Positions 1 through 64,000 of a stretch of DNA of 64,000 nucleotides are shown here, piece by piece (position 1 is the stretch's first letter; every line of letters starts with the position of its first letter). Origin of the DNA: Serratia marcescens (GTDB lineage: Bacteria; Pseudomonadota; Gammaproteobacteria; Enterobacterales; Enterobacteriaceae); the NCBI RefSeq assembly GCF_001902635.1, contig NZ_MJAO01000004.1:124001-188000 (forward strand), in the 5' to 3' direction. The notes beneath the pieces were generated by a model, which made no database searches, had not been told where the DNA came from, and worked only from the letters and a program-made list of their open reading frames with translations. The position numbers and the translations under genes were made by a program.

Positions 1-1
1 C

Positions 2-499
2 CATGTTGGCCTGTTCCGTTCACCGTCAACCAAGGATCATCGGCTGGCGAGAGAAGCGTTGCAAACGTTGGGTTTACAGGATCTGGCGGAGCGTGAATTC
101 GGCAGCCTATCCGGCGGCCAGCGCCAGTTGGTGATGATCGCGCGCGCGTTGGCAATGCGCTGCAAGGTGTTAATCCTGGATGAACCGACTTCGGCGCTGG
201 ATCTGCATTACCAGGATCGGGTGTTGAGCCTGATGGCTCGCCTGGCGCGGGAGCAACAGTTGGCGGTGATCTTCTCCACGCACCAGCCGAACCATGCTCA
301 CGCGGTGGCCGATCGGGCTTTGCTGCTGGGCAAAGAAGGGCGCAGCCGGCTCGGGGCCTGCCGCGAGGTGCTAACGGCGCAATCCCTGTCGCCCCTGTTC
401 GAGCTGGCGATCGAACGGGTGCCGCTCACGGTGGCGGGCCGCCGCTACGCGACGCTGGTGCCGCTGTATCGCAGCCAATTGGAGCGACATGATGAGTGA
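2..499 (+). CDS. ABC transporter ATP-binding protein (5' end outside window)
   Basis: This is the C-terminal half of an ABC-type ATPase; the reading frame is open from base 2, so the start and Walker A lie upstream of the window. The visible part has the LSGGQ signature, a Walker B box (VLILDEP), the D-loop SALD and an H-loop histidine (STHQP). The spacing and the STHQPNHA motif look like the FecE/BtuD branch that powers iron-chelate or cobalamin uptake, but the substrate cannot be told from this fragment. The next gene, a ModA-like binding protein, overlaps its end by 11 bases, so the two are translationally coupled and probably serve one transporter. Confidence 0.9.
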   Translation, partial: HVGLFRSPSTKDHRLAREALQTLGLQDLAEREFGSLSGGQRQLVMIARALAMRCKVLILDEPTSALDLHYQDRVLSLMARLAREQQLAVIFSTHQPNHAHAVADRALLLGKEGRSRLGACREVLTAQSLSPLFELAIERVPLTVAGRRYATLVPLYRSQLERHDE

Positions 500-1217
500 T
501 ATCCTGCTGTTTGCCGCCGGCAGCCTGCGGCTGGCGTTTGCGCCACTGCTGTCGGCGTTCCAGCGGCACGCCGGGCAAAAAGTCACGGCGGAATTCGGCC
601 CGGCGGGGTTATTGCGCCAACGGATAGAGAACGGCGAACGGCCACAGCTGTTCGCCTCGGCCAACGTGGCGCACCCGCAAAGGTTGGCGGATCTTGGAAT
701 GGCGGGCGCGGTGCAGATTTTTGCGCGCAATCGGCTATGCGTGACGGTACGCAACGTGCCGGCATTAACTGAACGTCCGCTGCCAGAGGTGCTGTTCGAT
801 CCGCACTGGTGCCTTGCCACCTCGACACCGGGGGCAGATCCTTCCGGTGATTATGCGCAGCGGCTTTTCGAACGCTGCGAGCAATACTGGCCGGGGCAAG
901 GGGAAGCGCTGCGCCGCCGGGCGCTGCCGTTGGTTGGCGGCAGGGATTCCGCCCCAGTGCCGGCGGGCCGATTGGCGGCGGAATATCTGATAGCCGGCGG
1001 GCAGGCGGATATTTTTCTCGGCTACGCCAGCTATGCTCCGGCTTTAGCCGCCTACCCGACGTTGGCGGTGCGGCCGTTGGCGCCGCCGCTGGACATCGAG
1101 GCGGATTACGGTTTATGCCTGTTGGATGACGACGCGCAGCGGTTGGCCGCATTTATCTTGAGCGAACAGGGGCAGGAAATCCTGAGCCGACACGGGTTTA
1201 TGCGGCGCGCGGAATGA
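489..1217 (+). CDS. ModA-like substrate-binding protein lacking a signal peptide
   Basis: The 242-residue product starts directly with MMSDILLFAAGSLRLAF, which matches the first strand of mature molybdate/tungstate-type binding proteins (FAAxSL). No hydrophobic leader precedes it. Later segments (QRIENGERPQLFASAN near residue 50 and ADIFLGYASY near residue 175) also fit the family. Its start overlaps the end of the ABC ATPase gene, so it looks like part of that transport operon. Without a signal peptide it would stay in the cytoplasm, which is odd for a binding protein. It may be an oxyanion sensor, or it may depend on a partner for export. ATG at 489 and ATG at 492 are both possible starts. 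Family is fairly sure; ligand unknown. Confidence 0.75.
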   Translation: MMSDILLFAAGSLRLAFAPLLSAFQRHAGQKVTAEFGPAGLLRQRIENGERPQLFASANVAHPQRLADLGMAGAVQIFARNRLCVTVRNVPALTERPLPEVLFDPHWCLATSTPGADPSGDYAQRLFERCEQYWPGQGEALRRRALPLVGGRDSAPVPAGRLAAEYLIAGGQADIFLGYASYAPALAAYPTLAVRPLAPPLDIEADYGLCLLDDDAQRLAAFILSEQGQEILSRHGFMRRAE

Positions 1218-1221
1218 CTCG

Positions 1222-1239
1222 CCGGGCCTGACGGCCCGG
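1222..1239. terminator. hairpin between convergent genes
   Basis: A 7-bp perfect inverted repeat (CCGGGCC, loop TGAC, GGCCCGG) lies between two converging genes. It has no clear U-tract in either direction, so termination is inferred from position and GC-rich stem only. Confidence 0.4.
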
Positions 1240-1246
1240 GGAATCT

Positions 1247-2056
1247 TTACCAAAACAGCGGCGTGGTGTTTTCAGCCAGAAATGCCAACAGCGTTTCGTT
1301 GACCGCCGCCGGATTTTCCTTGTTGCTGATATGCCCGGCGTTGGGGATCAGCACATGCCGACAACCGAGCATCTCCGCCATGCGCTGCCCCTCCGCCGGT
1401 GGGCGTGGCTTATCTTGCGCACCGGTGATCACGATGCTGGCGGCGGTGATTTTTTCCAGCAGCGCCAGCTTGTCGGGGCGGCCGAAGATCATCCGGCCGA
1501 GCGGCACGATACTCTCGCGCAGGCGATCGGCGGGTAGGTCTCGCAGTTGAGACAACAGCGATTGCAACAACGCGTCGGGTACGTCATCGGAATAAAAGAG
1601 CGAAGCGACATGCTCCAGCAATGGAGAAGCGATGGCGCCGGCCTGTTCAACGGCGGCCAGCATGCCCATATAGCGTTGCCGCGCTTCCGGTGTTTCGTCG
1701 CCCAGGTAGCTGTCCATCAGCGCCAACACTTTTACCCGCTCCGGCGCCAGCGCCGCCAGTTCGGCGCCCCACATGCCGCCGACGGACAAGCCGACGATGC
1801 CGAACTCTTCGATATCCAGGCGATCCATTAGCGCCAGATGATCGGCGGCGATATCCGACAGGCTGGTTCGCCCGGCCGGCAGCGCCGGTGAGTCGCCATG
1901 GCCCCAAAGCTCCGGCACGATCAGGCGGTAGCGTTTAGCCAGCGCTTCAAACTGCGGCGCCCACATGTTCAGATCGAACAGATAGCTGTGGCCAAGCAGC
2001 AACGGAAAACCTGACCCCACGTCGAGGTAATGCAGGGATTTACCCATCGTTGGCAT
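1247..2056 (-). CDS. alpha/beta-fold hydrolase
   Basis: The 269-residue protein has the alpha/beta hydrolase pattern. The nucleophile elbow is GLSVGG (serine near residue 91), the loop LLGHSYLFD forms the oxyanion region, and NAGHISNKENP near the C-terminus carries the catalytic histidine. The family includes esterases, lactonases and haloperoxidase-like enzymes, and the substrate cannot be assigned. No signal peptide is visible, so it should be cytoplasmic. It is a lone gene convergent with the binding-protein gene, with an AT-rich upstream region. Confidence 0.85.
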   Translation of the reverse strand: MPTMGKSLHYLDVGSGFPLLLGHSYLFDLNMWAPQFEALAKRYRLIVPELWGHGDSPALPAGRTSLSDIAADHLALMDRLDIEEFGIVGLSVGGMWGAELAALAPERVKVLALMDSYLGDETPEARQRYMGMLAAVEQAGAIASPLLEHVASLFYSDDVPDALLQSLLSQLRDLPADRLRESIVPLGRMIFGRPDKLALLEKITAASIVITGAQDKPRPPAEGQRMAEMLGCRHVLIPNAGHISNKENPAAVNETLLAFLAENTTPLFW

Positions 2057-2398
2057 ATTATCGGTTCCTTATATTATAAAGAGAGTTCTGGCTGCTTATA
2101 TCACACTCATATTCAACCCACGGTATGAATTTACCTTAACTTACTCATATGATTGCTTATTTTAAATTCGACGTGATAGCGGGAAGTGAATGAAGGGGAA
2201 TATTCAGATGTTTTTCTCGCCGTCATAACGTTGGTTTATGCGGATACTCATTTTCAGCATGGAATAGGGCGACAGGCGGCGCGATAAAAACTCCCAGGCT
2301 ATTAATTATATTGCTGGTTATTTTTCTGCCGTGGCGGATCTTTCGGGCGCGGCAAGCGACGGCCTGTCGATATGTTCAACCGGCAGGCCGTCGCGCGT
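2057..2398. other. intergenic region with an 11-bp inverted repeat
   Basis: About 340 bases hold no convincing gene. The right half has a perfect 11-bp inverted repeat (2356-2366 GCGACGGCCTG and 2384-2394 CAGGCCGTCGC, 17-base loop) just after the end of the minus-strand par genes. It could act as their terminator, although no U-tract follows. The left part is AT-rich and probably contains the promoter of the minus-strand hydrolase gene. Confidence 0.5.
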
Positions 2399-2701
2399 TC
2401 AGAGTTTCTTCAACAGTTCCAGCAGCTGTGCTTCGCTTTTCTCCGCCAGCCCGTCGATCGCCAGCTTGATGATGTCGGAACGGGTGATACGCACGATACC
2501 GTTGCGCGCCGCCTGCACGATCACCTCATCGATGGCGTCGATGTGGTTGTCCGTCAGGCTGACGGAAATCGCCTTGTAGGTGCGCTTGCGGCCGGCCGGT
2601 TTGGCTTCCGGCGCGGGCACTGCCACCGGCAGGGTGTGCGAGGTGGCGCTGTTGATGAATTCGTCTTCCGACATGCGGTGGGTGGGGGTGCGTTTCTTCA
2701 C
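2399..2701 (-). CDS. small ribbon-helix-helix partner of ParA (ParB-like, type Ib)
   Basis: This 100-residue basic protein has a disordered, Pro/Ala-rich first half (RKRTYKAISVSL begins the folded part). A C-terminal ribbon-helix-helix-like segment follows (VSLTDNHIDAIDEVIVQAARN, then ITRSDIIKLAIDGLA). The GTG start at 2701 overlaps the stop of the upstream ParA gene in a GTGA arrangement, so the pair is coupled. Small RHH partners next to a short ParA are typical of type Ib partition loci, where the partner binds centromere repeats and represses the operon. That role is inferred here from layout. Iteron-like repeats lie upstream of parA. Confidence 0.75.
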   Translation of the reverse strand: MKKRTPTHRMSEDEFINSATSHTLPVAVPAPEAKPAGRKRTYKAISVSLTDNHIDAIDEVIVQAARNGIVRITRSDIIKLAIDGLAEKSEAQLLELLKKL

Positions 2702-3333
2702 AGGATCACCTCTTTCACCAGGCATTCGATCTCGGCCTGCGCTTTTTCGTTGTTCGCCTCATGCACGGTGATGGCCTCGCCCCAGGCGTCGCGGTAAATC
2801 TTGCGGTCGCACAGGCGGTTGCTCACCAGGGTGAATTCCGGGTATTCGCTCAGCACCTGCGCCGCTTCGTTGGCTTCATTGATGAAGATGTTGGTCGGGC
2901 ACATGTTCAGCACGATGTAGCCTTTGACCTTCTCGTTGTACTCCTGCGCGGTGGAGAACATCTCCGACAGATAGCCGATGGTGTCGAGATCCATCTGCGA
3001 AGGGCGCAGCGGCGAGAGGAACAGATCGGCGGCCAGCAGGCCGGAGCGCAGTTCGGCGCTGTCGCGGCCGGCGGTATCGACGATCACGTAGTCGTAATGG
3101 CGATCCAGTTCCAGCAGCGTTTCCTTGATTTTGCCCGACGCGGCCACCACCGGAATGTGCGGCAGCCCCTCAACGTTCTGACGGTCGTTATACCAGGTCA
3201 TGATCGATTTCTGGTCGTCGGCGTCGACGATGATCGCCGTCTTGCCCTGCTTGAGAATCAGATATCCGGCGATATTCACCGCTTTCGTCGACTTGCCGAC
3301 GCCGCCTTTTTGCGAGCCAATCAGAACAATCAT
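2698..3333 (-). CDS. ParA-family partition ATPase (short form)
   Basis: The 211-residue product begins MIVLIGSQKGGVGKST, a deviant Walker A (KGGVGKST) of the ParA/MinD class. DADDQKS and DTAGRDSAEL follow as the Walker A' and Walker B segments. There is no N-terminal DNA-binding domain, which matches the small ParA proteins of type Ib partition systems. The ATG at 3333 is preferred over an in-frame TTG 15 bases upstream because an AGAGA ribosome site sits before it. It is the first gene of a two-gene minus-strand operon. Chromosomal location implies a relic of a plasmid or island, or a system for positioning cargo; the window does not decide between them. Confidence 0.88.
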   Translation of the reverse strand: MIVLIGSQKGGVGKSTKAVNIAGYLILKQGKTAIIVDADDQKSIMTWYNDRQNVEGLPHIPVVAASGKIKETLLELDRHYDYVIVDTAGRDSAELRSGLLAADLFLSPLRPSQMDLDTIGYLSEMFSTAQEYNEKVKGYIVLNMCPTNIFINEANEAAQVLSEYPEFTLVSNRLCDRKIYRDAWGEAITVHEANNEKAQAEIECLVKEVIL

Positions 3334-3349
3334 GCTGCCATCTCTCAAG

Positions 3350-3412
3350 TTATTAAGCTGATAACTTATTAAGTTAATGTGCTTATTAGGTTGATAATTA
3401 AACAGGTTAACA
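3350..3412. repeat. iteron cluster upstream of parA (candidate centromere/operator)
   Basis: Three direct repeats with 16-17 base spacing lie just upstream of parA: TTATTAAGCTGATAA at 3350, TTATTAAGTTAATGT at 3366 and TTATTAGGTTGATAA at 3383. A degenerate fourth unit begins near 3398. The position, helical-turn-and-a-half spacing and AT-rich sequence fit a binding array for the RHH partner. The array would act both as operator and as centromere; binding itself is inferred. Confidence 0.65.
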
Positions 3413-3562
3413 AGAACAACTCGTGAACAATATGCACCAACAGCGGCAGCTTGCCAAGCCAGTATGTTGTTAACTGCGCAGCTTATTTTGCGGTGAATAG
3501 ACCGGATGGGTAAGTAGGAATTCTCTGGGAAGTGGTGGAGTGGGCGAGAGGGTTAGTTATTT

Positions 3563-3599
3563 AACAGCTTAATAAGTTAGTGGCCTATTAAGCTGTTTC
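3563..3599. repeat. second par iteron block with 12-bp inverted repeat
   Basis: Two more iteron-like units (TTAATAAGTTAGTGG at 3569 and CTATTAAGCTGTTTC at 3585) are spaced 16 bases apart, directly after the stop of yajD. The same stretch holds a perfect 12-bp inverted repeat, AACAGCTTAATA (3563-3574) and TATTAAGCTGTT (3586-3597). It matches a block at 56805-56837 in 29 of 33 positions. Confidence 0.65.
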
Positions 3600-3603
3600 T
3601 GTA

Positions 3604-3945
3604 TTACTTCTTCATCATCGCCTTCAGATTGGCGAACGGGTTGTGGGTGGCGACGCCGATATCCTTCTGGGCATCTTCACCGGCCACCACCGTCGATCCG
3701 TATTGATCGGCCTCGGTGTACTTCGAGTGCTCATGGTCGTGGCAATACAGGCACAGCATTTCCCAGTTGCTGCCGTCTTCCGGGTTGTTGCTGTGATCGT
3801 GATCGATATGGTGCACCGTCAACTCGCGCAGGTTGGAATAGACGAACTCGCGCGAGCAACGCCCGCACACCCAGGGGAACAGTTTCAGCGCTTTTTCGCG
3901 GTAGCCGGTTTCCAGCTTCGCATAGTTTTTGGGGATGTAGGCCAT
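3604..3945 (-). CDS. yajD: HNH endonuclease-family protein YajD
   Basis: The 113-residue product matches E. coli YajD almost throughout as I recall it. Two CxxC pairs (CGRCS and CLYC) and the HNH core (LTVHHIDHDHSNNPEDGSNW, with HDHEHS later) form a zinc-binding beta-beta-alpha-metal fold. The family has HNH nuclease features but no firmly established substrate that I can name. It is transcribed from its own upstream region toward the par iteron block. Confidence 0.93.
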   Translation of the reverse strand: MAYIPKNYAKLETGYREKALKLFPWVCGRCSREFVYSNLRELTVHHIDHDHSNNPEDGSNWEMLCLYCHDHEHSKYTEADQYGSTVVAGEDAQKDIGVATHNPFANLKAMMKK

Positions 3946-3984
3946 GGTGGTTGTCCGTCGGGAGTCAATGTGCGGCGAATAATA

Positions 3985-4461
3985 TCACACTGCGTGTGGC
4001 GACAACGTGCGGCTCATCACCGTGACGGCTTCGCCGGCGATCTGGCGTTGCTCCAGCGAGCGCCAGCCGAGTTTCTGATACAGCGCCTGCTGATCGGGCG
4101 TGTACAAATAGAGTTCGTCTATGCCCTGGGCCCGGCCGTGTTCGACGCAGCGTGCAATCAAGCGACGGGCAATGCCTTGGCCGCGGTGTTGCGGGTGAGT
4201 GAAGACTTCGCTCAGCCAGTATTGGCGCTCCGGTTTATCCGCCAGTTCATACAATGTCAGGCTGGCGGTACCGAGAATCTGTTGTTGCGGCGACAGTGCC
4301 AACAGCACGACGCCCCGCTGCCCGGGCGCGCAGCGTTCGGCCAGACGCTGGCTGATGGTGTCGCGGCTGCTCCATTGCGCAAAGGCGCCCCATTCCTGAT
4401 GCAGTAACTCGGCCAGTTCGTCAATACGCCGGCGATGTGCCGGCAGAGGTTCGATACGCAT
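3985..4461 (-). CDS. GNAT-family N-acetyltransferase
   Basis: This 158-residue protein has the acetyl-CoA binding signature of GNAT enzymes at HPQHRGQGIARRLI (Q/RxxGxG/A, near residues 93-106). A typical C-terminal motif, LYTPDQQALYQKLGW, follows. The acceptor substrate cannot be predicted. It is cytoplasmic, stands alone between yajD and the LysR gene, and has no visible operon partner. Confidence 0.85.
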   Translation of the reverse strand: MRIEPLPAHRRRIDELAELLHQEWGAFAQWSSRDTISQRLAERCAPGQRGVVLLALSPQQQILGTASLTLYELADKPERQYWLSEVFTHPQHRGQGIARRLIARCVEHGRAQGIDELYLYTPDQQALYQKLGWRSLEQRQIAGEAVTVMSRTLSPHAV

Positions 4462-4514
4462 GGTGCGACCATTTCGTTGCCCGGAAGATAAGCCACTATA
4501 GCCGGCGAGAGCGG

Positions 4515-5408
4515 TTAATGAAACGTCTCAACCGCCCAGTCGATAAACGCCCGCAGCTTGCCGCTGAGGTGGCGGTTGGAGGGGTAGACCACGTACATCT
4601 GCTCCGGCGGCGGCTGCCAGTCGTGCAGCAGGCTGACCAGCTCGCCGTTATCGAGGTGCGGTTGCGCCATGAAACGGTAGGTCTGAATGATGCCCAACCC
4701 GGCCAGGCTCGCCGCCAGCAGCGCGTTGCCCTCATTGATGCTGACCGGGTAGCGTTGTTGAATGGCGATCTCTTTGCCGCGCTCGACATAGCGTTGCGGA
4801 TGGATACGGTCGTTGATCGGGTGGCGATAATGCACCATCGGAAAACCCTGTTCCAGATCGCATGGGTGATGCGGGATACCGTGGCGCGCCAGATAGGCCG
4901 GGGTGGCGCAGCTCACCCAGTCCAGATCGAACAGACGGCGGGCGATCAGGCTGGAGTCGGCCAGCGGGCCGCTGCGGATCACGCAGTCGGCGCTGTCGCT
5001 GATCAGATCGATCACGCGGTCGCCGACGCTAAGATCGATCTGTATTTGCGGGTAGCGCGCCAGAAAATCGGGCAGCGCGGGCAACAGCAGCCGGCGCGCG
5101 GTGCCGCCGCCGGTGTCGATACGCAGCACGCCCTGCGGAGAACTTTGTGATTCGGTCAGGCAGCCTTCCATCTGCTCCAGATCCGCCAGCCACTTCACCG
5201 TGCGCTGATAATAGCATTCGCCCTCGCGGGTGACCGACACGCTGCGGGTGGTGCGTTGGAACAGCTTGGTTTGCAGGTGATCCTCCAGGCTCTGGATCAG
5301 TTTGGTGACCGTGGCTTTCGGCATGCCCAGCGAATCGGCGGCGCGGGTGAAGCCGCCGGTTTCCACCACGCGGTTGAAAACCCGGATGGCGAGTAAATGA
5401 TGGTCCAT
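4515..5408 (-). CDS. LysR-family transcriptional regulator
   Basis: The 297-residue protein has an N-terminal winged helix-turn-helix (FNRVVETGGFTRAADSLGMP, residues about 9-28, with recognition helix KATVTKLIQSLE) and a periplasmic-binding-like effector domain. It resembles the broad group of LysR regulators that act on oxidoreductases or exporters. The gene lies 59 bases downstream of an MFS transporter on the same strand. It probably shares that transcript and may control it in response to the exported compound. The effector is unknown. Confidence 0.9.
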   Translation of the reverse strand: MDHHLLAIRVFNRVVETGGFTRAADSLGMPKATVTKLIQSLEDHLQTKLFQRTTRSVSVTREGECYYQRTVKWLADLEQMEGCLTESQSSPQGVLRIDTGGGTARRLLLPALPDFLARYPQIQIDLSVGDRVIDLISDSADCVIRSGPLADSSLIARRLFDLDWVSCATPAYLARHGIPHHPCDLEQGFPMVHYRHPINDRIHPQRYVERGKEIAIQQRYPVSINEGNALLAASLAGLGIIQTYRFMAQPHLDNGELVSLLHDWQPPPEQMYVVYPSNRHLSGKLRAFIDWAVETFH

Positions 5409-5467
5409 AGTCTCTCAGCGCAACGCCCCGGCGGTGTGCGGGGCGTGTTTCTGCGGATAAATAATGA

Positions 5468-6652
5468 TTAACATTGTTTAGCGCCAATCGCGCTGGAGCG
5501 CAAGCTGAGGCCGAACACCAGCGCGGCGGAGAGGATCAGCGCGCCGCCGAACAGCATGGCGCTGCTGACGCCCTGCCAGTCCACCACTTCGCCGCCCAGC
5601 AACGCGCCGGAGGCCAGCGCGATCTGGACGACGCACACCAGCAGCGCCTGGCCGGCTTCCGGCGCCTGCGGCACCGCAGCGAACATCCAGTTGGTGGCGC
5701 ACACCGGCACGGCGCCAAAGGCCAGCCCCCAGACCATCACCATCAGCGTAGCGCCGCCGAGGCCGCTGAGCAGCGGCGAGACGATCAGGATGCCCGCCAA
5801 CATGGCGGCGATCAGGATAAAAGTGGCGCGCAGGCTGTACTCGCCCAGACGTTCCCCGAGGAAGGTGCCCAGCAGGCCGATGGCGCCATAGGCCAACAGC
5901 TGCAGCGAGATCGCCGACGGGCTGAGTACGAACACCTGTTGCAGCAAGGGGCGCAGATAGGTGTAGGCGGCGAAGTGGCCGATGAACAGCAGCACGATGG
6001 CGATCAGGCCGATACGCGCCATCGGCAGGCGCAGCGGCAGCACCAGATCGCGCGTCGTGACCGGCCGGGAGGGGGGCACGGACGTCAGCAAACGCAACTG
6101 CGCCAGCAGCACGCCGACCGCCAGCGCCGCCCCACCGAAGAAGGCGGCGCGCCAGCCGAACAGATCGCCGATCAGCGCCCCGGCCGGTACGCCGCACACC
6201 GCGCCGACCGAGATGCCGCTGAGGATCAGCGCGGTGGCGCGGCCCTGGCTGGCTTCCGGTACCAGATGGCGGCCGTAGTTGGCGGCGAACGACCAGAAGC
6301 CGCCGACACAAATGCCCAGCAGCACACGGCCCAGCAGCATCATCGGGAAGCTGACGGCCAGCGCCGCCACCAGATTGGACACTATCAGCAGCAGCGACAG
6401 GCCCAGCATCAGCAGGCGCCTGTCCAGCCGGCCAGAGACCAGGCTCAGCACCGGTGCCGCCACCGCCGCCACGATGCCGGGCATGGTGACCATCAGCCCG
6501 GCGGTGCCGGTACTGACGCCGAGCGAAGGCGCGATGTTGGTCAGCAGGCCGATCGGCAGAAATTCGGTGGTGACCATGACAAAACAGGCGACCGTCAGCG
6601 AGAAGATCGCCGGCCACGGGGATGATGCAGGTTTATCTTTATTATTCAGCAT
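5468..6652 (-). CDS. MFS transporter, DHA1-type drug/metabolite exporter
   Basis: The 394-residue product is a 12-helix inner-membrane protein of the major facilitator superfamily. The N-terminal segment ATTEFLPIGLL-like motif (here VTTEFLPIGLLTNIAP) followed by SGRLDRRLLMLG is typical of AraJ/YdhP-type DHA1 proton antiporters for sugars, nucleosides or drugs. The ATG at 6652 (MLNNKDKP) is chosen because the longer frame adds 19 non-conserved residues. A LysR gene follows on the same strand, suggesting an inducible efflux unit. Confidence 0.9.
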   Translation of the reverse strand: MLNNKDKPASSPWPAIFSLTVACFVMVTTEFLPIGLLTNIAPSLGVSTGTAGLMVTMPGIVAAVAAPVLSLVSGRLDRRLLMLGLSLLLIVSNLVAALAVSFPMMLLGRVLLGICVGGFWSFAANYGRHLVPEASQGRATALILSGISVGAVCGVPAGALIGDLFGWRAAFFGGAALAVGVLLAQLRLLTSVPPSRPVTTRDLVLPLRLPMARIGLIAIVLLFIGHFAAYTYLRPLLQQVFVLSPSAISLQLLAYGAIGLLGTFLGERLGEYSLRATFILIAAMLAGILIVSPLLSGLGGATLMVMVWGLAFGAVPVCATNWMFAAVPQAPEAGQALLVCVVQIALASGALLGGEVVDWQGVSSAMLFGGALILSAALVFGLSLRSSAIGAKQC

Positions 6653-7039
6653 AATGCCGCTCGTCTCAGGTGAATGCGCAGGCCACGCGCAGGGCGTGAT
6701 CGAAATCACAATCTACGGCAGGCCGCAGCGGCGGATAAATCCATCTGCGGTGTTTACACTGTTTCTGAGGGGGAACAATTACGGTTGACGGCGAACCGAG
6801 CAAGAGGCACCACGAATTCATCGGCAACGCCGGGAAGAAGATAATGAATAAAGATGCCGCTATAAAAGCGGCATTGATATTTTTTATTCACGTACAATAA
6901 TATTTATTAAAATAATTTATTTTGAATTTTTCACGAGGTATTTAATTGATATTAAATGCGGTGAATTTGACTTGCCGTCGCTTCAATCATACCGTTAATT
7001 GGTTTTATTTTTTTTCAGCTTTAACCGAGGTGGCGATTA
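6653..7039. other. AT-rich intergenic region between divergent genes with an orphan terminator-like hairpin
   Basis: This 390-base region separates the MFS gene from the SDR gene. A perfect 8-bp hairpin (ATGCCGCT 6854-6861, loop ATAAA, AGCGGCAT 6867-6874) is followed by TGATATTTTTTATT, so it reads as a plus-strand intrinsic terminator although no plus-strand gene precedes it. An 18-codon frame starting ATG at 6844 runs through the hairpin and is not convincing as a gene. The rest is AT-rich promoter-like sequence. Confidence 0.5.
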
Positions 7040-7804
7040 ATGGAGAACAACATGGAAAATAGAAAAGTACTGGTAACCGGCGGCAGCGGCGGTATTGGAT
7101 TGGGTATTGCGCTTTATTTCGCCAAAAAAGGCGCGCGGGTGGGGATCGTGGGGCGCAGCGCAGAAAAAATCGCCGCCGCGCAGGAGAAAGCGCAGGGGAT
7201 GGGATTGGCGCTGCAAGGCTATGCGTGCGACATCCGCGATGCCGAGAAACTTAACGCGACCGCAGAACGCTTTGCCTTGAAAAATAATGGATTGGATGTA
7301 TTGTGCTGCAATGCGGGCGTTTTCCCTTCAGTGCCGCTGCATCAGATGACGGGGCAGCAGTGGGATGATGTGCATGCCATTAACAGCAAAGGCACCTTCC
7401 TCAGCGTGCAGGCGGCGTACCCTTGGTTGAAGCAATCAGCGTGCGGGCGAATTGTATTGACTTCATCGATTACCGGGCCGTTAACGGGCTATCCCGGCTG
7501 GGCGCATTATTCATCGAGCAAAGCGGCGCAACTGGGCTTTATGCGTTCGGCGGCGCTCGAATTTGCCGCCGACAATATTACCGTCAACGCCGTTTTGCCG
7601 GGCAATATTCTGACCGAGGGGCTTTGTGAAATGGGCACGGACTATATTGCTGAGATAGAAAAAAGCGTTCCTTTGAAACGTTTGGGCTCCGTGGACGATA
7701 TTGCGGCGGCGGTGTTTTTCCTGGCCTCTCAGGAAGCCGGTTATATTACCGGGCAGACGATCGTCGTCGATGGCGGGTTGGTGTTGCCTGAGGCCCTGCC
7801 TTAA
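7040..7804 (+). CDS. short-chain dehydrogenase/reductase (SDR)
   Basis: This 254-residue classical SDR has the nucleotide-binding motif TGGSGGIG near residue 15 and the NAG motif (CCNAGVF). The catalytic serine is in LTSSITG and the YxxxK pair is in YSSSKAAQ. The C-terminal GQTIVVDGG motif is typical of FabG-like enzymes. It would reduce a carbonyl or oxidise an alcohol with NAD(P); the substrate is unknown. Two starts are possible: ATG at 7040, or ATG at 7052, which has a GGAG ribosome site 6 bases before it. It converges on lsrK. Confidence 0.88.
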   Translation: MENNMENRKVLVTGGSGGIGLGIALYFAKKGARVGIVGRSAEKIAAAQEKAQGMGLALQGYACDIRDAEKLNATAERFALKNNGLDVLCCNAGVFPSVPLHQMTGQQWDDVHAINSKGTFLSVQAAYPWLKQSACGRIVLTSSITGPLTGYPGWAHYSSSKAAQLGFMRSAALEFAADNITVNAVLPGNILTEGLCEMGTDYIAEIEKSVPLKRLGSVDDIAAAVFFLASQEAGYITGQTIVVDGGLVLPEALP

Positions 7805-7829
7805 ACAACCCTGTCGTGCGATAGTCATG

Positions 7830-7851
7830 CCGGGCGCCCTGCGGCGCCCGG
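7830..7851. terminator. GC-rich hairpin between convergent SDR and lsrK genes
   Basis: A perfect 9-bp stem, CCGGGCGCC and GGCGCCCGG with loop CTGC, sits between two converging stop codons. There is no U-tract, so termination strength is uncertain. Confidence 0.45.
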
Positions 7852-7857
7852 TAATGT

Positions 7858-9423
7858 TCATAGCCCCGGCGCTTTCCACAGCGAGGTGGTCAGGCCGTTA
7901 TCCACCAGCGTCAGCTGATCGGCGTAGACCTGCCGCCAGGTGGCTTTCTGTTCCTGATACAGCGCATGGTGGGTCATGTCCGGCTGATGCTCGCGCTCCC
8001 AGCGCACCAGGCGCTCGCCGGTTTCGGCCAGCGACTCGTACAGCCCGGCGCCGACGCCGGCGGCGATCGCACAGCCCAGCGCGGTGGCCTCTTTCACCAC
8101 CGGCACCCGCACCGTCAGGCCGGTGACGTCGCTGAGGATCTGGCTCCATAGCTTGCCCTTGGCACCGCCGCCGGCGAACACCAACGAACGCGCCTGCACG
8201 CCGGAGAAAGCGGCGATCTGCTCCAGATTGCAGGCGGAGACGATGGCGGCGTTCTCCTCCAACGCGCGGAACAGCGTCTGTTTATTGCAGCGCTCCGGGT
8301 CGATCGACATATTGATGAACGACGGCGCCGCGTGATACCAGGTTTTGAAATGCATGGCGTCGGAAAAGATCGGCATCACGCCGTAGGCGCCCGGCGGCAC
8401 CCTGGCCGCCATCTCTTCCAGCAGGCTGTAGGTGTCGACCCCTAACCGCTCCGCCAGCAGCTTCTCTTCCGCGCAGAAGGCGTCGCGGAACCAGCGCATG
8501 GTCAGGCCGGTAAAGAAGCTGATGGATTCCGCCTGCGCCATGCCGGGAATGACGTGGGGGTTAATGCGGATATTCATCTCCGGATCGATGGCCGGTTCCG
8601 GCAGATTGACGATCTGCTGCCAGAAGGTGCCGCCGAGCACCGCCGTCTGCCCGGCACGCACGATGCCGAGCCCCAGGCTGCCGAGCTGCACGTCGCCGCC
8701 GCCCATCACTACCGGGGTACCGCGCAACAGTCCGCATTCCTGCGCCGCCTGTTCGGTGACGCGCCCCAACACACTGCCGGTCTCTTTCACCGGCGACAGA
8801 ATATCGGCGCGCAGCCCGGCCATGTCGAGCAGCGCCGGCCGCCAGTCGCGGCTGGCCAGATCCAGCATGCCGGTGGTGCCGGCGTTGGAAGGATCGACCG
8901 CCAGCTCGCCGCTCAGCATGTTGGCCAGCCAGTCGCTGATCATGGTCAGCGTCGCCGCCTGGCGATAGATGTCCGGCCGATGGTGCGCCAGCCACAGCAG
9001 GCGCGGCATGGCGCTCAGCGCCAGCGTCTGGCCGGAGTATTGGTATACCTCGCGTTCGAAACCGTGGTTGTGCAGCTCTTTCAGCTCGCTGACTTCGCGG
9101 CTGGCGCGCGCATCGACGTTGGCGCAGGCCCAGATCGGCACACCGTTGCGGTCGTACAGCACGATGCCTTCACGCATCGAGCAGCAGGCGACCGCGCGGA
9201 TGGCCTGGGCGCTCAGCCCGGCGCGTTGCAAGGCCTGGCGGATGCACTGGCAGGCCAGTTGCCAGTTGCGGTTGAGGTCAAACTCCATCGAGCCGGGCAC
9301 GCCCGGCACCGCCAGGTGTTGCCACTCCGCCTGGCCGTGCGCGATCTGGTTGCCCGCCAAATCGAAGATCACCGCGCGAATGCTGCCCGTTCCTGCGTCC
9401 AGCGCCATCAAGTAGTTATCCAT
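7858..9423 (-). CDS. lsrK: autoinducer-2 kinase LsrK
   Basis: The 521-residue FGGY kinase phosphorylates the quorum-sensing molecule AI-2 (DPD) in the cytoplasm. Phosphorylation traps AI-2 and makes the inducer of the lsr system. The sequence matches E. coli LsrK closely as I recall it, including [20 protein letters not shown] at the start, [23 protein letters not shown], the [19 protein letters not shown] segment and the C-terminal [10 protein letters not shown]. The start is slightly shorter than in E. coli. It is divergent from lsrG across 193 bases. LsrR, the LsrACDB importer and LsrF are not in this window. Confidence 0.95.
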
Positions 9424-9616
9424 AGTCTATGCTCTCAGGGGGAGGAATGTTAACTATAGATGCCGCCGTCTTACCCCGCCGGGGGAGAAGCGGGCGGCGT
9501 CGGCGCGATTTGTGAGCCAGGCGGCAAAATTGCCGCTGAGGCAAGGCAATCGACGGGAATAAACCTATGGTTGGAAAGAGTCATTTTACGGTGCGCCGCT
9601 CAAACAAGGAGTTGTC

Positions 9617-9910
9617 ATGCATGTCACATTGGTAGAGATCAACGTTAAACAGGACAAGATCGACGAATTTATCGAAGTTTTCCGCGCCAATCATCTGGGG
9701 GCGATCGAAGAGCCGGGTAACCTGCGCTTCGATGTGCTGCAGGATGAGCATATTCCGACGCGGTTTTACATCTACGAAGCCTATCGCGACGAGCAGGCGG
9801 TGGCGGCGCACAAGCGCACCCCGCATTACCTGCAGTGCGTGGAGAAGCTGGAAGCGTTGATGACCGGCCCGCGTAAAAAGACCACCTTCATCGGCCTGAT
9901 GCCCGAATAA
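9617..9910 (+). CDS. lsrG: autoinducer-2 modifying isomerase LsrG
   Basis: The 97-residue ABM-fold protein matches E. coli LsrG ([35 protein letters not shown]). LsrG isomerises phospho-AI-2 (P-DPD) in the degradation branch that ends the AI-2 signal. A strong AAGGAG ribosome site sits 5 bases before the ATG. In E. coli this gene is at the end of lsrACDBFG; here it stands alone, divergent from lsrK. The intergenic region probably holds both promoters. Confidence 0.94.
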
Positions 9911-9997
9911 TCGCCGGCGCTTGCCGGTGTCCAGACGCCCGGTTTGGTTGTAACCTGCAAGGTAAAGTGAATTTTCAATGGGATAAGCGGGGCGAGG

Positions 9998-10903
9998 ATG
10001 ACATTGCGCGATCGGCTGTTGGCGCTGTTGGTGGTGGTGATTTGGGGCGTGAATTTCGTGGTAATCAAGTTCGGTTTGCAGGGCATGCCGCCGTTTTTGC
10101 TGGCCGGGATGCGTTTTTTGCTGGTGGCGTTACCGGCGATCTTCTTCATTCCGCGCCCGACGATCCCCTGGAAATGGTTGTTGCTGTATGGCATGACCAT
10201 GAGCTTCGCGCAATTCGCCTTTCTGTTCGTCGCCATCAAGGTGGGCATGCCGGCAGGATTGGCCTCGTTGGTGTTGCAGGCGCAGGTGTTTTTCACCCTG
10301 CTGTTGGGCGTGCTGCTGATGGGCGACAAGCTGCGCGTCAACCATTTCGTCGGTATCGCTATCGCCAGCGGCGGCATGCTGGTGCTGGCGCAGGCCAGCC
10401 TGCATAAGCCGGGCAGCGGCGCGGTGCCGCTGGCGGGCCTGTTGCTGACGCTGGCGGCGGCGTTCTCCTGGGCGCTGGGCAATCTGACCAACAAGAAGAT
10501 CCTGACCGATTTCCCGCAGCGTAATATTTTATCGCTGGTGGTATGGAGCGCACCGATCCCGGTAGTGCCGTTCCTGGCCTGCAGTTGGCTGTTCGATGGC
10601 CCGCAGGCGGTGCTGAGCAGCCTGAGCCATGTGCAGGTCGGCACCTGGTTGGCGGTCGCTTATCTGGCGTTCGCCGCCACGCTGTTCGGTTATTCTGTGT
10701 GGGGCAGCCTGCTGGGGCGCTACGAAACCTGGCGCGTTGCGCCGCTGACGCTGCTGGTGCCGCTGGTCGGGCTGTTCGCCGCCTGGCTGCTGCTCGACGA
10801 AGCGCTGTCGCCCGCGCAATTCGGCGGCGCGTTGCTGGTGCTGGCCGGCATGGCGGTCAACACCTTCGGGCTGCCGCGCCGCCGGGCGGCGATCGCGCGT
10901 TAA
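9998..10903 (+). CDS. eamA: O-acetylserine/cysteine exporter EamA
   Basis: The 301-residue DMT-family protein has ten predicted membrane helices in two EamA repeats. It matches E. coli EamA (YdeD) along its length, for example LLALLVVVIWGVNFVVIK, PAGLASLVLQAQ, FSWALGN and LLGRYETWRVAPL. In E. coli it exports cysteine-pathway metabolites across the inner membrane. The ATG at 9998 gives the conserved N-terminus. It stands upstream of a LysE-type exporter on the same strand. Confidence 0.92.
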   Translation: MTLRDRLLALLVVVIWGVNFVVIKFGLQGMPPFLLAGMRFLLVALPAIFFIPRPTIPWKWLLLYGMTMSFAQFAFLFVAIKVGMPAGLASLVLQAQVFFTLLLGVLLMGDKLRVNHFVGIAIASGGMLVLAQASLHKPGSGAVPLAGLLLTLAAAFSWALGNLTNKKILTDFPQRNILSLVVWSAPIPVVPFLACSWLFDGPQAVLSSLSHVQVGTWLAVAYLAFAATLFGYSVWGSLLGRYETWRVAPLTLLVPLVGLFAAWLLLDEALSPAQFGGALLVLAGMAVNTFGLPRRRAAIAR

Positions 10904-10986
10904 ACCGAACAGGGCAATTCTGTTCAATACGGTGTCGGCGGCGGCCGGCATTCTGGCGCCTGTGAATATTTTTTCAGGTGCCTATC

Positions 10987-11577
10987 ATGAGTATCTACCT
11001 TTCCATGGCCGCGTTTGCGCTGGCGGCCTCCATCACCCCCGGCCCGGTCAACATCGTCGCATTGAGCGCCGGGGCGCAATTCGGCTTTGGCGCGGCCCAG
11101 CGCCACGTGTTCGGTGCCACGCTGGGATTTACCCTGTTGCTGCTGCTGCTGGGATTAGGCATGCACCAGCTGCTGCTTCTGTGGCCAGGGCTGACCCGAC
11201 TGATCCAGTGGGCCGGCGTGGCCTTCCTGCTGTTTATGGCCTACCGGCTGGCGTTTGACGACGGCCGCCTGGGCAACGGCGCGGCGCGGGCGCCTTCCTG
11301 GCGCTACGGCGCGCTGATGCAATGGCTGAACCCCAAGGCGTGGCTGGCGTCGGTGGCCAGCCTCGGCGCCTTTGTCGGCGATGGCGATATGCTGCTGCTG
11401 TGGCAGTTCGCCGGGCTCTACTTCGTGATTTGCTATGCCTCGGTGGCCTGCTGGGCCTATGTCGGCGCGATGTTGCGCGGCCTGCTGCGGCAGGCGCGCA
11501 ACGTGCGGCGTTTCAACCGGGCGATGGCGCTGTTGTTGGCCACCAGCGCCTGCTATCTGCTGGCGGAAGGTTTTTGA
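10987..11577 (+). CDS. LysE-family amino acid exporter
   Basis: The 196-residue inner-membrane protein shows the LysE/RhtB pattern: an ASITPGPVNIVALSAGAQFG motif in the first helix region, then about six hydrophobic segments, with QWLNPKAWLASVAS in the middle. Family members export amino acids or related solutes. The start is placed at the ATG at 10987 rather than the GTG nine bases earlier. Its end overlaps an AraC regulator on the other strand by 25 bases, a pairing often seen for regulated LysE exporters. Confidence 0.88.
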   Translation: MSIYLSMAAFALAASITPGPVNIVALSAGAQFGFGAAQRHVFGATLGFTLLLLLLGLGMHQLLLLWPGLTRLIQWAGVAFLLFMAYRLAFDDGRLGNGAARAPSWRYGALMQWLNPKAWLASVASLGAFVGDGDMLLLWQFAGLYFVICYASVACWAYVGAMLRGLLRQARNVRRFNRAMALLLATSACYLLAEGF

Positions 11578-12380
11578 TACTGGCCGGGCGTGGCGGCCAG
11601 TAGCTGTTTGAAGGTGCGCTGAAAGTGCGCCTGATCGGCAAAGCCGCTTTCGCTGGCGGCCGCGGCGATCGGCAGGCCGCTTTTCAACAGCCGATGGCCG
11701 TGCTGCACGCGGCGGTTGACCAGATAGGCGTGCGGCGTCATGCCGTAGCGCTGGCGGAAGGCGCGGATCAGGTAAGAGGGGGACAGCGCGGCGGCGCGGC
11801 AAATGTCTTCCAGCGTCAGCGGCTGGGCGCAGTGCGCGTCGATAAACTCTGCCGCCGCAGCCAGCCGGGGATGCGGCGGCGTCTCCGGCTGGCGGATATC
11901 GCCCAGTGCGCGTTGCAGGGCACTGAAATACTCCACCATGGCGATCTGTTTTTCCAGCGCGCAGCACTGCGGATCCGTCAGCAGCGCGTAAAGCCGGTTC
12001 AGGCCGTGGAACAGCGCCGGATCGCGGCTGAGCGGCCGGCTGAACGGAACAAAACGGCTGCCGTCGCCGCCGAGCAGCTCCTGCTGCAGCGCGCCGATCC
12101 AGGCGAGATCGAGATAGAACATGATGTACGACCAGCGACGATCGGCGATGGGATTGCAGGCGTGCGCCTGTTGCGGGTTGATAATCACCAGATCGCCGGC
12201 GCCGACCTGCATGCGCCGCTCGCCGTTGACATAGGTGCTGACGCCGCCGGTGATGGCGCCGATGGAAAAGAATTCGTGGCTGTGCAGGCTGTAGCACACC
12301 TGGCGGCCATCCGCGATGGCGCGGGCTTCGACAAACGGCAACTGCGGATCGCGCCAGAACTGCGGCGTTTTTTCACTCAT
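11553..12380 (-). CDS. AraC-family transcriptional regulator
   Basis: This 275-residue protein has an N-terminal cupin-like sensing domain (GDLVIINPQQAHACNP, about residues 60-75). Its C-terminal double helix-turn-helix runs from LEDICRAAALSPSYLIRAFRQ through the second motif AAAASESGFADQAHFQRTFKQ and ends ATPGQYQ. Regulators of this layout commonly control an adjacent LysE exporter. The 3' end overlaps the convergent LysE gene, which supports that link. Confidence 0.9.
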   Translation of the reverse strand: MSEKTPQFWRDPQLPFVEARAIADGRQVCYSLHSHEFFSIGAITGGVSTYVNGERRMQVGAGDLVIINPQQAHACNPIADRRWSYIMFYLDLAWIGALQQELLGGDGSRFVPFSRPLSRDPALFHGLNRLYALLTDPQCCALEKQIAMVEYFSALQRALGDIRQPETPPHPRLAAAAEFIDAHCAQPLTLEDICRAAALSPSYLIRAFRQRYGMTPHAYLVNRRVQHGHRLLKSGLPIAAAASESGFADQAHFQRTFKQLLAATPGQYQKPSASR

Positions 12381-12449
12381 ACGCTTTCCTTTTCACTGCG
12401 GCGGCATCACAGTGTTATAGCCTGAAAGCGACGAGAGGGGGAATGGCGG

Positions 12450-12668
12450 ATGATGATTTTTAACGTGTTCGGCCGTCTGGTGGGCGTGAAGCGCATCGGG
12501 GACGAATGGCGGCTGTTCCGCGTGGCGCTGCCGGAGCGCAAGTATTCCCCCAGCTACGATATCGTGCTGCCGGCCGATCTGCGCGAAGAGGAGATCGCCG
12601 GCTATCTGGGGGATATCTATCACGAAGCGGCGACGCCGCAGCGGCCGGACGTGTTTCGCGTCGAGTAA
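12450..12668 (+). CDS. conserved small protein of unknown function
   Basis: This 72-residue frame (MMIFNVFGRLVGVKRI at the start, ending RPDVFRVE) looks coding. It has a preceding GGAATGG-type ribosome site, balanced composition and a compact alpha/beta pattern, and it fits tightly between flanking genes. I recall similar small uncharacterised proteins in enterobacteria but cannot name a function. It is divergent from the AraC regulator and convergent with the RIO-type kinase gene. Confidence 0.7.
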   Translation: MMIFNVFGRLVGVKRIGDEWRLFRVALPERKYSPSYDIVLPADLREEEIAGYLGDIYHEAATPQRPDVFRVE

Positions 12669-12677
12669 TGCGGCGCG

Positions 12678-13526
12678 TTACTCTTCGGCGTTGCGTGCCA
12701 TCATGCGGCGCTGATGCTCCTCGCTGGCGGCCTGGATCTCGTCCAACACCGAGCCGACGTCGGCGCGCTTCTGGATTTCGCTGAACCGGCCGCTGAGGGC
12801 GCTGTCCGGCGTCAGATTGCCTTCCTGATACAATGCCCAGATCTCTTTGGCGTATTGGCTGTCGCGCAGCTCCGGCGCGAACTGGCCATAATACTCCGCC
12901 AGGTTGCCGATATCGCGCTCGAACATGTTTTTGGCGTGGTTGTTGGCGGCGGCGTCCACCACCTGCGGCAGATCGATGATCACCGGCCCGTCTTTATCCA
13001 TCAGCACGTTGAATTCTGACAGGTCGCCGTGCACCAACCCGGCGCACAGCATGCGCACCGCGTAGTTCATCATCAGGGCGTGATCGGCGCGCGCTTGTTC
13101 CGGCGTCAGGGTGACATCACTCAGGCGCGGCGCCACCAGGCCTTCTTCGTCGGTGATCAGCTCCATCAGCAGCACGCCGTCCAGACAAATGTCCGGCTGA
13201 GGCACCCGCACCCCGGCCTTGGCCAGCAGATACAGCGCGTCCACTTCGGTATTTTGCCAGGCCTCTTCCTGCTGCTGGCGGCCGAATTTGGAGCCTTTGC
13301 TCATGGCGCGCGCATCGCGGCTATTGCGCACCTTGCGCCCCTCCTGATAGTGCACGGCCTGTTTGAAGTTGCGCTTCTCGGCTTCTTTGTACACTTTGGC
13401 GCAGCGGATCTCATCGCCGCAGCGCACGATAAACACGTCGGCTTCTTTGCCGCTTTTCAAACGGCGGATGACTTCGTCGATTAACCCGTCATCGACCAGC
13501 GGCTGGAGTCGTTTTGGAATTTTCAT
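12678..13526 (-). CDS. RIO1-like serine protein kinase (PA4780-type)
   Basis: The 282-residue protein has the RIO kinase core: SGKEADVFIVRCG as the nucleotide loop, AKVYKE with the ATP-binding lysine, LVHGDLSEFNVLMD with the catalytic aspartate, and VIIDLPQ as the metal-binding motif. Bacterial members form a small conserved family without an agreed physiological substrate. It is cytoplasmic and monocistronic, and its 3' end abuts the small protein gene. Confidence 0.9.
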   Translation of the reverse strand: MKIPKRLQPLVDDGLIDEVIRRLKSGKEADVFIVRCGDEIRCAKVYKEAEKRNFKQAVHYQEGRKVRNSRDARAMSKGSKFGRQQQEEAWQNTEVDALYLLAKAGVRVPQPDICLDGVLLMELITDEEGLVAPRLSDVTLTPEQARADHALMMNYAVRMLCAGLVHGDLSEFNVLMDKDGPVIIDLPQVVDAAANNHAKNMFERDIGNLAEYYGQFAPELRDSQYAKEIWALYQEGNLTPDSALSGRFSEIQKRADVGSVLDEIQAASEEHQRRMMARNAEE

Positions 13527-13613
13527 GCAGCCTTGTACCCTATTTAGGCTCCGGTGTGAATGGCTTGCGCAGTTGATAGCGTAAGTTAGACCCGAAAGGC
13601 AAACATTAGTTTT

Positions 13614-13640
13614 GCCGCCGCGTCATCATTACGCGGCGGC
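13614..13640. terminator. hairpin downstream of amyA
   Basis: A perfect 10-bp stem (GCCGCCGCGT, loop CATCATT, ACGCGGCGGC) begins immediately after the minus-strand amyA stop codon. No U-tract follows on that strand, so the call rests on position and stem strength. Confidence 0.45.
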
Positions 13641-13646
13641 GGGCGC

Positions 13647-15137
13647 TTACAGGCTGGCGGCCGGTACCCAGACGCTGACGCTGCCGGCGTTGACCGGGAA
13701 GTGGGCGCAGCCCTGGCCGTCGGTGGTGATTTCCTCCTGACGGTTGCCGAGGAAATCGCGCCAGGCGGTGTGCGCCAAATCGGTGCCCAGTGCGACGGTC
13801 TTGCCGCTCTCGCCGCCGTTGGTCAGCACCACCATGCAGCCGGGGGCCTCGGCGGTGCCGGCGCGGCTGAAGGCCACGCAGTGGTTGTCGTCGAAGTAGT
13901 CGGTTTGCGGGCCGTTGGCGAAACGCTGGCGGGCGGCAATCAGCTTCTCCAGCTCTGGGATCGCCGGCATGTCAATCTGGTACTCGCCGCCGTCGCGCCC
14001 CTTGTCGCGGTAGCTGGCGCCATACAGGTCGGGGTAAAACACGCAGGGCACGCCCTGTTCGCGCAGCAGGATCAGCGCGTAGGCCAGCGGCTTGAACCAG
14101 GGTTCCACCGGCGCTTCCAGCGATTGCAACGGCTGGGTGTCGTGGTTGGCGACCAGCGTTACTGCGTGGGCCGGATCGGCGGCGGTCAGGGTATCGGTGA
14201 AGATCTGTGCCATGTCGAAGCCGTCGCCCTGTTTCGACGCCTGATGAAACTTCAGGTGCAGCGCCACGTCGAACAGCATCACCTTGCCGCCCACCAACTC
14301 GATGTATTGTTGCAGCGCGCTCAGATCGTGCGACCAGTATTCGGCGACGATAAACAGGTCGCGCTGTGCGCTGCCGCGCACATGATCCGCCCACTCTTTG
14401 AAGAACCAGGCGGGAATGTGTTTGGCGGCGTCCAGGCGGAAGCCGTCGCACGGCAGGCTTTCCAACAGCCAACGCGCCCAGTATTTGAGCTCCTCAGTCA
14501 CGGCGGCATTGCGGAACTCCACGTCGGCCCCCATCAGATAGTCGTAGTTGCCTTTTTCGTCGTCGACCTGATCGTTCCAGCCGTCATCGCCATAGTCGTT
14601 GGCGATTTTGAACACCCCCTTGTCGTCCGGCTGTTCGACATAATCGACGCCGCTGAAGCAGGTGTAATCCCAGATGAATTCGGAATGCACGCCCTGGCGG
14701 CCGGGGAAGGTGAAGCGGGTATAGGCCAGCGCATCGAAGCCCTGGTCGTCGATGTCGTTGCGGTTGTTGGCGTCCACCTTGAACACGTGTACCCGTTCTT
14801 TCTCGTCCGCGCCGAGCTTGTGGTTGAACACCACGTCGTAGAGCACGCCCACGCCGTGTTCGCGCAGCGTATTGGCGGCATGTTCGAGTGCTGCCCTGTC
14901 GCCGTATTTGGTGGCCACGCTGCCTTTCTGGTCAAACTCGCCCAGATCGAACAGATCGTAGGTGTCGTAACCGACGGAGTAGCCGCCGGAAGCGCCCTTG
15001 TAGGCGGGGGGCAGCCACAGAGCGGTGATGCCCAGTTCAGCAAGGTGCGGGGCGCGTTCGGCGGCCTCCCGCCACAGTTTGCCGCCGTCGGGGTAGTACC
15101 AGTGGAAGAATTGCAGCAGGGTGGTTTTTTTCGTCAT
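13647..15137 (-). CDS. amyA: cytoplasmic alpha-amylase AmyA
   Basis: The 496-residue GH13 enzyme hydrolyses internal alpha-1,4-glucan bonds. It matches E. coli AmyA in length and sequence and has no signal peptide. The barrel motifs are clear: DVVFNHK near residue 100, [10 protein letters not shown] with the nucleophile aspartate near 235, VAEYW with the acid/base glutamate near 265, and ANHDTQ near 332. It probably acts on intracellular maltodextrins or glycogen. It is a single gene with a long AT-rich upstream region. Confidence 0.95.
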
Positions 15138-15611
15138 GAGCCAGCGTCCCGGTTAGCCAGAAGAAGAGGAGCCGTTAAAGCATGGGCTACTTTTGGCAAA
15201 AAGGTAAAGGGCGCAGGGGAGGCGGGAGCGCGGAAGGAAATGTGTAACCACAATTGACGTCATAGCGTTCAAGTTGTTGATATCAAACTTCACGTTAATT
15301 GTTTTTATTTATTATTTTTCAATGCATTGCGATTTGGTTTTTTGCTTTCTATTGTTTTGCGATATTTCTTTCCTGTTTTATCTGGTTTTTTGTTTCTTTA
15401 TTTATTAATTAATCGATATTTAGTGTCTAACTAAATAAGTTAGTCAGAGTGATTATCTGTTGTTTGAAATGTTTTGACATATTCGTGAGCGCTGGTGGTT
15501 ATTCATTCATGATTGTTTATGCGTTATCGTTATGTTCCAAATTAGGTAACACTATCAACCAAAAAATCGTTCGACGTAGATTAAACGTGACGGAACGGGG
15601 AGCATACCGCA
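15138..15611. other. AT-rich intergenic region, 474 bases
   Basis: No gene is supported here. The region is much more AT-rich than its surroundings, especially 15290-15440. It probably carries the divergent promoters of amyA and the MarR-GNAT gene. A consensus -35 (TTGACA, 15474-15479) is visible on the plus strand. A short inverted repeat CTAACT/AGTTAG lies at 15427-15443, and its AATAAGTTAGT core resembles the par iterons but occurs only once. Confidence 0.5.
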
Positions 15612-16541
15612 GTGAATATCAGGGATTTCAGAGCATTGGCGCGCAGTTTGGTCAGAGAATTCGGCATGTTGAACAAGCAGAGCAACGGCTCGCGCTTTTC
15701 GCCGCTGCAGATCCATTTGATGATCGAAGTCAGCGAGCAGCCATTGGGCGTTACCGAGCTGGCGGCCCGGTTGTGCATCGACAAGGCCAGCGCCAGCCGG
15801 GCGCTGCGCAGCCTGGTCGCCGCCGGCGAGATCGAAACGGTGGATCACCCGGATGACAAGCGGCATAACCTGCATCGGCTGAGTAAAAAGGGCGGCAAAA
15901 CGCTGGCCGGCATCGAGAGCGACGCCGACGGTTTCATGCAGGCGGCGCTGGCGCAGTTGGACGATGATGAACTGGCGAGCACCACCGCGGCGATGAAAAA
16001 AATGACTGCGGCGCTGCGCAGCGCCCGCAAACAGCGCGACGCCAGTCTGCGGGTGCGGCCGATCGCCGCGCGCGACGATGCGGCGATGGCAGCGATCATT
16101 CGCGACGTGTTTCGCGAGTACGGTATGGACAAGATGGAGGGGGTCAGCCTGCACGATCCGGATCTCGACCGGCTGACCGGTCTGTATCGCGACAACGGCG
16201 GCCACTACTGGGTGCTGGAGCGGGACGGGCAGGTGGTGGGGGGCGTCGGCATGGCGCCGCTGGCCGGTGAAGAGCCCGGCTATTGCGAGCTGCAGAAGCT
16301 GTTCTTCAAACCCGAGGCGCGCGGGCTGGGCATGGCGCGCTATATGGTGGTGCAGGCGCTGAAGGCGGCGCGGGCGGCAGGGTATCGTTACTGCTATCTG
16401 GAAACCACCGAGCAGTTGAAAGAGGCGATCGGACTGTACTACGCGCTGGGTTTCACGCTGCTGACGGCGCGGCGCGGCAATACCGGCCACCACGGTTGCA
16501 ACGTTTGCATGCTGAAAAATCTGCAAAATGACGATATGTGA
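15612..16541 (+). CDS. MarR-type regulator fused to GNAT acetyltransferase
   Basis: The 309-residue protein joins an N-terminal MarR winged helix (residues about 1-140, with LGVTELAARLCIDKASASRALRSL as the HTH and DHPDDKRHNLHRLSKKG as the wing) to a C-terminal GNAT domain. The GNAT domain begins RVRPIAARDDA, with EARGLGMARYMV as the acetyl-CoA loop. This fusion is a known architecture in proteobacteria. It suggests a regulator that also acetylates a small molecule or protein. GTG at 15612 is preceded by GGGGAG, supporting the start. Confidence 0.9.
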   Translation: MNIRDFRALARSLVREFGMLNKQSNGSRFSPLQIHLMIEVSEQPLGVTELAARLCIDKASASRALRSLVAAGEIETVDHPDDKRHNLHRLSKKGGKTLAGIESDADGFMQAALAQLDDDELASTTAAMKKMTAALRSARKQRDASLRVRPIAARDDAAMAAIIRDVFREYGMDKMEGVSLHDPDLDRLTGLYRDNGGHYWVLERDGQVVGGVGMAPLAGEEPGYCELQKLFFKPEARGLGMARYMVVQALKAARAAGYRYCYLETTEQLKEAIGLYYALGFTLLTARRGNTGHHGCNVCMLKNLQNDDM

Positions 16542-16625
16542 GCGGTTTCAAGGTTAGCGACCGCACCTTGTGCCACCCTGTTAACCGTTTGATAACAATC
16601 ACAACGTTTTATCAGGGAGGGAATT

Positions 16626-17924
16626 ATGTTGGGGGATCCCCAGACGCTGTCTGCGCTGGTCACCTTGGTGGTCATCGCACTCTGGGCCAGCGCCCGCTTA
16701 CCGGAGTATTTGGTCGCGCTGCTGTTCTTCGCGGCGGTGATGGTGTTGCAGCTGGCGCCGGCCGCTGTGACGTTTTCCGGTTTCGCGTCTTCTGCATTCT
16801 GGCTGGTGCTCAGCGGTTTCGTGTTGGGCACCGCCATCCGCAACACCGGGCTGGCGGATCGCCTGGCTAACCGACTCTTGCCGCATTTGGCCGGCTCCTG
16901 GCCCCGCCTGGTGGGCGGCGTGGTGGCGATAAGTTATGCGCTGGCGTTTGTCATGCCCTCCAACATGGGGCGCATTACGCTGCTGATGCCGATCGTCATG
17001 GCGTTGGCCGATCGCGCCGGGCTGGCGGAAGGTTCGCGCGGCCGTATCGGTTTGGCGCTGGCGGTGGGATTCGGCACTTTCCAGCTCTCCGCCAGCATCC
17101 TGCCGGCCAACGTGCCCAATCTGGTGATGAGCGGCGCGGCGGAAAGCGCCTACGGCAGCCACTTCGCTTACCTCTCCTATCTGCTGTTGCATGCACCGGT
17201 GCTCGGGTTGGCCAAGGGCGCGCTGCTGACGCTGTGCATCTGCGGTTTGTTCCGCGCCCGGCCGCAGCCGGTGGCGGCCGAGGCAGCACAAACGCCGCTC
17301 AGCGCCGCCGAATGGCGGCTGACTGCGCTGCTGGGCGCCACGGTGCTGCTGTGGATGACCGACAGCTGGCACGGTATCGCTCCCGCCTGGGTGGGGCTGG
17401 CGGCGGCCTGTTTCTGCCTGCTGCCGCGCTGCGGTTTTCTCAACGGCGATCAGTTCGCCGCCGGGGTTAACGTGCGCACCTGCATCTATGTGGCGGGGAT
17501 ATTGGGATTGACCGCGCTGGTCGGCCATTCGGGGCTTGGCGATCGGCTGGGCGGCGCGCTGCTGGCAATGATGCCGGATCTGCATGGCAAACCGTTCACC
17601 GCGTTCGGCTCGCTGGTGGGGATCACCGCGTTGCTGAATTTCGTGGTGACTGCCAACGGCGTGCCGGCATTGTTTACCCCGCTGGCGCAGACGTTGTCTG
17701 CGGGCAGCGGTTTGCCGCTGCTGACGGTGCTGATGACCCAGGTGATTGGCTACGCCACGCCGCTGCTGCCGTACCAGGCTTCGCCGATCGTGGTGGCGAT
17801 GGGCATGGGCAAAGTGCCGGCGCGCGAGGGGCTGAAACTGTGCCTGCTGTTGGCGTTGCTCAGCTTTGCGCTGCTGGTGCCGTTGGACTATCTGTGGTTC
17901 AGGCTGCTGGGGTGGATCCCGTAA
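16626..17924 (+). CDS. SLC13-type anion permease
   Basis: This 432-residue inner-membrane protein has about 11-12 hydrophobic helices and the layout of the divalent anion/sodium symporter (DASS, SLC13) and ion-transporter superfamily. Paired re-entrant-like segments are seen at MPSNMGRITLLMPIV and VTANGVPALFTPLAQ. Substrates of the family are dicarboxylates, sulfate and similar anions, and the exact one here is not evident. A good AGGGAGG ribosome site precedes the ATG. It is followed by a strong terminator. Confidence 0.8.
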   Translation: MLGDPQTLSALVTLVVIALWASARLPEYLVALLFFAAVMVLQLAPAAVTFSGFASSAFWLVLSGFVLGTAIRNTGLADRLANRLLPHLAGSWPRLVGGVVAISYALAFVMPSNMGRITLLMPIVMALADRAGLAEGSRGRIGLALAVGFGTFQLSASILPANVPNLVMSGAAESAYGSHFAYLSYLLLHAPVLGLAKGALLTLCICGLFRARPQPVAAEAAQTPLSAAEWRLTALLGATVLLWMTDSWHGIAPAWVGLAAACFCLLPRCGFLNGDQFAAGVNVRTCIYVAGILGLTALVGHSGLGDRLGGALLAMMPDLHGKPFTAFGSLVGITALLNFVVTANGVPALFTPLAQTLSAGSGLPLLTVLMTQVIGYATPLLPYQASPIVVAMGMGKVPAREGLKLCLLLALLSFALLVPLDYLWFRLLGWIP

Positions 17925-17955
17925 ACCGACCGGCGCGTTGGCGGGCAGATAAAAC

Positions 17956-17980
17956 AAAAGGCGGCCTGAGCCGCCCTTTT
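17956..17980. terminator. bidirectional intrinsic terminator
   Basis: A GGCGGC/GCCGCC stem with loop CTGA is flanked by AAAA on the left and TTTT on the right. It can therefore end both the plus-strand permease transcript and the minus-strand DUF1471 gene. Confidence 0.85.
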
Positions 17981-18001
17981 GCACGATTGCCGGTCTGGCA
18001 A

Positions 18002-18259
18002 TTAATTGTAGATGATCGCGGTGCCGTGCAGTTTGTTGTCGCCGGTGGTTGCGATGATCTGGAAGGATTTGGCGCCGGCTGCGTCGGCTTTGGCCGCCAG
18101 TTTGTTTTCCAGGCTGCTCAGGTCGGACGCGCCGCTGACGGTCACTACGCCGGCTTTTTGCAGGTTGGCTGGTTGAGCATTCACCAGTTCAGCGGCGAAG
18201 CTGCCGAAAGAGACGGTGGCCAGTGCGATGGCGGCGATGGTCATTTTCAGGTTTTTCAT
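18002..18259 (-). CDS. YdgH/BhsA/McbA-like periplasmic peptide (DUF1471), copy 1
   Basis: The 85-residue precursor has a cleavable signal peptide ending SFGSFA with the mature start at AELVNAQ. The rest is a compact DUF1471 domain (VVTVSGASDL, AAKADAAGAKSF, LHGTAIIYN). E. coli relatives such as BhsA and McbA are periplasmic stress and biofilm proteins. The protein is 75% identical by eye (64 of 85) to the gene at 18452-18709, a tandem duplicate, and shares upstream sequence motifs with it. Confidence 0.92.
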   Translation of the reverse strand: MKNLKMTIAAIALATVSFGSFAAELVNAQPANLQKAGVVTVSGASDLSSLENKLAAKADAAGAKSFQIIATTGDNKLHGTAIIYN

Positions 18260-18317
18260 GGTCTTATTTCCTATCTTTGTTCTGTTCGATGTTTATCTTG
18301 TTAGGTCGTTAAATTAA

Positions 18318-18386
18318 TTAACGATCGATAATTTAATGTTAGGCATCGCTTCTACGGATTGCAAGTATTTTTTTAATGTTCGTTAA
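18318..18386. promoter_or_regulatory. duplicated operator-like motif upstream of DUF1471 copy 1
   Basis: TTAACGATCGATAA (18318-18331) and the inverted half GTTCGTTAA (18378-18386) bracket the likely minus-strand promoter. The same pair, better preserved, lies upstream of the second copy and next to the TetR gene. This points to a shared operator; the binding protein is inferred. Confidence 0.5.
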
Positions 18387-18451
18387 TTAATTTTGTTGAC
18401 GCCCTGGCGCCGAGCGCAATAGGCTGCGCGTTACTCAGACTTAACAGATTG

Positions 18452-18709
18452 TTATTGATAGATTACTGCGGTGCCGTGCAGCTGATTGTTACCGCCTGCG
18501 CCGATGATACGGAAGGATTTGGCGCCCGCCTGATCGGCTTTGGCAGCCAGGCTGCTTTCCAGCGAGGTCAGATCGGAGGCTCCGCTGACGGTGACGACCC
18601 CCACTTTCTGTTGATTGGCCGGTTGGCTGTTGACCAAGTCGGCGGCGAAGCTGCCGAAGGAAACGCTGGCCAGAGTGAGCGCTGCTAAGGTTAATTTTAA
18701 GTTTTTCAT
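18452..18709 (-). CDS. YdgH/BhsA/McbA-like periplasmic peptide (DUF1471), copy 2
   Basis: The 85-residue precursor has a signal peptide ending SFGSFA with the mature start at ADLVNSQ, and the same DUF1471 domain as its neighbour. It reads VVTVSGASDLTSLE and ends LHGTAVIYQ. It is a tandem paralogue of the 18002-18259 gene. It lies divergent to a TetR regulator across a 175-base promoter region holding two inverted TTAACGATC motifs, so TetR control is likely. A role in envelope stress or biofilm formation is inferred from the family. Confidence 0.92.
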   Translation of the reverse strand: MKNLKLTLAALTLASVSFGSFAADLVNSQPANQQKVGVVTVSGASDLTSLESSLAAKADQAGAKSFRIIGAGGNNQLHGTAVIYQ

Positions 18710-18770
18710 AATGTTATTTCCTTTCCGATAACGGTTTATAACGAGTTTTAATCCAGGCCGTTAATTTTTA

Positions 18771-18840
18771 TTAACGATCGATAAGTAAATGCTAATCGGT
18801 TCTCGACGAGGGCGCAATATTTTTTTATAATGATCGTTAA
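18771..18840. promoter_or_regulatory. inverted operator pair between DUF1471 copy 2 and the TetR gene
   Basis: TTAACGATCGATAA (18771-18784) and GATCGTTAA (18832-18840) form an inverted pair of TTAACGATC halves in the divergent promoter region. Both sites also occur upstream of the other DUF1471 gene. A TetR-family dimer is the obvious candidate binder. Confidence 0.55.
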
Positions 18841-18884
18841 GTTATTTGTGCTAACCCGCTGTGGGGCGGGACAGGAGAGGAACG

Positions 18885-19529
18885 ATGAGCATCAATGAAG
18901 AGGTCTGCGGCAAAAAAAGCCGCGGCAGACCGAAACAGTTTGATCGCGACCGGGCGCTGGAAAGCGCGCTCGATTTGTTCTGGCGGCACGGTTATGAAGC
19001 CACCTCGCTGGCCGATCTGGTGGAAGTGACCGGCGCCAAAGCGCCGACGCTGTATGCGGAGTTCGGCAACAAGGAAGGGATGTTCCGCGCGGCGGTGGAG
19101 CGCTATTTGCAGAAGTACACGGCCTGCGCCAACCAAATGCTGGAGCAGGAGCTGCCGGTCGCCGAGATCGTCGAAGCCTATGTGCGCTCTTCCGTCGACG
19201 TGTTTACCGATCCCGATACGCCCTCCGGCTGCTTTATGGTGTGCGCCTCCGCTGCGCTGTCGTCGTCTTCCGACGACGTTGCCCAGATGCTGCGCAGAAA
19301 GCATCATGCACAGGAAGCGGCGCTGAAAGCCTGCTTCGATCGCAAGGTGCAGCAGGGTGAGCTGCTGGCGAAAACCGACACCACGCTGTTGGCGAAATAC
19401 GTGATTTGCACCATTGAAGGCATGTCGGTGCAGGCGCGCGAAGGGGCAAGCCGGGACGACCTGCTGCGGTTGTTGGCGGCGTTGATGCTGGTGTGGCCGC
19501 GGCTCAGCCAGATTGGCAATAGGGTGTAA
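18885..19529 (+). CDS. TetR-family transcriptional regulator
   Basis: This 214-residue protein has an N-terminal TetR helix-turn-helix (RDRALESALDLFWRHGYEATSLADLVEVTGAKAP, then TLYAEFGNKEGMF) and a helical ligand domain (TPSGCFMVCASA is typical of the AcrR-like branch). The ATG at 18885 follows a GAGAGGAACG ribosome site and is preferred to an upstream GTG. Divergence from the DUF1471 gene and the shared palindromes make those genes its likely targets, along with its own promoter. Confidence 0.9.
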   Translation: MSINEEVCGKKSRGRPKQFDRDRALESALDLFWRHGYEATSLADLVEVTGAKAPTLYAEFGNKEGMFRAAVERYLQKYTACANQMLEQELPVAEIVEAYVRSSVDVFTDPDTPSGCFMVCASAALSSSSDDVAQMLRRKHHAQEAALKACFDRKVQQGELLAKTDTTLLAKYVICTIEGMSVQAREGASRDDLLRLLAALMLVWPRLSQIGNRV

Positions 19530-19556
19530 TAACCGGCCCGGCTTTTACCGCAATGC

Positions 19557-19784
19557 TGATCAGTTAGCGTTTTTCTGCAGGCGTTCGTGACATTTTCGGT
19601 CGATAAAAGTGAGATGCCCCATGTGGCTCACGCACCTCGACCGAGCCAGGGGCCGAAGGCGCGGCCCCTCCAATTGCCGTTCATATTGGCCACAGAGAAA
19701 TGCGGACATTTACGGCAATTCCCCTGCACAGAACGCCCAGAGGCTGGATAAAAAAATGCCACTCAGGCTTAAGTGAGCGGCATT
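19557..19784. repeat. intergenic repeat element, simple copy
   Basis: The stretch contains TCAGTTAGCGTTTTT, TTTCGGTCGATAAA, CACCTCGACCGAGCC and a 22-base palindrome (AGGGGCCG, CGGCCCCT arms). An AATTGCCGT/ACGGCAATT inverted pair and GATAAAAAAATGCC follow. Each piece recurs in the same order and orientation at 61487-62149, where an extra block splits the palindrome. The element has no coding potential. Its right end overlaps the terminator of the metQ-like gene. Confidence 0.75.
19750..19784 (-). terminator. intrinsic terminator of the metNIQ-like operon
   Basis: On the minus strand, AATGCCGCTCA pairs with TGAGTGGCATT across a short loop with one mismatch and is followed by a run of T residues. 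It starts about 28 bases after the metQ-like stop codon. Confidence 0.8.
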
Positions 19785-19811
19785 GCGGCTTTTACCGGGC
19801 CGTGTAACCCA

Positions 19812-20633
19812 TTACTGATTGACCGGGATCACCGCGCCCTGGTATTTCTCGCGGATAAAGTCCTGAATCGGTTTGGAGTGCAGTACCTTGACCAGCGCCA
19901 CGATCTCCGGTTTGTTCACGTCGGCCTTGTGCACGGTGATGATGTTGGCGTACGGGTTGTTTTCGCCGCTTTCGACCGCGATCGGATCTTTGGTCGGATT
20001 CAGCCCGGCGTCGATGGCGTAGTTGGCGTTGATCACCACCGCGTCGCCTTCGTCGTTGTTGTACATCTGCGGCAGCAGCGCGCCCTCAACATTGGCCTGG
20101 AACTTCAGGTGTTTCGGGTTTTCCACCACGTCGGCGATGCGCGCGTCCACCTTGCTCACCCCTGGTTTCAGCGTGATCACGCCTTCCCGTTCAAAAATAG
20201 ACAGGATGCGGCCTTCTTCCGCCACCGCGTCGCGCATGATGATTTTGCCGTTTTCCGGCAGATCTTTCAGGCTCTTGTACTTCTTCGAGTAGATGCCGAT
20301 CGGTTCAATATGGATCGCGCCGGCGCTGACGAAGTCGTAGCTCTTGTCGTCGGCGTGGTCTTTCAGCACCGAGTTCAGGTAAGGCACGTGCTGGAAGTAG
20401 TTGGCGTCGATGTCGCGGCTGGCCAATGCGGTGTTCGGCAGGATGTAGTCCTGAAAGCGTTTGATCTGCAGATCGATGCCTTCCTTCGCCAGTATCGGCT
20501 TGGCCTGTTCGAGGATCTCGGCGTGCGGCACGTTGGAGGCGCCAACCACCAATTTGGTCGCCGCGGCGGCGCCATAAGAGGCGAGGGTGGCGACGGAGGC
20601 GAAAGCCAACATCAGTAGGTGCTTTTTCATCAT
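19812..20633 (-). CDS. MetQ/NlpA-family binding protein with type I signal peptide
   Basis: The 273-residue periplasmic binding protein belongs to the MetQ family (VVGASNVPHAEILEQAKP, DIDANYFQHVPYL, VVENPKHLKF, VVINANYAIDAGL). Relatives deliver D- or L-methionine to the MetNI pump. The leader ends SYGAAAA and has no lipobox cysteine, so it should be soluble in the periplasm. MetQ itself is a lipoprotein. It is the last gene of a metN-metI-metQ-type operon, 17 bases after metI. The substrate may be methionine or a related compound. Confidence 0.88.
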   Translation of the reverse strand: MMKKHLLMLAFASVATLASYGAAAATKLVVGASNVPHAEILEQAKPILAKEGIDLQIKRFQDYILPNTALASRDIDANYFQHVPYLNSVLKDHADDKSYDFVSAGAIHIEPIGIYSKKYKSLKDLPENGKIIMRDAVAEEGRILSIFEREGVITLKPGVSKVDARIADVVENPKHLKFQANVEGALLPQMYNNDEGDAVVINANYAIDAGLNPTKDPIAVESGENNPYANIITVHKADVNKPEIVALVKVLHSKPIQDFIREKYQGAVIPVNQ

Positions 20634-20649
20634 CGTTTTCCTTGGTTGA

Positions 20650-21318
20650 TTAACGTTTATCGAGCGTTCGTGTCAGGGTGTCGCCAATGAACTGAATAAC
20701 GAAAACGATCAGCAGAATCGTCAGCGTCGCCACCAGCGTCACGTCACTGTGGTTGCGTTGGAACCCTTCCAGATAGGCCAGGTTGCCCAGGCCGCCGGCG
20801 CCGATCACCCCAGCCATCGCGGTGTAGCTCACCAGCGCGATCAGGGTGACGGTAATGCCGGAAACCAGCGCCGGCGAGCTTTCCGGCAGCAACACGCGGA
20901 AGATCAGCGTGCGGTTTTTGGCGCCCATCGAGCGCGCCGCTTCGATCACTCCTTTGTCGACCTCGCGCAGCGCGATCTCCACCAGCCGGGCGTAGAACGG
21001 CGCCGCACCGACGATCAGCGCCGGCAGGGCCGCGTCCGCGCCGAGAATGGTGCCGATCAGCGACTTGGTGAACGGGATCAGCAGCACGATCAGAATGATG
21101 AACGGAATGGAGCGGAAGACGTTGACCAGCACGGAGATCAGCGAGTAGACCACCCGGTTCTGCAACAGCTGGCCCTTAGAGGTTAAAAACAGCAGCACGC
21201 CGAGCACGATGCCCAGCACCAGCGTGGCCAAACCGGCGATGCCGGTCATGTACAGCGTTTCCCAGGTGGCGTCCCACAGTTGATCCAGACGCAGGTGGGG
21301 GAACAGGGCTTCAATCAT
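20650..21318 (-). CDS. metI: methionine-type ABC permease MetI
   Basis: The 222-residue inner-membrane permease has five or six hydrophobic segments. The EAA loop (EAARSMGAKNRTLIFRVLLPES) contacts the ATPase, and AGVIGAGGLGNLA follows. The family is MetI, the channel of D-methionine importers. The start at 21318 overlaps the end of metN by 8 bases, indicating coupled translation. This operon may be a paralogue of the main MetNIQ system because its binding protein lacks a lipobox. Confidence 0.88.
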   Translation of the reverse strand: MIEALFPHLRLDQLWDATWETLYMTGIAGLATLVLGIVLGVLLFLTSKGQLLQNRVVYSLISVLVNVFRSIPFIILIVLLIPFTKSLIGTILGADAALPALIVGAAPFYARLVEIALREVDKGVIEAARSMGAKNRTLIFRVLLPESSPALVSGITVTLIALVSYTAMAGVIGAGGLGNLAYLEGFQRNHSDVTLVATLTILLIVFVIQFIGDTLTRTLDKR

Positions 21319-22336
21319 GTTGGATAACCTCGACGGCGATGTCTCTTTCGTTCAGCAGGCTGAGCATGTCGGCGACTTGTTGTTCGTTGCCTTCGGCGTG
21401 GATGTACAGTTCGCCGAACGAACCGTTGAGGGTGTGGCTGATCTTGCCGTGCAGAATGTTGACGGTCAGGGCGTAGCGCCGAATCACTTCGGAAATCACC
21501 GCCTGGTGGGTTTGCACGCCGACGAAGGTCAGCTTGAAGACCGCTCCCGGCAGGTGGGCGGTGAGCCGCGGGTTGAAGCTTTCCTCGGTGTCCGCATATT
21601 GCGAAACCTGTTTGACGAACTGCTGGGTGATCGGCTGCTGCGGCTTGGTGAACACGTCAAGCACCGGCCCCTCTTCGACGATACGGCCGTTTTCCATCAC
21701 CGCCACGCGATGGCAGATTTTACGCACCACGTGCATCTCGTGGGTGATCAGCACGATGGTTAACTTCAGTTGGCGGTTAATGTTCAGCAGCAGATCGAGA
21801 ATGGCGTCGGTGGTCTGCGGATCGAGCGCCGAGGTGGCCTCGTCGCACAGGAGCACGCTGGGATTGTTGGCCAGCGCGCGGGCGATGCCGACGCGCTGTT
21901 TCTGGCCGCCGCTGAGCTGCGACGGATAGGCGTCTTCGCGCCCCTGCAGGCCGACCAGCGCGATCAGCTCCGCCACGCGCGTGTTAATCTGCGCCTTGGG
22001 CACGCCGGCGATCTGCATGGAAAACGCGATGTTTTGGCTGACGGTGCGTGACCACAGCAGGTTGAAGTGCTGGAACACCATGCTGATTTTCAGCCGTGCC
22101 TGGCGCAGATGGCCGCCTTTAGCACGGGCGATATCGAAACCGCCCACGTCAATGCGGCCGCTGGTGGGCGTCTCCAGGCCGTTGAGCAGGCGGATCAGCG
22201 TGCTTTTACCGGCGCCGCTGTAGCCGATGATGCCGTAAATTTGCCCGGCCTCCACCGCCAGGCTGACGTTATCTACCGCCACGACGCGGCCCTGTGTGCT
22301 GTCAAAAGTTTTGCAAACGTTCGAAAGAACGATCAT
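21311..22336 (-). CDS. metN: methionine-type ABC ATPase MetN
   Basis: The 341-residue ATPase has Walker A GYSGAGKST, the LSGGQ signature, Walker B VLLCDEATSALD and an H-loop THEMH. A C-terminal NIL/ACT-like domain (residues about 265-341, HLPGAVFKLTFVG) binds methionine in E. coli MetN and inhibits transport. The ATG at 22336 (MIVLSNVCKTF) is chosen because the upstream in-frame extension is unlike the family. It is the first gene of the operon. I see no convincing MetJ box upstream. Confidence 0.9.
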   Translation of the reverse strand: MIVLSNVCKTFDSTQGRVVAVDNVSLAVEAGQIYGIIGYSGAGKSTLIRLLNGLETPTSGRIDVGGFDIARAKGGHLRQARLKISMVFQHFNLLWSRTVSQNIAFSMQIAGVPKAQINTRVAELIALVGLQGREDAYPSQLSGGQKQRVGIARALANNPSVLLCDEATSALDPQTTDAILDLLLNINRQLKLTIVLITHEMHVVRKICHRVAVMENGRIVEEGPVLDVFTKPQQPITQQFVKQVSQYADTEESFNPRLTAHLPGAVFKLTFVGVQTHQAVISEVIRRYALTVNILHGKISHTLNGSFGELYIHAEGNEQQVADMLSLLNERDIAVEVIQHD

Positions 22337-22565
22337 AGCGAAGCGGATCCTTATCGATACATCACGGCATTCCGTCCGGAGCGCGTTGCGCCGGACAGGG
22401 ATCGTTCGGCTTTTCTGCGGGGCACAACCGGCGGGAAGTGGCGGACGGAACCTCTGTTGCGGGTGAATATCGGGCAATCCTACCGAGGGTTTATAGTGAC
22501 AGGAAGAATGTAAAATCTATTACTTATTCTGATTTGATATATTAAGCGGCGGGCGAAACGTGGGG

Positions 22566-22592
22566 GAATAAAACCGGCCGCAGGGCGGCCGG
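22566..22592 (-). terminator. intrinsic terminator of the GNAT gene
   Basis: On the minus strand an 8-bp stem (CCGGCCGC, loop CCT, GCGGCCGG) is followed by TTTTATT, about 11 bases after the GNAT stop codon. Confidence 0.8.
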
Positions 22593-22602
22593 CGGGGGCG
22601 GG

Positions 22603-23046
22603 CTAGCGTTTTTCCAGCTTCATATGCAGCAGCGGGAACGGGTTGCCCTGGCCGTCGAGCGGCGAGCGGCCGGTGATGACAAAACCGTAATGGCGGTAAA
22701 AGCCGCTGGCCTGCGGGTTTTGCTCATTCACGTCCAGTTGCAGCTCGTCGTGCAGCGCTTCCGCGTGGGTCAGCAGCGCTTTGCCCACCCCTTTGCCGCG
22801 CTGGTCGGCGTCGATAAACAGCATCTCCACCTTATTGCCGTTCAGGCCGATAAAACCGCAGGGATGCCCCGGCCGATCTTCGGCCACCCAGACGTTGACC
22901 GCGGGCAGGTAGTCGTTCAGCACCAGCGGGAACAGCTGAGCGATGTTGTCTTCGGTTAAAAAGTGGTGTGTGGCGCGTACCGAACGCAGCCAGATATCTG
23001 CCAATTGCGCGTTGTCTTCCGCCGCGCGTGCTCTGATGGTAATCAT
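22603..23046 (-). CDS. GNAT acetyltransferase, YjaB-like
   Basis: The 147-residue protein resembles E. coli YjaB in length and in several stretches (IWLRSVRATHHFLTE, FIDADQRGKGVGKALL, DVNEQNPQASGFYRHYGF). The RGKGVG loop binds acetyl-CoA. YjaB has no established acceptor, so the substrate remains open. The gene is monocistronic with its own terminator. Confidence 0.85.
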   Translation of the reverse strand: MITIRARAAEDNAQLADIWLRSVRATHHFLTEDNIAQLFPLVLNDYLPAVNVWVAEDRPGHPCGFIGLNGNKVEMLFIDADQRGKGVGKALLTHAEALHDELQLDVNEQNPQASGFYRHYGFVITGRSPLDGQGNPFPLLHMKLEKR

Positions 23047-23289
23047 CGAACTCTCTGCTATCTAAGTTGAAGGGAACGAAACTAGATAGAGGTTTTGTGG
23101 GGTTAGTGCCGAATTAACGTGGGTTAACGCCCTGCAAAGCGCCTCTGCAGTGGATCGAATAGGCCCGCCTTTTTGCAAGCGGTATAACAACTGTAATTCA
23201 GTAAGTTAATGCTTTCAACCGCCGCAGGGCGTAATGGGCTGCCCGCCGCGTGGTATACTGGCCGCTGGATAAACGGCGGAGGCAGCAGG

Positions 23290-24162
23290 ATGGAAGCGGT
23301 ACGCGCAGCGATAGAGAAACAGGTGCTCAGCCTGACCGGGCTGGCGCTCGGCGGCGTCGATTTTGAGAATCCGCCGGGCGATCCGGGGCTGTTCGGCCCG
23401 CAGTCGGTCATCTGGCGGGTGCACCGCGATTTCACCCCGATGCTGTGCGGCGGCGTCAGCGCCTTGCTGCTGCAGATGCTGCACCCGCTGGCGCTGGCCG
23501 GGGTGTGGGATCATTCCAATTTCCGCGAAGATATGATTGGCCGCCTGCGCCGCACCAGCCAGTTCGTGTCGGTCACCACCTTTGGCCCGACCGCCGAGGC
23601 GGAGCGGCTGATCGCCAAAGTAAAAGCTATCCATCTGCGGGTGACCGGCGTCGGCAGCGACGGCACGCCCTATGCCGCCAGCGACCCGGCGTTGCTCACC
23701 TGGGTGCATGTGGCGGAAAGCAGCCGTTTCCTGGCCAGCCACCTGCGCTACCGCAATCCTCATCTCTCCCGCGAGCTGCAGGACCAATACTATCGCGAAT
23801 CGGCGCGCGTGGCCGCCGCGCTGGGGGCGAACGCGATCCCTCAGTCCTGCGTGGAAGTCGAAGAGTATCTGCAGGCGATGCGGCCGCAGCTGGTCTGCGA
23901 CGAGCGCACTCAGGAGGTGGCGCGTATTCTGCTGAATGCGCCGGCACCGAGCGCATTGGCGCGCCCGCTCGGCGGGTTGGTGATGCAGGCGGGTATCGAT
24001 CTGCTGCCCGACTGGGCGCAGCGGCAGTTTGGTTTTCATCCGGGCGCGCTGCGGCGGCGGCTGGTGCGAACGGGCGCCGCCGGTTTGGGCAAGGTGCTGA
24101 GTGCGTCGATGCGCAACGGTTCCTATCAGCGCGCGGTGCGGCGCATCACGCTGCCGTCATAA
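23290..24162 (+). CDS. MpaB-family oxygenase-like protein (DUF2236)
   Basis: The 290-residue product fits the DUF2236/MpaB family. It has a conserved region with HPLALAGVWDHS, a TTFGPTAEAERLI segment and the central WVHVAESSRF motif. Fungal MpaB and latex-clearing protein relatives are oxygenases with conserved histidines, but most bacterial members are uncharacterised. The ATG at 23290 follows an AGGCAGCAGG ribosome site and matches the usual length. No operon partner is evident. Confidence 0.75.
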   Translation: MEAVRAAIEKQVLSLTGLALGGVDFENPPGDPGLFGPQSVIWRVHRDFTPMLCGGVSALLLQMLHPLALAGVWDHSNFREDMIGRLRRTSQFVSVTTFGPTAEAERLIAKVKAIHLRVTGVGSDGTPYAASDPALLTWVHVAESSRFLASHLRYRNPHLSRELQDQYYRESARVAAALGANAIPQSCVEVEEYLQAMRPQLVCDERTQEVARILLNAPAPSALARPLGGLVMQAGIDLLPDWAQRQFGFHPGALRRRLVRTGAAGLGKVLSASMRNGSYQRAVRRITLPS

Positions 24163-24324
24163 GCCGCAACCACGATAATTACGCTTTGGTTATCTTCGCT
24201 TACGGCCGCTTTTGAGACTTTTACGGGTGATCCGGCCAGTAATGCGTTTTACACTTGGGGGCAAAGCCACATTCCATTTTAGCGCGCAGCCTATTCTGCC
24301 GCGCCCTGACCCTATTGAGGTGAT

Positions 24325-25428
24325 ATGAACGAGTCATACGTACTTGCTGAAGTTAGCAATGAGAACCAGACGCTGGTCGCGGTGGTTCAGCAAGGGAGCA
24401 GGGCAGCCTATTTTTACATCTATCCCGCCGAAGCCTACAGCGATCGCTATCAGGTGCGCGCCTGTTGGCTGCGCAATCTGGCCGCCGCGCCGCTGCAGGA
24501 GGATCGCGCCGCGCTGGATCAAGGGCAACCGCCGATGCTGGCGGCGGAGTTTTGTCGTAACCTGGAAGGGGAAGCGCCGCTGAATCCGGAAGGGCTAATG
24601 GTGGTGTGGAACGAAAGCGATGACGGCGCGGCCCTGTGGTATTACGGCCAGTTGCTGGCGGTGATCCCCGGTTGGAGCCTGTATATCGACCATTCGGTGT
24701 GCTATTCCGCCAGCTGCATCAAAGAGAACCCGCTGGCTTATCCGCTCGGTTCGGCCTCGACCAACACCCAGTATGCACAGGCGGAAAGCACCCGCCAATT
24801 CTGGCGCAGCTGGCAGCGTGAAGAAGGCAACCCGTGGCCGAAGATGCAGCACGATTTTCAGGCACGCTATGAGCCGCATTTCGGCCCTTCGGTGAAGTAC
24901 TACGCCATCGATCAGGGCAAATGGCCGCCGATGGCCATCACCCAGCACGAGCGCGACGGCATCTATTACTTCCTCACCATGGGGGTCAGCATCCGGCCGA
25001 TGCCGTGGGTGGAGATCCTGTTCAACGACGAGGCTTCGCGCTATCGCCGCATGGAGATGGCGATCGCTATCGACAGCCAATATATGACCGAAGACAACGC
25101 GGTGCAGATGGCCAGCGCGCTGGCCGGCTTCGCGCACGCGCCGTGGGCGCGGCTGACCTGGATTGGCGAAGGGCATACGCTGGAATCGGACGTGGCGCCG
25201 CTGGGCTACGAAGGCTATATTTTATCGTCGTCCTTCTACCCGCATAACGCGCATCTGGTTCTGCCGCAGCAATACGGTGACCCGGTGAATCTGTTCTGGG
25301 CCAGCCCGGTGTTTACCGCCGAGCGGCAGCTGGCGCACGCTACGCCGAACGGCGGGCACGATCTGGTGAATAGGCTGCGCGAGCAGGGCGTCGACCATAT
25401 TTTCCGTCCGCGCCAGCCGGTGTGCTGA
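24325..25428 (+). CDS. suppressor-of-fused-like domain protein
   Basis: The 367-residue cytoplasmic protein has no signal peptide. Its second half (GIYYFLTMGVSIRPMPWVEIL through the SSFYPHNAHLVLP segment) resembles the bacterial Sufu (PF05076) fold, with a FWASPVFTAERQLA ending. Bacterial Sufu proteins often turn up as immunity-type or regulatory proteins. The first half is unassigned. The start follows GAGGTGAT. It lies 29 bases upstream of an isochorismatase-like gene and may be cotranscribed with it. The family call is from memory of the pattern. Confidence 0.6.
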   Translation: MNESYVLAEVSNENQTLVAVVQQGSRAAYFYIYPAEAYSDRYQVRACWLRNLAAAPLQEDRAALDQGQPPMLAAEFCRNLEGEAPLNPEGLMVVWNESDDGAALWYYGQLLAVIPGWSLYIDHSVCYSASCIKENPLAYPLGSASTNTQYAQAESTRQFWRSWQREEGNPWPKMQHDFQARYEPHFGPSVKYYAIDQGKWPPMAITQHERDGIYYFLTMGVSIRPMPWVEILFNDEASRYRRMEMAIAIDSQYMTEDNAVQMASALAGFAHAPWARLTWIGEGHTLESDVAPLGYEGYILSSSFYPHNAHLVLPQQYGDPVNLFWASPVFTAERQLAHATPNGGHDLVNRLREQGVDHIFRPRQPVC

Positions 25429-25457
25429 CGCCACTTATCTTCTCTTCGGGAGCCGCC

Positions 25458-25985
25458 ATGACTACCGCGTTGTTGATTATCGATGTGCAGGAAGGATTGT
25501 TTACGCCGCCGCCGGCGGATGCCGCAGGCACCGTCGCGCGCATTAATCAGCTGAGCGAGCGCGCCCGCCAGGCGGGCGTGCCGGTGATCGTGATTCAGCA
25601 CCACACGCCGGACGACGAGCTGCGGCACGGCAGCGCCGCCTGGCAAGTGCTCGCGGCGCTGGAGGTGGCGCCGGGCGACCACCGGGTGGATAAAACCACC
25701 CCGGACTCGTTCCTGCGCACCTCGCTCGGTGCGCTACTGATCGCCAACGGCGTATCGCAGCTGATTATCTGCGGCTATTCCACGCCATTTTGCATCGATA
25801 CCACGGTGCGCAGCGCGGCGGCGCACGGCTATCCGGTGACGCTGGCGGCGGATGCTCACACCTGCCACGACCAGCCCTATGCCGACGGTCTGCTGATCCG
25901 CACCCACCATAACGAGACGTTGTCGAATATCGAAAGCTTCGGCGTGCCGATCCGCGCCGTGCCGGCGGCGGACATCGTGTTCTGA
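25458..25985 (+). CDS. isochorismatase-like cysteine hydrolase
   Basis: The 175-residue enzyme has the catalytic triad of the family. The aspartate is in LLIIDVQEG, the lysine in VDKTTPDSF and the cysteine in GYSTPFCIDTTVRSA, with a conserved cis-peptide region before it. Relatives are amidases such as nicotinamidases; the substrate is unknown. The start at 25458 follows CGGGAGCC. It stands just after the Sufu-like gene. Confidence 0.85.
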   Translation: MTTALLIIDVQEGLFTPPPADAAGTVARINQLSERARQAGVPVIVIQHHTPDDELRHGSAAWQVLAALEVAPGDHRVDKTTPDSFLRTSLGALLIANGVSQLIICGYSTPFCIDTTVRSAAAHGYPVTLAADAHTCHDQPYADGLLIRTHHNETLSNIESFGVPIRAVPAADIVF

Positions 25986-26018
25986 ATTGTCTCTCCAGAA
26001 ACCGGCGGCGGCGGGCTA

Positions 26019-26045
26019 TTGACGTGCTGCCGCTGCGGGTATACT
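26019..26045 (+). promoter_or_regulatory. likely promoter of the trpS leader
   Basis: TTGACG (26019-26024) and TATACT (26040-26045) are near-consensus -35 and -10 hexamers, but the spacer is a short 15 bases. The predicted start site would fall almost on the first leader ATG (26054), so either the leader ORF is nearly leaderless or translation uses the inner ATG at 26066. Confidence 0.55.
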
Positions 26046-26053
26046 TTGATGGC

Positions 26054-26107
26054 ATGAATATATCGATGCACTCCACCCATAATCAGTCATGGTGGCGCCT
26101 CTTCTGA
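26054..26107 (+). CDS. trpS leader peptide with tandem Trp codons
   Basis: A 17-codon frame reads MNISMHSTHNQSWWRLF and stops. Two adjacent TGG codons (26090-26095) are followed by an Arg codon, just as in trpL of the trp operon (GWWRT). An internal ATG at 26066 would give a 13-residue peptide. The frame overlaps segment 1 of a trp-type attenuator and ends in its 1:2 loop. A ribosome stalling for lack of charged Trp-tRNA would cover segment 1. Peptide and mechanism are inferred from sequence; no ribosome site is obvious. Confidence 0.75.
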   Translation: MNISMHSTHNQSWWRLF

Positions 26108-26165
26108 GGCGGCACGAGTATTCACATCTCTTTTTAATGCCGCCGGTTTGGCGGCATTATTTTTT
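26092..26165 (+). promoter_or_regulatory. trp-type transcription attenuator upstream of trpS
   Basis: Four segments can be drawn. Segment 1 (GTGGCGCCTC, 26092-26101) pairs with segment 2 (GAGGCGGCAC, 26106-26115) with one mismatch. The GGCGGCA of segment 2 (26108-26114) pairs with TGCCGCC (26138-26144) in segment 3. Segment 3 (AATGCCGCC, 26136-26144) pairs perfectly with segment 4 (GGCGGCATT, 26150-26158), followed by a T-run to 26165. Segment 1 overlaps the tandem Trp codons. Stalling would favour 2:3 and readthrough into trpS. Confidence 0.8.
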
Positions 26166-26175
26166 GTGGCGTTGA

Positions 26176-27216
<1,041 letters not shown>

Positions 27217-27269
27217 CGTGATCGCCGGGGCGGCACGCGTCACGTCCCGGCCATAAAACCATCATCCCA

Positions 27270-27287
27270 GTGTCATAAACTTATCCG
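27270..27287 (+). promoter_or_regulatory. possible Pho box before phnC
   Basis: GTGTCATAAACTTATCCG contains one good PhoB half-site (CTGTCAT consensus) and a poor second half at the right spacing. Regulation by phosphate is plausible for a phosphonate importer, but the match is weak. Confidence 0.3.
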
Positions 27288-27333
27288 TTAATAGGTGCCC
27301 ATAATGATTAGCCACTGAAACCAGAGAAATCAT

Positions 27334-28167
27334 ATGGCTCAGGCACTGTTAAAATTGGCGCAGCACGACTTTCCAGGGCAGCACGCCGCCGCATCCCGCA
27401 AAGTGTTATCGGTGAAGGGATTAGGCAAAGCTTATAAAGCGCAGCAGCGCGTGCTGGACGACATCAATTTCGATCTGCACGCCGGCGAATTCGTGGCGGT
27501 GATCGGCCGTTCCGGCGCCGGCAAGTCCACGCTGCTGCACACCCTGAACGGCACCATTCCTTCCAGCTGCGGCGAGATGCTGCACTTCGAAGACGATGGC
27601 GTGGCGCAGGATATCGCCCAGCTTGCCGGCCGCCAGATGCGCCAGTGGCGCGCGCGCTGCGGCATGATCTTCCAGGACTTCTGCCTGGTGCCGCGGCTGG
27701 ACGTGATGACCAACGTGCTGTTGGGCCGCCTGAGCCACACCTCCACCCTGAAATCCTTCTTCAAACTGTTCGATGATGCCGACCGCGCTCGCGCCATCGA
27801 GCTGTTGCAGTGGCTCAACATGCTGCCGCATGCGCTGCAGCGTGCCGAGAACCTCTCCGGCGGCCAGATGCAGCGCGTCGCTATCTGCCGCGCGCTGATG
27901 CAAAACCCGCAAATCCTGCTGGCCGATGAGCCGGTCGCGTCGCTCGACCCGAAAAACACCCGCCGCATCATGGACGCGCTGCAGAAAATCAGCGAAGACG
28001 GCATTGCGGTGATGGTGAACCTGCACTCGGTCGAACTGGTGAAAGAGTATTGCTCGCGGGTGATCGGCATCGCCCACGGAAAGATCGTGTTTGACGGGCA
28101 TCCTTCGCAACTGAACGAACGGATCCTGCACCAGCTGTATGGCGAGGAAGCCAATCAGATCCATTGA
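27334..28167 (+). CDS. phnC: phosphonate ABC transporter ATPase PhnC
   Basis: The 277-residue ATPase has Walker [10 protein letters not shown], the signature LSGGQMQR, Walker [14 protein letters not shown] and an H-loop histidine (NLHSVEL). The PhnC family drives uptake of phosphonates or related phosphorus compounds. It is the first gene of a phnC-phnD-permease-permease operon. Roughly 25 residues precede the ABC domain, slightly more than usual. No C-P lyase genes are present in the window, so the imported compound is not known. Confidence 0.9.
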
Positions 28168-28208
28168 AGCACTTTTGACCTTTACCCTTTACACACAAGG
28201 CATACCTA

Positions 28209-29141
28209 ATGAAAAAAGTATTGAGTCTGACCACCTTGATGGCCGGCGCGATGATGGTATTTAATGCTGCCGCAGCGGATGCGCCGAAAGAGCTGAACCT
28301 GGGCATTCTCGGCGGCCAGAACGCCACCCAGCAGATCGGTGACAACCAGTGCGTGAAGCAATTTCTGGACAAAGAGCTGAATGTCGACACCAAACTGCGC
28401 AATTCGTCCGACTATTCCGGCGTGATCCAGGGCCTGCTGGGCGGCAAGATCGACCTGGTGCTGAGCATGTCGCCGTCGTCGTTCGCCTCGGTCTATATCA
28501 AGGATCCGAAAGCGGTGGATATCGTCGGCATCGCGGTTGATGACGTCGACCAGTCACGCGGCTACCACTCGGTGGTGGTGGTGAAGGCCGGCAGCCCATA
28601 CCAGAAGCTGGAAGATCTGAAGGGCAAGGCCATCGGCTTCGCCGATCCGGATTCCACCTCCGGCTTCCTGATCCCGAACCAGGCGTTTAAAAAGCTGTTC
28701 GGCGGCACGGTCGACAACAAATACAACAACACCTTCTCCAGCGTCACCTTCTCCGGCGGCCACGAGCAGGACATTCTCGGCGTGCTGAACGGCCAGTTTG
28801 AAGGCGCGGTGACCTGGGCGTCGATGATCGGCGACTACAACACCGGCTACACCAGCGGCGCGTTCACCCGCATGATCCGTATGGATCACCCGGACCTGAT
28901 GAAACAGATCCGCATCATCTGGCAGTCGCCGCTGATCCCGAACGGCCCGATCCTGGTAAGCAACTCGCTGCCGGCTGACTTCAAGGCCAAAGTGGTCACC
29001 GCCATCAAGAAGCTGGATAAAGACGATCACCAGTGCTTTATCAAAGCGATGGGCGGCAAGCAGCACATCGGCGACACCACCCTGGCGGAATACCAGAACA
29101 TCATCGATATGAAGCGCGAGCTGACTAAAGGCGACCGTTAA
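28209..29141 (+). CDS. phnD: phosphonate-type ABC binding protein PhnD
   Basis: The 310-residue periplasmic protein has a signal peptide (MKKVLSLTTLMAGAMMVFNAAAA) and the PhnD fold: LNLGILGGQNATQQ, then LRNSSDYSGVIQGLLGGKIDL, GKAIGFADPDSTSGFLIP and the NGPILVSNSLP region. PhnD proteins bind phosphonates, phosphite or similar esters. It follows phnC by 41 bases. A strong hairpin after it may lower expression of the permeases relative to the binding protein. Confidence 0.9.
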   Translation: MKKVLSLTTLMAGAMMVFNAAAADAPKELNLGILGGQNATQQIGDNQCVKQFLDKELNVDTKLRNSSDYSGVIQGLLGGKIDLVLSMSPSSFASVYIKDPKAVDIVGIAVDDVDQSRGYHSVVVVKAGSPYQKLEDLKGKAIGFADPDSTSGFLIPNQAFKKLFGGTVDNKYNNTFSSVTFSGGHEQDILGVLNGQFEGAVTWASMIGDYNTGYTSGAFTRMIRMDHPDLMKQIRIIWQSPLIPNGPILVSNSLPADFKAKVVTAIKKLDKDDHQCFIKAMGGKQHIGDTTLAEYQNIIDMKRELTKGDR

Positions 29142-29168
29142 TTCCCGGCTGCCTCGGCCGTCCGAATG

Positions 29169-29194
29169 AAGGGGTTCAGCGTGCTGAACCCCTT
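29169..29194 (+). terminator. hairpin between phnD and the first permease gene
   Basis: A perfect 11-bp inverted repeat, AAGGGGTTCAG and CTGAACCCCTT with loop CGTG, lies 27 bases after the phnD stop. It has only a weak U-tract (TTGTT). It is best read as an attenuating or mRNA-stabilising hairpin. Its presence argues that the permease starts downstream at 29220. Confidence 0.6.
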
Positions 29195-29219
29195 GTTCCA
29201 TAAAGATGGAAGACCTCTT

Positions 29220-30083
29220 TTGAATACCGATTTCGCACACTATTACCAACGGATCCGCAGCAAGCAAAAGCGCGAAGCGCTGCTGTGGTCGCTCGGGCTG
29301 GTGGTGCTGTACCTGGGCGCCGGCAACCTCGCCGAGTTCAATCTGCACACCGTCTGGGTGTCTATTCCGCACTTCTTCGACTACCTGGCCGAAACCATTC
29401 CGACGCTGCACTGGCCTCTGCTGTTCGCCGACGGGCGCACCGAAGGCTCGCTGGCCTATTGGGGCTACCGCCTGAATATCCAGCTGCCGCTGATCTGGGA
29501 AACCCTGCAGCTGGCGCTGGCGGCGACCATTTTCTCGGTGCTGGTGGCGACCGTGCTGGCGTTTCTGGCGGCCGGCAACACCTATACCCCGGCCTCGGTG
29601 CGGCTGGCGATCCGCACGCTGGTGGCATTCTTGCGCACCATGCCGGAGCTGGCGTGGGCGGTGATGTTCGTGATGGCGTTCGGCATCGGCGCCATTCCCG
29701 GCTTCCTGGCGCTGGCGCTGCACACCATCGGCAGCCTGACCAAGCTGTTCTACGAATCGATCGAAACCGCTTCCAACAAACCGGTGCGCGGGCTGGCGGC
29801 CTGCGGCGCCACGCCGCTGCAGCGCATGCGTTTCGGCCTGTGGCCGCAGGTGAAGCCGGTGTTTCTTTCCTACAGCTTCATGCGACTGGAGATCAACTTC
29901 CGCCAGTCGACCATCTTGGGGCTGGTGGGGGCGGGCGGCATCGGCCAGGAGCTGATGACCAACATTAAACTCGACCGCTACGATCAGGTCAGCATGACGC
30001 TACTGCTGATCATCGTGGTGGTTTCCGTGCTCGACTATGTGTCGGGCGAGCTGCGCAAGCGCGTGGTGGAGGGGGCAAAATGA
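29220..30083 (+). CDS. phnE: phosphonate-type ABC permease (PhnE family), first
   Basis: The 287-residue inner-membrane permease has six or so helices. The EAA loop reads ETASNKPVRGLAACGATPLQRMRFGLWPQ, followed by the conserved GLVGAGGIGQEL. I place the start at TTG 29220, which has GGAAGA 7 bases upstream. An in-frame ATG at 29166 would put an 11-bp hairpin inside the gene and has no ribosome site. The gene overlaps the second permease by 4 bases, so the two likely form a heterodimeric channel. Confidence 0.85.
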   Translation: MNTDFAHYYQRIRSKQKREALLWSLGLVVLYLGAGNLAEFNLHTVWVSIPHFFDYLAETIPTLHWPLLFADGRTEGSLAYWGYRLNIQLPLIWETLQLALAATIFSVLVATVLAFLAAGNTYTPASVRLAIRTLVAFLRTMPELAWAVMFVMAFGIGAIPGFLALALHTIGSLTKLFYESIETASNKPVRGLAACGATPLQRMRFGLWPQVKPVFLSYSFMRLEINFRQSTILGLVGAGGIGQELMTNIKLDRYDQVSMTLLLIIVVVSVLDYVSGELRKRVVEGAK

Positions 30084-30979
30084 TAGCGGGCACTCCGGCT
30101 TCGGCGGAAACGCTGCGCCAATTGAAACAGCAGCATCCGGCGATCTTCGCGCAGCAGGGGCGCTACCTGCGTACCGTCGGCCTGATCGCGCTGGCAATCG
30201 TGCTGTACTACGTGTTCTTCTTCCTGGTCTTCGGCATTACCTGGCCGCAGTTTATCAACGGCTGCCAGCAGCTGGGGCGCTATTTCCTGCGCATGTTCGT
30301 CTGGCATGACTTCGTCAACTGGCCGTTCATGTACTACTTCCAGCAGATCGGCATCACCATCGCCATCGTGTTCGCCGGCACTATTACCGCGTCGCTGATC
30401 GCGCTGCCACTGTCGTTCTTCGCCGCGCGCAACGTGATGTCGACGCCGTTGCTGCGGCCGATCTCGGTGGTGGTGCGCCGTTTGCTGGACGTGCTGCGCG
30501 GCATCGACATGGCGATCTGGGGGCTGATCTTCGTGCGCGCCGTCGGCATGGGGCCGCTGGCCGGGGTGCTGGCGATCGTGATGCAGGACGTCGGGCTGCT
30601 GGGCAAACTGTACGCCGAAGGGCATGAGGCGGTGGACAAGTCCCCCAGCCGCGGCCTGACGGCGGTGGGCGCCAACGGGTTGCAGAAGCACCGCTACGGC
30701 ATCTTCACCCAGTCGTTCCCCACCTTCCTGGCGCTCAGCCTGTACCAGATCGAATCCAACACCCGCTCTGCGGCGGTGCTGGGCTTCGTCGGCGCCGGCG
30801 GCATCGGCCTGGTGTACGCGGAGAACATGCGGCTGTGGAACTGGGACGTGGTGATGTTCATCACCCTGATCCTGGTGGTGGTGGTGATGATCATGGATAA
30901 GATCTCGTCGTTGCTGCGCAACAAGTACATCATCGGCGAAGACATCCCGCTGTATCAGCAAAAAAGCCAAATCGATTGA
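30080..30979 (+). CDS. phnE: phosphonate-type ABC permease (PhnE family), second
   Basis: The 299-residue permease has a similar layout to the preceding gene: an EAA region (KSPSRGLTAVGANGLQKHRYGIFTQSFP) and LGFVGAGGIGLVYAENMRL. Its ATG overlaps the previous stop (ATGA). Two different PhnE-type subunits in one operon are common in phosphonate and phosphite transporters. The operon ends here, about 50 bases before an ERIC element. Confidence 0.88.
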   Translation: MIAGTPASAETLRQLKQQHPAIFAQQGRYLRTVGLIALAIVLYYVFFFLVFGITWPQFINGCQQLGRYFLRMFVWHDFVNWPFMYYFQQIGITIAIVFAGTITASLIALPLSFFAARNVMSTPLLRPISVVVRRLLDVLRGIDMAIWGLIFVRAVGMGPLAGVLAIVMQDVGLLGKLYAEGHEAVDKSPSRGLTAVGANGLQKHRYGIFTQSFPTFLALSLYQIESNTRSAAVLGFVGAGGIGLVYAENMRLWNWDVVMFITLILVVVVMIMDKISSLLRNKYIIGEDIPLYQQKSQID

Positions 30980-31028
30980 GAAACCCCTTGCCGATCCCTA
31001 TACTGCCGCACATTCAAGGTGTGCGGCC

Positions 31029-31153
31029 ATACCCGTCATACTTGGCGCTGCCTCTTTGTTGGCTGCATTTGCGCGCCCCGGTCACATAGTTATCTATGCT
31101 CCGGGGGGCTTACAAATTTGCCGCCGCGATGCAACTCCAATTATTTTGGGTAT
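31029..31153. repeat. ERIC-type intergenic palindromic repeat
   Basis: This 125-base imperfect palindrome starts ATACCCGTCATACTTGG and ends CAATTATTTTGGGTAT. Its centre (CCCCGGTCAC and GCTCCGGGGGGCTTAC) corresponds to the ERIC consensus. It is an enterobacterial intergenic repeat that can fold into a long hairpin at RNA level. It lies between the phn operon and yehS. Confidence 0.85.
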
Positions 31154-31210
31154 GGGGCATTTTTTACAATGCGCACGTCCCCGTTAGAACAGATAAGGCA
31201 ATGCAATCCC

Positions 31211-31675
31211 ATGATGAACAACGACGTGCTGCGCAGCGTGCGCTATATGCTGAGCATTAACAACGCCAAAATGGTCGAGATTATCAAACTGGACGATTTC
31301 GAGGTGGCGGTGTCGGCGATGGACGCTTACGTGATCAAAGAAGGCGAGCCGGGCTACGAGAAGTGCCCGGACGAAGTGATGGCGCACTTCCTCAACGGCC
31401 TGGTGTTCTTCAAGCGCGGCAAGGACGACAAATTCCCGGCGCCGGCGGTTGAACTGCCGATCACCAACAACCTGGTGCTGAAAAAGCTGCGCGTGGCGTT
31501 CGAGCTGAAAGACACCGACATGCACCAGATCTTCACCGCGGTGGACTTCCGCATCTCCAAGCCGGAGCTGAGCGCGCTGTTCCGCAAAGAAGGCACCAAG
31601 AACTACCGCCCGTGCGGCGATCAGATGCTGCGCTACTTCCTCAAAGGGCTGGCGCAGCGCGTTCGCGGCGAGTAA
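31211..31675 (+). CDS. yehS: DUF1456 protein YehS
   Basis: The 154-residue cytoplasmic protein matches E. coli YehS. It has two DUF1456 repeats with NDVLRSVRYML, CPDEVMAHFLNGLVFFKRG, NNLVLKKLRVAFELKD and CGDQMLRYFLKGLAQR. The function is not established. The start is ATG at 31211 (or 31214), giving the family length; the open frame further upstream runs through the ERIC element and is not coding. A strong terminator follows. Confidence 0.92.
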   Translation: MMNNDVLRSVRYMLSINNAKMVEIIKLDDFEVAVSAMDAYVIKEGEPGYEKCPDEVMAHFLNGLVFFKRGKDDKFPAPAVELPITNNLVLKKLRVAFELKDTDMHQIFTAVDFRISKPELSALFRKEGTKNYRPCGDQMLRYFLKGLAQRVRGE

Positions 31676-31694
31676 TTCCCCTCCTTGCGAGGCT

Positions 31695-31727
31695 AAAGGC
31701 GCAATCGCAAGGTTGCGCCTTTTTTAT
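31695..31727 (+). terminator. intrinsic terminator after yehS
   Basis: A 10-bp stem, AAAGGCGCAA and TTGCGCCTTT, encloses an 8-base loop and is followed by a T-run. Confidence 0.9.
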
Positions 31728-31851
31728 TGCCGCTCTTCCGCCCACCGTTGTTGTGCAGGCCCTCAGCCATCCGCCTTCGGTGGCGGGCGGGCCGGCCGTC
31801 CGGTTACTTTTTCATGGTCAATTCAATCCCCCCAACCATGAGGAAAGCAGG

Positions 31852-34419
31852 ATGCCAACCATCACGAAAACCCAATCACTCTACACGTTGACCCGGCCGG
31901 TCTGGCTGGATGCCGCAGGCATGAGCAAGGGCATCGATCACGATCGCCAGCACCTGGGCATCATTCTCGCCGCCGGGCAGGTGTTGCGCGTGCGCCAGAC
32001 CAATGCGGCATTTACCGGCAAGCTCACGCTGCGCTTGCTGAATGACGACAGCAAAACGGAGGCTGAATTCAGCGTCGGCGCGAGCTGGGTCGAGGCCCAG
32101 GCCAATGCCGTCTCGGTGCCGTTCATCGATACGCCGTACGGGCAGGGCGAACCGGCGCTGGAGTTCGAGTATCCGGACACGGCGAAAGCGCTGCCGGTTT
32201 ATCGCCGTGGCGAAAACGAAGCCGCATTCTTCGCCCGCTGGGACGATCGCGACGCCGAGTTTGCGCTGGTCGATGCGGAATACGCGGTGTTGCTGGTGCC
32301 GAAAATCAGTAAACCGGCGCTGAAGTCGCTGGGCGAAGCGAAAAACATCGACGGGTTGATCGCCTACTATGACCGCATTTTCACCTTCTACAATGCGCTG
32401 ACCGGCGTCTCGTTCGAGGCTGAACACGAATCCGATCGCAATGTTCGCAACCGCTACTTTATGAAGGCCGATAAGCACGGTGCCGGCGCCGCGTATTACG
32501 GCGGCCGCTGGACGGCGGAAACCAGCAGCTCGGTCAGCAGCTTCTGGCTGACGCCGAAAGACAGCAACTGGGGCAGCCTGCATGAGATCGCGCACGGCTA
32601 TCAGGGGCACTTTATGGGCGACAAATATTTCTCCACCGGTGAGATGTGGAACAATATTTACGCCGCTTGCTATCAGGACGTGATGCTGGGAGAGCGCAAA
32701 TACCAGGAAGGGTGGCTGTATAACTACGGCAACGCGGCCGGCGTCGAGAAGAAAATCGTCGATCTGATCGCTCAGGGCACGCCGCTCAACCAGTGGGATC
32801 TGCGCTCCAAGCTGTTCTTCGCGATGCTGATGGTCGACAAGGCAGGCAAGAACGCCTTCACGCACTTTAACCAGCAGTATCGCCAAAGCTGCAATACGCC
32901 GGGCTTCGTGCCGTCCGAACATGCCTTGTTGGACCTGCTGTCGGCAAGCTTCGCCGCGGCCGGCGAGCAAATCGACGTGACGCCGTTCGTCGAGCTGACC
33001 GGCGGCGTGATCACCCAAACGCAGCGCGATCGCAACGCGTTCAGCCACGCCAAGGCGGTGTACCCGCTGTATCAACTGGTGGATGCGCAGAGTTTGCCGG
33101 CGGTGCAGGCACAGCTGAAGCTGGATTCCTCCCTGCGCCTGGTCGATTCCTCTCAGCTCAAGGCGAGCGGCCTGAAAGGCGATGTCGCCCTGAGTCTGGA
33201 TATCGATGACTTTGCGCAGATCTACGGTGAGGATCTTGTCCTGATGGAAGGGGCGCGCTATGCCCACAAGGTCCGTATCGATGCGCCGACCCTGGCCCTG
33301 AACGCGTTGCCGATCGGCGTGTACACCCTGCGGTTGCCGACCGGCAAAGACCGCAAATACCGGCCGACGGCGGGTTACCTGACGGTGAAACAGGGGAAAA
33401 ACGCGGTGACGCTTCGCTTCGAGCGCAAAGCCGCTTCGCCGATCGTTTCGCAGGAGATCGCTCTGCTGGGTTTGGGCGATGCGGTCTTCGCCACCGTGGC
33501 CGCCGATCGCGCCAAAGGGGCGGTGGTGATCGACGTGACCAGTACCACGCCGCACGCCTACTTCCCCGGTGAGACCTATGCCCGGCTGACGCTGCGCGAT
33601 CGGCAGGGTGCGGTGCGCTTCACTAAGGAGATTCAGGGCACTCAGGCTACGTTAAGTCACGACGAGCTGCCGTTTGCCGAGGGCGATGAAATCGAGATTT
33701 ACCATGTGGAGCCGAGCCGGGTGCGTTTGAATCCGGCGGCGGCCGGTGTCATCGATAGCAAAAACAAAACCAACGTGCTGCGTATCGAAACCAGCGGGTT
33801 GAAAAACCCGGCGCTGTCTGGCGATCCCGAACAAGCGCTGCTGGCGCGCCTGGAACAGGCGGCGCAGCGTTTGCGCCGCTTGTTGCCGGCTTACTACGCG
33901 CCGTCGTCGTCGTTCAAGGACGATATTTATCTGGCGATCGGCGCCTTTGCCGAGCCGCAGCGCGAGCCATTGTTGGCAACCTATCGGGATTGCCTGCCGG
34001 CCGACAATACGCCGCCGGGCGCTAACGTCGGCAATGCGTTTACCGTGGCTGGCAAAGGGATCGGCGATCGCCAGTTTCTGACCTGCGCCGTCGATCTGGT
34101 GAAGAAAACCGTGACCGTGACGCTGGCGGCGGGGATTGCTCACCACTACTTTGCCGACAGCTACACCTTCCTCAGCGTGACGGATGCGGACGGCAACACC
34201 TTGCTCAGCTACGACGTCATCGGCAGCCAAAATCAACAGGCTAAAACCTGGGTGTTGCCGCTGTCGGGTTACGGCGGTGAGGTGATCCATCTGCGGCATG
34301 AGGAGCCGGATAACCGTCTGGCGATCGTCAACGAAATGCAGCACGTGCGGCTGGCGGAGAAGGGCAAGCAACAGACCTACTGCATTACGTCGATCGGTTT
34401 GAAACGCATCAACGATTGA
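31852..34419 (+). CDS. enhancin-like M60 metallopeptidase with mucin/carbohydrate-binding modules
   Basis: The 855-residue protein carries a gluzincin motif HEIAHGYQGHF (His244, Glu245, His248) and GEMWNN with a glutamate 16 residues on (Glu264), the M60/enhancin zinc site. Viral and bacterial enhancins cut mucins of the insect peritrophic membrane or host mucus. The N-terminal ~240 residues form the lead-in domain (YDRIFTFYNALTG before the active site). The C-terminal ~400 residues contain repeated beta-rich segments, probably mucin or carbohydrate-binding. There is no visible signal peptide. The start follows GGAAAGCAGG and excludes an upstream in-frame extension. It is a single gene with its own terminator. 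Confidence 0.85.
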   Translation: MPTITKTQSLYTLTRPVWLDAAGMSKGIDHDRQHLGIILAAGQVLRVRQTNAAFTGKLTLRLLNDDSKTEAEFSVGASWVEAQANAVSVPFIDTPYGQGEPALEFEYPDTAKALPVYRRGENEAAFFARWDDRDAEFALVDAEYAVLLVPKISKPALKSLGEAKNIDGLIAYYDRIFTFYNALTGVSFEAEHESDRNVRNRYFMKADKHGAGAAYYGGRWTAETSSSVSSFWLTPKDSNWGSLHEIAHGYQGHFMGDKYFSTGEMWNNIYAACYQDVMLGERKYQEGWLYNYGNAAGVEKKIVDLIAQGTPLNQWDLRSKLFFAMLMVDKAGKNAFTHFNQQYRQSCNTPGFVPSEHALLDLLSASFAAAGEQIDVTPFVELTGGVITQTQRDRNAFSHAKAVYPLYQLVDAQSLPAVQAQLKLDSSLRLVDSSQLKASGLKGDVALSLDIDDFAQIYGEDLVLMEGARYAHKVRIDAPTLALNALPIGVYTLRLPTGKDRKYRPTAGYLTVKQGKNAVTLRFERKAASPIVSQEIALLGLGDAVFATVAADRAKGAVVIDVTSTTPHAYFPGETYARLTLRDRQGAVRFTKEIQGTQATLSHDELPFAEGDEIEIYHVEPSRVRLNPAAAGVIDSKNKTNVLRIETSGLKNPALSGDPEQALLARLEQAAQRLRRLLPAYYAPSSSFKDDIYLAIGAFAEPQREPLLATYRDCLPADNTPPGANVGNAFTVAGKGIGDRQFLTCAVDLVKKTVTVTLAAGIAHHYFADSYTFLSVTDADGNTLLSYDVIGSQNQQAKTWVLPLSGYGGEVIHLRHEEPDNRLAIVNEMQHVRLAEKGKQQTYCITSIGLKRIND

Positions 34420-34435
34420 TCCGCATCGGCTTCCT

Positions 34436-34466
34436 GGGGCGGCGAGTGTCGTCGCCCCGATTTTTC
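34436..34466 (+). terminator. intrinsic terminator after the M60 gene
   Basis: GGGGCGGCGA and TCGTCGCCCC form a 10-bp stem with one wobble and a GTG loop, followed by GATTTTTCC. Confidence 0.78.
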
Positions 34467-34587
34467 CTCCTTGTCATCCCGCCATTGCACTCTTTTTGTT
34501 CTCCCGTTGCGCGCCGCTGGTGCAGCCCGTTCGCTGTCTCTGTCATAAGTTTTAATTATAATTCATTGAAATCATTAAATTAAAAAT

Positions 34588-34603
34588 TGGCACGCCGGTT
34601 GCT
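34588..34603 (+). promoter_or_regulatory. sigma-54 (RpoN) promoter of the urea operon
   Basis: TGGCACGCCGGTTGCT matches the -24/-12 consensus TGGCACG-N4-TTGCW exactly, 40 bases before the allophanate hydrolase start. Sigma-54 control of urea use usually works through NtrC. I saw only weak half-sites (GGTGCA near 34518) for an activator. Confidence 0.85.
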
Positions 34604-34643
34604 CTGTTGAATCCCATCTTGTGTACCAGATGGAATTCAGCCG

Positions 34644-36473
34644 ATGAGCGACCCTGTTGAAGCGTGCGGTTTTACCCTCAGTGAATGGCAGCACCATTAT
34701 CAAACCCGTCCGGCGGGCGAGCGCCTCGCCTGCGTCAGCGCGACGATCGAAACGCTGATCGCCGGACTGAACCCGGACGATAACGCCTGGCTGTATCTCG
34801 CCACGCCGGCGCAGCGCGAGCAGCAGTATCGGCAGCTCGCGCAGTTGCTGGCGGCGGTCGCCGGCGATCTCAGCCGTCTGCCGCTGTTCGGCGTCCCCTT
34901 TGCTATCAAAGACAATATCGACGTCGGCGGCTGGCCGACCAGCGCCGCCTGCCCGGCGTTCACCTATCAGGCCGCGGCGGATGCCACCGTGGTCACCAAC
35001 CTGCGCGCCGCCGGGGCAATCGCCCTCGGTAAAACCAACCTCGACCAGTTCGCTACCGGGTTGGTGGGTACCCGCTCACCTTATGGCGAGGTGGTCAACA
35101 GCTTCGACAGCCGCTACGTCAGCGGCGGTTCCAGTTCCGGCTCCGCTTCGGTGGTGGCGCGCGGCCTGGTGCCGTTCGCGCTGGGCACCGACACCGCCGG
35201 TTCGGGGCGCGTGCCCGCCGGGTTTAACAACATCGTGGGGCTGAAGCCGACCAAGGGGCGGTTGTCCAACCGCGGCGTGGTGCCGGCCTGCCGGTTGAAC
35301 GATACGGTGTCGATCTTCGCGCTGACGGTGGCCGACGCCGCACAGGTGGCGGAACTGGCGAGCGGCTTTGACGAAGCAGATCCGTATTCCCGCCCCGATC
35401 CGCATACCGCGCCGGCGGATATTCCCGCCGCGCCGCGTTTCGCCATCCCCGCCCAGCTGGAGTTTTTCGGTGACGTTCAGGCCGAGCGGGCGTTTCACCG
35501 CGCGCTGGCGCAGCTGCAGGCGGGCGGCGCCACGCTGGAACCCCTCGATTTCGCGCCGTTTCGCACCCTGGCGGAGCAGCTGTATTACGGCCCTTGGGTG
35601 GCGGAGCGCACCGTGGCGATTGAGCCGATGCTGGAAGACAGTCCGCAGGCCATCGATCCGGTGGTGCGCGGCATCGTCGGCAACGGCCTGGGCTACAGCG
35701 CCTGCGACGCCTACAAGGCGGAATACCTGCGCGCCGAATTGGCGCGGCAAATCGCCCAGCGGCTGGCACCGTTCGACGCGCTGGTGGTGCCGACCGCACC
35801 CACTATCCGCACCCTGGCGGAGATGGCGCAGGAGCCGGTGCTGTTCAATTCGCAGTTCGGCACTTACACCAATTTCACCAACCTGGCCGATCTGAGCGCG
35901 CTGGCGCTGCCGGGGCCGCTGCGCGAAGACGGTCTGCCGGCGGGCATCACCCTGCTTGCCCCCGCCTGGCATGACCGGGCGCTGGCGGCGTTTGGTCTGC
36001 GCTGGCAACGGCAATGCGCCTTACCGCTCGGCGCCGTTGGCCGGGCCTTGCCGCCGCAGCCTGCGCCGGCACCGTCGGCGGGGCACGTGCGCCTGGCAGT
36101 AGTGGGCGCTCACCTCAGCGGCATGCCGCTCAACTCCCAGCTGACGCAGCGCGACGCGGTGCGGGTGGAGCAAACCGCTACCGCCCCCTGTTACCGCCTC
36201 TACGCGTTGGCCGATACCGAGCCGCCGAAGCCGGGGCTGGCGCGCGTGGCGCAGGGAGCGGCGATCCGTCTTGAGCTGTGGGACATCCCGCTGGCCCGTT
36301 TCGGCGAGTTTGTGGCGGAAATCCCGGCGCCCTTGGGTATTGGCACGCTGCTGCTGGCGGACGGCCGGCGGGTGAAGGGGTTTATCTGCGAAGCCTGGGC
36401 GCTGGAAGGCGCCACGGATATTACCGAGTTTGGCGGCTGGCGTGACTATCTCGCCAGCGTTAAGGGGGCATGA
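34644..36473 (+). CDS. atzF: allophanate hydrolase
   Basis: The 609-residue cytoplasmic enzyme hydrolyses allophanate to ammonia and CO2, the second step of ATP-dependent urea breakdown. The amidase-signature region has the catalytic lysine (VPFAIKDNID, residue 89), the GGSSSGSAS loop (about 161-169) and the nucleophile region TDTAGSGRVPAG. A C-terminal ~150-residue domain is typical of full-length allophanate hydrolases. Its stop overlaps the urea carboxylase start (ATGA at 36470). It lies behind a sigma-54 promoter, as expected for a nitrogen-scavenging operon. Confidence 0.93.
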   Translation: MSDPVEACGFTLSEWQHHYQTRPAGERLACVSATIETLIAGLNPDDNAWLYLATPAQREQQYRQLAQLLAAVAGDLSRLPLFGVPFAIKDNIDVGGWPTSAACPAFTYQAAADATVVTNLRAAGAIALGKTNLDQFATGLVGTRSPYGEVVNSFDSRYVSGGSSSGSASVVARGLVPFALGTDTAGSGRVPAGFNNIVGLKPTKGRLSNRGVVPACRLNDTVSIFALTVADAAQVAELASGFDEADPYSRPDPHTAPADIPAAPRFAIPAQLEFFGDVQAERAFHRALAQLQAGGATLEPLDFAPFRTLAEQLYYGPWVAERTVAIEPMLEDSPQAIDPVVRGIVGNGLGYSACDAYKAEYLRAELARQIAQRLAPFDALVVPTAPTIRTLAEMAQEPVLFNSQFGTYTNFTNLADLSALALPGPLREDGLPAGITLLAPAWHDRALAAFGLRWQRQCALPLGAVGRALPPQPAPAPSAGHVRLAVVGAHLSGMPLNSQLTQRDAVRVEQTATAPCYRLYALADTEPPKPGLARVAQGAAIRLELWDIPLARFGEFVAEIPAPLGIGTLLLADGRRVKGFICEAWALEGATDITEFGGWRDYLASVKGA

Positions 36474-39400
36474 ACATGTTTACTACCGTACTGATCGCTA
36501 ACCGCGGCGAAATCGCCTGCCGCGCCATTCGCACCCTGAAACGCTTGGGCGTCACCAGCGTGGCGGTCTACTCCGACGCCGACCGCAATGCGCCGCACGT
36601 CACCGACGCCGACAGGGCGGTGGCGCTCGGCGGCGACAAGGCCGCCGACAGCTACCTGCGCATCGACAAGATCCTTGCGGCCGCCGCCGCCACCGGCGCG
36701 CAGGCGATCTACCCCGGCTACGGTTTTTTGTCCGAGAGCGCCGAGTTTGCCGAAGCCTGCGAGGCGGCGGGCATCGCCTTTATCGGCCCGACGGCGGCGC
36801 AGATCCGCGAGTTCGGCCTCAAGCACCGGGCGCGCGAGCTGGCGGCGTTGGCCGGGGTGCCGATGACGCCGGGCACCGGCTTGCTGGAGAGCGTTGAGCA
36901 GGCGGTTGCCGCCGCCGCGCGCATCGGCTACCCGGTGATGCTGAAAAGCACCGCCGGCGGTGGCGGCATCGGCCTGACGCGCTGTGACGACGAGGCGGCG
37001 CTGCGCGACGCCTACGACAGCGTCAAACGACTGGGAGAGCAGTTCTTCCGCGACGCCGGCGCCTTTATCGAACGCTTCGTCGATCGGGCGCGCCACGTCG
37101 AGGTGCAGATTTTCGGCGACGGCCAGGGGCGGGTGGTGGCGCTCGGTGAACGCGACTGCTCGCTGCAGCGCCGCAACCAAAAGGTGGTGGAAGAAACTCC
37201 GGCACCGCACCTGCCGGCGGCGACCCGCCAGGCGCTGCATCGGGCGGCGGTGGTGCTGGGCGAATCGGTGAATTACCGCAGCGCCGGCACCGTGGAATTC
37301 ATTTACGACGCCGCGCGCGACGAGTTTTACTTCCTGGAAGTGAACACCCGCTTACAGGTCGAGCACCCGATCACCGAGATGGTCACCGGCCTGGATCTGA
37401 TCGAAGGCATGTTGCAGGTGGCGGCGGGCGACGCGCTGGATTGGGCGGCGCTGCACCGCGCGCCGCAGGGCGTGGCGATCGAGGTGCGTCTCTACGCCGA
37501 AGATCCGCTGAAAAACTTCCAGCCCAGCCCCGGCGTGCTGACCGAGGTGCATTTCCCCGCCGACGTGCGCCTCGACGGTTGGGTGGCGACCGGTAGCGAA
37601 GTCTCGGCGTTTTACGACCCGATGATCGCCAAGCTGATCGTGCACGGCGCTGACCGGGCGCAGGCGTTGGAAAAGCTGCGCGTGGCGCTGGCGGCGACCC
37701 GTTTGCACGGCATCGCCACCAACCTCGATTATCTGCGGCAGGTGATCGCCACGCCGCAATTTCAGCACGGCGACGTCTGGACGCGCTTGCTGGACGAGTT
37801 GCGTTTCCAGCCGCACTGCCTCGAAGTGCTGCAACCCGGCACCTACAGCAGCGTGCAGGATTATCCCGGCCGCCTCGGCTATTGGGACATCGGCGTGCCG
37901 CCGTCCGGTCCGATGGACGACTTCGCGTTCCGGCTGGCCAACCGTATCGTCGGCAACCACCCGGCGGCCGCCGGGCTGGAGTTTACCCTGCAGGGGCCGA
38001 CGCTGCGCTTTCACTGCGACGCCACCCTCGCACTGACTGGGGCGAACTGCCCGGCCGATCTGGACGGTGAAGCGGTCGCTTACTGGCAACCGATCGCGGT
38101 GCGGGCCGGGCAGGTGCTGACGCTGGGGCGCGCCACGCACGGCTGCCGCATCTATCTGGCGGTACGCAACGGCTTCGACGTGCCGGTGTATCTCGGCAGC
38201 CGTTCCACCTTCGCACTCGGGCAGTTCGGCGGCCACGCCGGGCGCACCTTGCGCGTGGCGGACATGCTGGCGATCGCTCAACCGGCGCTGGCCGCCAGCA
38301 CCACGCCGTCGCCGATCGCCGCGCCGCAGGCGATGGACGACAGCCTGATCCCGCACTACGGCGATCAGTGGCACATCGGCGTGCTGTACGGGCCGCACGG
38401 CGCGCCGGACTTTTTCACCGCCGAGTCGATAGACGCCTTCTTCGCCACCGACTGGCAGGTGCATTACAACTCTAACCGCCTCGGCGTGCGCCTGTCGGGG
38501 CCGAAACCGGAGTGGGCGCGGGAGGACGGCGGCGAGGCCGGTTTGCATCCTTCCAACGTGCACGACTGCGAGTATGCCATCGGCGCGATCAACTTTACCG
38601 GCGACTTCCCGGTGATCCTGACCCGCGACGGGCCCAGCCTCGGCGGCTTTGTCTGCCCGGTGACCATCGCCAAGGCCGAGCTGTGGAAGGTCGGGCAGGT
38701 GAAACCGGGCGACCGCATCCGTTTCCATCCGATCGGCTTTCGCCAGGCGCAGTCGCTGGAACAGGCGCAGCTTGGCAGCATCGAAGCGCTGGCGGCGGTA
38801 AAGGCCATCACCCTGCCGCCGCCGGATCTGGCCCCGGCGGAGACCGTCTCTGCGGCGGTGCTGGCGGCGCTGCCGGCGGCGGAAGGGCGCCCGGCGGTGG
38901 CCTATCGCCAGGCGGGGGACGGTTACATTCTGATGGAGTACGGCGACAACGTGCTCGATCTGGCGCTGCGGCTGCGCATCCATCTGCTGATGCAGTCGCT
39001 GCGAGAGGAGGCGATAGCGGGCGTAGCGGAGCTGGCGCCGGGCGTGCGTTCGCTGCAAATCCGCTACGACAGCCGGGTGATAAGCCAGGCCGATCTGCTG
39101 CAGCGCCTGCTGGCGTGCGAACGGGCGCTGGGGGACGTCAGCCGCCTGAAGGTGCCGACGCGAACCGTCTGGCTGCCGATGGCGTTCGAAGATTCGGCCA
39201 CCCTGGGCGCGGTGGATCGCTATCAGCAGACGGTGCGCGCCTCGGCGCCCTGGCTGCCGAACAATGTCGATTTCATCCAGCGCATCAACGGCCTGAGCCG
39301 ACGCGAGCAGGTGCGCGACATTCTGTTCGACGCCAGCTATCTGATCCTCGGGCTGGGAGACGTCTACCTCGGCGCACCCTGCGCGGTGCCGCTCGATCCG

Positions 39401-40096
39401 CGCCATCGCCTGCTGAGTTCCAAATATAACCCGGCGCGCACCCACACCGCCGAAGGGACGGTCGGCATCGGCGGCATGTACATGTGCATCTACGGCATGG
39501 ACTCGCCGGGCGGTTACCAGCTGGTGGGGCGCACGCTGCCGATCTGGAACAAATTCCTCAAAAACCCGCAGTTCACCGCCGATGAACCCTGGCTGCTGCG
39601 CTTCTTCGATCAGGTGCGCTTCTACCCGGTCAGCGAGCAAGAACTGGACGAGCAGCGCGAAGCGTTCCGTGAAGGGCGCATGCAGGTGCGCATCGAAGAG
39701 AGCGAATTCGACTTCGCTGCCTACACCGATTTCCTGGCCGACAACGCCGAGGCGATCGCCGACTTCCAGCATCGCCAGCAGCAGGCGTTCAGCGCCGAAG
39801 TGGCGCGCTGGCGCAGCGAGGACGACGAGGCCGAGGCGCAGCTGTTGCCGCCGGTTGAAGAAGACGCGATCGACGGCGATCTGGTCAGCGCCGATCTGAA
39901 CGGCAGCGTGTGGAAGATCCTGGTGGAGCCGGGGCAGGCGGTGGCGGCCGGGCAGCCGCTGATCGTGGTCGAGGCGATGAAGATGGAATTGGCGGTCACT
40001 GCGCCGCGCGCCGGGATCGTCAAACGCATCAGCTGCCGGCAGGGGCGGCCGGTCGGGCCGGGCGACGCCTTGCTGTGGCTGGAAAAAGCGGTTTGA
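36470..40096 (+). CDS. uca: urea carboxylase (biotin-dependent)
   Basis: The 1208-residue enzyme carboxylates urea to allophanate using biotin, ATP and bicarbonate. In order it has a biotin carboxylase module (ANRGEIACRAIRT at the start, the ATP loop STAGGGGIGL near 160, and EVNTRLQVEHPITEM near 290). A region like allophanate hydrolase subunit 2/KipA follows (YSSVQDYPGRLGYWDIGVP onward), then a subunit 1/KipI-like region. A biotinyl domain with VEAMKMEL near residue 1167 closes it. The whole chain matches the fused Uca/DUR type. ATG at 36470 overlaps the hydrolase gene; a second ATG at 36476 is also possible. Confidence 0.94.
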   Translation: MNMFTTVLIANRGEIACRAIRTLKRLGVTSVAVYSDADRNAPHVTDADRAVALGGDKAADSYLRIDKILAAAAATGAQAIYPGYGFLSESAEFAEACEAAGIAFIGPTAAQIREFGLKHRARELAALAGVPMTPGTGLLESVEQAVAAAARIGYPVMLKSTAGGGGIGLTRCDDEAALRDAYDSVKRLGEQFFRDAGAFIERFVDRARHVEVQIFGDGQGRVVALGERDCSLQRRNQKVVEETPAPHLPAATRQALHRAAVVLGESVNYRSAGTVEFIYDAARDEFYFLEVNTRLQVEHPITEMVTGLDLIEGMLQVAAGDALDWAALHRAPQGVAIEVRLYAEDPLKNFQPSPGVLTEVHFPADVRLDGWVATGSEVSAFYDPMIAKLIVHGADRAQALEKLRVALAATRLHGIATNLDYLRQVIATPQFQHGDVWTRLLDELRFQPHCLEVLQPGTYSSVQDYPGRLGYWDIGVPPSGPMDDFAFRLANRIVGNHPAAAGLEFTLQGPTLRFHCDATLALTGANCPADLDGEAVAYWQPIAVRAGQVLTLGRATHGCRIYLAVRNGFDVPVYLGSRSTFALGQFGGHAGRTLRVADMLAIAQPALAASTTPSPIAAPQAMDDSLIPHYGDQWHIGVLYGPHGAPDFFTAESIDAFFATDWQVHYNSNRLGVRLSGPKPEWAREDGGEAGLHPSNVHDCEYAIGAINFTGDFPVILTRDGPSLGGFVCPVTIAKAELWKVGQVKPGDRIRFHPIGFRQAQSLEQAQLGSIEALAAVKAITLPPPDLAPAETVSAAVLAALPAAEGRPAVAYRQAGDGYILMEYGDNVLDLALRLRIHLLMQSLREEAIAGVAELAPGVRSLQIRYDSRVISQADLLQRLLACERALGDVSRLKVPTRTVWLPMAFEDSATLGAVDRYQQTVRASAPWLPNNVDFIQRINGLSRREQVRDILFDASYLILGLGDVYLGAPCAVPLDPRHRLLSSKYNPARTHTAEGTVGIGGMYMCIYGMDSPGGYQLVGRTLPIWNKFLKNPQFTADEPWLLRFFDQVRFYPVSEQELDEQREAFREGRMQVRIEESEFDFAAYTDFLADNAEAIADFQHRQQQAFSAEVARWRSEDDEAEAQLLPPVEEDAIDGDLVSADLNGSVWKILVEPGQAVAAGQPLIVVEAMKMELAVTAPRAGIVKRISCRQGRPVGPGDALLWLEKAV

Positions 40097-40107
40097 ACGG
40101 AGGGGCG

Positions 40108-40830
40108 ATGATGCAAATCACCAACGGGGAGCACAAAGCGCGGCCAGAGGGGCTAGCGGAGCGCATTTATCTGCAGCTCAAGGCCGACATCTTCGAGTTT
40201 CGCCTGCTGCCGGGCGATCGCTTCAGCGAAAGCGACGTGGCGCAGCGCATGGCGGCCAGCCGCACGCCGGTGCGCCAGGCGCTGTTTCGGCTCGAGCGCG
40301 AAGGCTATGTCGAGGTGCTGTTTCGCAGCGGCTGGCAGGTGCGGCCGTTCGATTTTGCCTACTTCGAAGAGCTGTACGACCTGCGCATCGTGCTGGAACA
40401 AGAGGCGGTGAAACGGCTGTGCGAATGGCCGGCCGGGGAAACGCCGGCCGCACTGGCGGCGCTGAACCGTTTTTGGACCGAAGCGCCGCGCCTGGCGGAC
40501 GGCCAGGCAGTGTCGCAGCACGATGAGCAGTTTCATCAGGCGTTGGTGGCCGCGGCAGGCAACGGCGAAATGGCGCGCATTCACCGCGAACTGACCGAAA
40601 AGATCCGCATCATTCGCCGGCTGGATTTCACCCAGCAGGCGCGAGTGGACGCCACCTACCGCGAACACGCCGCCATTTTGCAGGCGATCCTGCAGCGGCA
40701 AAGCGGGGCGGCGCAAGCGCTGCTCGGCGAGCATATCGTCGTCAGCAAGGCAGAGGTACGAAAAATAACGCTGCACATGTTGCATCAGGCGCGGGCCCAG
40801 CAGCCCGCGCGGTCGGCGCAACGATTTTGA
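40108..40830 (+). CDS. GntR-family (FadR subgroup) regulator
   Basis: The 240-residue protein has an N-terminal GntR winged helix (LAERIYLQLKADIFEFRLLPGDRF, then SDVAQRMAASRTPVRQAL). Its FCD-type C-terminal ligand domain has metal-binding histidines (HDEQFHQAL and a later EHAAIL). It sits between the urea carboxylase and the urea importer genes, so it probably tunes this operon in response to urea or a breakdown product. A GGAGGGGCG ribosome site fixes the ATG at 40108; the longer frame overlaps the carboxylase coding sequence. Confidence 0.9.
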   Translation: MMQITNGEHKARPEGLAERIYLQLKADIFEFRLLPGDRFSESDVAQRMAASRTPVRQALFRLEREGYVEVLFRSGWQVRPFDFAYFEELYDLRIVLEQEAVKRLCEWPAGETPAALAALNRFWTEAPRLADGQAVSQHDEQFHQALVAAAGNGEMARIHRELTEKIRIIRRLDFTQQARVDATYREHAAILQAILQRQSGAAQALLGEHIVVSKAEVRKITLHMLHQARAQQPARSAQRF

Positions 40831-40856
40831 TTTCACACACATCAGGAGTTTGAACT

Positions 40857-42125
40857 ATGCAACGTCGTCGTTTTATCAAAGCTTTTGCGCTGTCCGCCGC
40901 CGCGATCGGCCTGGGCCTGGCCTGGAGCGCGCAGGCTGCCGACACCATCAAGGTCGGCATCCTGAGTTCGCTCTCCGGCACCATGGCGATTTCCGAGACG
41001 CCGCTGAAGGATGTGGCGCTGATGACCATCGACGAGATCAACGCCAAAGGCGGGGTGCTTGGCAAAAAGCTGGAGCCGGTGGTGGTGGATCCGGCCTCCA
41101 ACTGGCCGCTGTTCGCCGAAAAGGCGCGCCAGCTGTTGAGCCAGGATAAGGTGGCGGCGGTGTTCGGCTGCTGGACCTCGGTGTCGCGCAAGTCGGTGCT
41201 GCCGGTGTTTGAGGAGCTGAACGGGCTGCTGTTCTACCCGGTGCAATACGAAGGGGAAGAGATGTCGCCGAACGTGTTCTATACCGGCGCGGCGCCGAAC
41301 CAGCAGGCGATCCCGGCGGTGGAATACCTGCTGAGCGAGGACGGCGGCGGCGCCAAGCGCTTCTTCCTGCTGGGCACCGATTACGTCTATCCGCGCACCA
41401 CCAACAAGATCCTGCGCGCCTTCCTGCACAGCAAAGGCGTGCAGGACAAGGATATCGAAGAAGTCTACACGCCGTTCGGCTACAGCGATTACCAGACCAT
41501 CGTCGCCAACATCAAGAAGTTTGCCGCCGGCGGCAACACGGCGGTGATCTCCACCATCAACGGCGACTCCAACGTGCCGTTCTACAAAGAGCTGGCCAAC
41601 CAGGGCGTCAAGGCCACCGACGTGCCGGTGATCGCCTTCTCGGTCGGCGAGGAAGAGCTGCGCGGCATCGACACCCAACCGCTGGTGGGCAACCTGGCGG
41701 CCTGGAACTACTTCGAATCGCTGGATAACCCGACCAACAAGCAGTTTGTCAGCCAGTGGAAAGCCTACGCCAAGGCGCACAACCTGCCGAATTACGCCAC
41801 CGCGGTGACCAACGATCCGATGGAGGCCACTTACGTCGGTATCCACATGTGGGCGCAGGCGGTGGAAAAGGCCGGCACCACCGACGTCGATAAGGTGCGC
41901 GCGGCGATGGCCGGGCAAACCTTCGCCGCGCCGTCGGGCTTCACGCTGACCATGGATCCGACCAACCACCACCTGCACAAGCCGGTGATGATCGGCGAGA
42001 TCGAGGGCAACGGCCAGTTCAACGTGGTGTGGCAGACCGAAGCGCCGGTGCGCGCACAGCCGTGGAGCCCGTATATCGCCGGCAACGACAAGAAGCCGGA
42101 TTACCCGGTGAAGGGCGGCAAGTAA
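40857..42125 (+). CDS. urtA: urea ABC transporter binding protein UrtA
   Basis: The 422-residue periplasmic protein starts with a Tat-type signal (MQRRRFIKAFALSAAAIGLG) and continues as an UrtA-family receptor: IKVGILSSLSGTMAISETPLKD, FGCWTSVSRKSVLPVFEE and NGLLFYPVQYEGEE. UrtA binds urea for the UrtBCDE pump. It heads the urt genes and is followed by urtB after 56 bases. Confidence 0.95.
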   Translation: MQRRRFIKAFALSAAAIGLGLAWSAQAADTIKVGILSSLSGTMAISETPLKDVALMTIDEINAKGGVLGKKLEPVVVDPASNWPLFAEKARQLLSQDKVAAVFGCWTSVSRKSVLPVFEELNGLLFYPVQYEGEEMSPNVFYTGAAPNQQAIPAVEYLLSEDGGGAKRFFLLGTDYVYPRTTNKILRAFLHSKGVQDKDIEEVYTPFGYSDYQTIVANIKKFAAGGNTAVISTINGDSNVPFYKELANQGVKATDVPVIAFSVGEEELRGIDTQPLVGNLAAWNYFESLDNPTNKQFVSQWKAYAKAHNLPNYATAVTNDPMEATYVGIHMWAQAVEKAGTTDVDKVRAAMAGQTFAAPSGFTLTMDPTNHHLHKPVMIGEIEGNGQFNVVWQTEAPVRAQPWSPYIAGNDKKPDYPVKGGK

Positions 42126-42181
42126 CGTCACTCAGCGCCGGCGCGGCTCAACGCCCGCCGGCCCAACAGAAGAGGCAGCTG

Positions 42182-43762
42182 ATGCAATCTCCGTTTTTAT
42201 CCTCTCTGCGCGTCGGGCTGTGGCTGCTGTGCGCCTGGCCCCTGCTGGCGCAGGCCGGGCCGGCCGCTGAGTTTGCGGCGGCCAACCGTGCGCAGCAGGC
42301 CAAACTGCTGCAGGCATGGGCGGCCGAGCCGGACGCCGCGCGCCTGCCGCTGCTGCAGGGGCTGCAGCAAGAAACCGTGGCGATCGACGGGGCGAGGCGC
42401 GCCTTTATCCGCCAGGGCGATCGCTATCTGCCGCTTGAAGGTGAGGCGGCCCCGGTCGGCGAACCGAAGAAGGTGTGGCTGAACAACCGGCTGCGGATTC
42501 TGATCGCCAACGCCTTGTCGGCGCAGCGGCTGGTCAGCGCGGACGCGGCGGTGCGGCTGCAGGCGGCGAGCGCGCTGCAGCGCGAAGCGAACGGCGAGCA
42601 GCTACCGCTGTTGGCCCGGCAGCTGGCGCGGGAAACAGACCCGCAGGTCCATCAGGCGCTGAACCTGGCGCTGGCTAACCTGCAGCTGGCCGACGGCAAT
42701 CCGCAGGTGCGTTTCAATGCGGTGCGGCTGTTGGGCGAATCGGGCGAACCGGAAACCCGCGCGCGGCTGCAAGCGTTGACCGACGCCGCCCATGAGCCGG
42801 ACGCCGCGGTGCGCGCCGAGGCGCAACGCAGCCTGCAGCGGGTGCAGCATCGCCTGATGATCGGCGATCTGCTCGGCCAGGCGTTCAGCGGCCTGTCGCT
42901 CGGTTCGATCCTGCTGCTGGCGGCGCTCGGGCTGGCGATCACCTACGGCCTGCTCGGCGTCATCAATATGGCGCACGGCGAAATGCTGATGCTCGGTGCC
43001 TATTCCGCCTACCTGGTGCAGGGGCTGTTTCAGCAGTTTGCGCCGCAGTGGCTGGCACTCTACCCGCTGGCGGCGCTGCCGGTGGCGTTCGCCATCACCG
43101 CCGGGATCGGCATGCTGCTTGAGCGCACGGTGATCCGCCATCTGTACGGCCGGCCGCTGGAAACCCTGCTGGCCACCTGGGGCATCAGCCTGGTGCTGAT
43201 CCAGCTGGTGCGGGTGCTGTTCGGGGCGCAGAACGTCGAGGTCGCCAACCCGGCGTGGCTGTCGGGCGGCGTGCAGCTGCTGCCGAACCTGGTGCTGCCG
43301 TGGAACCGCATCGCGGTGATCGCGTTCGTGCTGCTGGTGCTGGCGCTGACCTGGCTGCTGCTGAACAAGACCCGGCTCGGCATGAACGTGCGCGCGGTGA
43401 CGCAAAACCGCGCGATGGCGGCCTGCTGCGGCGTGCCCACCGGGCGGGTGGACATGCTAGCCTTCGGGCTGGGATCCGGCATCGCCGGGCTCGGCGGGGT
43501 AGCGCTGTCGCAGTTGGGCAACGTCGGGCCGGAGCTGGGGCAAGGCTACATCATCGATTCGTTCCTGGTGGTAGTGCTCGGCGGCGTCGGCCAGCTGGCG
43601 GGGACGGTGGCGGCGGCCTTCGGCCTCGGCATCGTCAACAAGATCCTCGAGCCGCAGATCGGCGCCGTGTTGGGCAAGATCCTGATCCTGGTGCTGATCG
43701 TTCTGTTTATTCAAAAGCGCCCGCAGGGGCTGTTCGCCCTCAAGGGCAGGGTGATTGACTGA
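42182..43762 (+). CDS. urtB: urea ABC permease UrtB
   Basis: The 526-residue protein has a signal-like N-terminus, about 240 residues of alpha-helical HEAT-like periplasmic sequence (RQLARETDPQVHQAL), and then an eight-helix LivH-type permease (GLLGVINMAHGEMLMLGAYSAY, then VRAVTQNRAMAACCGVPTG). This two-part layout is the usual UrtB form. The ATG at 42182 follows GAGGCAGCTG and leaves out an open frame in the intergenic region. Its stop overlaps urtC by one base (TGATG). Confidence 0.93.
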   Translation: MQSPFLSSLRVGLWLLCAWPLLAQAGPAAEFAAANRAQQAKLLQAWAAEPDAARLPLLQGLQQETVAIDGARRAFIRQGDRYLPLEGEAAPVGEPKKVWLNNRLRILIANALSAQRLVSADAAVRLQAASALQREANGEQLPLLARQLARETDPQVHQALNLALANLQLADGNPQVRFNAVRLLGESGEPETRARLQALTDAAHEPDAAVRAEAQRSLQRVQHRLMIGDLLGQAFSGLSLGSILLLAALGLAITYGLLGVINMAHGEMLMLGAYSAYLVQGLFQQFAPQWLALYPLAALPVAFAITAGIGMLLERTVIRHLYGRPLETLLATWGISLVLIQLVRVLFGAQNVEVANPAWLSGGVQLLPNLVLPWNRIAVIAFVLLVLALTWLLLNKTRLGMNVRAVTQNRAMAACCGVPTGRVDMLAFGLGSGIAGLGGVALSQLGNVGPELGQGYIIDSFLVVVLGGVGQLAGTVAAAFGLGIVNKILEPQIGAVLGKILILVLIVLFIQKRPQGLFALKGRVID

Positions 43763-44838
43763 TGAGCCAACCATTGACCGTAACCGGCGTGCAGAAAGCG
43801 CCCCGGCTGGCGTTGAGCATCGGCGTGCTGGCGTTGCTGGCGCTGCTGGTGATGCCGTTCATGACGCTGTTACCGGCGGATCATCCGCTGGCGGTGTCCA
43901 CCTATACTCTGACGCTGGCGGGCAAGATCCTGTGCTACGCGGTGGTGGCGGTGGCGCTCGATCTGGTGTGGGGCTATGCCGGGCTGCTGTCGCTCGGCCA
44001 CGGGCTGTTCTTCGCGCTCGGCGGCTACGCCATGGGCATGTACCTGATGCGGCAGGCGGCGGGCGACGGGCTGCCGGCGTTTATGGCGTTCCTCTCCTGG
44101 AATGAGCTGCCGTGGTTCTGGAGCGGCACCCAGCATTTCGCCTGGGCGCTGTGCCTGATCGTGCTGGTGCCGGGCCTGCTGGCCTTCCTGTTCGGTTACT
44201 TCGCCTTCCGCTCGAAAATCAAAGGGGTGTATTTCTCGATCATGACCCAGGCGCTGACCTATGCCGGCATGCTGCTGTTCTTTCGCAACGAGACCGGCTT
44301 CGGCGGCAATAACGGCTTTACCGGTTTCACCACGCTGCTCGGTTTTCCCATCACCGCCCCCGGCACGCGGGTGGTGCTGTTTCTGGCGACGGTGCTGCTG
44401 CTGGCCGCCAGCCTGGCCATCGGCTTTGCCCTGGCGCGCAGCAAGTTCGGCCGGGTGCTGACCGCGGTGCGCGATGCGGAAAACCGGCTGACCTTCTGCG
44501 GCTACGATCCAAAGGGCTTCAAGCTGTTCGTCTGGACGTTGTCGGCGGTGCTGTGCGGGCTGGCCGGCGCGCTCTATGTGCCGCAGGTCGGCATCATCAA
44601 CCCCGGCGAAATGTCGCCGACCAACTCGATCGAGGCCGCCATCTGGGTGGCGCTCGGCGGGCGCGGCACGCTGGTGGGGCCGCTGCTCGGCGCCGGCATT
44701 GTCAACGGCGCCAAGAGCTGGTTCACCATGGCCATTCCCGAATACTGGCAGTTCTTCCTCGGCCTGATGTTTATCGTCGTCACGCTGTTTCTGCCCAAAG
44801 GGGTGATCGGCCTGCTGCGCCGGAGGAAAACCTCATGA
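43762..44838 (+). CDS. urtC: urea ABC permease UrtC
   Basis: The 358-residue LivM-type permease carries conserved regions WGYAGLLSLGHGLFFALGGYAMGMYL, VYFSIMTQALTYAGMLLFFRNETGFGGNNG and FGRVLTAVRDAENRLTFCGYDP. It pairs with UrtB to form the urea channel. The end overlaps the start of urtD in an ATGA arrangement. Confidence 0.94.
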   Translation: MSQPLTVTGVQKAPRLALSIGVLALLALLVMPFMTLLPADHPLAVSTYTLTLAGKILCYAVVAVALDLVWGYAGLLSLGHGLFFALGGYAMGMYLMRQAAGDGLPAFMAFLSWNELPWFWSGTQHFAWALCLIVLVPGLLAFLFGYFAFRSKIKGVYFSIMTQALTYAGMLLFFRNETGFGGNNGFTGFTTLLGFPITAPGTRVVLFLATVLLLAASLAIGFALARSKFGRVLTAVRDAENRLTFCGYDPKGFKLFVWTLSAVLCGLAGALYVPQVGIINPGEMSPTNSIEAAIWVALGGRGTLVGPLLGAGIVNGAKSWFTMAIPEYWQFFLGLMFIVVTLFLPKGVIGLLRRRKTS

Positions 44839-45641
44839 AAGCGATGCAAGTGACCGACGAGCTGTTTACCCATCCGCTGCCGGCGGATAAATACCGGCAG
44901 CAAACCGATCCGGTGCTGCAGCTCGATAACGTCAACGTCAGCTTCGACGGTTTTCGCGCGCTGACCGATCTGTCGCTGCGCATTGGCGTCGGCGAATTGC
45001 GCTGCGTGATTGGCCCTAACGGCGCCGGCAAGACCACGTTGATGGATGTGATCACCGGCAAGACCCGGCCGGACAGTGGCAGGGTGTTTTACGATCAGAG
45101 CGTCGATCTGGCCCGGCTGGCGCCGATGCAGATCGCCCACGCCGGCATCGGCCGCAAGTTTCAAAAACCGACGGTGTTCGAGGCGCTGACGGTGTTCGAA
45201 AATCTGGAGATCGCGCAGAAAACCCGCAAATCGGTGTGGGCCTGCCTGCGCGCCCGCCTGAGCAGCGAACAGCGCGACCGCATCGACGAGATGCTGAAGA
45301 CCCTGCGGCTGGGGCATGAACGCCACCGGCCCGCTGGGTTGTTGTCCCACGGGCAGAAACAGTTTCTCGAGATCGGCATGCTGCTGGTGCAGGAGCCGCA
45401 CCTGCTGCTGCTCGACGAACCGGCGGCCGGCATGACCGACGCCGAAACCGACTACACCGCCGAACTGTTTCGCGAGCTGGCGGGCAAGCATTCGCTGATG
45501 GTGGTGGAACACGATATGGGGTTTGTGGAAACCATCGCCGATTGCGTGACGGTGCTGCACCAGGGGCAGGTGCTGGCGGAAGGCTCGCTGGCGCAGGTGC
45601 AGGCCGATGAACGGGTGATTGAGGTATATCTGGGGCGCTGA
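44835..45641 (+). CDS. urtD: urea ABC transporter ATPase UrtD
   Basis: The 268-residue ATPase has Walker A GPNGAGKTT, a signature LLSHGQKQ (LSHGQ variant common to this family), Walker B LLLLDEPAAGMTD and an H-loop EHDMGF. It belongs to the LivG/UrtD branch. The ATG at 44835 follows GGAGGAAAACC. The long upstream in-frame extension is the urtC shadow. Confidence 0.94.
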   Translation: MKAMQVTDELFTHPLPADKYRQQTDPVLQLDNVNVSFDGFRALTDLSLRIGVGELRCVIGPNGAGKTTLMDVITGKTRPDSGRVFYDQSVDLARLAPMQIAHAGIGRKFQKPTVFEALTVFENLEIAQKTRKSVWACLRARLSSEQRDRIDEMLKTLRLGHERHRPAGLLSHGQKQFLEIGMLLVQEPHLLLLDEPAAGMTDAETDYTAELFRELAGKHSLMVVEHDMGFVETIADCVTVLHQGQVLAEGSLAQVQADERVIEVYLGR

Positions 45642-45653
45642 GGAGGCGTAACG

Positions 45654-46352
45654 ATGCTGCAGGTAGAGGAATTGAATCAGTATTACGGCGGCAGCCACAT
45701 TCTGCGCGGCCTGTCGTTCGAGGCGCGCATCGGCGAGGTGACTTGCCTGCTGGGGCGCAACGGCGTGGGTAAGACCACGCTGCTGAAATGCCTGATGGGG
45801 CTGGTCCCGGCGCGCAGCGGCAGCGTCCGTTGGCAGGGCGAAACCATCACCGGTAAAAAACCGCATCAGCGGGTGCAGGCGGGCATCGCCTATGTGCCGC
45901 AGGGGCGGGAGATTTTCCCGCGCCTGACGGTGGAGGAAAATCTGCTTATGGGGCTGGCGCGCTTTTCCGGCGCCGCCGCGCGCGCGGTGCCGGATCCGAT
46001 CTATGACTTGTTTCCGGTGCTGCGGCAAATGAAGGATCGGCGCGGCGGCGATCTCTCCGGCGGGCAACAGCAGCAGCTGGCGATCGGCCGTGCGCTGGCC
46101 TGCCGGCCGCAGCTGTTGATCCTCGACGAGCCGACGGAAGGGATCCAGCCTTCGGTGATCAAGGAGATCGGCGCGGTGATCAAGCAGCTGGCGGCGAAGG
46201 GCGATATGGCGATCCTGCTGGTGGAACAGTTCTATGACTTTGCCGCCGATCTGGCGGACAGCTATCTGGTGATGTCGCGCGGCAGCATCGTGCAGCGCGG
46301 CGCCGGCAGCGCCATGGAACAGGACGGCGTACGCGGGCTGGTGGCGATTTGA
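45654..46352 (+). CDS. urtE: urea ABC transporter ATPase UrtE
   Basis: The 232-residue ATPase of the LivF/UrtE branch has Walker A GRNGVGKTT, the motif AYVPQGREIFPRLTV, signature LSGGQQQQLAIGRA and Walker B LLILDEPTEGIQPS. It is the last gene of the urea unit, 12 bases after urtD. The ParDE pair converges on it from the right with only 7 bases between stops. Confidence 0.95.
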   Translation: MLQVEELNQYYGGSHILRGLSFEARIGEVTCLLGRNGVGKTTLLKCLMGLVPARSGSVRWQGETITGKKPHQRVQAGIAYVPQGREIFPRLTVEENLLMGLARFSGAAARAVPDPIYDLFPVLRQMKDRRGGDLSGGQQQQLAIGRALACRPQLLILDEPTEGIQPSVIKEIGAVIKQLAAKGDMAILLVEQFYDFAADLADSYLVMSRGSIVQRGAGSAMEQDGVRGLVAI

Positions 46353-46359
46353 CGTTGAA

Positions 46360-46659
46360 TCAGCTGAAAAAGGATTGGCTGAGCGGATCTCGTGAATGAT
46401 GCAGCACTCTGATGATATTCACCTCCTGCATCTGCTGTCGAAAATAAATCAGGTGGTTGGCGACGGGCAATACCCATAGGCCGGGGCCGATCGCAGCGAT
46501 GTTTCTGCCGAATTGGTGGTGGCTAAGGTTATCGAAAGCCTGATGAAGGTGGCGCAGATAATCTTCGGCCACCGGTAAGCCGAAGTGCGCCAACCCGTAA
46601 AAATAGATCTCTTCCATATCATCCAAGGCTTTTGGACGAACGGTTACTTTCCTGCGCAT
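46360..46659 (-). CDS. ParE-family toxin
   Basis: The 99-residue RelE/ParE-fold protein has the usual pattern: KALDDMEEIYFYGLAHFG helices, then NIAAIGPGLWVLPVANHLIYFRQQ strands, and a C-terminal IIRVLHHSRDP motif. ParE toxins poison DNA gyrase; RelE relatives cut mRNA, and sequence alone does not separate them fully. It overlaps its antitoxin gene by 16 bases and is the second gene of the pair. Confidence 0.9.
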   Translation of the reverse strand: MRRKVTVRPKALDDMEEIYFYGLAHFGLPVAEDYLRHLHQAFDNLSHHQFGRNIAAIGPGLWVLPVANHLIYFRQQMQEVNIIRVLHHSRDPLSQSFFS

Positions 46660-46907
46660 CCTTTTGCTTTGCCCCGTATTCTTTCCATGAACACATCACG
46701 ATCCCATTCGACGGCTTCGCCGCTGTTCTCTCCTTCGGCAATCAGGCGCCTAAGCTCTTCCAGTTTTGAGGCGGCGGTACGTTCGCGCAAAGTGCGCACG
46801 GATTCGCGGATGACTTCGCTGGGCGTGCGGTAATCGCCGCTGGCCACCAGGCCTTCGACGAAACTACGCAGTTCGTCACCCAGATCTACCGTTAATGTTC
46901 TGCCCAT
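46644..46907 (-). CDS. ParD-family antitoxin
   Basis: The 87-residue antitoxin has an N-terminal ribbon-helix-helix (TLTVDLGDELRSFVEGLVASGDYRTPSEVIRE) and a charged C-terminal tail that would wrap the toxin. Antitoxin-first order and overlap with the toxin gene are typical of autoregulated ParDE. An inverted repeat that could be its operator lies 34 bases upstream. Confidence 0.9.
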   Translation of the reverse strand: MGRTLTVDLGDELRSFVEGLVASGDYRTPSEVIRESVRTLRERTAASKLEELRRLIAEGENSGEAVEWDRDVFMERIRGKAKGCAGK

Positions 46908-46940
46908 TGTTCCCCCTCACTTTCGGCTATGCTGCGTCAT

Positions 46941-46959
46941 TGTAAGATTAGTTCTTACA
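46941..46959. promoter_or_regulatory. candidate operator of the ParDE pair
   Basis: TGTAAGA and TCTTACA form a perfect 7-bp inverted repeat with spacer TTAGT, upstream of the antitoxin gene. RHH antitoxins commonly bind such palindromes; binding is inferred. Confidence 0.5.
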
Positions 46960-47041
46960 TAGTGCACGTCAAACTCTCAGGATCTCGACTGCGGTACCGC
47001 TATGAGGGCGGAGCCGCAAGTTTATTAATTAAGGATAACCA

Positions 47042-47554
47042 ATGAACGAAATCACTGTGTCACGCTTCGGTTGCATCGTCCTGTCCCTGTTTCCGGCCCT
47101 GTGGGGGCTGTTCAGCCTGTTGAACAATACGGCGGATTTCGCCGGCACCGCGCGCAATGCGGTGGGCCCGCTGCTCGCCATGCAGGATACCTATCAGACG
47201 CCGGGGTTGATGTGGCGCGCGATCAGCGCCGACTGGGCCTGCATGTTGGGGTTGGCTGTCATCACCACGCTGGAAACGCTGGCCGGCCTATTCGCGGCCG
47301 CAGGCGTGGTGCTGATGATCGGGCGATGGAAAGGCCCTTACGCCGCCTTCGCCAAGGGTAAAGCCTGGGCGATGCTGGGGGCGATTTGCGCCATTGCGGT
47401 GTGGGGCGTCGGCTTTATGGTGGTCGCCGGCGACTGGTTTATGGCCTGGCAGGCCAAGAAGGATCCGCTGGCGGTGCAGCTGGGGGCGCTGATCTACCTG
47501 GCGCCTAATGCGTTTACCTTGCTGTTCCTGATGCTGCAGCGGGAGCCGCGCTAA
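47042..47554 (+). CDS. DUF2165-family membrane protein
   Basis: The 170-residue protein has four hydrophobic segments: FGCIVLSLFPALWGLFSLL, ADWACMLGLAVITTLETLAGLF, MLGAICAIAVWGVGFMVVAG and ALIYLAPNAFTLLFLML. The pattern fits the small DUF2165 integral inner-membrane family. The role is unknown. The start follows AAGGATAACC. No operon partner is evident. Confidence 0.8.
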   Translation: MNEITVSRFGCIVLSLFPALWGLFSLLNNTADFAGTARNAVGPLLAMQDTYQTPGLMWRAISADWACMLGLAVITTLETLAGLFAAAGVVLMIGRWKGPYAAFAKGKAWAMLGAICAIAVWGVGFMVVAGDWFMAWQAKKDPLAVQLGALIYLAPNAFTLLFLMLQREPR

Positions 47555-47576
47555 ACGACGGCGGAGCGGGGCGCGG

Positions 47577-48089
47577 TTACAGCGCCTTGCTCATCGCCCA
47601 AAGTTCGATGGCACCCTGTTCGCTGGTGTATTGGGCCTCGCCGCATACGGCCAGGCCTTGCCGCTGATAAAAGCGCTGGGCGTCGGCGTTCTGTTTCAGC
47701 ACTTCCAGCCACAGCAGGGGCTGCCGGCGTTCGACGGCCCGCCGCTGCACCTGTTCGAAAAATTGTCGGCCGAAACCGCGCCCGGCGTAATCCGGCAGGA
47801 AGTAGATCTTTTGCAGTTCGGCGCCGCGCCGTTGGGTGGCGGCGAGCAGGCTGTTGAAGTTCACCCGCGCATAGCCGACCAGGGCGTCATCCTCATAGGC
47901 CAACAGCCAGCACACGTCGGGATCGCGCAGCGTCTGTTCCAGTGCGGAGACGGAAAAATCCTCGGCCAGAAAGGCCTCCAGCTCGTGCGGGTAGCGCCAC
48001 AGCTCACCGAAGTGCGCCTGATAGGTGCGGATGCCGATATCGCGCACCTGGGTTAAATCTTCCAGTAATGCCTGACGGACGGTGAACAT
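47577..48089 (-). CDS. GNAT-family N-acetyltransferase
   Basis: The 170-residue enzyme carries the acetyl-CoA loop PDYAGRGFGRQFFEQV and the RFYQRQGLAVCG C-terminal motif. The acceptor is unknown. It converges on the DUF2165 gene and is a single cytoplasmic enzyme. Confidence 0.87.
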   Translation of the reverse strand: MFTVRQALLEDLTQVRDIGIRTYQAHFGELWRYPHELEAFLAEDFSVSALEQTLRDPDVCWLLAYEDDALVGYARVNFNSLLAATQRRGAELQKIYFLPDYAGRGFGRQFFEQVQRRAVERRQPLLWLEVLKQNADAQRFYQRQGLAVCGEAQYTSEQGAIELWAMSKAL

Positions 48090-48130
48090 GAATGAACCTC
48101 ATCGAAGCGGGAACCGATGAGTATAGCGGG

Positions 48131-49348
48131 TTAATTTTCAAGATGTCGCGGCGTTTCGCGGCGAAAGCCCAGGCCGATGATGCGGCCGAACAGGCGCGGC
48201 AGCCAGCGGCTGTTGCCGACGCGGGCGATCAGGCGCGAGCCGCCCGCTGCGCGGCGTTCGCCCGGCTTGCGTTGGCTCATTTTGATCTGCAAAAACTGGA
48301 TGGCCCGGGTGGGCAATTCGCGCCGGCGCTGCACGCTCAGCAAATGCTTCAGCTGCAACCGATGCTGGCGCAGCGGCGGGATCAGAGCATTGGCGGTGGC
48401 CACCGCGTCCTGAATCGCCAGATTGACGCCCACGCCGCCGATCGGCGACATGGCGTGCGCGGCGTCGCCGATGCACAGCACCCCCGGCTTGGCCCAGCGA
48501 TCCAGACGATCGATACGGATGCTCAGCAGTTTCACCTGATCCCACTCGACGATCTCCTGCAGGCGATCGTCCTGGAATGGCGCTACGTCGGCGAGGTGCA
48601 GCAAGAATTTCTCCAGGCCGCTGCGGCGGATCGCGTCGAAGCGGCCTTTATCGATCGAGTAGCCGCACTGCCAGTAGTCGCCGCGATCGATCATGATGAA
48701 GTTCTGCTTCGGCCCGGTGTGGCCCATCGACCAGGCCGGATCGCCCGGCTGTTTGCTGAGCTTCATCCACAGCACGTCGCGCGGGGCGCCGAAGGAGCGG
48801 CTGCTGAGCGCCGCCTGCTCGCGCACCACCGAGTTGCGGCCGTCGGTGCCGATCACCAGCTGGCTGCGCACGCGGATCGGGCCTTCCGGCGTGTCGGCCA
48901 GCACGCCGCATACCTGGCCGCGGTCGTACAGCAGTTGATGAACCTGCGTCGAGGTGAGCAGCCTGAAATGAGGGAAGGCGGCGGCCTGCTGCGCCAAAAA
49001 GTTGAGGAACTCCCACTGCGGCATAAAGGCGATAAATTTGCAGTGCGTCGGCAGGCGGCTGAAATCCGCCAGCTTGATGTCGCGTCCGGCGACTTCGGCG
49101 TGCAGAGACTCTGCGCGCTGGTGCGGCAGCGTCAGCAGTTCATCGAGCAGGCCCAGCTGGTGCATGACTTCCAGCGTCGACGGGTGAATGGTGTCGCCGC
49201 GAAAATCGCGCAGGAAGTCGGCGTGCTTTTCCAGCACCGTCACGTTGATCCCCGCCCGCGCCAGCAGATAGCCGAGCATCAGCCCGGCGGGGCCGCCCCC
49301 TACGATGCAGCAGGCGGTAGCGTAAGGTGTGATCGGTGATGATGGCAT
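48131..49348 (-). CDS. FAD-dependent monooxygenase-type oxidoreductase
   Basis: The 405-residue flavoprotein has an N-terminal FAD-binding motif (CCIVGGGPAGLMLGYLLARAG, residues about 13-33), a DG motif (LVIGTDGRNSVVREQA) and the GD motif (VLCIGDAAHAMSPIGGVGVNLAIQDA). These place it among aromatic or polyketide-type flavin monooxygenases such as the PheA/TetX group. The substrate is not evident. It lies near a DUF4865 gene and a divergent LysR regulator, which may control both minus-strand genes. Confidence 0.88.
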   Translation of the reverse strand: MPSSPITPYATACCIVGGGPAGLMLGYLLARAGINVTVLEKHADFLRDFRGDTIHPSTLEVMHQLGLLDELLTLPHQRAESLHAEVAGRDIKLADFSRLPTHCKFIAFMPQWEFLNFLAQQAAAFPHFRLLTSTQVHQLLYDRGQVCGVLADTPEGPIRVRSQLVIGTDGRNSVVREQAALSSRSFGAPRDVLWMKLSKQPGDPAWSMGHTGPKQNFIMIDRGDYWQCGYSIDKGRFDAIRRSGLEKFLLHLADVAPFQDDRLQEIVEWDQVKLLSIRIDRLDRWAKPGVLCIGDAAHAMSPIGGVGVNLAIQDAVATANALIPPLRQHRLQLKHLLSVQRRRELPTRAIQFLQIKMSQRKPGERRAAGGSRLIARVGNSRWLPRLFGRIIGLGFRRETPRHLEN

Positions 49349-49424
49349 GGCGGTTGACCCCGGAGAGCGGCCCGCATCCCGCGAACCGCAAATGAATGTT
49401 CAATATTGATAATGATTATCAATA

Positions 49425-49994
49425 TCAAGTTTGACTGTCAACCCGCGGTGTAGTGTGGTCAAAGGGGGCGGACAGATGGCCGACGCGGAACAGCTGGCCG
49501 TTTTGCGGCTGTGCCTGCGGCGGTTCACGCCAGACATCCAGCCGCACTAATCGCCATTCGGCGGGATCGAACGCCACGATGGAGGCCAGCGCGCCGGGCG
49601 CCACCTGCTGCTGCCGGCGCAGCGCAGGCAGATCGCTGTAGGGGATGATGGCCCGTTCCTGGCAGGTCGCCCAGGCGGCCTCGGCCAGATGAGGACGATC
49701 GAAATACGTCAGCCACGGCAGCCAATGATTGACGCGCGGCCAGCCGAACGCCTGGCTGAGCCCCCTGAAACCTTCGCCGGTCAGGAAGTCGCTCATGCCG
49801 GCGCTGCTGTTCCACAGGTAGAAGGGGGCGTAGAGGTTTTCGGCGCTGCCTTCGCTGCGCTGCGCGTACAGATAGGCTTTGACGATCAGCTGTGGGCAGG
49901 CGTCGAGCCGGTGGCCGAAATCGGCGATGCGACGGCGGACAATCGCCATATCGTAATCGGCGGGCAGGGTGAAGCGGTATTGCATCGCGAGCAT
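49425..49994 (-). CDS. DUF4865-family protein
   Basis: The 189-residue product fits DUF4865. It has a short MQYRFTLPADYDM start, LDACPQLIVKAYLYAQR, NLYAPFYLWNSSAGMSDFL and a basic C-terminal region. The family commonly lies next to a LysR regulator, as here, and has no assigned function. The start at 49994 follows AGGAGAATCTT; a longer frame is less likely. It diverges from the LysR gene at 50099. Confidence 0.8.
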   Translation of the reverse strand: MLAMQYRFTLPADYDMAIVRRRIADFGHRLDACPQLIVKAYLYAQRSEGSAENLYAPFYLWNSSAGMSDFLTGEGFRGLSQAFGWPRVNHWLPWLTYFDRPHLAEAAWATCQERAIIPYSDLPALRRQQQVAPGALASIVAFDPAEWRLVRLDVWREPPQAQPQNGQLFRVGHLSAPFDHTTPRVDSQT

Positions 49995-50098
49995 AAGATT
50001 CTCCTGAAAGACATTGACCCTGACAGCGTGACACGCCATCTTTATCAGTAAAATCGGTATTATTTTGATTGATGGTTCATAAAATCAGGATGGTTAGC

Positions 50099-50968
50099 AT
50101 GGGGCGAATAACGTTCGATCTCGAGGATTTACGCAGCTTCGTCACCGGCGTCGAGCTGGGCAGCTTCGCCAAAGCGGCCGAACGGCTGGGGCGCTCGACG
50201 TCGGCGGTCAGCGCCCACCTGAAAAAACTGGAACAGCAGGTCGGCGCACCGATCCTGCGTAAAGCCGGGCGCGGCATGGTGATGACCGAAGCGGGGGAAA
50301 CCCTGCTCGGCTACGCGCGCCGTCTGCTGGAGCTCAATGACGAAGCCGCCGCCGCGGTGCGCGGGCTGGATTTGCAGGGCACGGTGCGGCTGGGGCTGCA
50401 GGAGGATTTCGGCGAGACGTTTCTGCCGCAGGTATTGGGCAGCTTCGCGCGCGCCAACCCGAAGGTGCGCATTGAGGCGCGCATCGCACGCAATGCCGAG
50501 CTGATCGATTGGGTGCTGAAAGGCCAGCTGGATCTGTCGCTGGCGTGGGATGGCGGCCTGAGCACGCCGTTTCATCAGGCGCTGGGGCAGCGGCAGTTGC
50601 ACTGGATCGCTTCGCCCGGCTTCGCGTTGGCGACCTGGCGGGAAGGGGATGAGCCGCTGCCGTTGGTGATGTTCGACGCACCCTGCCTGATGCGCAGCGC
50701 GGCGACGCAGGCGCTGGATCGCGCCGGCATTCCCTGGCGCATCGCTTTTACCAGCCGCAGCCTGAACGGCGTGTGGGCGGCGGTGAGCGCCGGATTGGGC
50801 GTTACGGTGCGGGCCGCGGCCGGTTTGCCGCACGGTCTGGCGCCGCTGGCCCCCGATCTGCTGCCCGCCCTCGGCCAACTCGGCGTGGTGCTGCACCGCG
50901 CCGAGGATCAGCCTTCCGCCGCCGTACAGCGGCTGGCGCAGATCGTGGTCGAGCGGATCGAAACCTAA
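50099..50968 (+). CDS. LysR-family transcriptional regulator
   Basis: The 289-residue regulator starts MGRITFDLEDLRSFVTG and has the HTH FAKAAERLGRSTSAVSAHLKKLEQQ (residues about 21-45) plus an effector-binding domain. The ATG at 50099 has AGGATGG 8 bases ahead; an earlier ATG at 50069 would add ten residues. It is divergent from the DUF4865 gene, its probable target. Its stop overlaps sseA on the other strand by 4 bases. Confidence 0.88.
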   Translation: MGRITFDLEDLRSFVTGVELGSFAKAAERLGRSTSAVSAHLKKLEQQVGAPILRKAGRGMVMTEAGETLLGYARRLLELNDEAAAAVRGLDLQGTVRLGLQEDFGETFLPQVLGSFARANPKVRIEARIARNAELIDWVLKGQLDLSLAWDGGLSTPFHQALGQRQLHWIASPGFALATWREGDEPLPLVMFDAPCLMRSAATQALDRAGIPWRIAFTSRSLNGVWAAVSAGLGVTVRAAAGLPHGLAPLAPDLLPALGQLGVVLHRAEDQPSAAVQRLAQIVVERIET

Positions 50969-51816
50969 TCTTTGGCGATAGGCTGCTTGCCGCTCAGCTG
51001 GCCCCATTCGCTCCAGGCACCGTCATACAGCGTGACCTGCGGTGCGCCGAGCGACAGCAGGCCGAACGCCAGCACCGCCGCCGTCACGCCGGAGCCGCAG
51101 CTGGTGATGATCGGGCCGTTGATGTCCACGCCCTTGTCGCTGAAGGTTTGGCGCAGCGCTTCCAACGATTTGAAGCGGCCGTTCTCCAGCAGCTCGCCGT
51201 ACGGAATGTTGATGCTGCCGGGAATATGGCCGCGGTGCAGGCCGGGGCGCGGCTCAGGCGCTTCGGCATAGAAACGCGGCGCGGCGCGCGCGTCGAGAAT
51301 TTGCACCGGCGTGCCTAATGCCTGCTCCACTTGCTGCATATCCACTACCGCTTCGGCGTTGAATCGGGCGTTGAACGTCTGCGGCGCAGGCTGCGCCGAA
51401 CCGGTTTCCAGCGCCTGTCCCAGCGCGGTCCAGCCGTTCAGCCCTTCGTCCAGCACGTAAACGCGGTGGGCGCCGAAATTGTGGAAGGTCCACCAGCCGC
51501 GCGGCGCGGAGAACTGGTTGCCTTCATCGTAAATCACCAGGGTATCGCGTTCGCTGATGCCCAGCTTGCCCGCCGCCGCGCCGAATTCCGCCGCCGTCGG
51601 CAGCATGTGCGGCAACGCGGTGTTTTTGTCCGCCACCTCGTCGATATCGAAATAGACTGCGCCCGGAATATGGCCGCGTTCGAATTCGGCAAGCATATCT
51701 TTCTTCGGCGTCAACCCTGCCGGCGACATCCGGACGTCGATCACCACCAGATTTTCATCGTTGATATGTTGTGCAAGCCATTGGGGGGTCACCAGAAACG
51801 GAGAGTTCATCGTCAT
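50965..51816 (-). CDS. sseA: 3-mercaptopyruvate sulfurtransferase SseA
   Basis: The 283-residue protein has two rhodanese domains. The first, catalytically silent, contains VIDVRMSPAG and HIPGAVYFDIDEV. The second ends with the active-site loop CGSGVTA, where the cysteine accepts sulfur; CGSGVTA marks mercaptopyruvate rather than thiosulfate as substrate. The start at 51816 follows GGCGAACA; an inner ATG at 51810 is also possible. It is cytoplasmic and monocistronic. Confidence 0.93.
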   Translation of the reverse strand: MTMNSPFLVTPQWLAQHINDENLVVIDVRMSPAGLTPKKDMLAEFERGHIPGAVYFDIDEVADKNTALPHMLPTAAEFGAAAGKLGISERDTLVIYDEGNQFSAPRGWWTFHNFGAHRVYVLDEGLNGWTALGQALETGSAQPAPQTFNARFNAEAVVDMQQVEQALGTPVQILDARAAPRFYAEAPEPRPGLHRGHIPGSINIPYGELLENGRFKSLEALRQTFSDKGVDINGPIITSCGSGVTAAVLAFGLLSLGAPQVTLYDGAWSEWGQLSGKQPIAKD

Positions 51817-51916
51817 TGTTCGCCTGTTGTGAAAACGGATTTTCACTATACACCAGGCCGCGCGGGGATGAAGTATGATGTTCAGTCAAAGGGGCTTGGC
51901 GGGGAGCAGAGAAAAC

Positions 51917-52339
51917 ATGACGGATCGGGCGTTTGACGGGGCCAAGATCGCGCTGCTGTGCGGCGGCCGGTTGCTGGTTTATCAACGGGACGACAAGCCG
52001 GGCATTCCCTGGCCCGGCATGTGGGATCTGCCCGGCGGCGGGCGGGAAAACGGCGAAACGCCGCTGCAGTGCGTGCAGCGGGAAACGCAGGAGGAGTTCG
52101 GTGTGGCGATCGCCGAATGCCAGGTGACCTGGCGGCGGCGTTACGACGGCATTCTGCCCGGCTACCCGCCGACCTGGTTTATGGCCGGCGAGATTGCCCC
52201 GGTGCAGATCGCCGCCATACGCTTCGGCGATGAAGGCCAGCGCTGGCGGATGATGCCGGTGGAACGGTTCATTCACCATCCGCAGGGTATCGAGCATCTG
52301 CGCCGCCGGGTGGCGGAGTTTTTGCTTCAGTCCGTCTGA
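51917..52339 (+). CDS. NUDIX hydrolase
   Basis: The 140-residue protein has a complete Nudix box (GGGRENGETPLQCVQRETQE then EFGV) starting near residue 39. It is a small nucleotide-diphosphate hydrolase of the MutT-like class; the substrate is open. The start at 51917 follows GCAGAGAAAAC. It converges with and overlaps the DUF523 gene by 13 bases. Confidence 0.88.
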   Translation: MTDRAFDGAKIALLCGGRLLVYQRDDKPGIPWPGMWDLPGGGRENGETPLQCVQRETQEEFGVAIAECQVTWRRRYDGILPGYPPTWFMAGEIAPVQIAAIRFGDEGQRWRMMPVERFIHHPQGIEHLRRRVAEFLLQSV

Positions 52340-52836
52340 GGTTGCCGGCCACCTTCCACTCGTGCAATCAATGCCGGCAGTTGTCGATCGGAGAAAACTT
52401 CAATGCCGTGCTGGCGCAGCAGCTCGGCGGTGACGCCGCTGCCGGGTTTGGTATGGCCACTGAAGGCGCCGTCGTAGATCAGCTGGCTGCCGCAGGAAGG
52501 ACTGCCGTCGGTCAACAAGGCGAAGCGGCAACCGTGGTGGCGAGCCGTGTCCAGCGCCAGCTGAGCGCCAAGCAGATAGTGTGCCGTGACGTCGCCGCCG
52601 CTGGATTCTCTCACCCGAGCTTGCTGTACGAGCACTGCGGCGCCATCGCCGCCAGGGGTGATTTCCGCCGAAGGGCGGGGCGTGGAAAAACCGGCGGCCA
52701 GTTCCGGGCAGCAAACGATCAGCCGGCCTTCTTGCCGCCAGCGTTGCAGCGTGGCGTCTAGCAAAGGTTTGTCGGAGCCGTTGTAACGAACTTTGAAACC
52801 GGCCAGGCAGGCGCTGATAAGGATTTTGGGCGACAT
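52327..52836 (-). CDS. DUF523-family cysteine-rich protein
   Basis: The 169-residue protein carries the conserved cysteine motifs of DUF523: SACLAGFKVRYNG at the N-terminus, CCPELAAGFSTPRPSAEI and DGSPSCGS. The cysteines suggest binding of a metal, perhaps a cluster. Function is unknown. It overlaps the convergent Nudix gene slightly, and no partner gene is seen. Confidence 0.85.
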   Translation of the reverse strand: MSPKILISACLAGFKVRYNGSDKPLLDATLQRWRQEGRLIVCCPELAAGFSTPRPSAEITPGGDGAAVLVQQARVRESSGGDVTAHYLLGAQLALDTARHHGCRFALLTDGSPSCGSQLIYDGAFSGHTKPGSGVTAELLRQHGIEVFSDRQLPALIARVEGGRQPQTD

Positions 52837-52955
52837 GTCGTGTGTCTCGGGTGCAGTGGCGGAAACGCGGGCACCGGCGGCCCGCGCGCGCGGCTATAAC
52901 ATAGCAGGATCTTCAGCCTGATGGCAGCGCCGATCTTCGCCGCCTGCGGCAAGAC

Positions 52956-54392
52956 TTAGTCCGTTGGCGTCAGCACGTCGCTCGGCATCAGCCGCTGGAT
53001 GGTGGCGCCGACCCGCTGTACCGCCTGTTCTATCTCGGCCGTCAGCGCCGGCGCGTAGTTGATGCGCAGGCAGTTGCGGTATTTGCCGGCGGCGGAAAAA
53101 ATGCTGCCGACGGCGATCTGTACGCCTTGCTGTTCGAGATGGCGGTTCAGCCGCAGGGTATCGAACGCCTCGTCCAGTTCGATCCACAGCATAAAACCGC
53201 CGCGCGGCCGGCTGACGCGGGTGCCGGCCGGGAAATATTTCAGGATCCAATCGGTCATCCGATCGCGGTTCTGCTGGTAGCGGGCACGCATGCGCCGCAG
53301 GTGCTGCAAATAGTGCCCGCCGCGAATGAATTCGGCGATCGCCAGCTGTGGCTGGGTGGCGGTGGCGCCGGAGCCGATGAACTTCATGTGCAGCACGCGC
53401 TCCAGGTAGCGGCCGGGGGCGATCCAGCCTACGCGCAGCCCCGGCGCCAGCGTTTTGGAAAACGAGCTGCACAGCAGCACGCGGCCGTCTTCGTCGAACG
53501 ATTTGATGGTGCGCGGCCGCGGGTAGTGATAGGCGATGTCGCCGTAGACATCGTCTTCGATAATCGCCGCGTCGTGGCGCTGCGCCAGCGTCAGCAGCCG
53601 CTGTTTATGGGCGTCGGGCATGATGTAGCCCAGCGGATTGTTGCAGTTGGGCGTCAGTAGGATGGCCTTGACCGGCCACTGTTCCAGCGCCATCTCCAGC
53701 GCCGCCAGGCTGACGCCGGTAAGCGGGTCGGTAGGGATTTCCAACGCCTTGATACCCAGGCCCTTCAGCGTCTGCATGGTGCCGTGGAAACAGGGGGAAT
53801 CGACCGCCACGATGTCGCCGGGTTGGCAAACGGCGCGCAGCCCGGCGGAGATCGCTTCCTGGCAGCCGGTGGTGATTAGCAGCTGATCGGCGCCAATTCG
53901 GCAGCCGGAATCCAGCAGCAGGCGGGCAACCTGCTCGCGCAACGCCGCCACGCCCTGAATGCTGTCGTAATACAGGCTGCGCAGGTCGCCGTGGCGGGCA
54001 GCGTTGCGCAGGGCGACGATCAGCGGTTTCATCGTCGGTTCGGCGATATCCGGCATGCCGCGCCCCAGCTGGATCAGGCCCTCGCGCGGCCGGCTACGCA
54101 CCAGCTCCAGCACCTGTTCCCATTGCGAAATGTCCACCGGCCGCTGCACCGGCGCCGTCATGGCGGGCAGTTCGGCCTGCATACGGCGCGCATGCACGAA
54201 GTAGCCCGATTTCGGCCGCGCCTCTACCAGGCGCTGTTCCTCCAACAAACGGTAGGCTTGCTGCACCGTGCTGATGCTGACGCCGTGCTCCTGGCTCAGC
54301 GTGCGCACCGAAGGCAGGCGATGGCCGGCCGGATACAACCCTTGCTGAATGCGTTGGCTGAGAATGGCGGCCAGGGTGGCGTAGCGTGTCAT
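52956..54392 (-). CDS. MocR-type (GntR-aminotransferase) regulator, YdcR-like
   Basis: The 478-residue protein joins an N-terminal GntR winged helix (ILSQRIQQGLYPAGHRLPSVRTLSQEHGVS) to a fold-type I aminotransferase domain with the PLP lysine in SFSKTLAPGLRVGW (near residue 312). Such MocR regulators sense PLP or an amino compound. It resembles E. coli YdcR. It is divergent from a DUF1127 and a GST gene, its likely targets, across about 180 bases containing CTGTA repeats. Confidence 0.9.
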   Translation of the reverse strand: MTRYATLAAILSQRIQQGLYPAGHRLPSVRTLSQEHGVSISTVQQAYRLLEEQRLVEARPKSGYFVHARRMQAELPAMTAPVQRPVDISQWEQVLELVRSRPREGLIQLGRGMPDIAEPTMKPLIVALRNAARHGDLRSLYYDSIQGVAALREQVARLLLDSGCRIGADQLLITTGCQEAISAGLRAVCQPGDIVAVDSPCFHGTMQTLKGLGIKALEIPTDPLTGVSLAALEMALEQWPVKAILLTPNCNNPLGYIMPDAHKQRLLTLAQRHDAAIIEDDVYGDIAYHYPRPRTIKSFDEDGRVLLCSSFSKTLAPGLRVGWIAPGRYLERVLHMKFIGSGATATQPQLAIAEFIRGGHYLQHLRRMRARYQQNRDRMTDWILKYFPAGTRVSRPRGGFMLWIELDEAFDTLRLNRHLEQQGVQIAVGSIFSAAGKYRNCLRINYAPALTAEIEQAVQRVGATIQRLMPSDVLTPTD

Positions 54393-54432
54393 ACAGAGGC
54401 CTCTCGTCGGGGTAATGGATTAAAAAAACCGG

Positions 54433-54514
54433 TACAGATGCCTTAAAAGTAAACCATTCAGCGGATTTTTTGGCGCAACTGTATGAAAAAAATAGCGCCA
54501 GTGTGAATCTGTAT
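54433..54514. promoter_or_regulatory. candidate MocR operator repeats
   Basis: The divergent region has TACAGAT (54433-54439), CTGTAT (54479-54484) and ATCTGTA (54507-54513). The first and third are exact inverted copies. A TGGCGC/GCGCCA pair lies at 54471-54499. MocR proteins often bind spaced CTGT-type repeats, so this is a candidate operator only. Confidence 0.35.
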
Positions 54515-54573
54515 TGTTCTTCTCCCGGCGAGCATGATGAATGCAACGCGAAAACATCAGGGAGAATAACAAG

Positions 54574-54756
54574 ATGACTCTGTTTGATGGTGCGCCGACG
54601 CGGCGCCGGGCTGGTGGGCCACGCTGGCATCTGTATCTGCAACGTTACCGCACGCGCCGCTCGCTGTTGTTGCTGGACGACAGGCAGCTGGCGGATATCG
54701 GCCTGACGCGGGCACAGGCGCGGCAGGAAGGCGGCAAACCGTTTTGGCTGGAATAA
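54574..54756 (+). CDS. DUF1127 small protein
   Basis: The 60-residue basic protein has the DUF1127 C-terminal motif LLLLDDRQLADIGLTRAQARQEGGKPFW (conserved aspartate and DIGL). In other proteobacteria such proteins bind RNA or influence phosphate and carbon physiology; here the role is open. GGGAGAATAACAAG precedes the ATG at 54574. It lies 9 bases before the GST gene and is divergent from the MocR regulator. Confidence 0.85.
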   Translation: MTLFDGAPTRRRAGGPRWHLYLQRYRTRRSLLLLDDRQLADIGLTRAQARQEGGKPFWLE

Positions 54757-54765
54757 GGAAAACCG

Positions 54766-55389
54766 ATGCTGAGAGTTTTGGGCAAGGCTTCATCGATAAA
54801 CGTGCGCAAGGTGTTATGGACCAGCCAGGAGCTGGGGCTGCCGTTGGTACGGGAGGACTGGGGCAGCGGCTTTCGCTCTACGCAGGAGCCGGCATTTCTG
54901 GCGCTGAACCCCAACGGCCTGGTGCCGGTGCTGATCGACGGCGAGCGGGTGCTGTGGGAGTCGAACACCATCTGCCGCTATCTTGCTGGGCGGGAAGGGC
55001 GCCGCGATCTGCTGCCGCAGGAACCCGGCGCGCGCGCGGCGGTGGAAATGTGGATGGACTGGCAGGCCACCGATCTGAACGGCGCCTGGCGCTATGTGTT
55101 CATGTCGCGGGTGCGTGGGCATGCGGATTATCAGGATGCCGCCGGCCTGGCCGCCGCCGAACGCGAGTGGAACCGGCTGATGGGGTTGCTGGATAGGCAT
55201 TTGGCGCAGCACGGCCCTTATGCCGCCGGTGCCACCTTCACGCTGGCGGACGTGGTGCTGGGGCTGTCGCTGAATCGCTGGCTGATGACGCCGTTCGAAC
55301 GGCCGGATTATGCGGCGCTGGCGGCCTATCAACAGTGTTTGCTGCAACGCCCTGGCTACGTGCAGCACGGCGCCAACGGTTTAGCGTGA
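54766..55389 (+). CDS. glutathione S-transferase family protein
   Basis: The 207-residue protein has an N-terminal thioredoxin-like domain (VLGKASSINVRKVLWTSQEL, then LNPNGLVPVLIDGE and the glutathione-binding ESNTICRYLA). A C-terminal helical domain with ADVVLGLSLNRW follows. The active-site serine near residue 9 places it close to the theta/beta-type cytosolic GSTs. The substrate is unknown. It probably forms a two-gene operon with the DUF1127 gene. Confidence 0.88.
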   Translation: MLRVLGKASSINVRKVLWTSQELGLPLVREDWGSGFRSTQEPAFLALNPNGLVPVLIDGERVLWESNTICRYLAGREGRRDLLPQEPGARAAVEMWMDWQATDLNGAWRYVFMSRVRGHADYQDAAGLAAAEREWNRLMGLLDRHLAQHGPYAAGATFTLADVVLGLSLNRWLMTPFERPDYAALAAYQQCLLQRPGYVQHGANGLA

Positions 55390-55614
55390 TATGAAATAAA
55401 CGATTCATTTTTCCTGATCCGGATACGGCAACGCCGCGTCCGGATTTCCTCGTTGCATCATCCCGTCAACGTTTCATGAACGGCATCACGAATCTGAATT
55501 TTATTTTCCCGTGCGCTTGTTATTGAAATTTATATTCCATATAAACCCGTTATCAGACGGCGCGTTTCATTGAGCGGCGCCTTGTTATACGCAGGATTTC
55601 GATCACGGGAGAAA

Positions 55615-56748
55615 ATGATGAAACAGGTACGCGTTGGGTTAATCGGCACCGGTTATATCGGGCGTTGTCACGCTATCGCCTATGCGCAGGCCGCCACGGT
55701 CTTTCCTCTGAAAGGGGAGCTGGTGCTGGAGATGCTGGCGGAAGTGACGCCCGAGCTGGCGGCGCAGCGCGCCGGCGAGTTCGGTTTTGCGCGTTCGACC
55801 GGCGATTGGCGCCAACTGGTGGCCGACCCGGCGATCGACGTGGTGGACATCTGCGCCCCCAACTTCTTGCACAAAGAGATGGCGCTGGAGGCGATCCGCC
55901 ACGGCAAGCACGTGTATTCGGAAAAGCCGCTGGCGCTGGACGCCGCCGACGCGGCGGAGATGGTGCAGGCCGCCCGCGCCAAGGGCGTGAAAACGCTGGT
56001 TGGTTTCAACTACATGAAGAACCCAACCAGCCAGCTGGCGCGTGAGATCATCGCCAATGGCGAAATCGGCGAGGTGGTGCATTTTTACGGCACCCACAAT
56101 GAGGATTATCTGGCCGACCCGCGTACGCCGATAGACTGGCACTGCCGCCGCGCCAGCGCCGGGCTGGGCGCGCTGGGGGATCTGGCGGCGCACATCGTCA
56201 ATATGGCGCACTACCTGGTGGGCGATATCGTGGCGGTTTCCGGCGATATGCAGACCGTGATCACGCAGCGCCCGGACCCACAAGATCCGGCGCGCCTGCA
56301 CCCGGTGGAAAACGAAGATCAGGCCAGCGCGCTGCTGCGTTTTGCCGGCGGCGCGATGGGCACTATCGAAACCTCGCGCATCGCCTGCGGGCGCAAGATG
56401 GGGCTGACCTATGTGGTCACCGGCACCAAAGGCACGCTGAGCTATACCCAGGAGCGGATGGCGGAGCTGAAGCTGTATCGGCACGATGAACCGGCGGAGC
56501 GGCAGGGGTTCAAAACGCTGCTGGTGGGGCCGAAACACCCGGACTACGCGGCGTTCTGCATCAGCGCCGGGCACGGCATCGGCTTTAACGATCAGAAGAC
56601 GGTGGAGATCCGCGATCTGGTCAACGGCATCGCCGCGGGCGACCGCATGTGGCCGGACTTTGAAGAGGGCTGGAAGGTGTCCTGCGTGCTGGACGCGATA
56701 GCCGCCTCCGCCGAACAGCGGCGCTGGCTGGATATCAACCGCGATTGA
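55615..56748 (+). CDS. Gfo/Idh/MocA-family oxidoreductase
   Basis: The 377-residue NAD(P)-dependent dehydrogenase has the Rossmann start VRVGLIGTGYIGRCHAIAYA, the conserved EKPLALDAADAAEM (EKP motif near residue 100) and the catalytic-domain segment GALGDLAAHIVNMAHYLVGD. The family acts on sugars or inositols. The ATG at 55615, preceded by CGGGAGAAA, gives the common start; another ATG is three bases on. It stands alone; the neighbouring downstream region carries par-like repeats. Confidence 0.88.
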   Translation: MMKQVRVGLIGTGYIGRCHAIAYAQAATVFPLKGELVLEMLAEVTPELAAQRAGEFGFARSTGDWRQLVADPAIDVVDICAPNFLHKEMALEAIRHGKHVYSEKPLALDAADAAEMVQAARAKGVKTLVGFNYMKNPTSQLAREIIANGEIGEVVHFYGTHNEDYLADPRTPIDWHCRRASAGLGALGDLAAHIVNMAHYLVGDIVAVSGDMQTVITQRPDPQDPARLHPVENEDQASALLRFAGGAMGTIETSRIACGRKMGLTYVVTGTKGTLSYTQERMAELKLYRHDEPAERQGFKTLLVGPKHPDYAAFCISAGHGIGFNDQKTVEIRDLVNGIAAGDRMWPDFEEGWKVSCVLDAIAASAEQRRWLDINRD

Positions 56749-56786
56749 AAATGAAATGGCGCTCTCCGGTGGACAGCGCCATTAAT

Positions 56787-56841
56787 TTATTATGCTGATA
56801 ACTTAACAGCTTATTAAGTTAGTTGCCTAATAAGATGTGGG
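56787..56841. repeat. distant copy of the par iterons
   Basis: TTATTATGCTGATAA (56787-56801) differs from the first parA iteron at one base. TTATTAAGTTAGTTG (56811) and CTAATAAGATGTGGG (56827) follow at 16-base spacing. The 33 bases from 56805 match 3563-3595 in 29 positions. It lies between the oxidoreductase and amidohydrolase genes, far from parA. Confidence 0.65.
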
Positions 56842-56850
56842 CCTGGCAAC

Positions 56851-58722
56851 TTAGAACGAGAAGCACGAACAGCCGAACGCGCCCCAGAAGGCGTTCTCAT
56901 CCGACACCGGGATGCTGGAGCGGCGCGCGATGTCATGCTGGTGCGCATGCACGCCGCACGGGCCGCAGCATTGGTGCGCCTGGCTCAGTACGCCGACTCT
57001 GGCCGCCGCCGACGGCGGCGCGGAGCGGTAGTGGCCCGGCACCTGGGTGACCGGCGACCACTCCGGCAGTACCGGCAGCGGCGGCGGCGCCAGCGGCGAG
57101 AAGCTGCCGGCGGCGTAGACCACCTTGCCATCCACCACCGTCATCACCGACTCGATGCCTTTGATCTGCTCTTCCGGCACGCTGAAGTAGTCTTGCGACA
57201 GCACCGCCAAATCCGCCAGTTGGCCGACCTTGATCTGCCCCTTCTTGCCCTGTTCGGTGGAGAACCAGGCGCTGCCCTGCGTCCACAGCATCAGCGCCGT
57301 TTCGCGATCCAGCCGGGCGTTGTCGTCGTACATCGCCATGCCGCCGACGGTACGGCCGGAAACCAGCCAGTACAGCGCCGTCCACGGGTTGTAGCTGGCG
57401 ACGCGGGTGGCGTCGGTGCCCAGCCCAACCGGCAGTTCAGCCGCCAGCATTTTCGCCACCGGCGGCGTGTGTTTGGTGGCTTCGATGCCGTAGCGGTCGG
57501 CGAAATACTCGCCCTGGAACGCCATGCGATGCTGCACCGCAATGCCGCCGCCCAGCGCCTTGACCCGCTCGATGTTGCGTTCGGTAATGGTCTCGGCATG
57601 GTCGAACAACCAGTGCAGCCCGTTGAACGGAATGTCGCGGTTCACCTTCTCGAACACGTCCAGCATGCGGCTGATGGACTCGTTATAGGTGGCGTGCAGG
57701 CGGAACGGCCAGCGGTGTTCGACCAGATGGCGCACCACTCGCTCCAGCTCGTCTTCGGTGCCTGGCGGCAGGTCCGGGCGCGGCTGCAGGAAGTCTTCGA
57801 AGTCAGCGGCGGAAAACACCAGCATCTCGCCGGCGCCGTTGTGGCGATAGAAGTCGGTACCCTGGCCCGGCTTGAGCATGTCGGTCCACAGCTCGAAATC
57901 TTCCAGCTCTTGCTTCGGCCGCTGGGTGAACAGGTTATAGGCGATGCGGATGGTCAGCTGCTTTTTCTCGTGCAGCTCGGCGATCACCTGATAATCCTCC
58001 GGGTAGTTCTGGAAGCCGCCGCCGGCGTCGATGGCGCTGGTGAGGCCCAGTCGGTTCAGCTCACGCATAAACTGGCGGGTGGAGTTGATCTGCTGTTCCA
58101 GCGGCAGCTTCGGCCCTTTTGCCAGCGTGGCGTACAGGATCATGGCGTTGGGTTTGGCGATCAGCATGCCGGTCGGGTTGCCGTTGGCGTCGCGCTGGAT
58201 CTCGCCACCCGGCGGGTTCGGCGTGTCTTTGGTGTAGCCGACCACCTTCAGCGCCGCGCGGTTGAGCAGCGCGCGATCGTAGAGGTGCAGAATAAACACC
58301 GGCGTGTCCGGCGCCGCCTGGTTGATCTCGTCCAGCGTCGGCATGCGGCGCTCGGCGAACTGGAACTCGGTCCAGCCGCCGACCACCCGCACCCACTGCG
58401 GGCTCGGGGTGCGCAGCGCCTGCTCTTTCAACATGCGCAGGGCGTCGGCCAGCGAAGGTACGCCTTCCCAGCGCAGCTCCAGGTTGTAGTTCAGGCCGCC
58501 GCGGATCAGGTGCAGGTGCGAATCATTCAGGCCCGGAATGGCGGTGTGGCCGTGCAGATCGATCACCTGGGTTTCCGGCCCGGCGTGCTGCATGACTTCG
58601 CTTTCGCTGCCGACCGCCAGAAATTTGCCGTCGCGGATGGCGACCGCCTGCGCGGTGGGGTGTTGACGATCGACGGTGTGAAACTTGCCGTTGGTGATGA
58701 TCAATGAAGCGTGGTGGTTCAT
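56851..58722 (-). CDS. metal-dependent amidohydrolase (YtcJ-like) with Cys-rich tail
   Basis: The 623-residue enzyme starts with the beta-sandwich region (LIITNGKFHTVDRQHPTAQ) and the metal motif LNDSHLHLIRGG, and continues through the barrel (AIDAGGGFQNYPEDY, LHWLFDHAETI). A C-terminal part with AGSFSPLAPPPLPV is typical of YtcJ-type amidohydrolases. The last ~50 residues are unusual, with a QCCGPCGVHAHQH cluster and GCSCFSF at the end. The substrate is unknown. It is the third gene of a minus-strand operon with an ABM-type protein and a YcaC-like hydrolase. Confidence 0.9.
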   Translation of the reverse strand: MNHHASLIITNGKFHTVDRQHPTAQAVAIRDGKFLAVGSESEVMQHAGPETQVIDLHGHTAIPGLNDSHLHLIRGGLNYNLELRWEGVPSLADALRMLKEQALRTPSPQWVRVVGGWTEFQFAERRMPTLDEINQAAPDTPVFILHLYDRALLNRAALKVVGYTKDTPNPPGGEIQRDANGNPTGMLIAKPNAMILYATLAKGPKLPLEQQINSTRQFMRELNRLGLTSAIDAGGGFQNYPEDYQVIAELHEKKQLTIRIAYNLFTQRPKQELEDFELWTDMLKPGQGTDFYRHNGAGEMLVFSAADFEDFLQPRPDLPPGTEDELERVVRHLVEHRWPFRLHATYNESISRMLDVFEKVNRDIPFNGLHWLFDHAETITERNIERVKALGGGIAVQHRMAFQGEYFADRYGIEATKHTPPVAKMLAAELPVGLGTDATRVASYNPWTALYWLVSGRTVGGMAMYDDNARLDRETALMLWTQGSAWFSTEQGKKGQIKVGQLADLAVLSQDYFSVPEEQIKGIESVMTVVDGKVVYAAGSFSPLAPPPLPVLPEWSPVTQVPGHYRSAPPSAAARVGVLSQAHQCCGPCGVHAHQHDIARRSSIPVSDENAFWGAFGCSCFSF

Positions 58723-58743
58723 AACATTCTCCCGGCGAACCGC

Positions 58744-59289
58744 CTAGCGGCGGGTCAGCCATTGATGAAAAACGCGAGTCACGATAGGCATCCACAGGTA
58801 CACCACCAGGGCGACCACGGTGGCGTCATTGAGAAAATGGCCGAGCAGCGTGCCGTCCAACTGCGGCAGCACCTGCCCCCAAAACCAGGGCACCAGATTG
58901 GTGGAAGGGAAAATCACCAGTAGGGTGATGATGAACTGCTTCCACTGGGGAGGCTGGCTCACGCTGGGGCTGGGCGGGGTAAACCAGAACTCCGCGCCGG
59001 GGCGGATCTCGATATGGTCGCTCTCCAGCAACAGCGGGGTGACTTCTTCGATGTATTGCTTGCGCAGCGGTGAGTGGATCCAGCGGTACAGGTTGTCGAG
59101 GTTGTCGAAGCGGACCAACACCGTATACGCCTGCTCGTCGCCGGAAGGGCGAATCACGTTGACGCCCAAATGGCCGGTGAAACCCGCGGCGTCCGGCATG
59201 ATGCGGTTCAGCCAGGCCTCATAGGCCTGTTCGTTCCCCGGCGCCAAACGGTGGGTGATCACCAGCGTGACATGCTGCGGATGGGCCAT
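58744..59289 (-). CDS. antibiotic biosynthesis monooxygenase-domain protein with membrane tail
   Basis: The 181-residue protein begins with an ABM fold (HVTLVITHRLAPGNEQAYEAW, then VLVRFDNLDNLYRWIHSP). It ends with two hydrophobic segments (FIITLLVIFPSTNLVPWFWG and DATVVALVVYLWMPIV) that should anchor it in the inner membrane. ABM domains bind small organic molecules. It lies between the YcaC-like and amidohydrolase genes in one operon and may act with them on the same substrate. Confidence 0.85.
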   Translation of the reverse strand: MAHPQHVTLVITHRLAPGNEQAYEAWLNRIMPDAAGFTGHLGVNVIRPSGDEQAYTVLVRFDNLDNLYRWIHSPLRKQYIEEVTPLLLESDHIEIRPGAEFWFTPPSPSVSQPPQWKQFIITLLVIFPSTNLVPWFWGQVLPQLDGTLLGHFLNDATVVALVVYLWMPIVTRVFHQWLTRR

Positions 59290-59337
59290 AAAACCGACTC
59301 CTGAAAATACCCCGGCGCAGGGCCGGGGCAAGGGGGA

Positions 59338-59982
59338 TTATTTCACCGTGCGCGCCGGTGCGTGGTGCACCATGGTGTAAGCGTAGTCGACGCCCATGCC
59401 GTACGCGCCGCTGTGTTCGCGCACCAGCGCCATCACCGCGTCGTAGGTGTCTTTGCGCGCCCAGTCGCGCTGGTACTCCAGCAGCACCTGCTGCCAGGTC
59501 ACCGGCACGGCGCCGGCCTGCACCATGCGGTCGATCGAACGTTCGTGCGCATCGACGGAGGTGCCGCCGGAGGTGTCGGTCACCACATACACTTCATAGC
59601 CGGCTTCCAGCGCCATCAGCGCCGGGAAGGTCAGACACACTTCGGTCCACAGCGCGGAGATCACCAGCTTTTTGCGGCCGGTGGCTTCCACGGCTTTGAC
59701 GAAGGCCGCGTCTTCCCAGGAGTTCATCGAGGTGCGTTCAATCGGGGTGATTTCAGGATGCACCGCCAGCAGTTCCGGCCAGATATAGCCGCTGAAGCTT
59801 TCGGTTTCGACCGAGGTGAAAAGGGTTGGCACGTTGAAAATCTTGCCCGCCTTCGCTAAACCGACAACGTTGTTTTTCAGTTGCTGGCGATCAATATTAG
59901 CTACGCCGAAGGCCATTTGCGGCTGGTGATCGATAAAAATCAGTGCGGAGTTGTCTTTATCAAGCAGTTGAAACTTGGACAT
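59338..59982 (-). CDS. YcaC-family isochorismatase-like hydrolase
   Basis: The 214-residue protein has the YcaC pattern. The catalytic aspartate is in LIFIDHQPQM, the lysine in KKLVISALWTEVCLTF, and the cysteine is in the WTEVC motif that is common to this subgroup. E. coli YcaC is an octameric cysteine hydrolase of unknown substrate. It is the first gene of the operon with ABM and amidohydrolase genes and is divergent from a LysR regulator. Confidence 0.9.
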   Translation of the reverse strand: MSKFQLLDKDNSALIFIDHQPQMAFGVANIDRQQLKNNVVGLAKAGKIFNVPTLFTSVETESFSGYIWPELLAVHPEITPIERTSMNSWEDAAFVKAVEATGRKKLVISALWTEVCLTFPALMALEAGYEVYVVTDTSGGTSVDAHERSIDRMVQAGAVPVTWQQVLLEYQRDWARKDTYDAVMALVREHSGAYGMGVDYAYTMVHHAPARTVK

Positions 59983-60122
59983 AATTTACCTTCCCAATGA
60001 TATTTCGGTTAAACATCTGATGAGTGTAACGCCGATAAAACCCATGGTAGGCAGAGGGCGATTTCAAAGATAGCGCAGAATTTTTGCCGACTTGTTGAGT
60101 TTTTTTATACACGGGAGGAAGC

Positions 60123-61034
60123 ATGAGATTAAACCTGGAAGCGCTGCTGATTTTGGACGCGCTGGACCGGCACGGGTCTTTCGCCGCCGCGGCCGCCGCA
60201 CTGTTTAAAACCCCTTCGGCGCTGAGCTATATGGTGCAGAAGCTGGAGAACGATCTCGACATCACCCTGCTGGACCGCTCCGGCCACCGGGCGAAATTCA
60301 CCGACACCGGCAAGCTGATGCTGGAGAAAGGGCGGGTGCTGCTGCGGGCGGCGCAGGATTTGGAGCAGCAGGCGCGCTACGTGGAGAACGGCTGGGAAAG
60401 CGAGATTACGCTCGGGATCGACGCCTCTTTCCCGTTTGCCCGCCTGTTGCCGCTGATCGACGAGTTCTATCGGCAACATCACCATACCCGGCTGCGTTTC
60501 AGCCACGAGGTGCTGGCCGGCTCCTGGGAGTCGCTGGTTTATGGCTGCGCCGACATTATCATCGGCGCCATCTGCGAGCCGCCGTCGCGGGTGGGCTATG
60601 CCTTCAGCCGCTTGGGCCAGCTGGATTACGTGTTCGCCGTCGCGCCGCAGCATCCGCTGGCGGCGCTGCCGGAACCGTTGCCGAAGGACGAAATCCGTCA
60701 GCACCGTGCGGTGGTGGTGCGCGACACCTCGCGAGTCAACGCGCCGCAGAGCCTGAACCTGCTGGAGGAGCAGGATACGCTGACGGTCTACGGCTTCGAC
60801 GCCAAGCTGCAGGCGCAGTTGGCCGGGCTGGGCTGCGGCTATCTGCCGCGTTCTCTGGCTGAACCTTACCTGAACAGCGGCGAACTGGTGGCAAAACGCG
60901 TCGAATCTGAGCGCTGTAGCGATGTTGCCTATTTCGGCTGGCGGGAAAGTGCCAGCGGTCTGGCGGCCAAGTGGTGGCGCGAGCGGCTGCAGCGTTACGC
61001 GGATGACGGCGAGGCTTACCCGGTGGCGCAGTGA
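60123..61034 (+). CDS. LysR-family transcriptional regulator
   Basis: The 303-residue regulator has the HTH SFAAAAAALFKTPSALSYMVQKLENDL (residues about 18-44) and an effector domain with FAVAPQHPLAAL. Its gene is divergent, 140 bases from the YcaC-like operon, so that operon is the likely target. The start follows GGGAGGAAGC. Confidence 0.9.
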   Translation: MRLNLEALLILDALDRHGSFAAAAAALFKTPSALSYMVQKLENDLDITLLDRSGHRAKFTDTGKLMLEKGRVLLRAAQDLEQQARYVENGWESEITLGIDASFPFARLLPLIDEFYRQHHHTRLRFSHEVLAGSWESLVYGCADIIIGAICEPPSRVGYAFSRLGQLDYVFAVAPQHPLAALPEPLPKDEIRQHRAVVVRDTSRVNAPQSLNLLEEQDTLTVYGFDAKLQAQLAGLGCGYLPRSLAEPYLNSGELVAKRVESERCSDVAYFGWRESASGLAAKWWRERLQRYADDGEAYPVAQ

Positions 61035-61078
61035 GGGCCGCGCGATAAGGATGAATCCCCCCAATAAGGACATCGGGA

Positions 61079-61447
61079 ATGAAAAAAACACTAAGCCTGT
61101 TGGCGCTGTTGCTGCTGAGCGGCTGCGGCGCCGGGCGTCAGGCCGGCACCCTGTTGCCGGAGCCGCAGGCCGAGGCGCGGGCCACGGCACCGCTCAGCTA
61201 TCCGGTGCGGGTGCATAACGCGGTGAGCCGCGCGCTGCGCTTGCCGGAACACGCGCGCGGCCAACGTTGCACCATCAGCATTCGGCTGCGACCGAACGGC
61301 AAGCTGGCGAGCAGCAAGATCGTAAGAGGCGACGCACCGCTGTGCGCAGCGGCGAGCGCGGCGGTGCAGCACGCGCAGTTTCCGCCGATGGCCAACGCCA
61401 CCGAGTACGCGCTGTTCAACGCCGTGGTGCTCGATTTCGTTCCCTGA
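61079..61447 (+). CDS. lipoprotein with stand-alone TolA C-terminal domain
   Basis: The 122-residue precursor has a lipoprotein signal (MKKTLSLLALLLLSGC, lipobox LLSGC). The mature part then resembles TolA domain III: QRCTISIRLRPNGKLASSKIV, DAPLCAAASAAVQHAQFP and the ending ALFNAVVLDFVP. TolA bears this fold at its C-terminus, where it binds TolB and colicins. Here it would be anchored to a membrane on its own. Its partner is unknown. The start follows AAGGACATCGGGA. It is followed by a repeat element. Confidence 0.8.
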   Translation: MKKTLSLLALLLLSGCGAGRQAGTLLPEPQAEARATAPLSYPVRVHNAVSRALRLPEHARGQRCTISIRLRPNGKLASSKIVRGDAPLCAAASAAVQHAQFPPMANATEYALFNAVVLDFVP

Positions 61448-61486
61448 AGGGAGGTAACGGACGGGCCGCCTGCGCGGCTAATGCTT

Positions 61487-62149
61487 GTCAGTTAGCGTTT
61501 TTTTGAAGTACTCGTGACGTTTTCGGTCGATAAATGAGAGGTGCATCATGAGGCTCCTGCACCTCGACCGAGCCAGGGGCCGAAAGGCGCGGCCCCTGGC
61601 AACCCGCGCCTTTGCCCTATCAGACGGTTGGCTTTGCCAACTCCCCTCCCTCCGCCATACCGCATTGAGGCCGGTTGCGACAGGCGTCCCTGCCTGTCTC
61701 ACCTGAAACCGCCGTCCATGGCGGTTTCGCCTAATGCGCTATGCCTGCGTTCGGCGTCTTCAAGGGCGTCCAATACGGTGCTCATCTCCGATTCCTCTTC
61801 TCTGCCATAACCTCATAAAGGACGGGTTGCCCGGTATCTGCCAGCACGGGGTTGACCTTTGGTGCGCATCACCGGCTGCCGAGCAAGACGGCGTTGTCAG
61901 GGGCAACCGGCCAGGGAAGGCCGGTTGAGGCGAGACTAACAGGGACGTTTGTCGCAGCCGACCCGCCCGACAATGCAGACGCGGCGAGGGTATCCGCACA
62001 GCGGACAGACGGTGTTAAGCGAAGGCGCGGGTGGAGGGGCCGCGCCTTCGGCCCCTCCAATTGCCGTTCATTGTAGTAACAGAGAAATGCGGAACATTTA
62101 CGGCAATTCAGGCTACACAAAACATACAAAGATGGGATAAAAAATGCCA
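61487..62149. repeat. intergenic repeat element, composite copy with an inserted inverted-repeat-bounded block
   Basis: The outer parts match the simple copy at 19557-19784 in order and orientation (GTCAGTTAGCG, TTTCGGTCGATAAA, CACCTCGACCGAGCC, AATTGCCGTTCA, AGAGAAATGCGG, GGATAAAAAATGCC). Between them the palindrome is split by about 460 bases bounded by inverted ~38-base ends (61575-61614 and 62019-62056). Frames inside the block look non-coding. The region is otherwise a gene-free stretch of nearly 0.9 kb. Confidence 0.75.
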
Positions 62150-62311
62150 GTTAGGTTTAACTGACTGATATTATCGTCTGCGCGGCCCGTTTTTTCGCTT
62201 TTACGCGTACGCAACCCGCTGAATTTTCACTTAGCTTTGCCATTTTCGTTATTTTGAACGCCGCTACGGCTCACGGATACTGGGGGAAAATCTCTCACCG
62301 CGAGCCGCAGC

Positions 62312-63343
62312 ATGTCCCACGCCCACTATTTGCACCCCGAACAGCGCGAACGGATCCGGCAGCTTTATCGGCGCCGGCATTGGCGGCTGGAGCTGCCCAC
62401 CTGGGGCATCATGGCGGCGGTGTACGGCGGCTGGTTCGGCGTGGCGCTTGGGTGGCAAACGCTGGGCCCGTGGCTTGGCGCGCCGCTGTTGATCCTGCTG
62501 ACCACCTGGTACCTGTCGCTGCAACACGAGTTGATCCACGGCCATCCGACGCGCTGGCCGCGCGTCAATCAGCTGTTCGGCCTGTTGCCGTTGGCGGTGT
62601 GGTACCCCTATGGCCTGTATCGCGATTCGCATCTGCGCCACCACCGCAACGACCACCTGACCGATCCGCACGAAGATCCCGAAAGCTACTACTTTACCGC
62701 CGCGCAGTGGCGGCGTTTTCCCCGTTTACTGCCGCGGCTGGTTGCGGTGCGCAATACGCTGATCGGCCGAGTGCTTTTCGGCCCGGCGCTGGATATCGCC
62801 GCGACCCTGGCCGGAGCGGTGAAAGCGCTCGCCGGTGGGGAGTGGCGCGCCTGGGCGATGTGGGGGGGGCATTTGTCGCTGTTGGCGACGCTGCTTAACT
62901 GGCTGCAGGCACAGGGCATCGGCGCGGCGTTTTACCTGCTGGTCATCAGCTACCCGGCGTTGGCGCTGACCAAGGTGAGATCGTTTTTTGAGCACCGCGC
63001 CGTGGACGCACCGCAGGCACGTTCTATTATTAATGAGGCGGGTTGGCCGTGGCGGCTGCTGTTTCTCAATCTGAACTACCATTTAGTGCATCACGATCTG
63101 CCCGGCCTGCCCTGGTATGGGTTGCGCGAAGTCTATCTGGCGGAGCGCGAGGCGTATCAGCGGCGCAGCCAGCAATTCGTCGCGCAAGGCTATGGCGAGT
63201 GGCTGCGTGATTACGCCGTGACGCCGATCGCGGTCGGCGTGCATCCGTTGCGCGCCGGTGAGCCGCAGGATGAACGCGATGCCCTGCCGACAGAAAAATT
63301 TATTGCGCGCTGGAAGCGCGTTTCTCAGGATTTTCCAACCTAA
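62312..63343 (+). CDS. fatty acid desaturase
   Basis: The 343-residue integral membrane enzyme has three histidine boxes: HELIHGH near residue 70, HLRHHRNDH near 109 and HLVHH near 252, which bind a di-iron centre. Four or so hydrophobic segments place it in the inner membrane. It would introduce a double bond into an acyl chain; the regiospecificity cannot be read here. It stands alone between a repeat element and osmF. Confidence 0.9.
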   Translation: MSHAHYLHPEQRERIRQLYRRRHWRLELPTWGIMAAVYGGWFGVALGWQTLGPWLGAPLLILLTTWYLSLQHELIHGHPTRWPRVNQLFGLLPLAVWYPYGLYRDSHLRHHRNDHLTDPHEDPESYYFTAAQWRRFPRLLPRLVAVRNTLIGRVLFGPALDIAATLAGAVKALAGGEWRAWAMWGGHLSLLATLLNWLQAQGIGAAFYLLVISYPALALTKVRSFFEHRAVDAPQARSIINEAGWPWRLLFLNLNYHLVHHDLPGLPWYGLREVYLAEREAYQRRSQQFVAQGYGEWLRDYAVTPIAVGVHPLRAGEPQDERDALPTEKFIARWKRVSQDFPT

Positions 63344-63383
63344 CTGGCCCATGAGCCGGAAAACGTATAACCAGAGGAAAAGT

Positions 63384-64000
63384 ATGGCAATTACCCTATC
63401 ACGCGGACGTTCCTTTGCCGTCGCGCTGGCCCTGCTGGCTACCGGCAGCCTGGCGCAGGCGGCCGACTCGGTGCGCGTCGGCTCCAAGATCGACACCGAA
63501 GGTTCGCTGCTTGGCAACATCATCGTGCAGGTGCTGGAAGCCAACGGCATCAAGACTACCAACAAGCTGCAGCTCGGCACTACCAAGGTGCTGCGCGGCG
63601 CCATCACGTCCGGCGAGATCGACATCTACCCGGAATACACCGGCAACGGCGCATTTTTCTTCTCCGATGAGAAAGATCCGGCGTGGAAGAACGCCCAGGC
63701 CGGCTTCGAGAAGGTGAAGCAGCTCGACTATGACAAGAACAAAATCGTCTGGTTGGACGCGGCGCCGGCCAACAATACCTGGACCATCGCCATTCGTCAG
63801 GACGTGGCGGAGGCCAACCACCTCAAGACGCTGTCGGATCTCGGCAAGTGGATCAACGGCGGCGGCAAATTCAAGCTGGCGGCCTCGGCGGAATTCATCG
63901 AGCGGCCGGATGCGCTGCCGGCGTTCCAGAACGCCTACGGCTTCAAACTGAATCAGGATCAGCTGCTGTCCTTGGCCGGCGGCGATACGGCGGTGACCAT
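63384..64000 (+). CDS. osmF: osmoprotectant ABC binding protein OsmF (3' end outside window)
   Basis: The frame runs off the window after about 205 residues. A signal peptide (MAITLSRGRSFAVALALLATGSLAQAA) precedes the OsmF core VRVGSKIDTEGSLLGNIIVQVLE, GAITSGEIDIYPEYTGNGAFFF, PANNTWTIAIRQDVAE and LSLAGGDTAVT, which match E. coli OsmF (YehZ). It binds quaternary amines such as glycine betaine for the YehYXW importer, whose genes would lie downstream. A CAGAGGAAAAGT ribosome site sets the ATG at 63384. Confidence 0.92.
   Translation, partial: MAITLSRGRSFAVALALLATGSLAQAADSVRVGSKIDTEGSLLGNIIVQVLEANGIKTTNKLQLGTTKVLRGAITSGEIDIYPEYTGNGAFFFSDEKDPAWKNAQAGFEKVKQLDYDKNKIVWLDAAPANNTWTIAIRQDVAEANHLKTLSDLGKWINGGGKFKLAASAEFIERPDALPAFQNAYGFKLNQDQLLSLAGGDTAVT

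Follow-up and report, generated by a model that had tools for sequence, protein, structure and literature searches.

A candidate tryptophan-codon attenuator preceding an auxiliary tryptophanyl-tRNA synthetase gene in Serratia marcescens

Our analysis of the region upstream of trpS2, an auxiliary tryptophanyl-tRNA synthetase (TrpRS) gene of Serratia marcescens, leads us to propose that this gene is under ribosome-mediated attenuation that responds to charged tRNA-Trp and most likely acts at two levels; we put the probability of this reading at roughly two in three. A fuller version, in which we place slightly less than even confidence, describes a six-segment attenuator. Here a leaderless Trp leader peptide would decide both termination and exposure of the ribosome-binding site through a single hub, segment 3, for which segments 2, 4 and 5 compete; element and trpS2 would travel together among Proteobacteria, also on plasmids, serving the host as a ready-made rescue should the housekeeping TrpRS fail. 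If this is true, enterobacteria as common as Serratia and Salmonella have put the classic logic of the trp attenuator in charge of a spare synthetase and added a translational gate that the terminator hairpin itself operates; the element then amounts to a short, portable sensor of uncharged tRNA-Trp. The ability of bacteria to survive loss or poisoning of TrpRS also becomes a testable question.

The leader ORF and its alternative pairings

The window analyzed is a 64,000-nucleotide stretch of S. marcescens DNA, and the promoter, the leader segments and trpS2 all lie on its plus strand. Direct reading of the sequence reveals a leader ORF of 17 codons (MNISMHSTHNQSWWRLF) at 26054-26107, with its ATG at 26054, its stop codon at 26105-26107 and tandem Trp codons, TGG TGG, at 26090-26095, just as the original prediction had described. 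The encoded peptide, probably translated from a leaderless transcript, ends in Trp-Trp-Arg-Leu-Phe. Segment 1 (26092-26101, GTGGCGCCTC) overlaps the Trp codons, and segment 2 (26106-26115, GAGGCGGCAC) can pair either with segment 1 or with segment 3 (26135-26144), the hub that is complementary to segments 2, 4 and 5. Segment 4 (26150-26159) forms the terminator stem with segment 3 and runs directly into TTTTTT (26160-26165), identified by a terminator scan as the U-tract of an intrinsic terminator. The 1:2 pairing is matched at 9 of 10 positions, with one G.G mismatch, and GGCGGCA of segment 2 (26108-26114) is exactly complementary to TGCCGCC of segment 3 (26138-26144). The terminator stem comprises 10 bp (26135-26144 with 26150-26159) followed by the six T, and the trpS2 ATG at 26209 follows the T run after 43 nt. 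The overlap of segment 1 with the TGG codons, the exact 2:3 complementarity and the 43-base spacing had therefore been read correctly; the claim of a perfect 9-bp terminator followed by T residues was right about the terminator and the T run but not about the length of the stem. The terminator scan gave two sites, both inside the 3:4 hairpin, compared with 0.3 in shuffled sequence. It is on these features, namely Trp codons near the end of the leader ORF, mutually exclusive 1:2, 2:3 and 3:4 pairings and, by pattern, a terminator, that we class the window element as an attenuator. A T-box was rejected as an alternative form of control: no Rfam T-box was found in the window at gathering score, nor was there one among the eight Rfam matches that 25950-26250 gave at E up to 5.

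The pairings were compared with dinucleotide shuffles, both in the window and in 33 diverse leaders (mutual similarity ratio <0.85). None of 200 shuffles of the window leader was as stable as its 1:2 hairpin, and the same hairpin stood above shuffles (p<0.05) in 29 of the 33 leaders. The 2:3 pairing was above shuffles in the window (p=0.015) and, at p<0.05, in 16 of the 33. Stem 3:4 was 98.5% paired across the 30 enterobacterial leaders, Serratia excluded, from which we built covariance model A1, and its 26 double-change cells were reached by 0 of 500 shuffles. By two covariation measures that are less prone to relatedness, it did not stand out in these leaders: its 3 pairs with double change were reached by 207 of 500 shuffles, and its further pair types by 103 of 500. 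The 1:2 helix showed no double changes in the A1 set, its paired letters differ between lineages, and its register shifts between Serratia and other enterobacteria. In five loci (L115, L126, L138, L140 and L141) no stop codon interrupts the leader ORF between segments 1 and 2, and its reading frame continues across segment 2.

A putative promoter lies just upstream. Its -35 element, TTGACG (26019-26024), is followed either after 15 nt by TATACT (26040-26045), the best-scoring -10 candidate in the window, 8 nt before the leader ATG, or after 17 nt by TACTTT (26042-26047), 6 nt before it; a consensus scan for sigma-70 promoters found none at the window leader. Across the 33 diverse leaders, the mean -10 score (3.33, where 500 simple shuffles reach 2.71 at most) peaks with the hexamer ending 6 nt before the leader ATG, a position from which transcription would be expected to start on the leader AUG. 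Counting against this, single leaders scatter, with no more than 18 of the 33 having their best -10 hexamer 6-8 nt ahead of the ATG. SD-like letters precede 5 of the 33 leaders and, by reading, are mostly part of the -10. The earlier suggestion of a short or absent 5' leader thus holds as a tendency of the family rather than of each member, and in that sense the leader message is probably leaderless. One exception to the pattern is a Proteus record (L155), in which a GTG leader start stands behind a plausible SD (AAGGAAAG). At the Salmonella locus (L163), the Rfam sRNA isrQ, itself from Salmonella, matches positions 3664-3825 on the minus strand, opposite to trpS2; this match spans the promoter region of the trpS2 leader, and the 5' end of isrQ overlaps the first bases of the leader ORF (ATG about 3822).

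A predicted gate at the trpS2 start

The inducer is likely to be uncharged tRNA-Trp, which would accumulate when Trp is short or the housekeeping TrpRS is blocked. On transcripts that probably start at the leader AUG, a ribosome supplied with plentiful Trp-tRNA would pass both UGG codons and stop; 1:2 and 3:4 would form, transcription would terminate, and those transcripts that read through would have their trpS2 SD and AUG masked by pairing with segment 5. When Trp-tRNA is short, the ribosome would instead stall on the UGG codons and cover segment 1, so that 2:3 would form and the terminator be lost. The opened segment 3, loop and segment 4 would then capture the emerging segment 5, so that the SD and AUG stay accessible.

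Segment 5 (26164-26183) has two complementarities that bear on this model. In the predicted fold, 26164-26180 pairs with the SD/AUG stretch, segment 6 (26196-26212), which holds the trpS2 SD (AGGAGC, 26197-26202) and start codon, while CCGGCGG at 26177-26183 is complementary to CCGCCGG at 26140-26146, in segment 3 and the loop. Over the leaders compared, segment 5 is likewise complementary to the end of segment 3 and the terminator loop, and often to the start of segment 4, and this duplex with the hairpin exceeds shuffles (p<0.05) in 48 of 51 leaders. Folding of the 51 leaders pairs the SD and the AUG with mean probabilities of 0.78 and 0.71; counting against a gate, just 4 of them lie above shuffles for the SD pairing probability on its own.

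The covariation evidence for such a gate is mixed. In the 30 enterobacterial leaders, 94.5% of cells are paired in the segment 5-hairpin pairing, compared with 36.6-54.5% when the register is slid, and 79.3% in the segment 5-SD pairing, compared with 38.9-65.0%; the two have 10 and 23 double-change cells, respectively. For both, the percentage paired, the double-change cells and the covariation score lie above 500 of 500 shuffles, and the percentage paired and the covariation score also lie above every slid version, although one slide of the segment 5-hairpin pairing has 11 double-change cells against 10 in the true register. The measures less prone to relatedness behave differently in the same leaders: pairs with double change were reached by 274 of 500 shuffles for segment 5-hairpin and 320 for segment 5-SD, and further pair types by 496 and 46, respectively.

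The cost of opening the SD and AUG was calculated for the 33 diverse leaders, with 40 shuffles of each. With 3:4 formed, opening costs 8.4 kcal/mol compared with 6.0 in shuffles (Wilcoxon 2.6e-6; p<0.05 individually in 8 of 33), and with 3:4 barred it costs 5.7 compared with 6.0 kcal/mol. The drop on barring 3:4 is 2.7, against -0.06 in shuffles (2.2e-5), and reaches p<0.05 in 18 of the 33; for the window leader it is 3.0 (p 0.03), while sequestration of the window SD by itself is not unusual compared with shuffles (p 0.33). Against a gate, the switch has the wrong sign in four of the 33 leaders (L115, L138, L151 and L156). The 33 include L151, whose hairpin was mis-assigned by the script, and L027, whose hairpin is doubtful. 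When 3:4 is barred in RNA that ends before the SD, segment 5 forms 14.0 bp with the hairpin region compared with 8.9 in shuffles (p<0.05 in 17 of 33 leaders). In the window leader this capture amounts to 15.9 compared with 7.7 bp, reached by 0 of 60 shuffles, and L027 shows none.

In a larger set of 71 leaders, barring 3:4 eased opening by >1 kcal/mol in 47, hindered it in 11 and made little difference in 13, and SD-segment 5 pairing fell by >0.15 in only 34; several Serratia leaders were closed in either state (L007-L009, L011, L013, L014, L094, L097 and L102). Strict enforcement of 2:3 made SD opening no easier on average (8.2 compared with 8.3 kcal/mol), with opening easier by >1 kcal/mol in 23 of 51 leaders and harder in 16 of 51. 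A strict domino, in which enforced 2:3 would free segment 4 and so open the SD, is therefore not generally supported by the energies, implying that any gate must act through invasion of 2:3 by segment 5 or through co-transcriptional capture. Overall, segment 5 suggests a second, translational gate, a suggestion that the shuffle controls support and that some relatives do not fit.

The relative weight of the two outputs is open to other interpretations. U-tracts are weak or absent in many relatives, and with so many lineages poorly supplied, termination cannot be the sole shared output. One could therefore suppose that the element was a translational attenuator in origin, with the SD gate as its general output and the terminator added in Serratia and some other lineages. 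Vibrio, Photobacterium, Agrobacterium and Paraburkholderia, along with a clade comprising L118, L121, L129 and L136, have weak or missing U-tracts and keep segment 5 and the SD stem, as that history would have it. A trade-off between U-tract strength and the size of the translational switch was looked for as well, and the two proved uncorrelated (rho -0.17, p 0.35), which tells against such an origin; we regard it as unlikely, though a serious competitor.

We give rather less credence to plain trp-type transcription attenuation, in which the SD stem and the segment 5 complementarity would have arisen incidentally from G+C-rich sequence or from older duplications. The window does have a strong terminator, and this simpler explanation would also account for the failure of enforced 2:3 to ease mean SD opening, for the Serratia SD stems that stay closed even with 3:4 barred, and for the more robust covariation measures of segment 5, which are not above shuffles. 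It is harder to reconcile with a segment 5 that beats its own shuffles in both roles, in pairings that far exceed their slid versions, and that is kept by relatives with poor U-tracts.

It is improbable, finally, that the terminated leader RNA acts in trans on trpS2 mRNA or on other targets, with segment 5 as the target site. Such an RNA would hold a stretch complementary to segment 5, and the leaderless trpL RNA of S. meliloti is described as acting in trans (PMC7298713); pairing in cis should nevertheless be favored. We continue to prefer an attenuator that works in cis, most likely at both levels.

Conservation and distribution of the leader

The leader accompanies trpS2 closely among the relatives of S. 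marcescens. At genus level, 22 of 30 genomes have trpS2 (E<=1e-100), and all 22 have the leader; at family level, trpS2 occurs in 41 of 295 genomes (E<=1e-90), with the leader at its usual place in 40 and displaced in one. A set of 74 trpS2 loci was also assembled, drawn from Serratia and other Enterobacteriaceae in addition to an Aeromonadaceae and an Oceanospirillaceae MAG; it contains some genomes twice, one copy from each of two collections. A WW leader stands at the usual place in 73. The 74th (L127, genome G089) has a leader too, but extra sequence between segment 5 and the SD puts its Trp codons 270 nt upstream, where about 120 nt is usual. This insertion, of about 150 nt, falls in the loop of the SD hairpin and leaves both arms intact. 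Loss of the TGG codons or of the stems in orthologues had been named in advance as an outcome that would speak against the original prediction. It did not arise: these loci contain a WW leader, displaced in one, and 3:4 is almost completely paired, as noted above.

Searches with model A1 gave a similar picture. The top match in the 5.26-Mb S. marcescens genome is the window leader (57.1 bits, E 3.3e-9), and the runner-up among the seven matches scores 29.7 bits (E 0.004). Of 149 family genomes, 19 had matches (E<=1e-4), in 18 cases at the trpS2 gene of a trpS2-bearing genome. The nineteenth (G073) holds a relict in which trpS2 is largely deleted and the Trp codons of the leader have been lost; this relict (L181, contig C5, about 18558-18673) serves as a natural control for constraint. 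Two genomes, G121 and G180, carry trpS2 without an A1 match, perhaps as a result of falling outside the 149-genome draw. Two weak A1 matches, at G000:C4:271469 and at a second site in G154, were rejected, with apparently unrelated genes downstream; the one in G154, weaker than the first match there, precedes an apparent transporter gene and was taken as chance.

Like-built leaders also precede trpS2 at Vibrio, Photobacterium, Salinivibrio, Aeromonas and Proteus loci, and at loci of Burkholderia, Paraburkholderia, Variovorax, Agrobacterium and Methylocystis, so that leader and gene together span the gamma-, beta- and alphaproteobacteria. The original prediction had mentioned neither this breadth, nor the downstream stretch able to mask the SD and AUG, nor the precedent of TrpRS attenuation in Streptomyces. 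The association has clear limits. The 369 class genomes drawn yielded trpS2 matches (E<=1e-90) only in the S. marcescens genome itself and at L130, which has no WW leader upstream of the gene. Among the best 80 of 359 trpS2-related loci, 18 have the leader: 12 from Serratia, the Aeromonadaceae and the Oceanospirillaceae MAG, Kluyvera, and three Burkholderiaceae (L025, L027 and L033). No leader was accepted at the other 62, which include Enterococcus, lactobacilli, Cupriavidus, Caballeronia and MAGs. WW leaders were likewise not found at the Cupriavidus, Caballeronia and Firmicutes loci, or in Acinetobacter (L157), Rhizobium (L158) and a Streptomyces plasmid (L162). Five of these Firmicutes loci carry what looks like a T-box motif. 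WW-containing ORFs in Alkalibacterium (L041 and L047) were rejected as leaders, being longer and hydrophobic.

Four loci (L143-L146) place trpS2 and its leader on plasmid records, from Salmonella (8.1 kb), E. coli and Klebsiella, and at two E. coli plasmid-record loci the pair lies near insertion sequences. Mobility cannot be read from a plasmid or phage label alone, since some records so labeled have the size of a chromosome or are clearly bacterial contigs.

An explanation by chance alone, in which a small ORF happens to hold two Trp codons next to a commonplace terminator, draws on the general frequency of small ORFs and is scarcely credible given that the A1 whole-genome search singles out the window leader, that the leader is conserved over three classes of Proteobacteria, and that the Trp codons are lost in the genome in which trpS2 is broken.

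The auxiliary enzyme and known systems

The gene downstream, trpS2 (26209-27216), encodes a second, TrpRS II-like enzyme of 335 aa. TrpS2 matches TIGR00233 with 230 bits (cut-off 177), and its best solved relative is the Deinococcus TrpRS II (PDB 2a4m, E 1.5e-122), in agreement with the original assignment to a divergent TrpRS class. Another TrpRS, 31% identical to TrpS2, is encoded on a different contig of the S. marcescens genome and, with its GAQPSG motif, reads like the ordinary enterobacterial enzyme. We call TrpS2 an auxiliary TrpRS of the TrpRS II type on these two grounds, its closeness to the Deinococcus enzyme and its coexistence with a second TrpRS. The Gln of the housekeeping GAQPSG is replaced by Arg in TrpS2, at a position that we take to matter for indolmycin; this substitution is only a lead toward indolmycin resistance.

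TrpS2 may serve as a backup TrpRS, and transposon observations in Salmonella fit that role. One study reports that Salmonella trpS tolerates transposons, narrowly missing the authors' threshold in one strain, and gives the authors' suggestion that trpS2, absent from E. coli, may be the explanation (PMC3487940). Other papers list a 2-fold rise of Salmonella trpS2 in biofilm together with trp genes (PMC2805695), place STM4508 in a group co-regulated with the SPI-2 system (PMC2639726), and name as poisons of TrpRS both indolmycin (PMC6804068) and the HipA2 kinase of Caulobacter (PMC8545095). Deinococcus TrpRS II, the closest solved structure to TrpS2, is linked to nitric oxide synthase (PMC9437257). 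In the S. marcescens window, trpS2 is followed at 27334-30979 by ABC transporter genes (an ATPase, a binding protein and two permeases) that give the impression, by sequence, of phosphonate uptake.

The E. coli trp leader works by 1:2/2:3/3:4 logic, with tandem Trp codons and an intrinsic terminator. The trpS2 leader shares all of these with trp operon leaders of the E. coli type; it differs in controlling a synthetase, in a start that is probably SD-less and in its additional segments 5 and 6. The Rfam Trp_leader model (RF00513) scores 25 bits at the trpS2 leader, below the cut-off of 41. The trp operon leader of S. marcescens itself scores 81.4 bits and is a separate locus, implying that this genome probably relies on Trp attenuation at two loci or more. 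A leaderless start like the one we propose has been described for S. meliloti trpL (rnTrpL), whose transcript begins with the leader ATG (PMC7298713); that leader controls trpE(G), and trans-acting RNA and peptide roles are reported for it there. Salmonella trpS2, STM4508 in LT2, is an orthologue with a like leader (L163). Among the listings returned by our searches of open-access papers, none describes a proteobacterial trpS2 leader, Salmonella included.

The closest parallel comes from another phylum. Vecchione and Sello reportedly described in 2010 the attenuation of an auxiliary, antibiotic-resistant TrpRS in Streptomyces, and these attenuators have in common with our proposal the ribosome-mediated control of such an enzyme. 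An attenuator of S. avermitilis trpS2 has also been predicted (PMC1262725). Because attenuation of an auxiliary TrpRS is thus already known in Streptomyces, what may be new in the Serratia leader is its probable leaderless start and the predicted second, translational gate.
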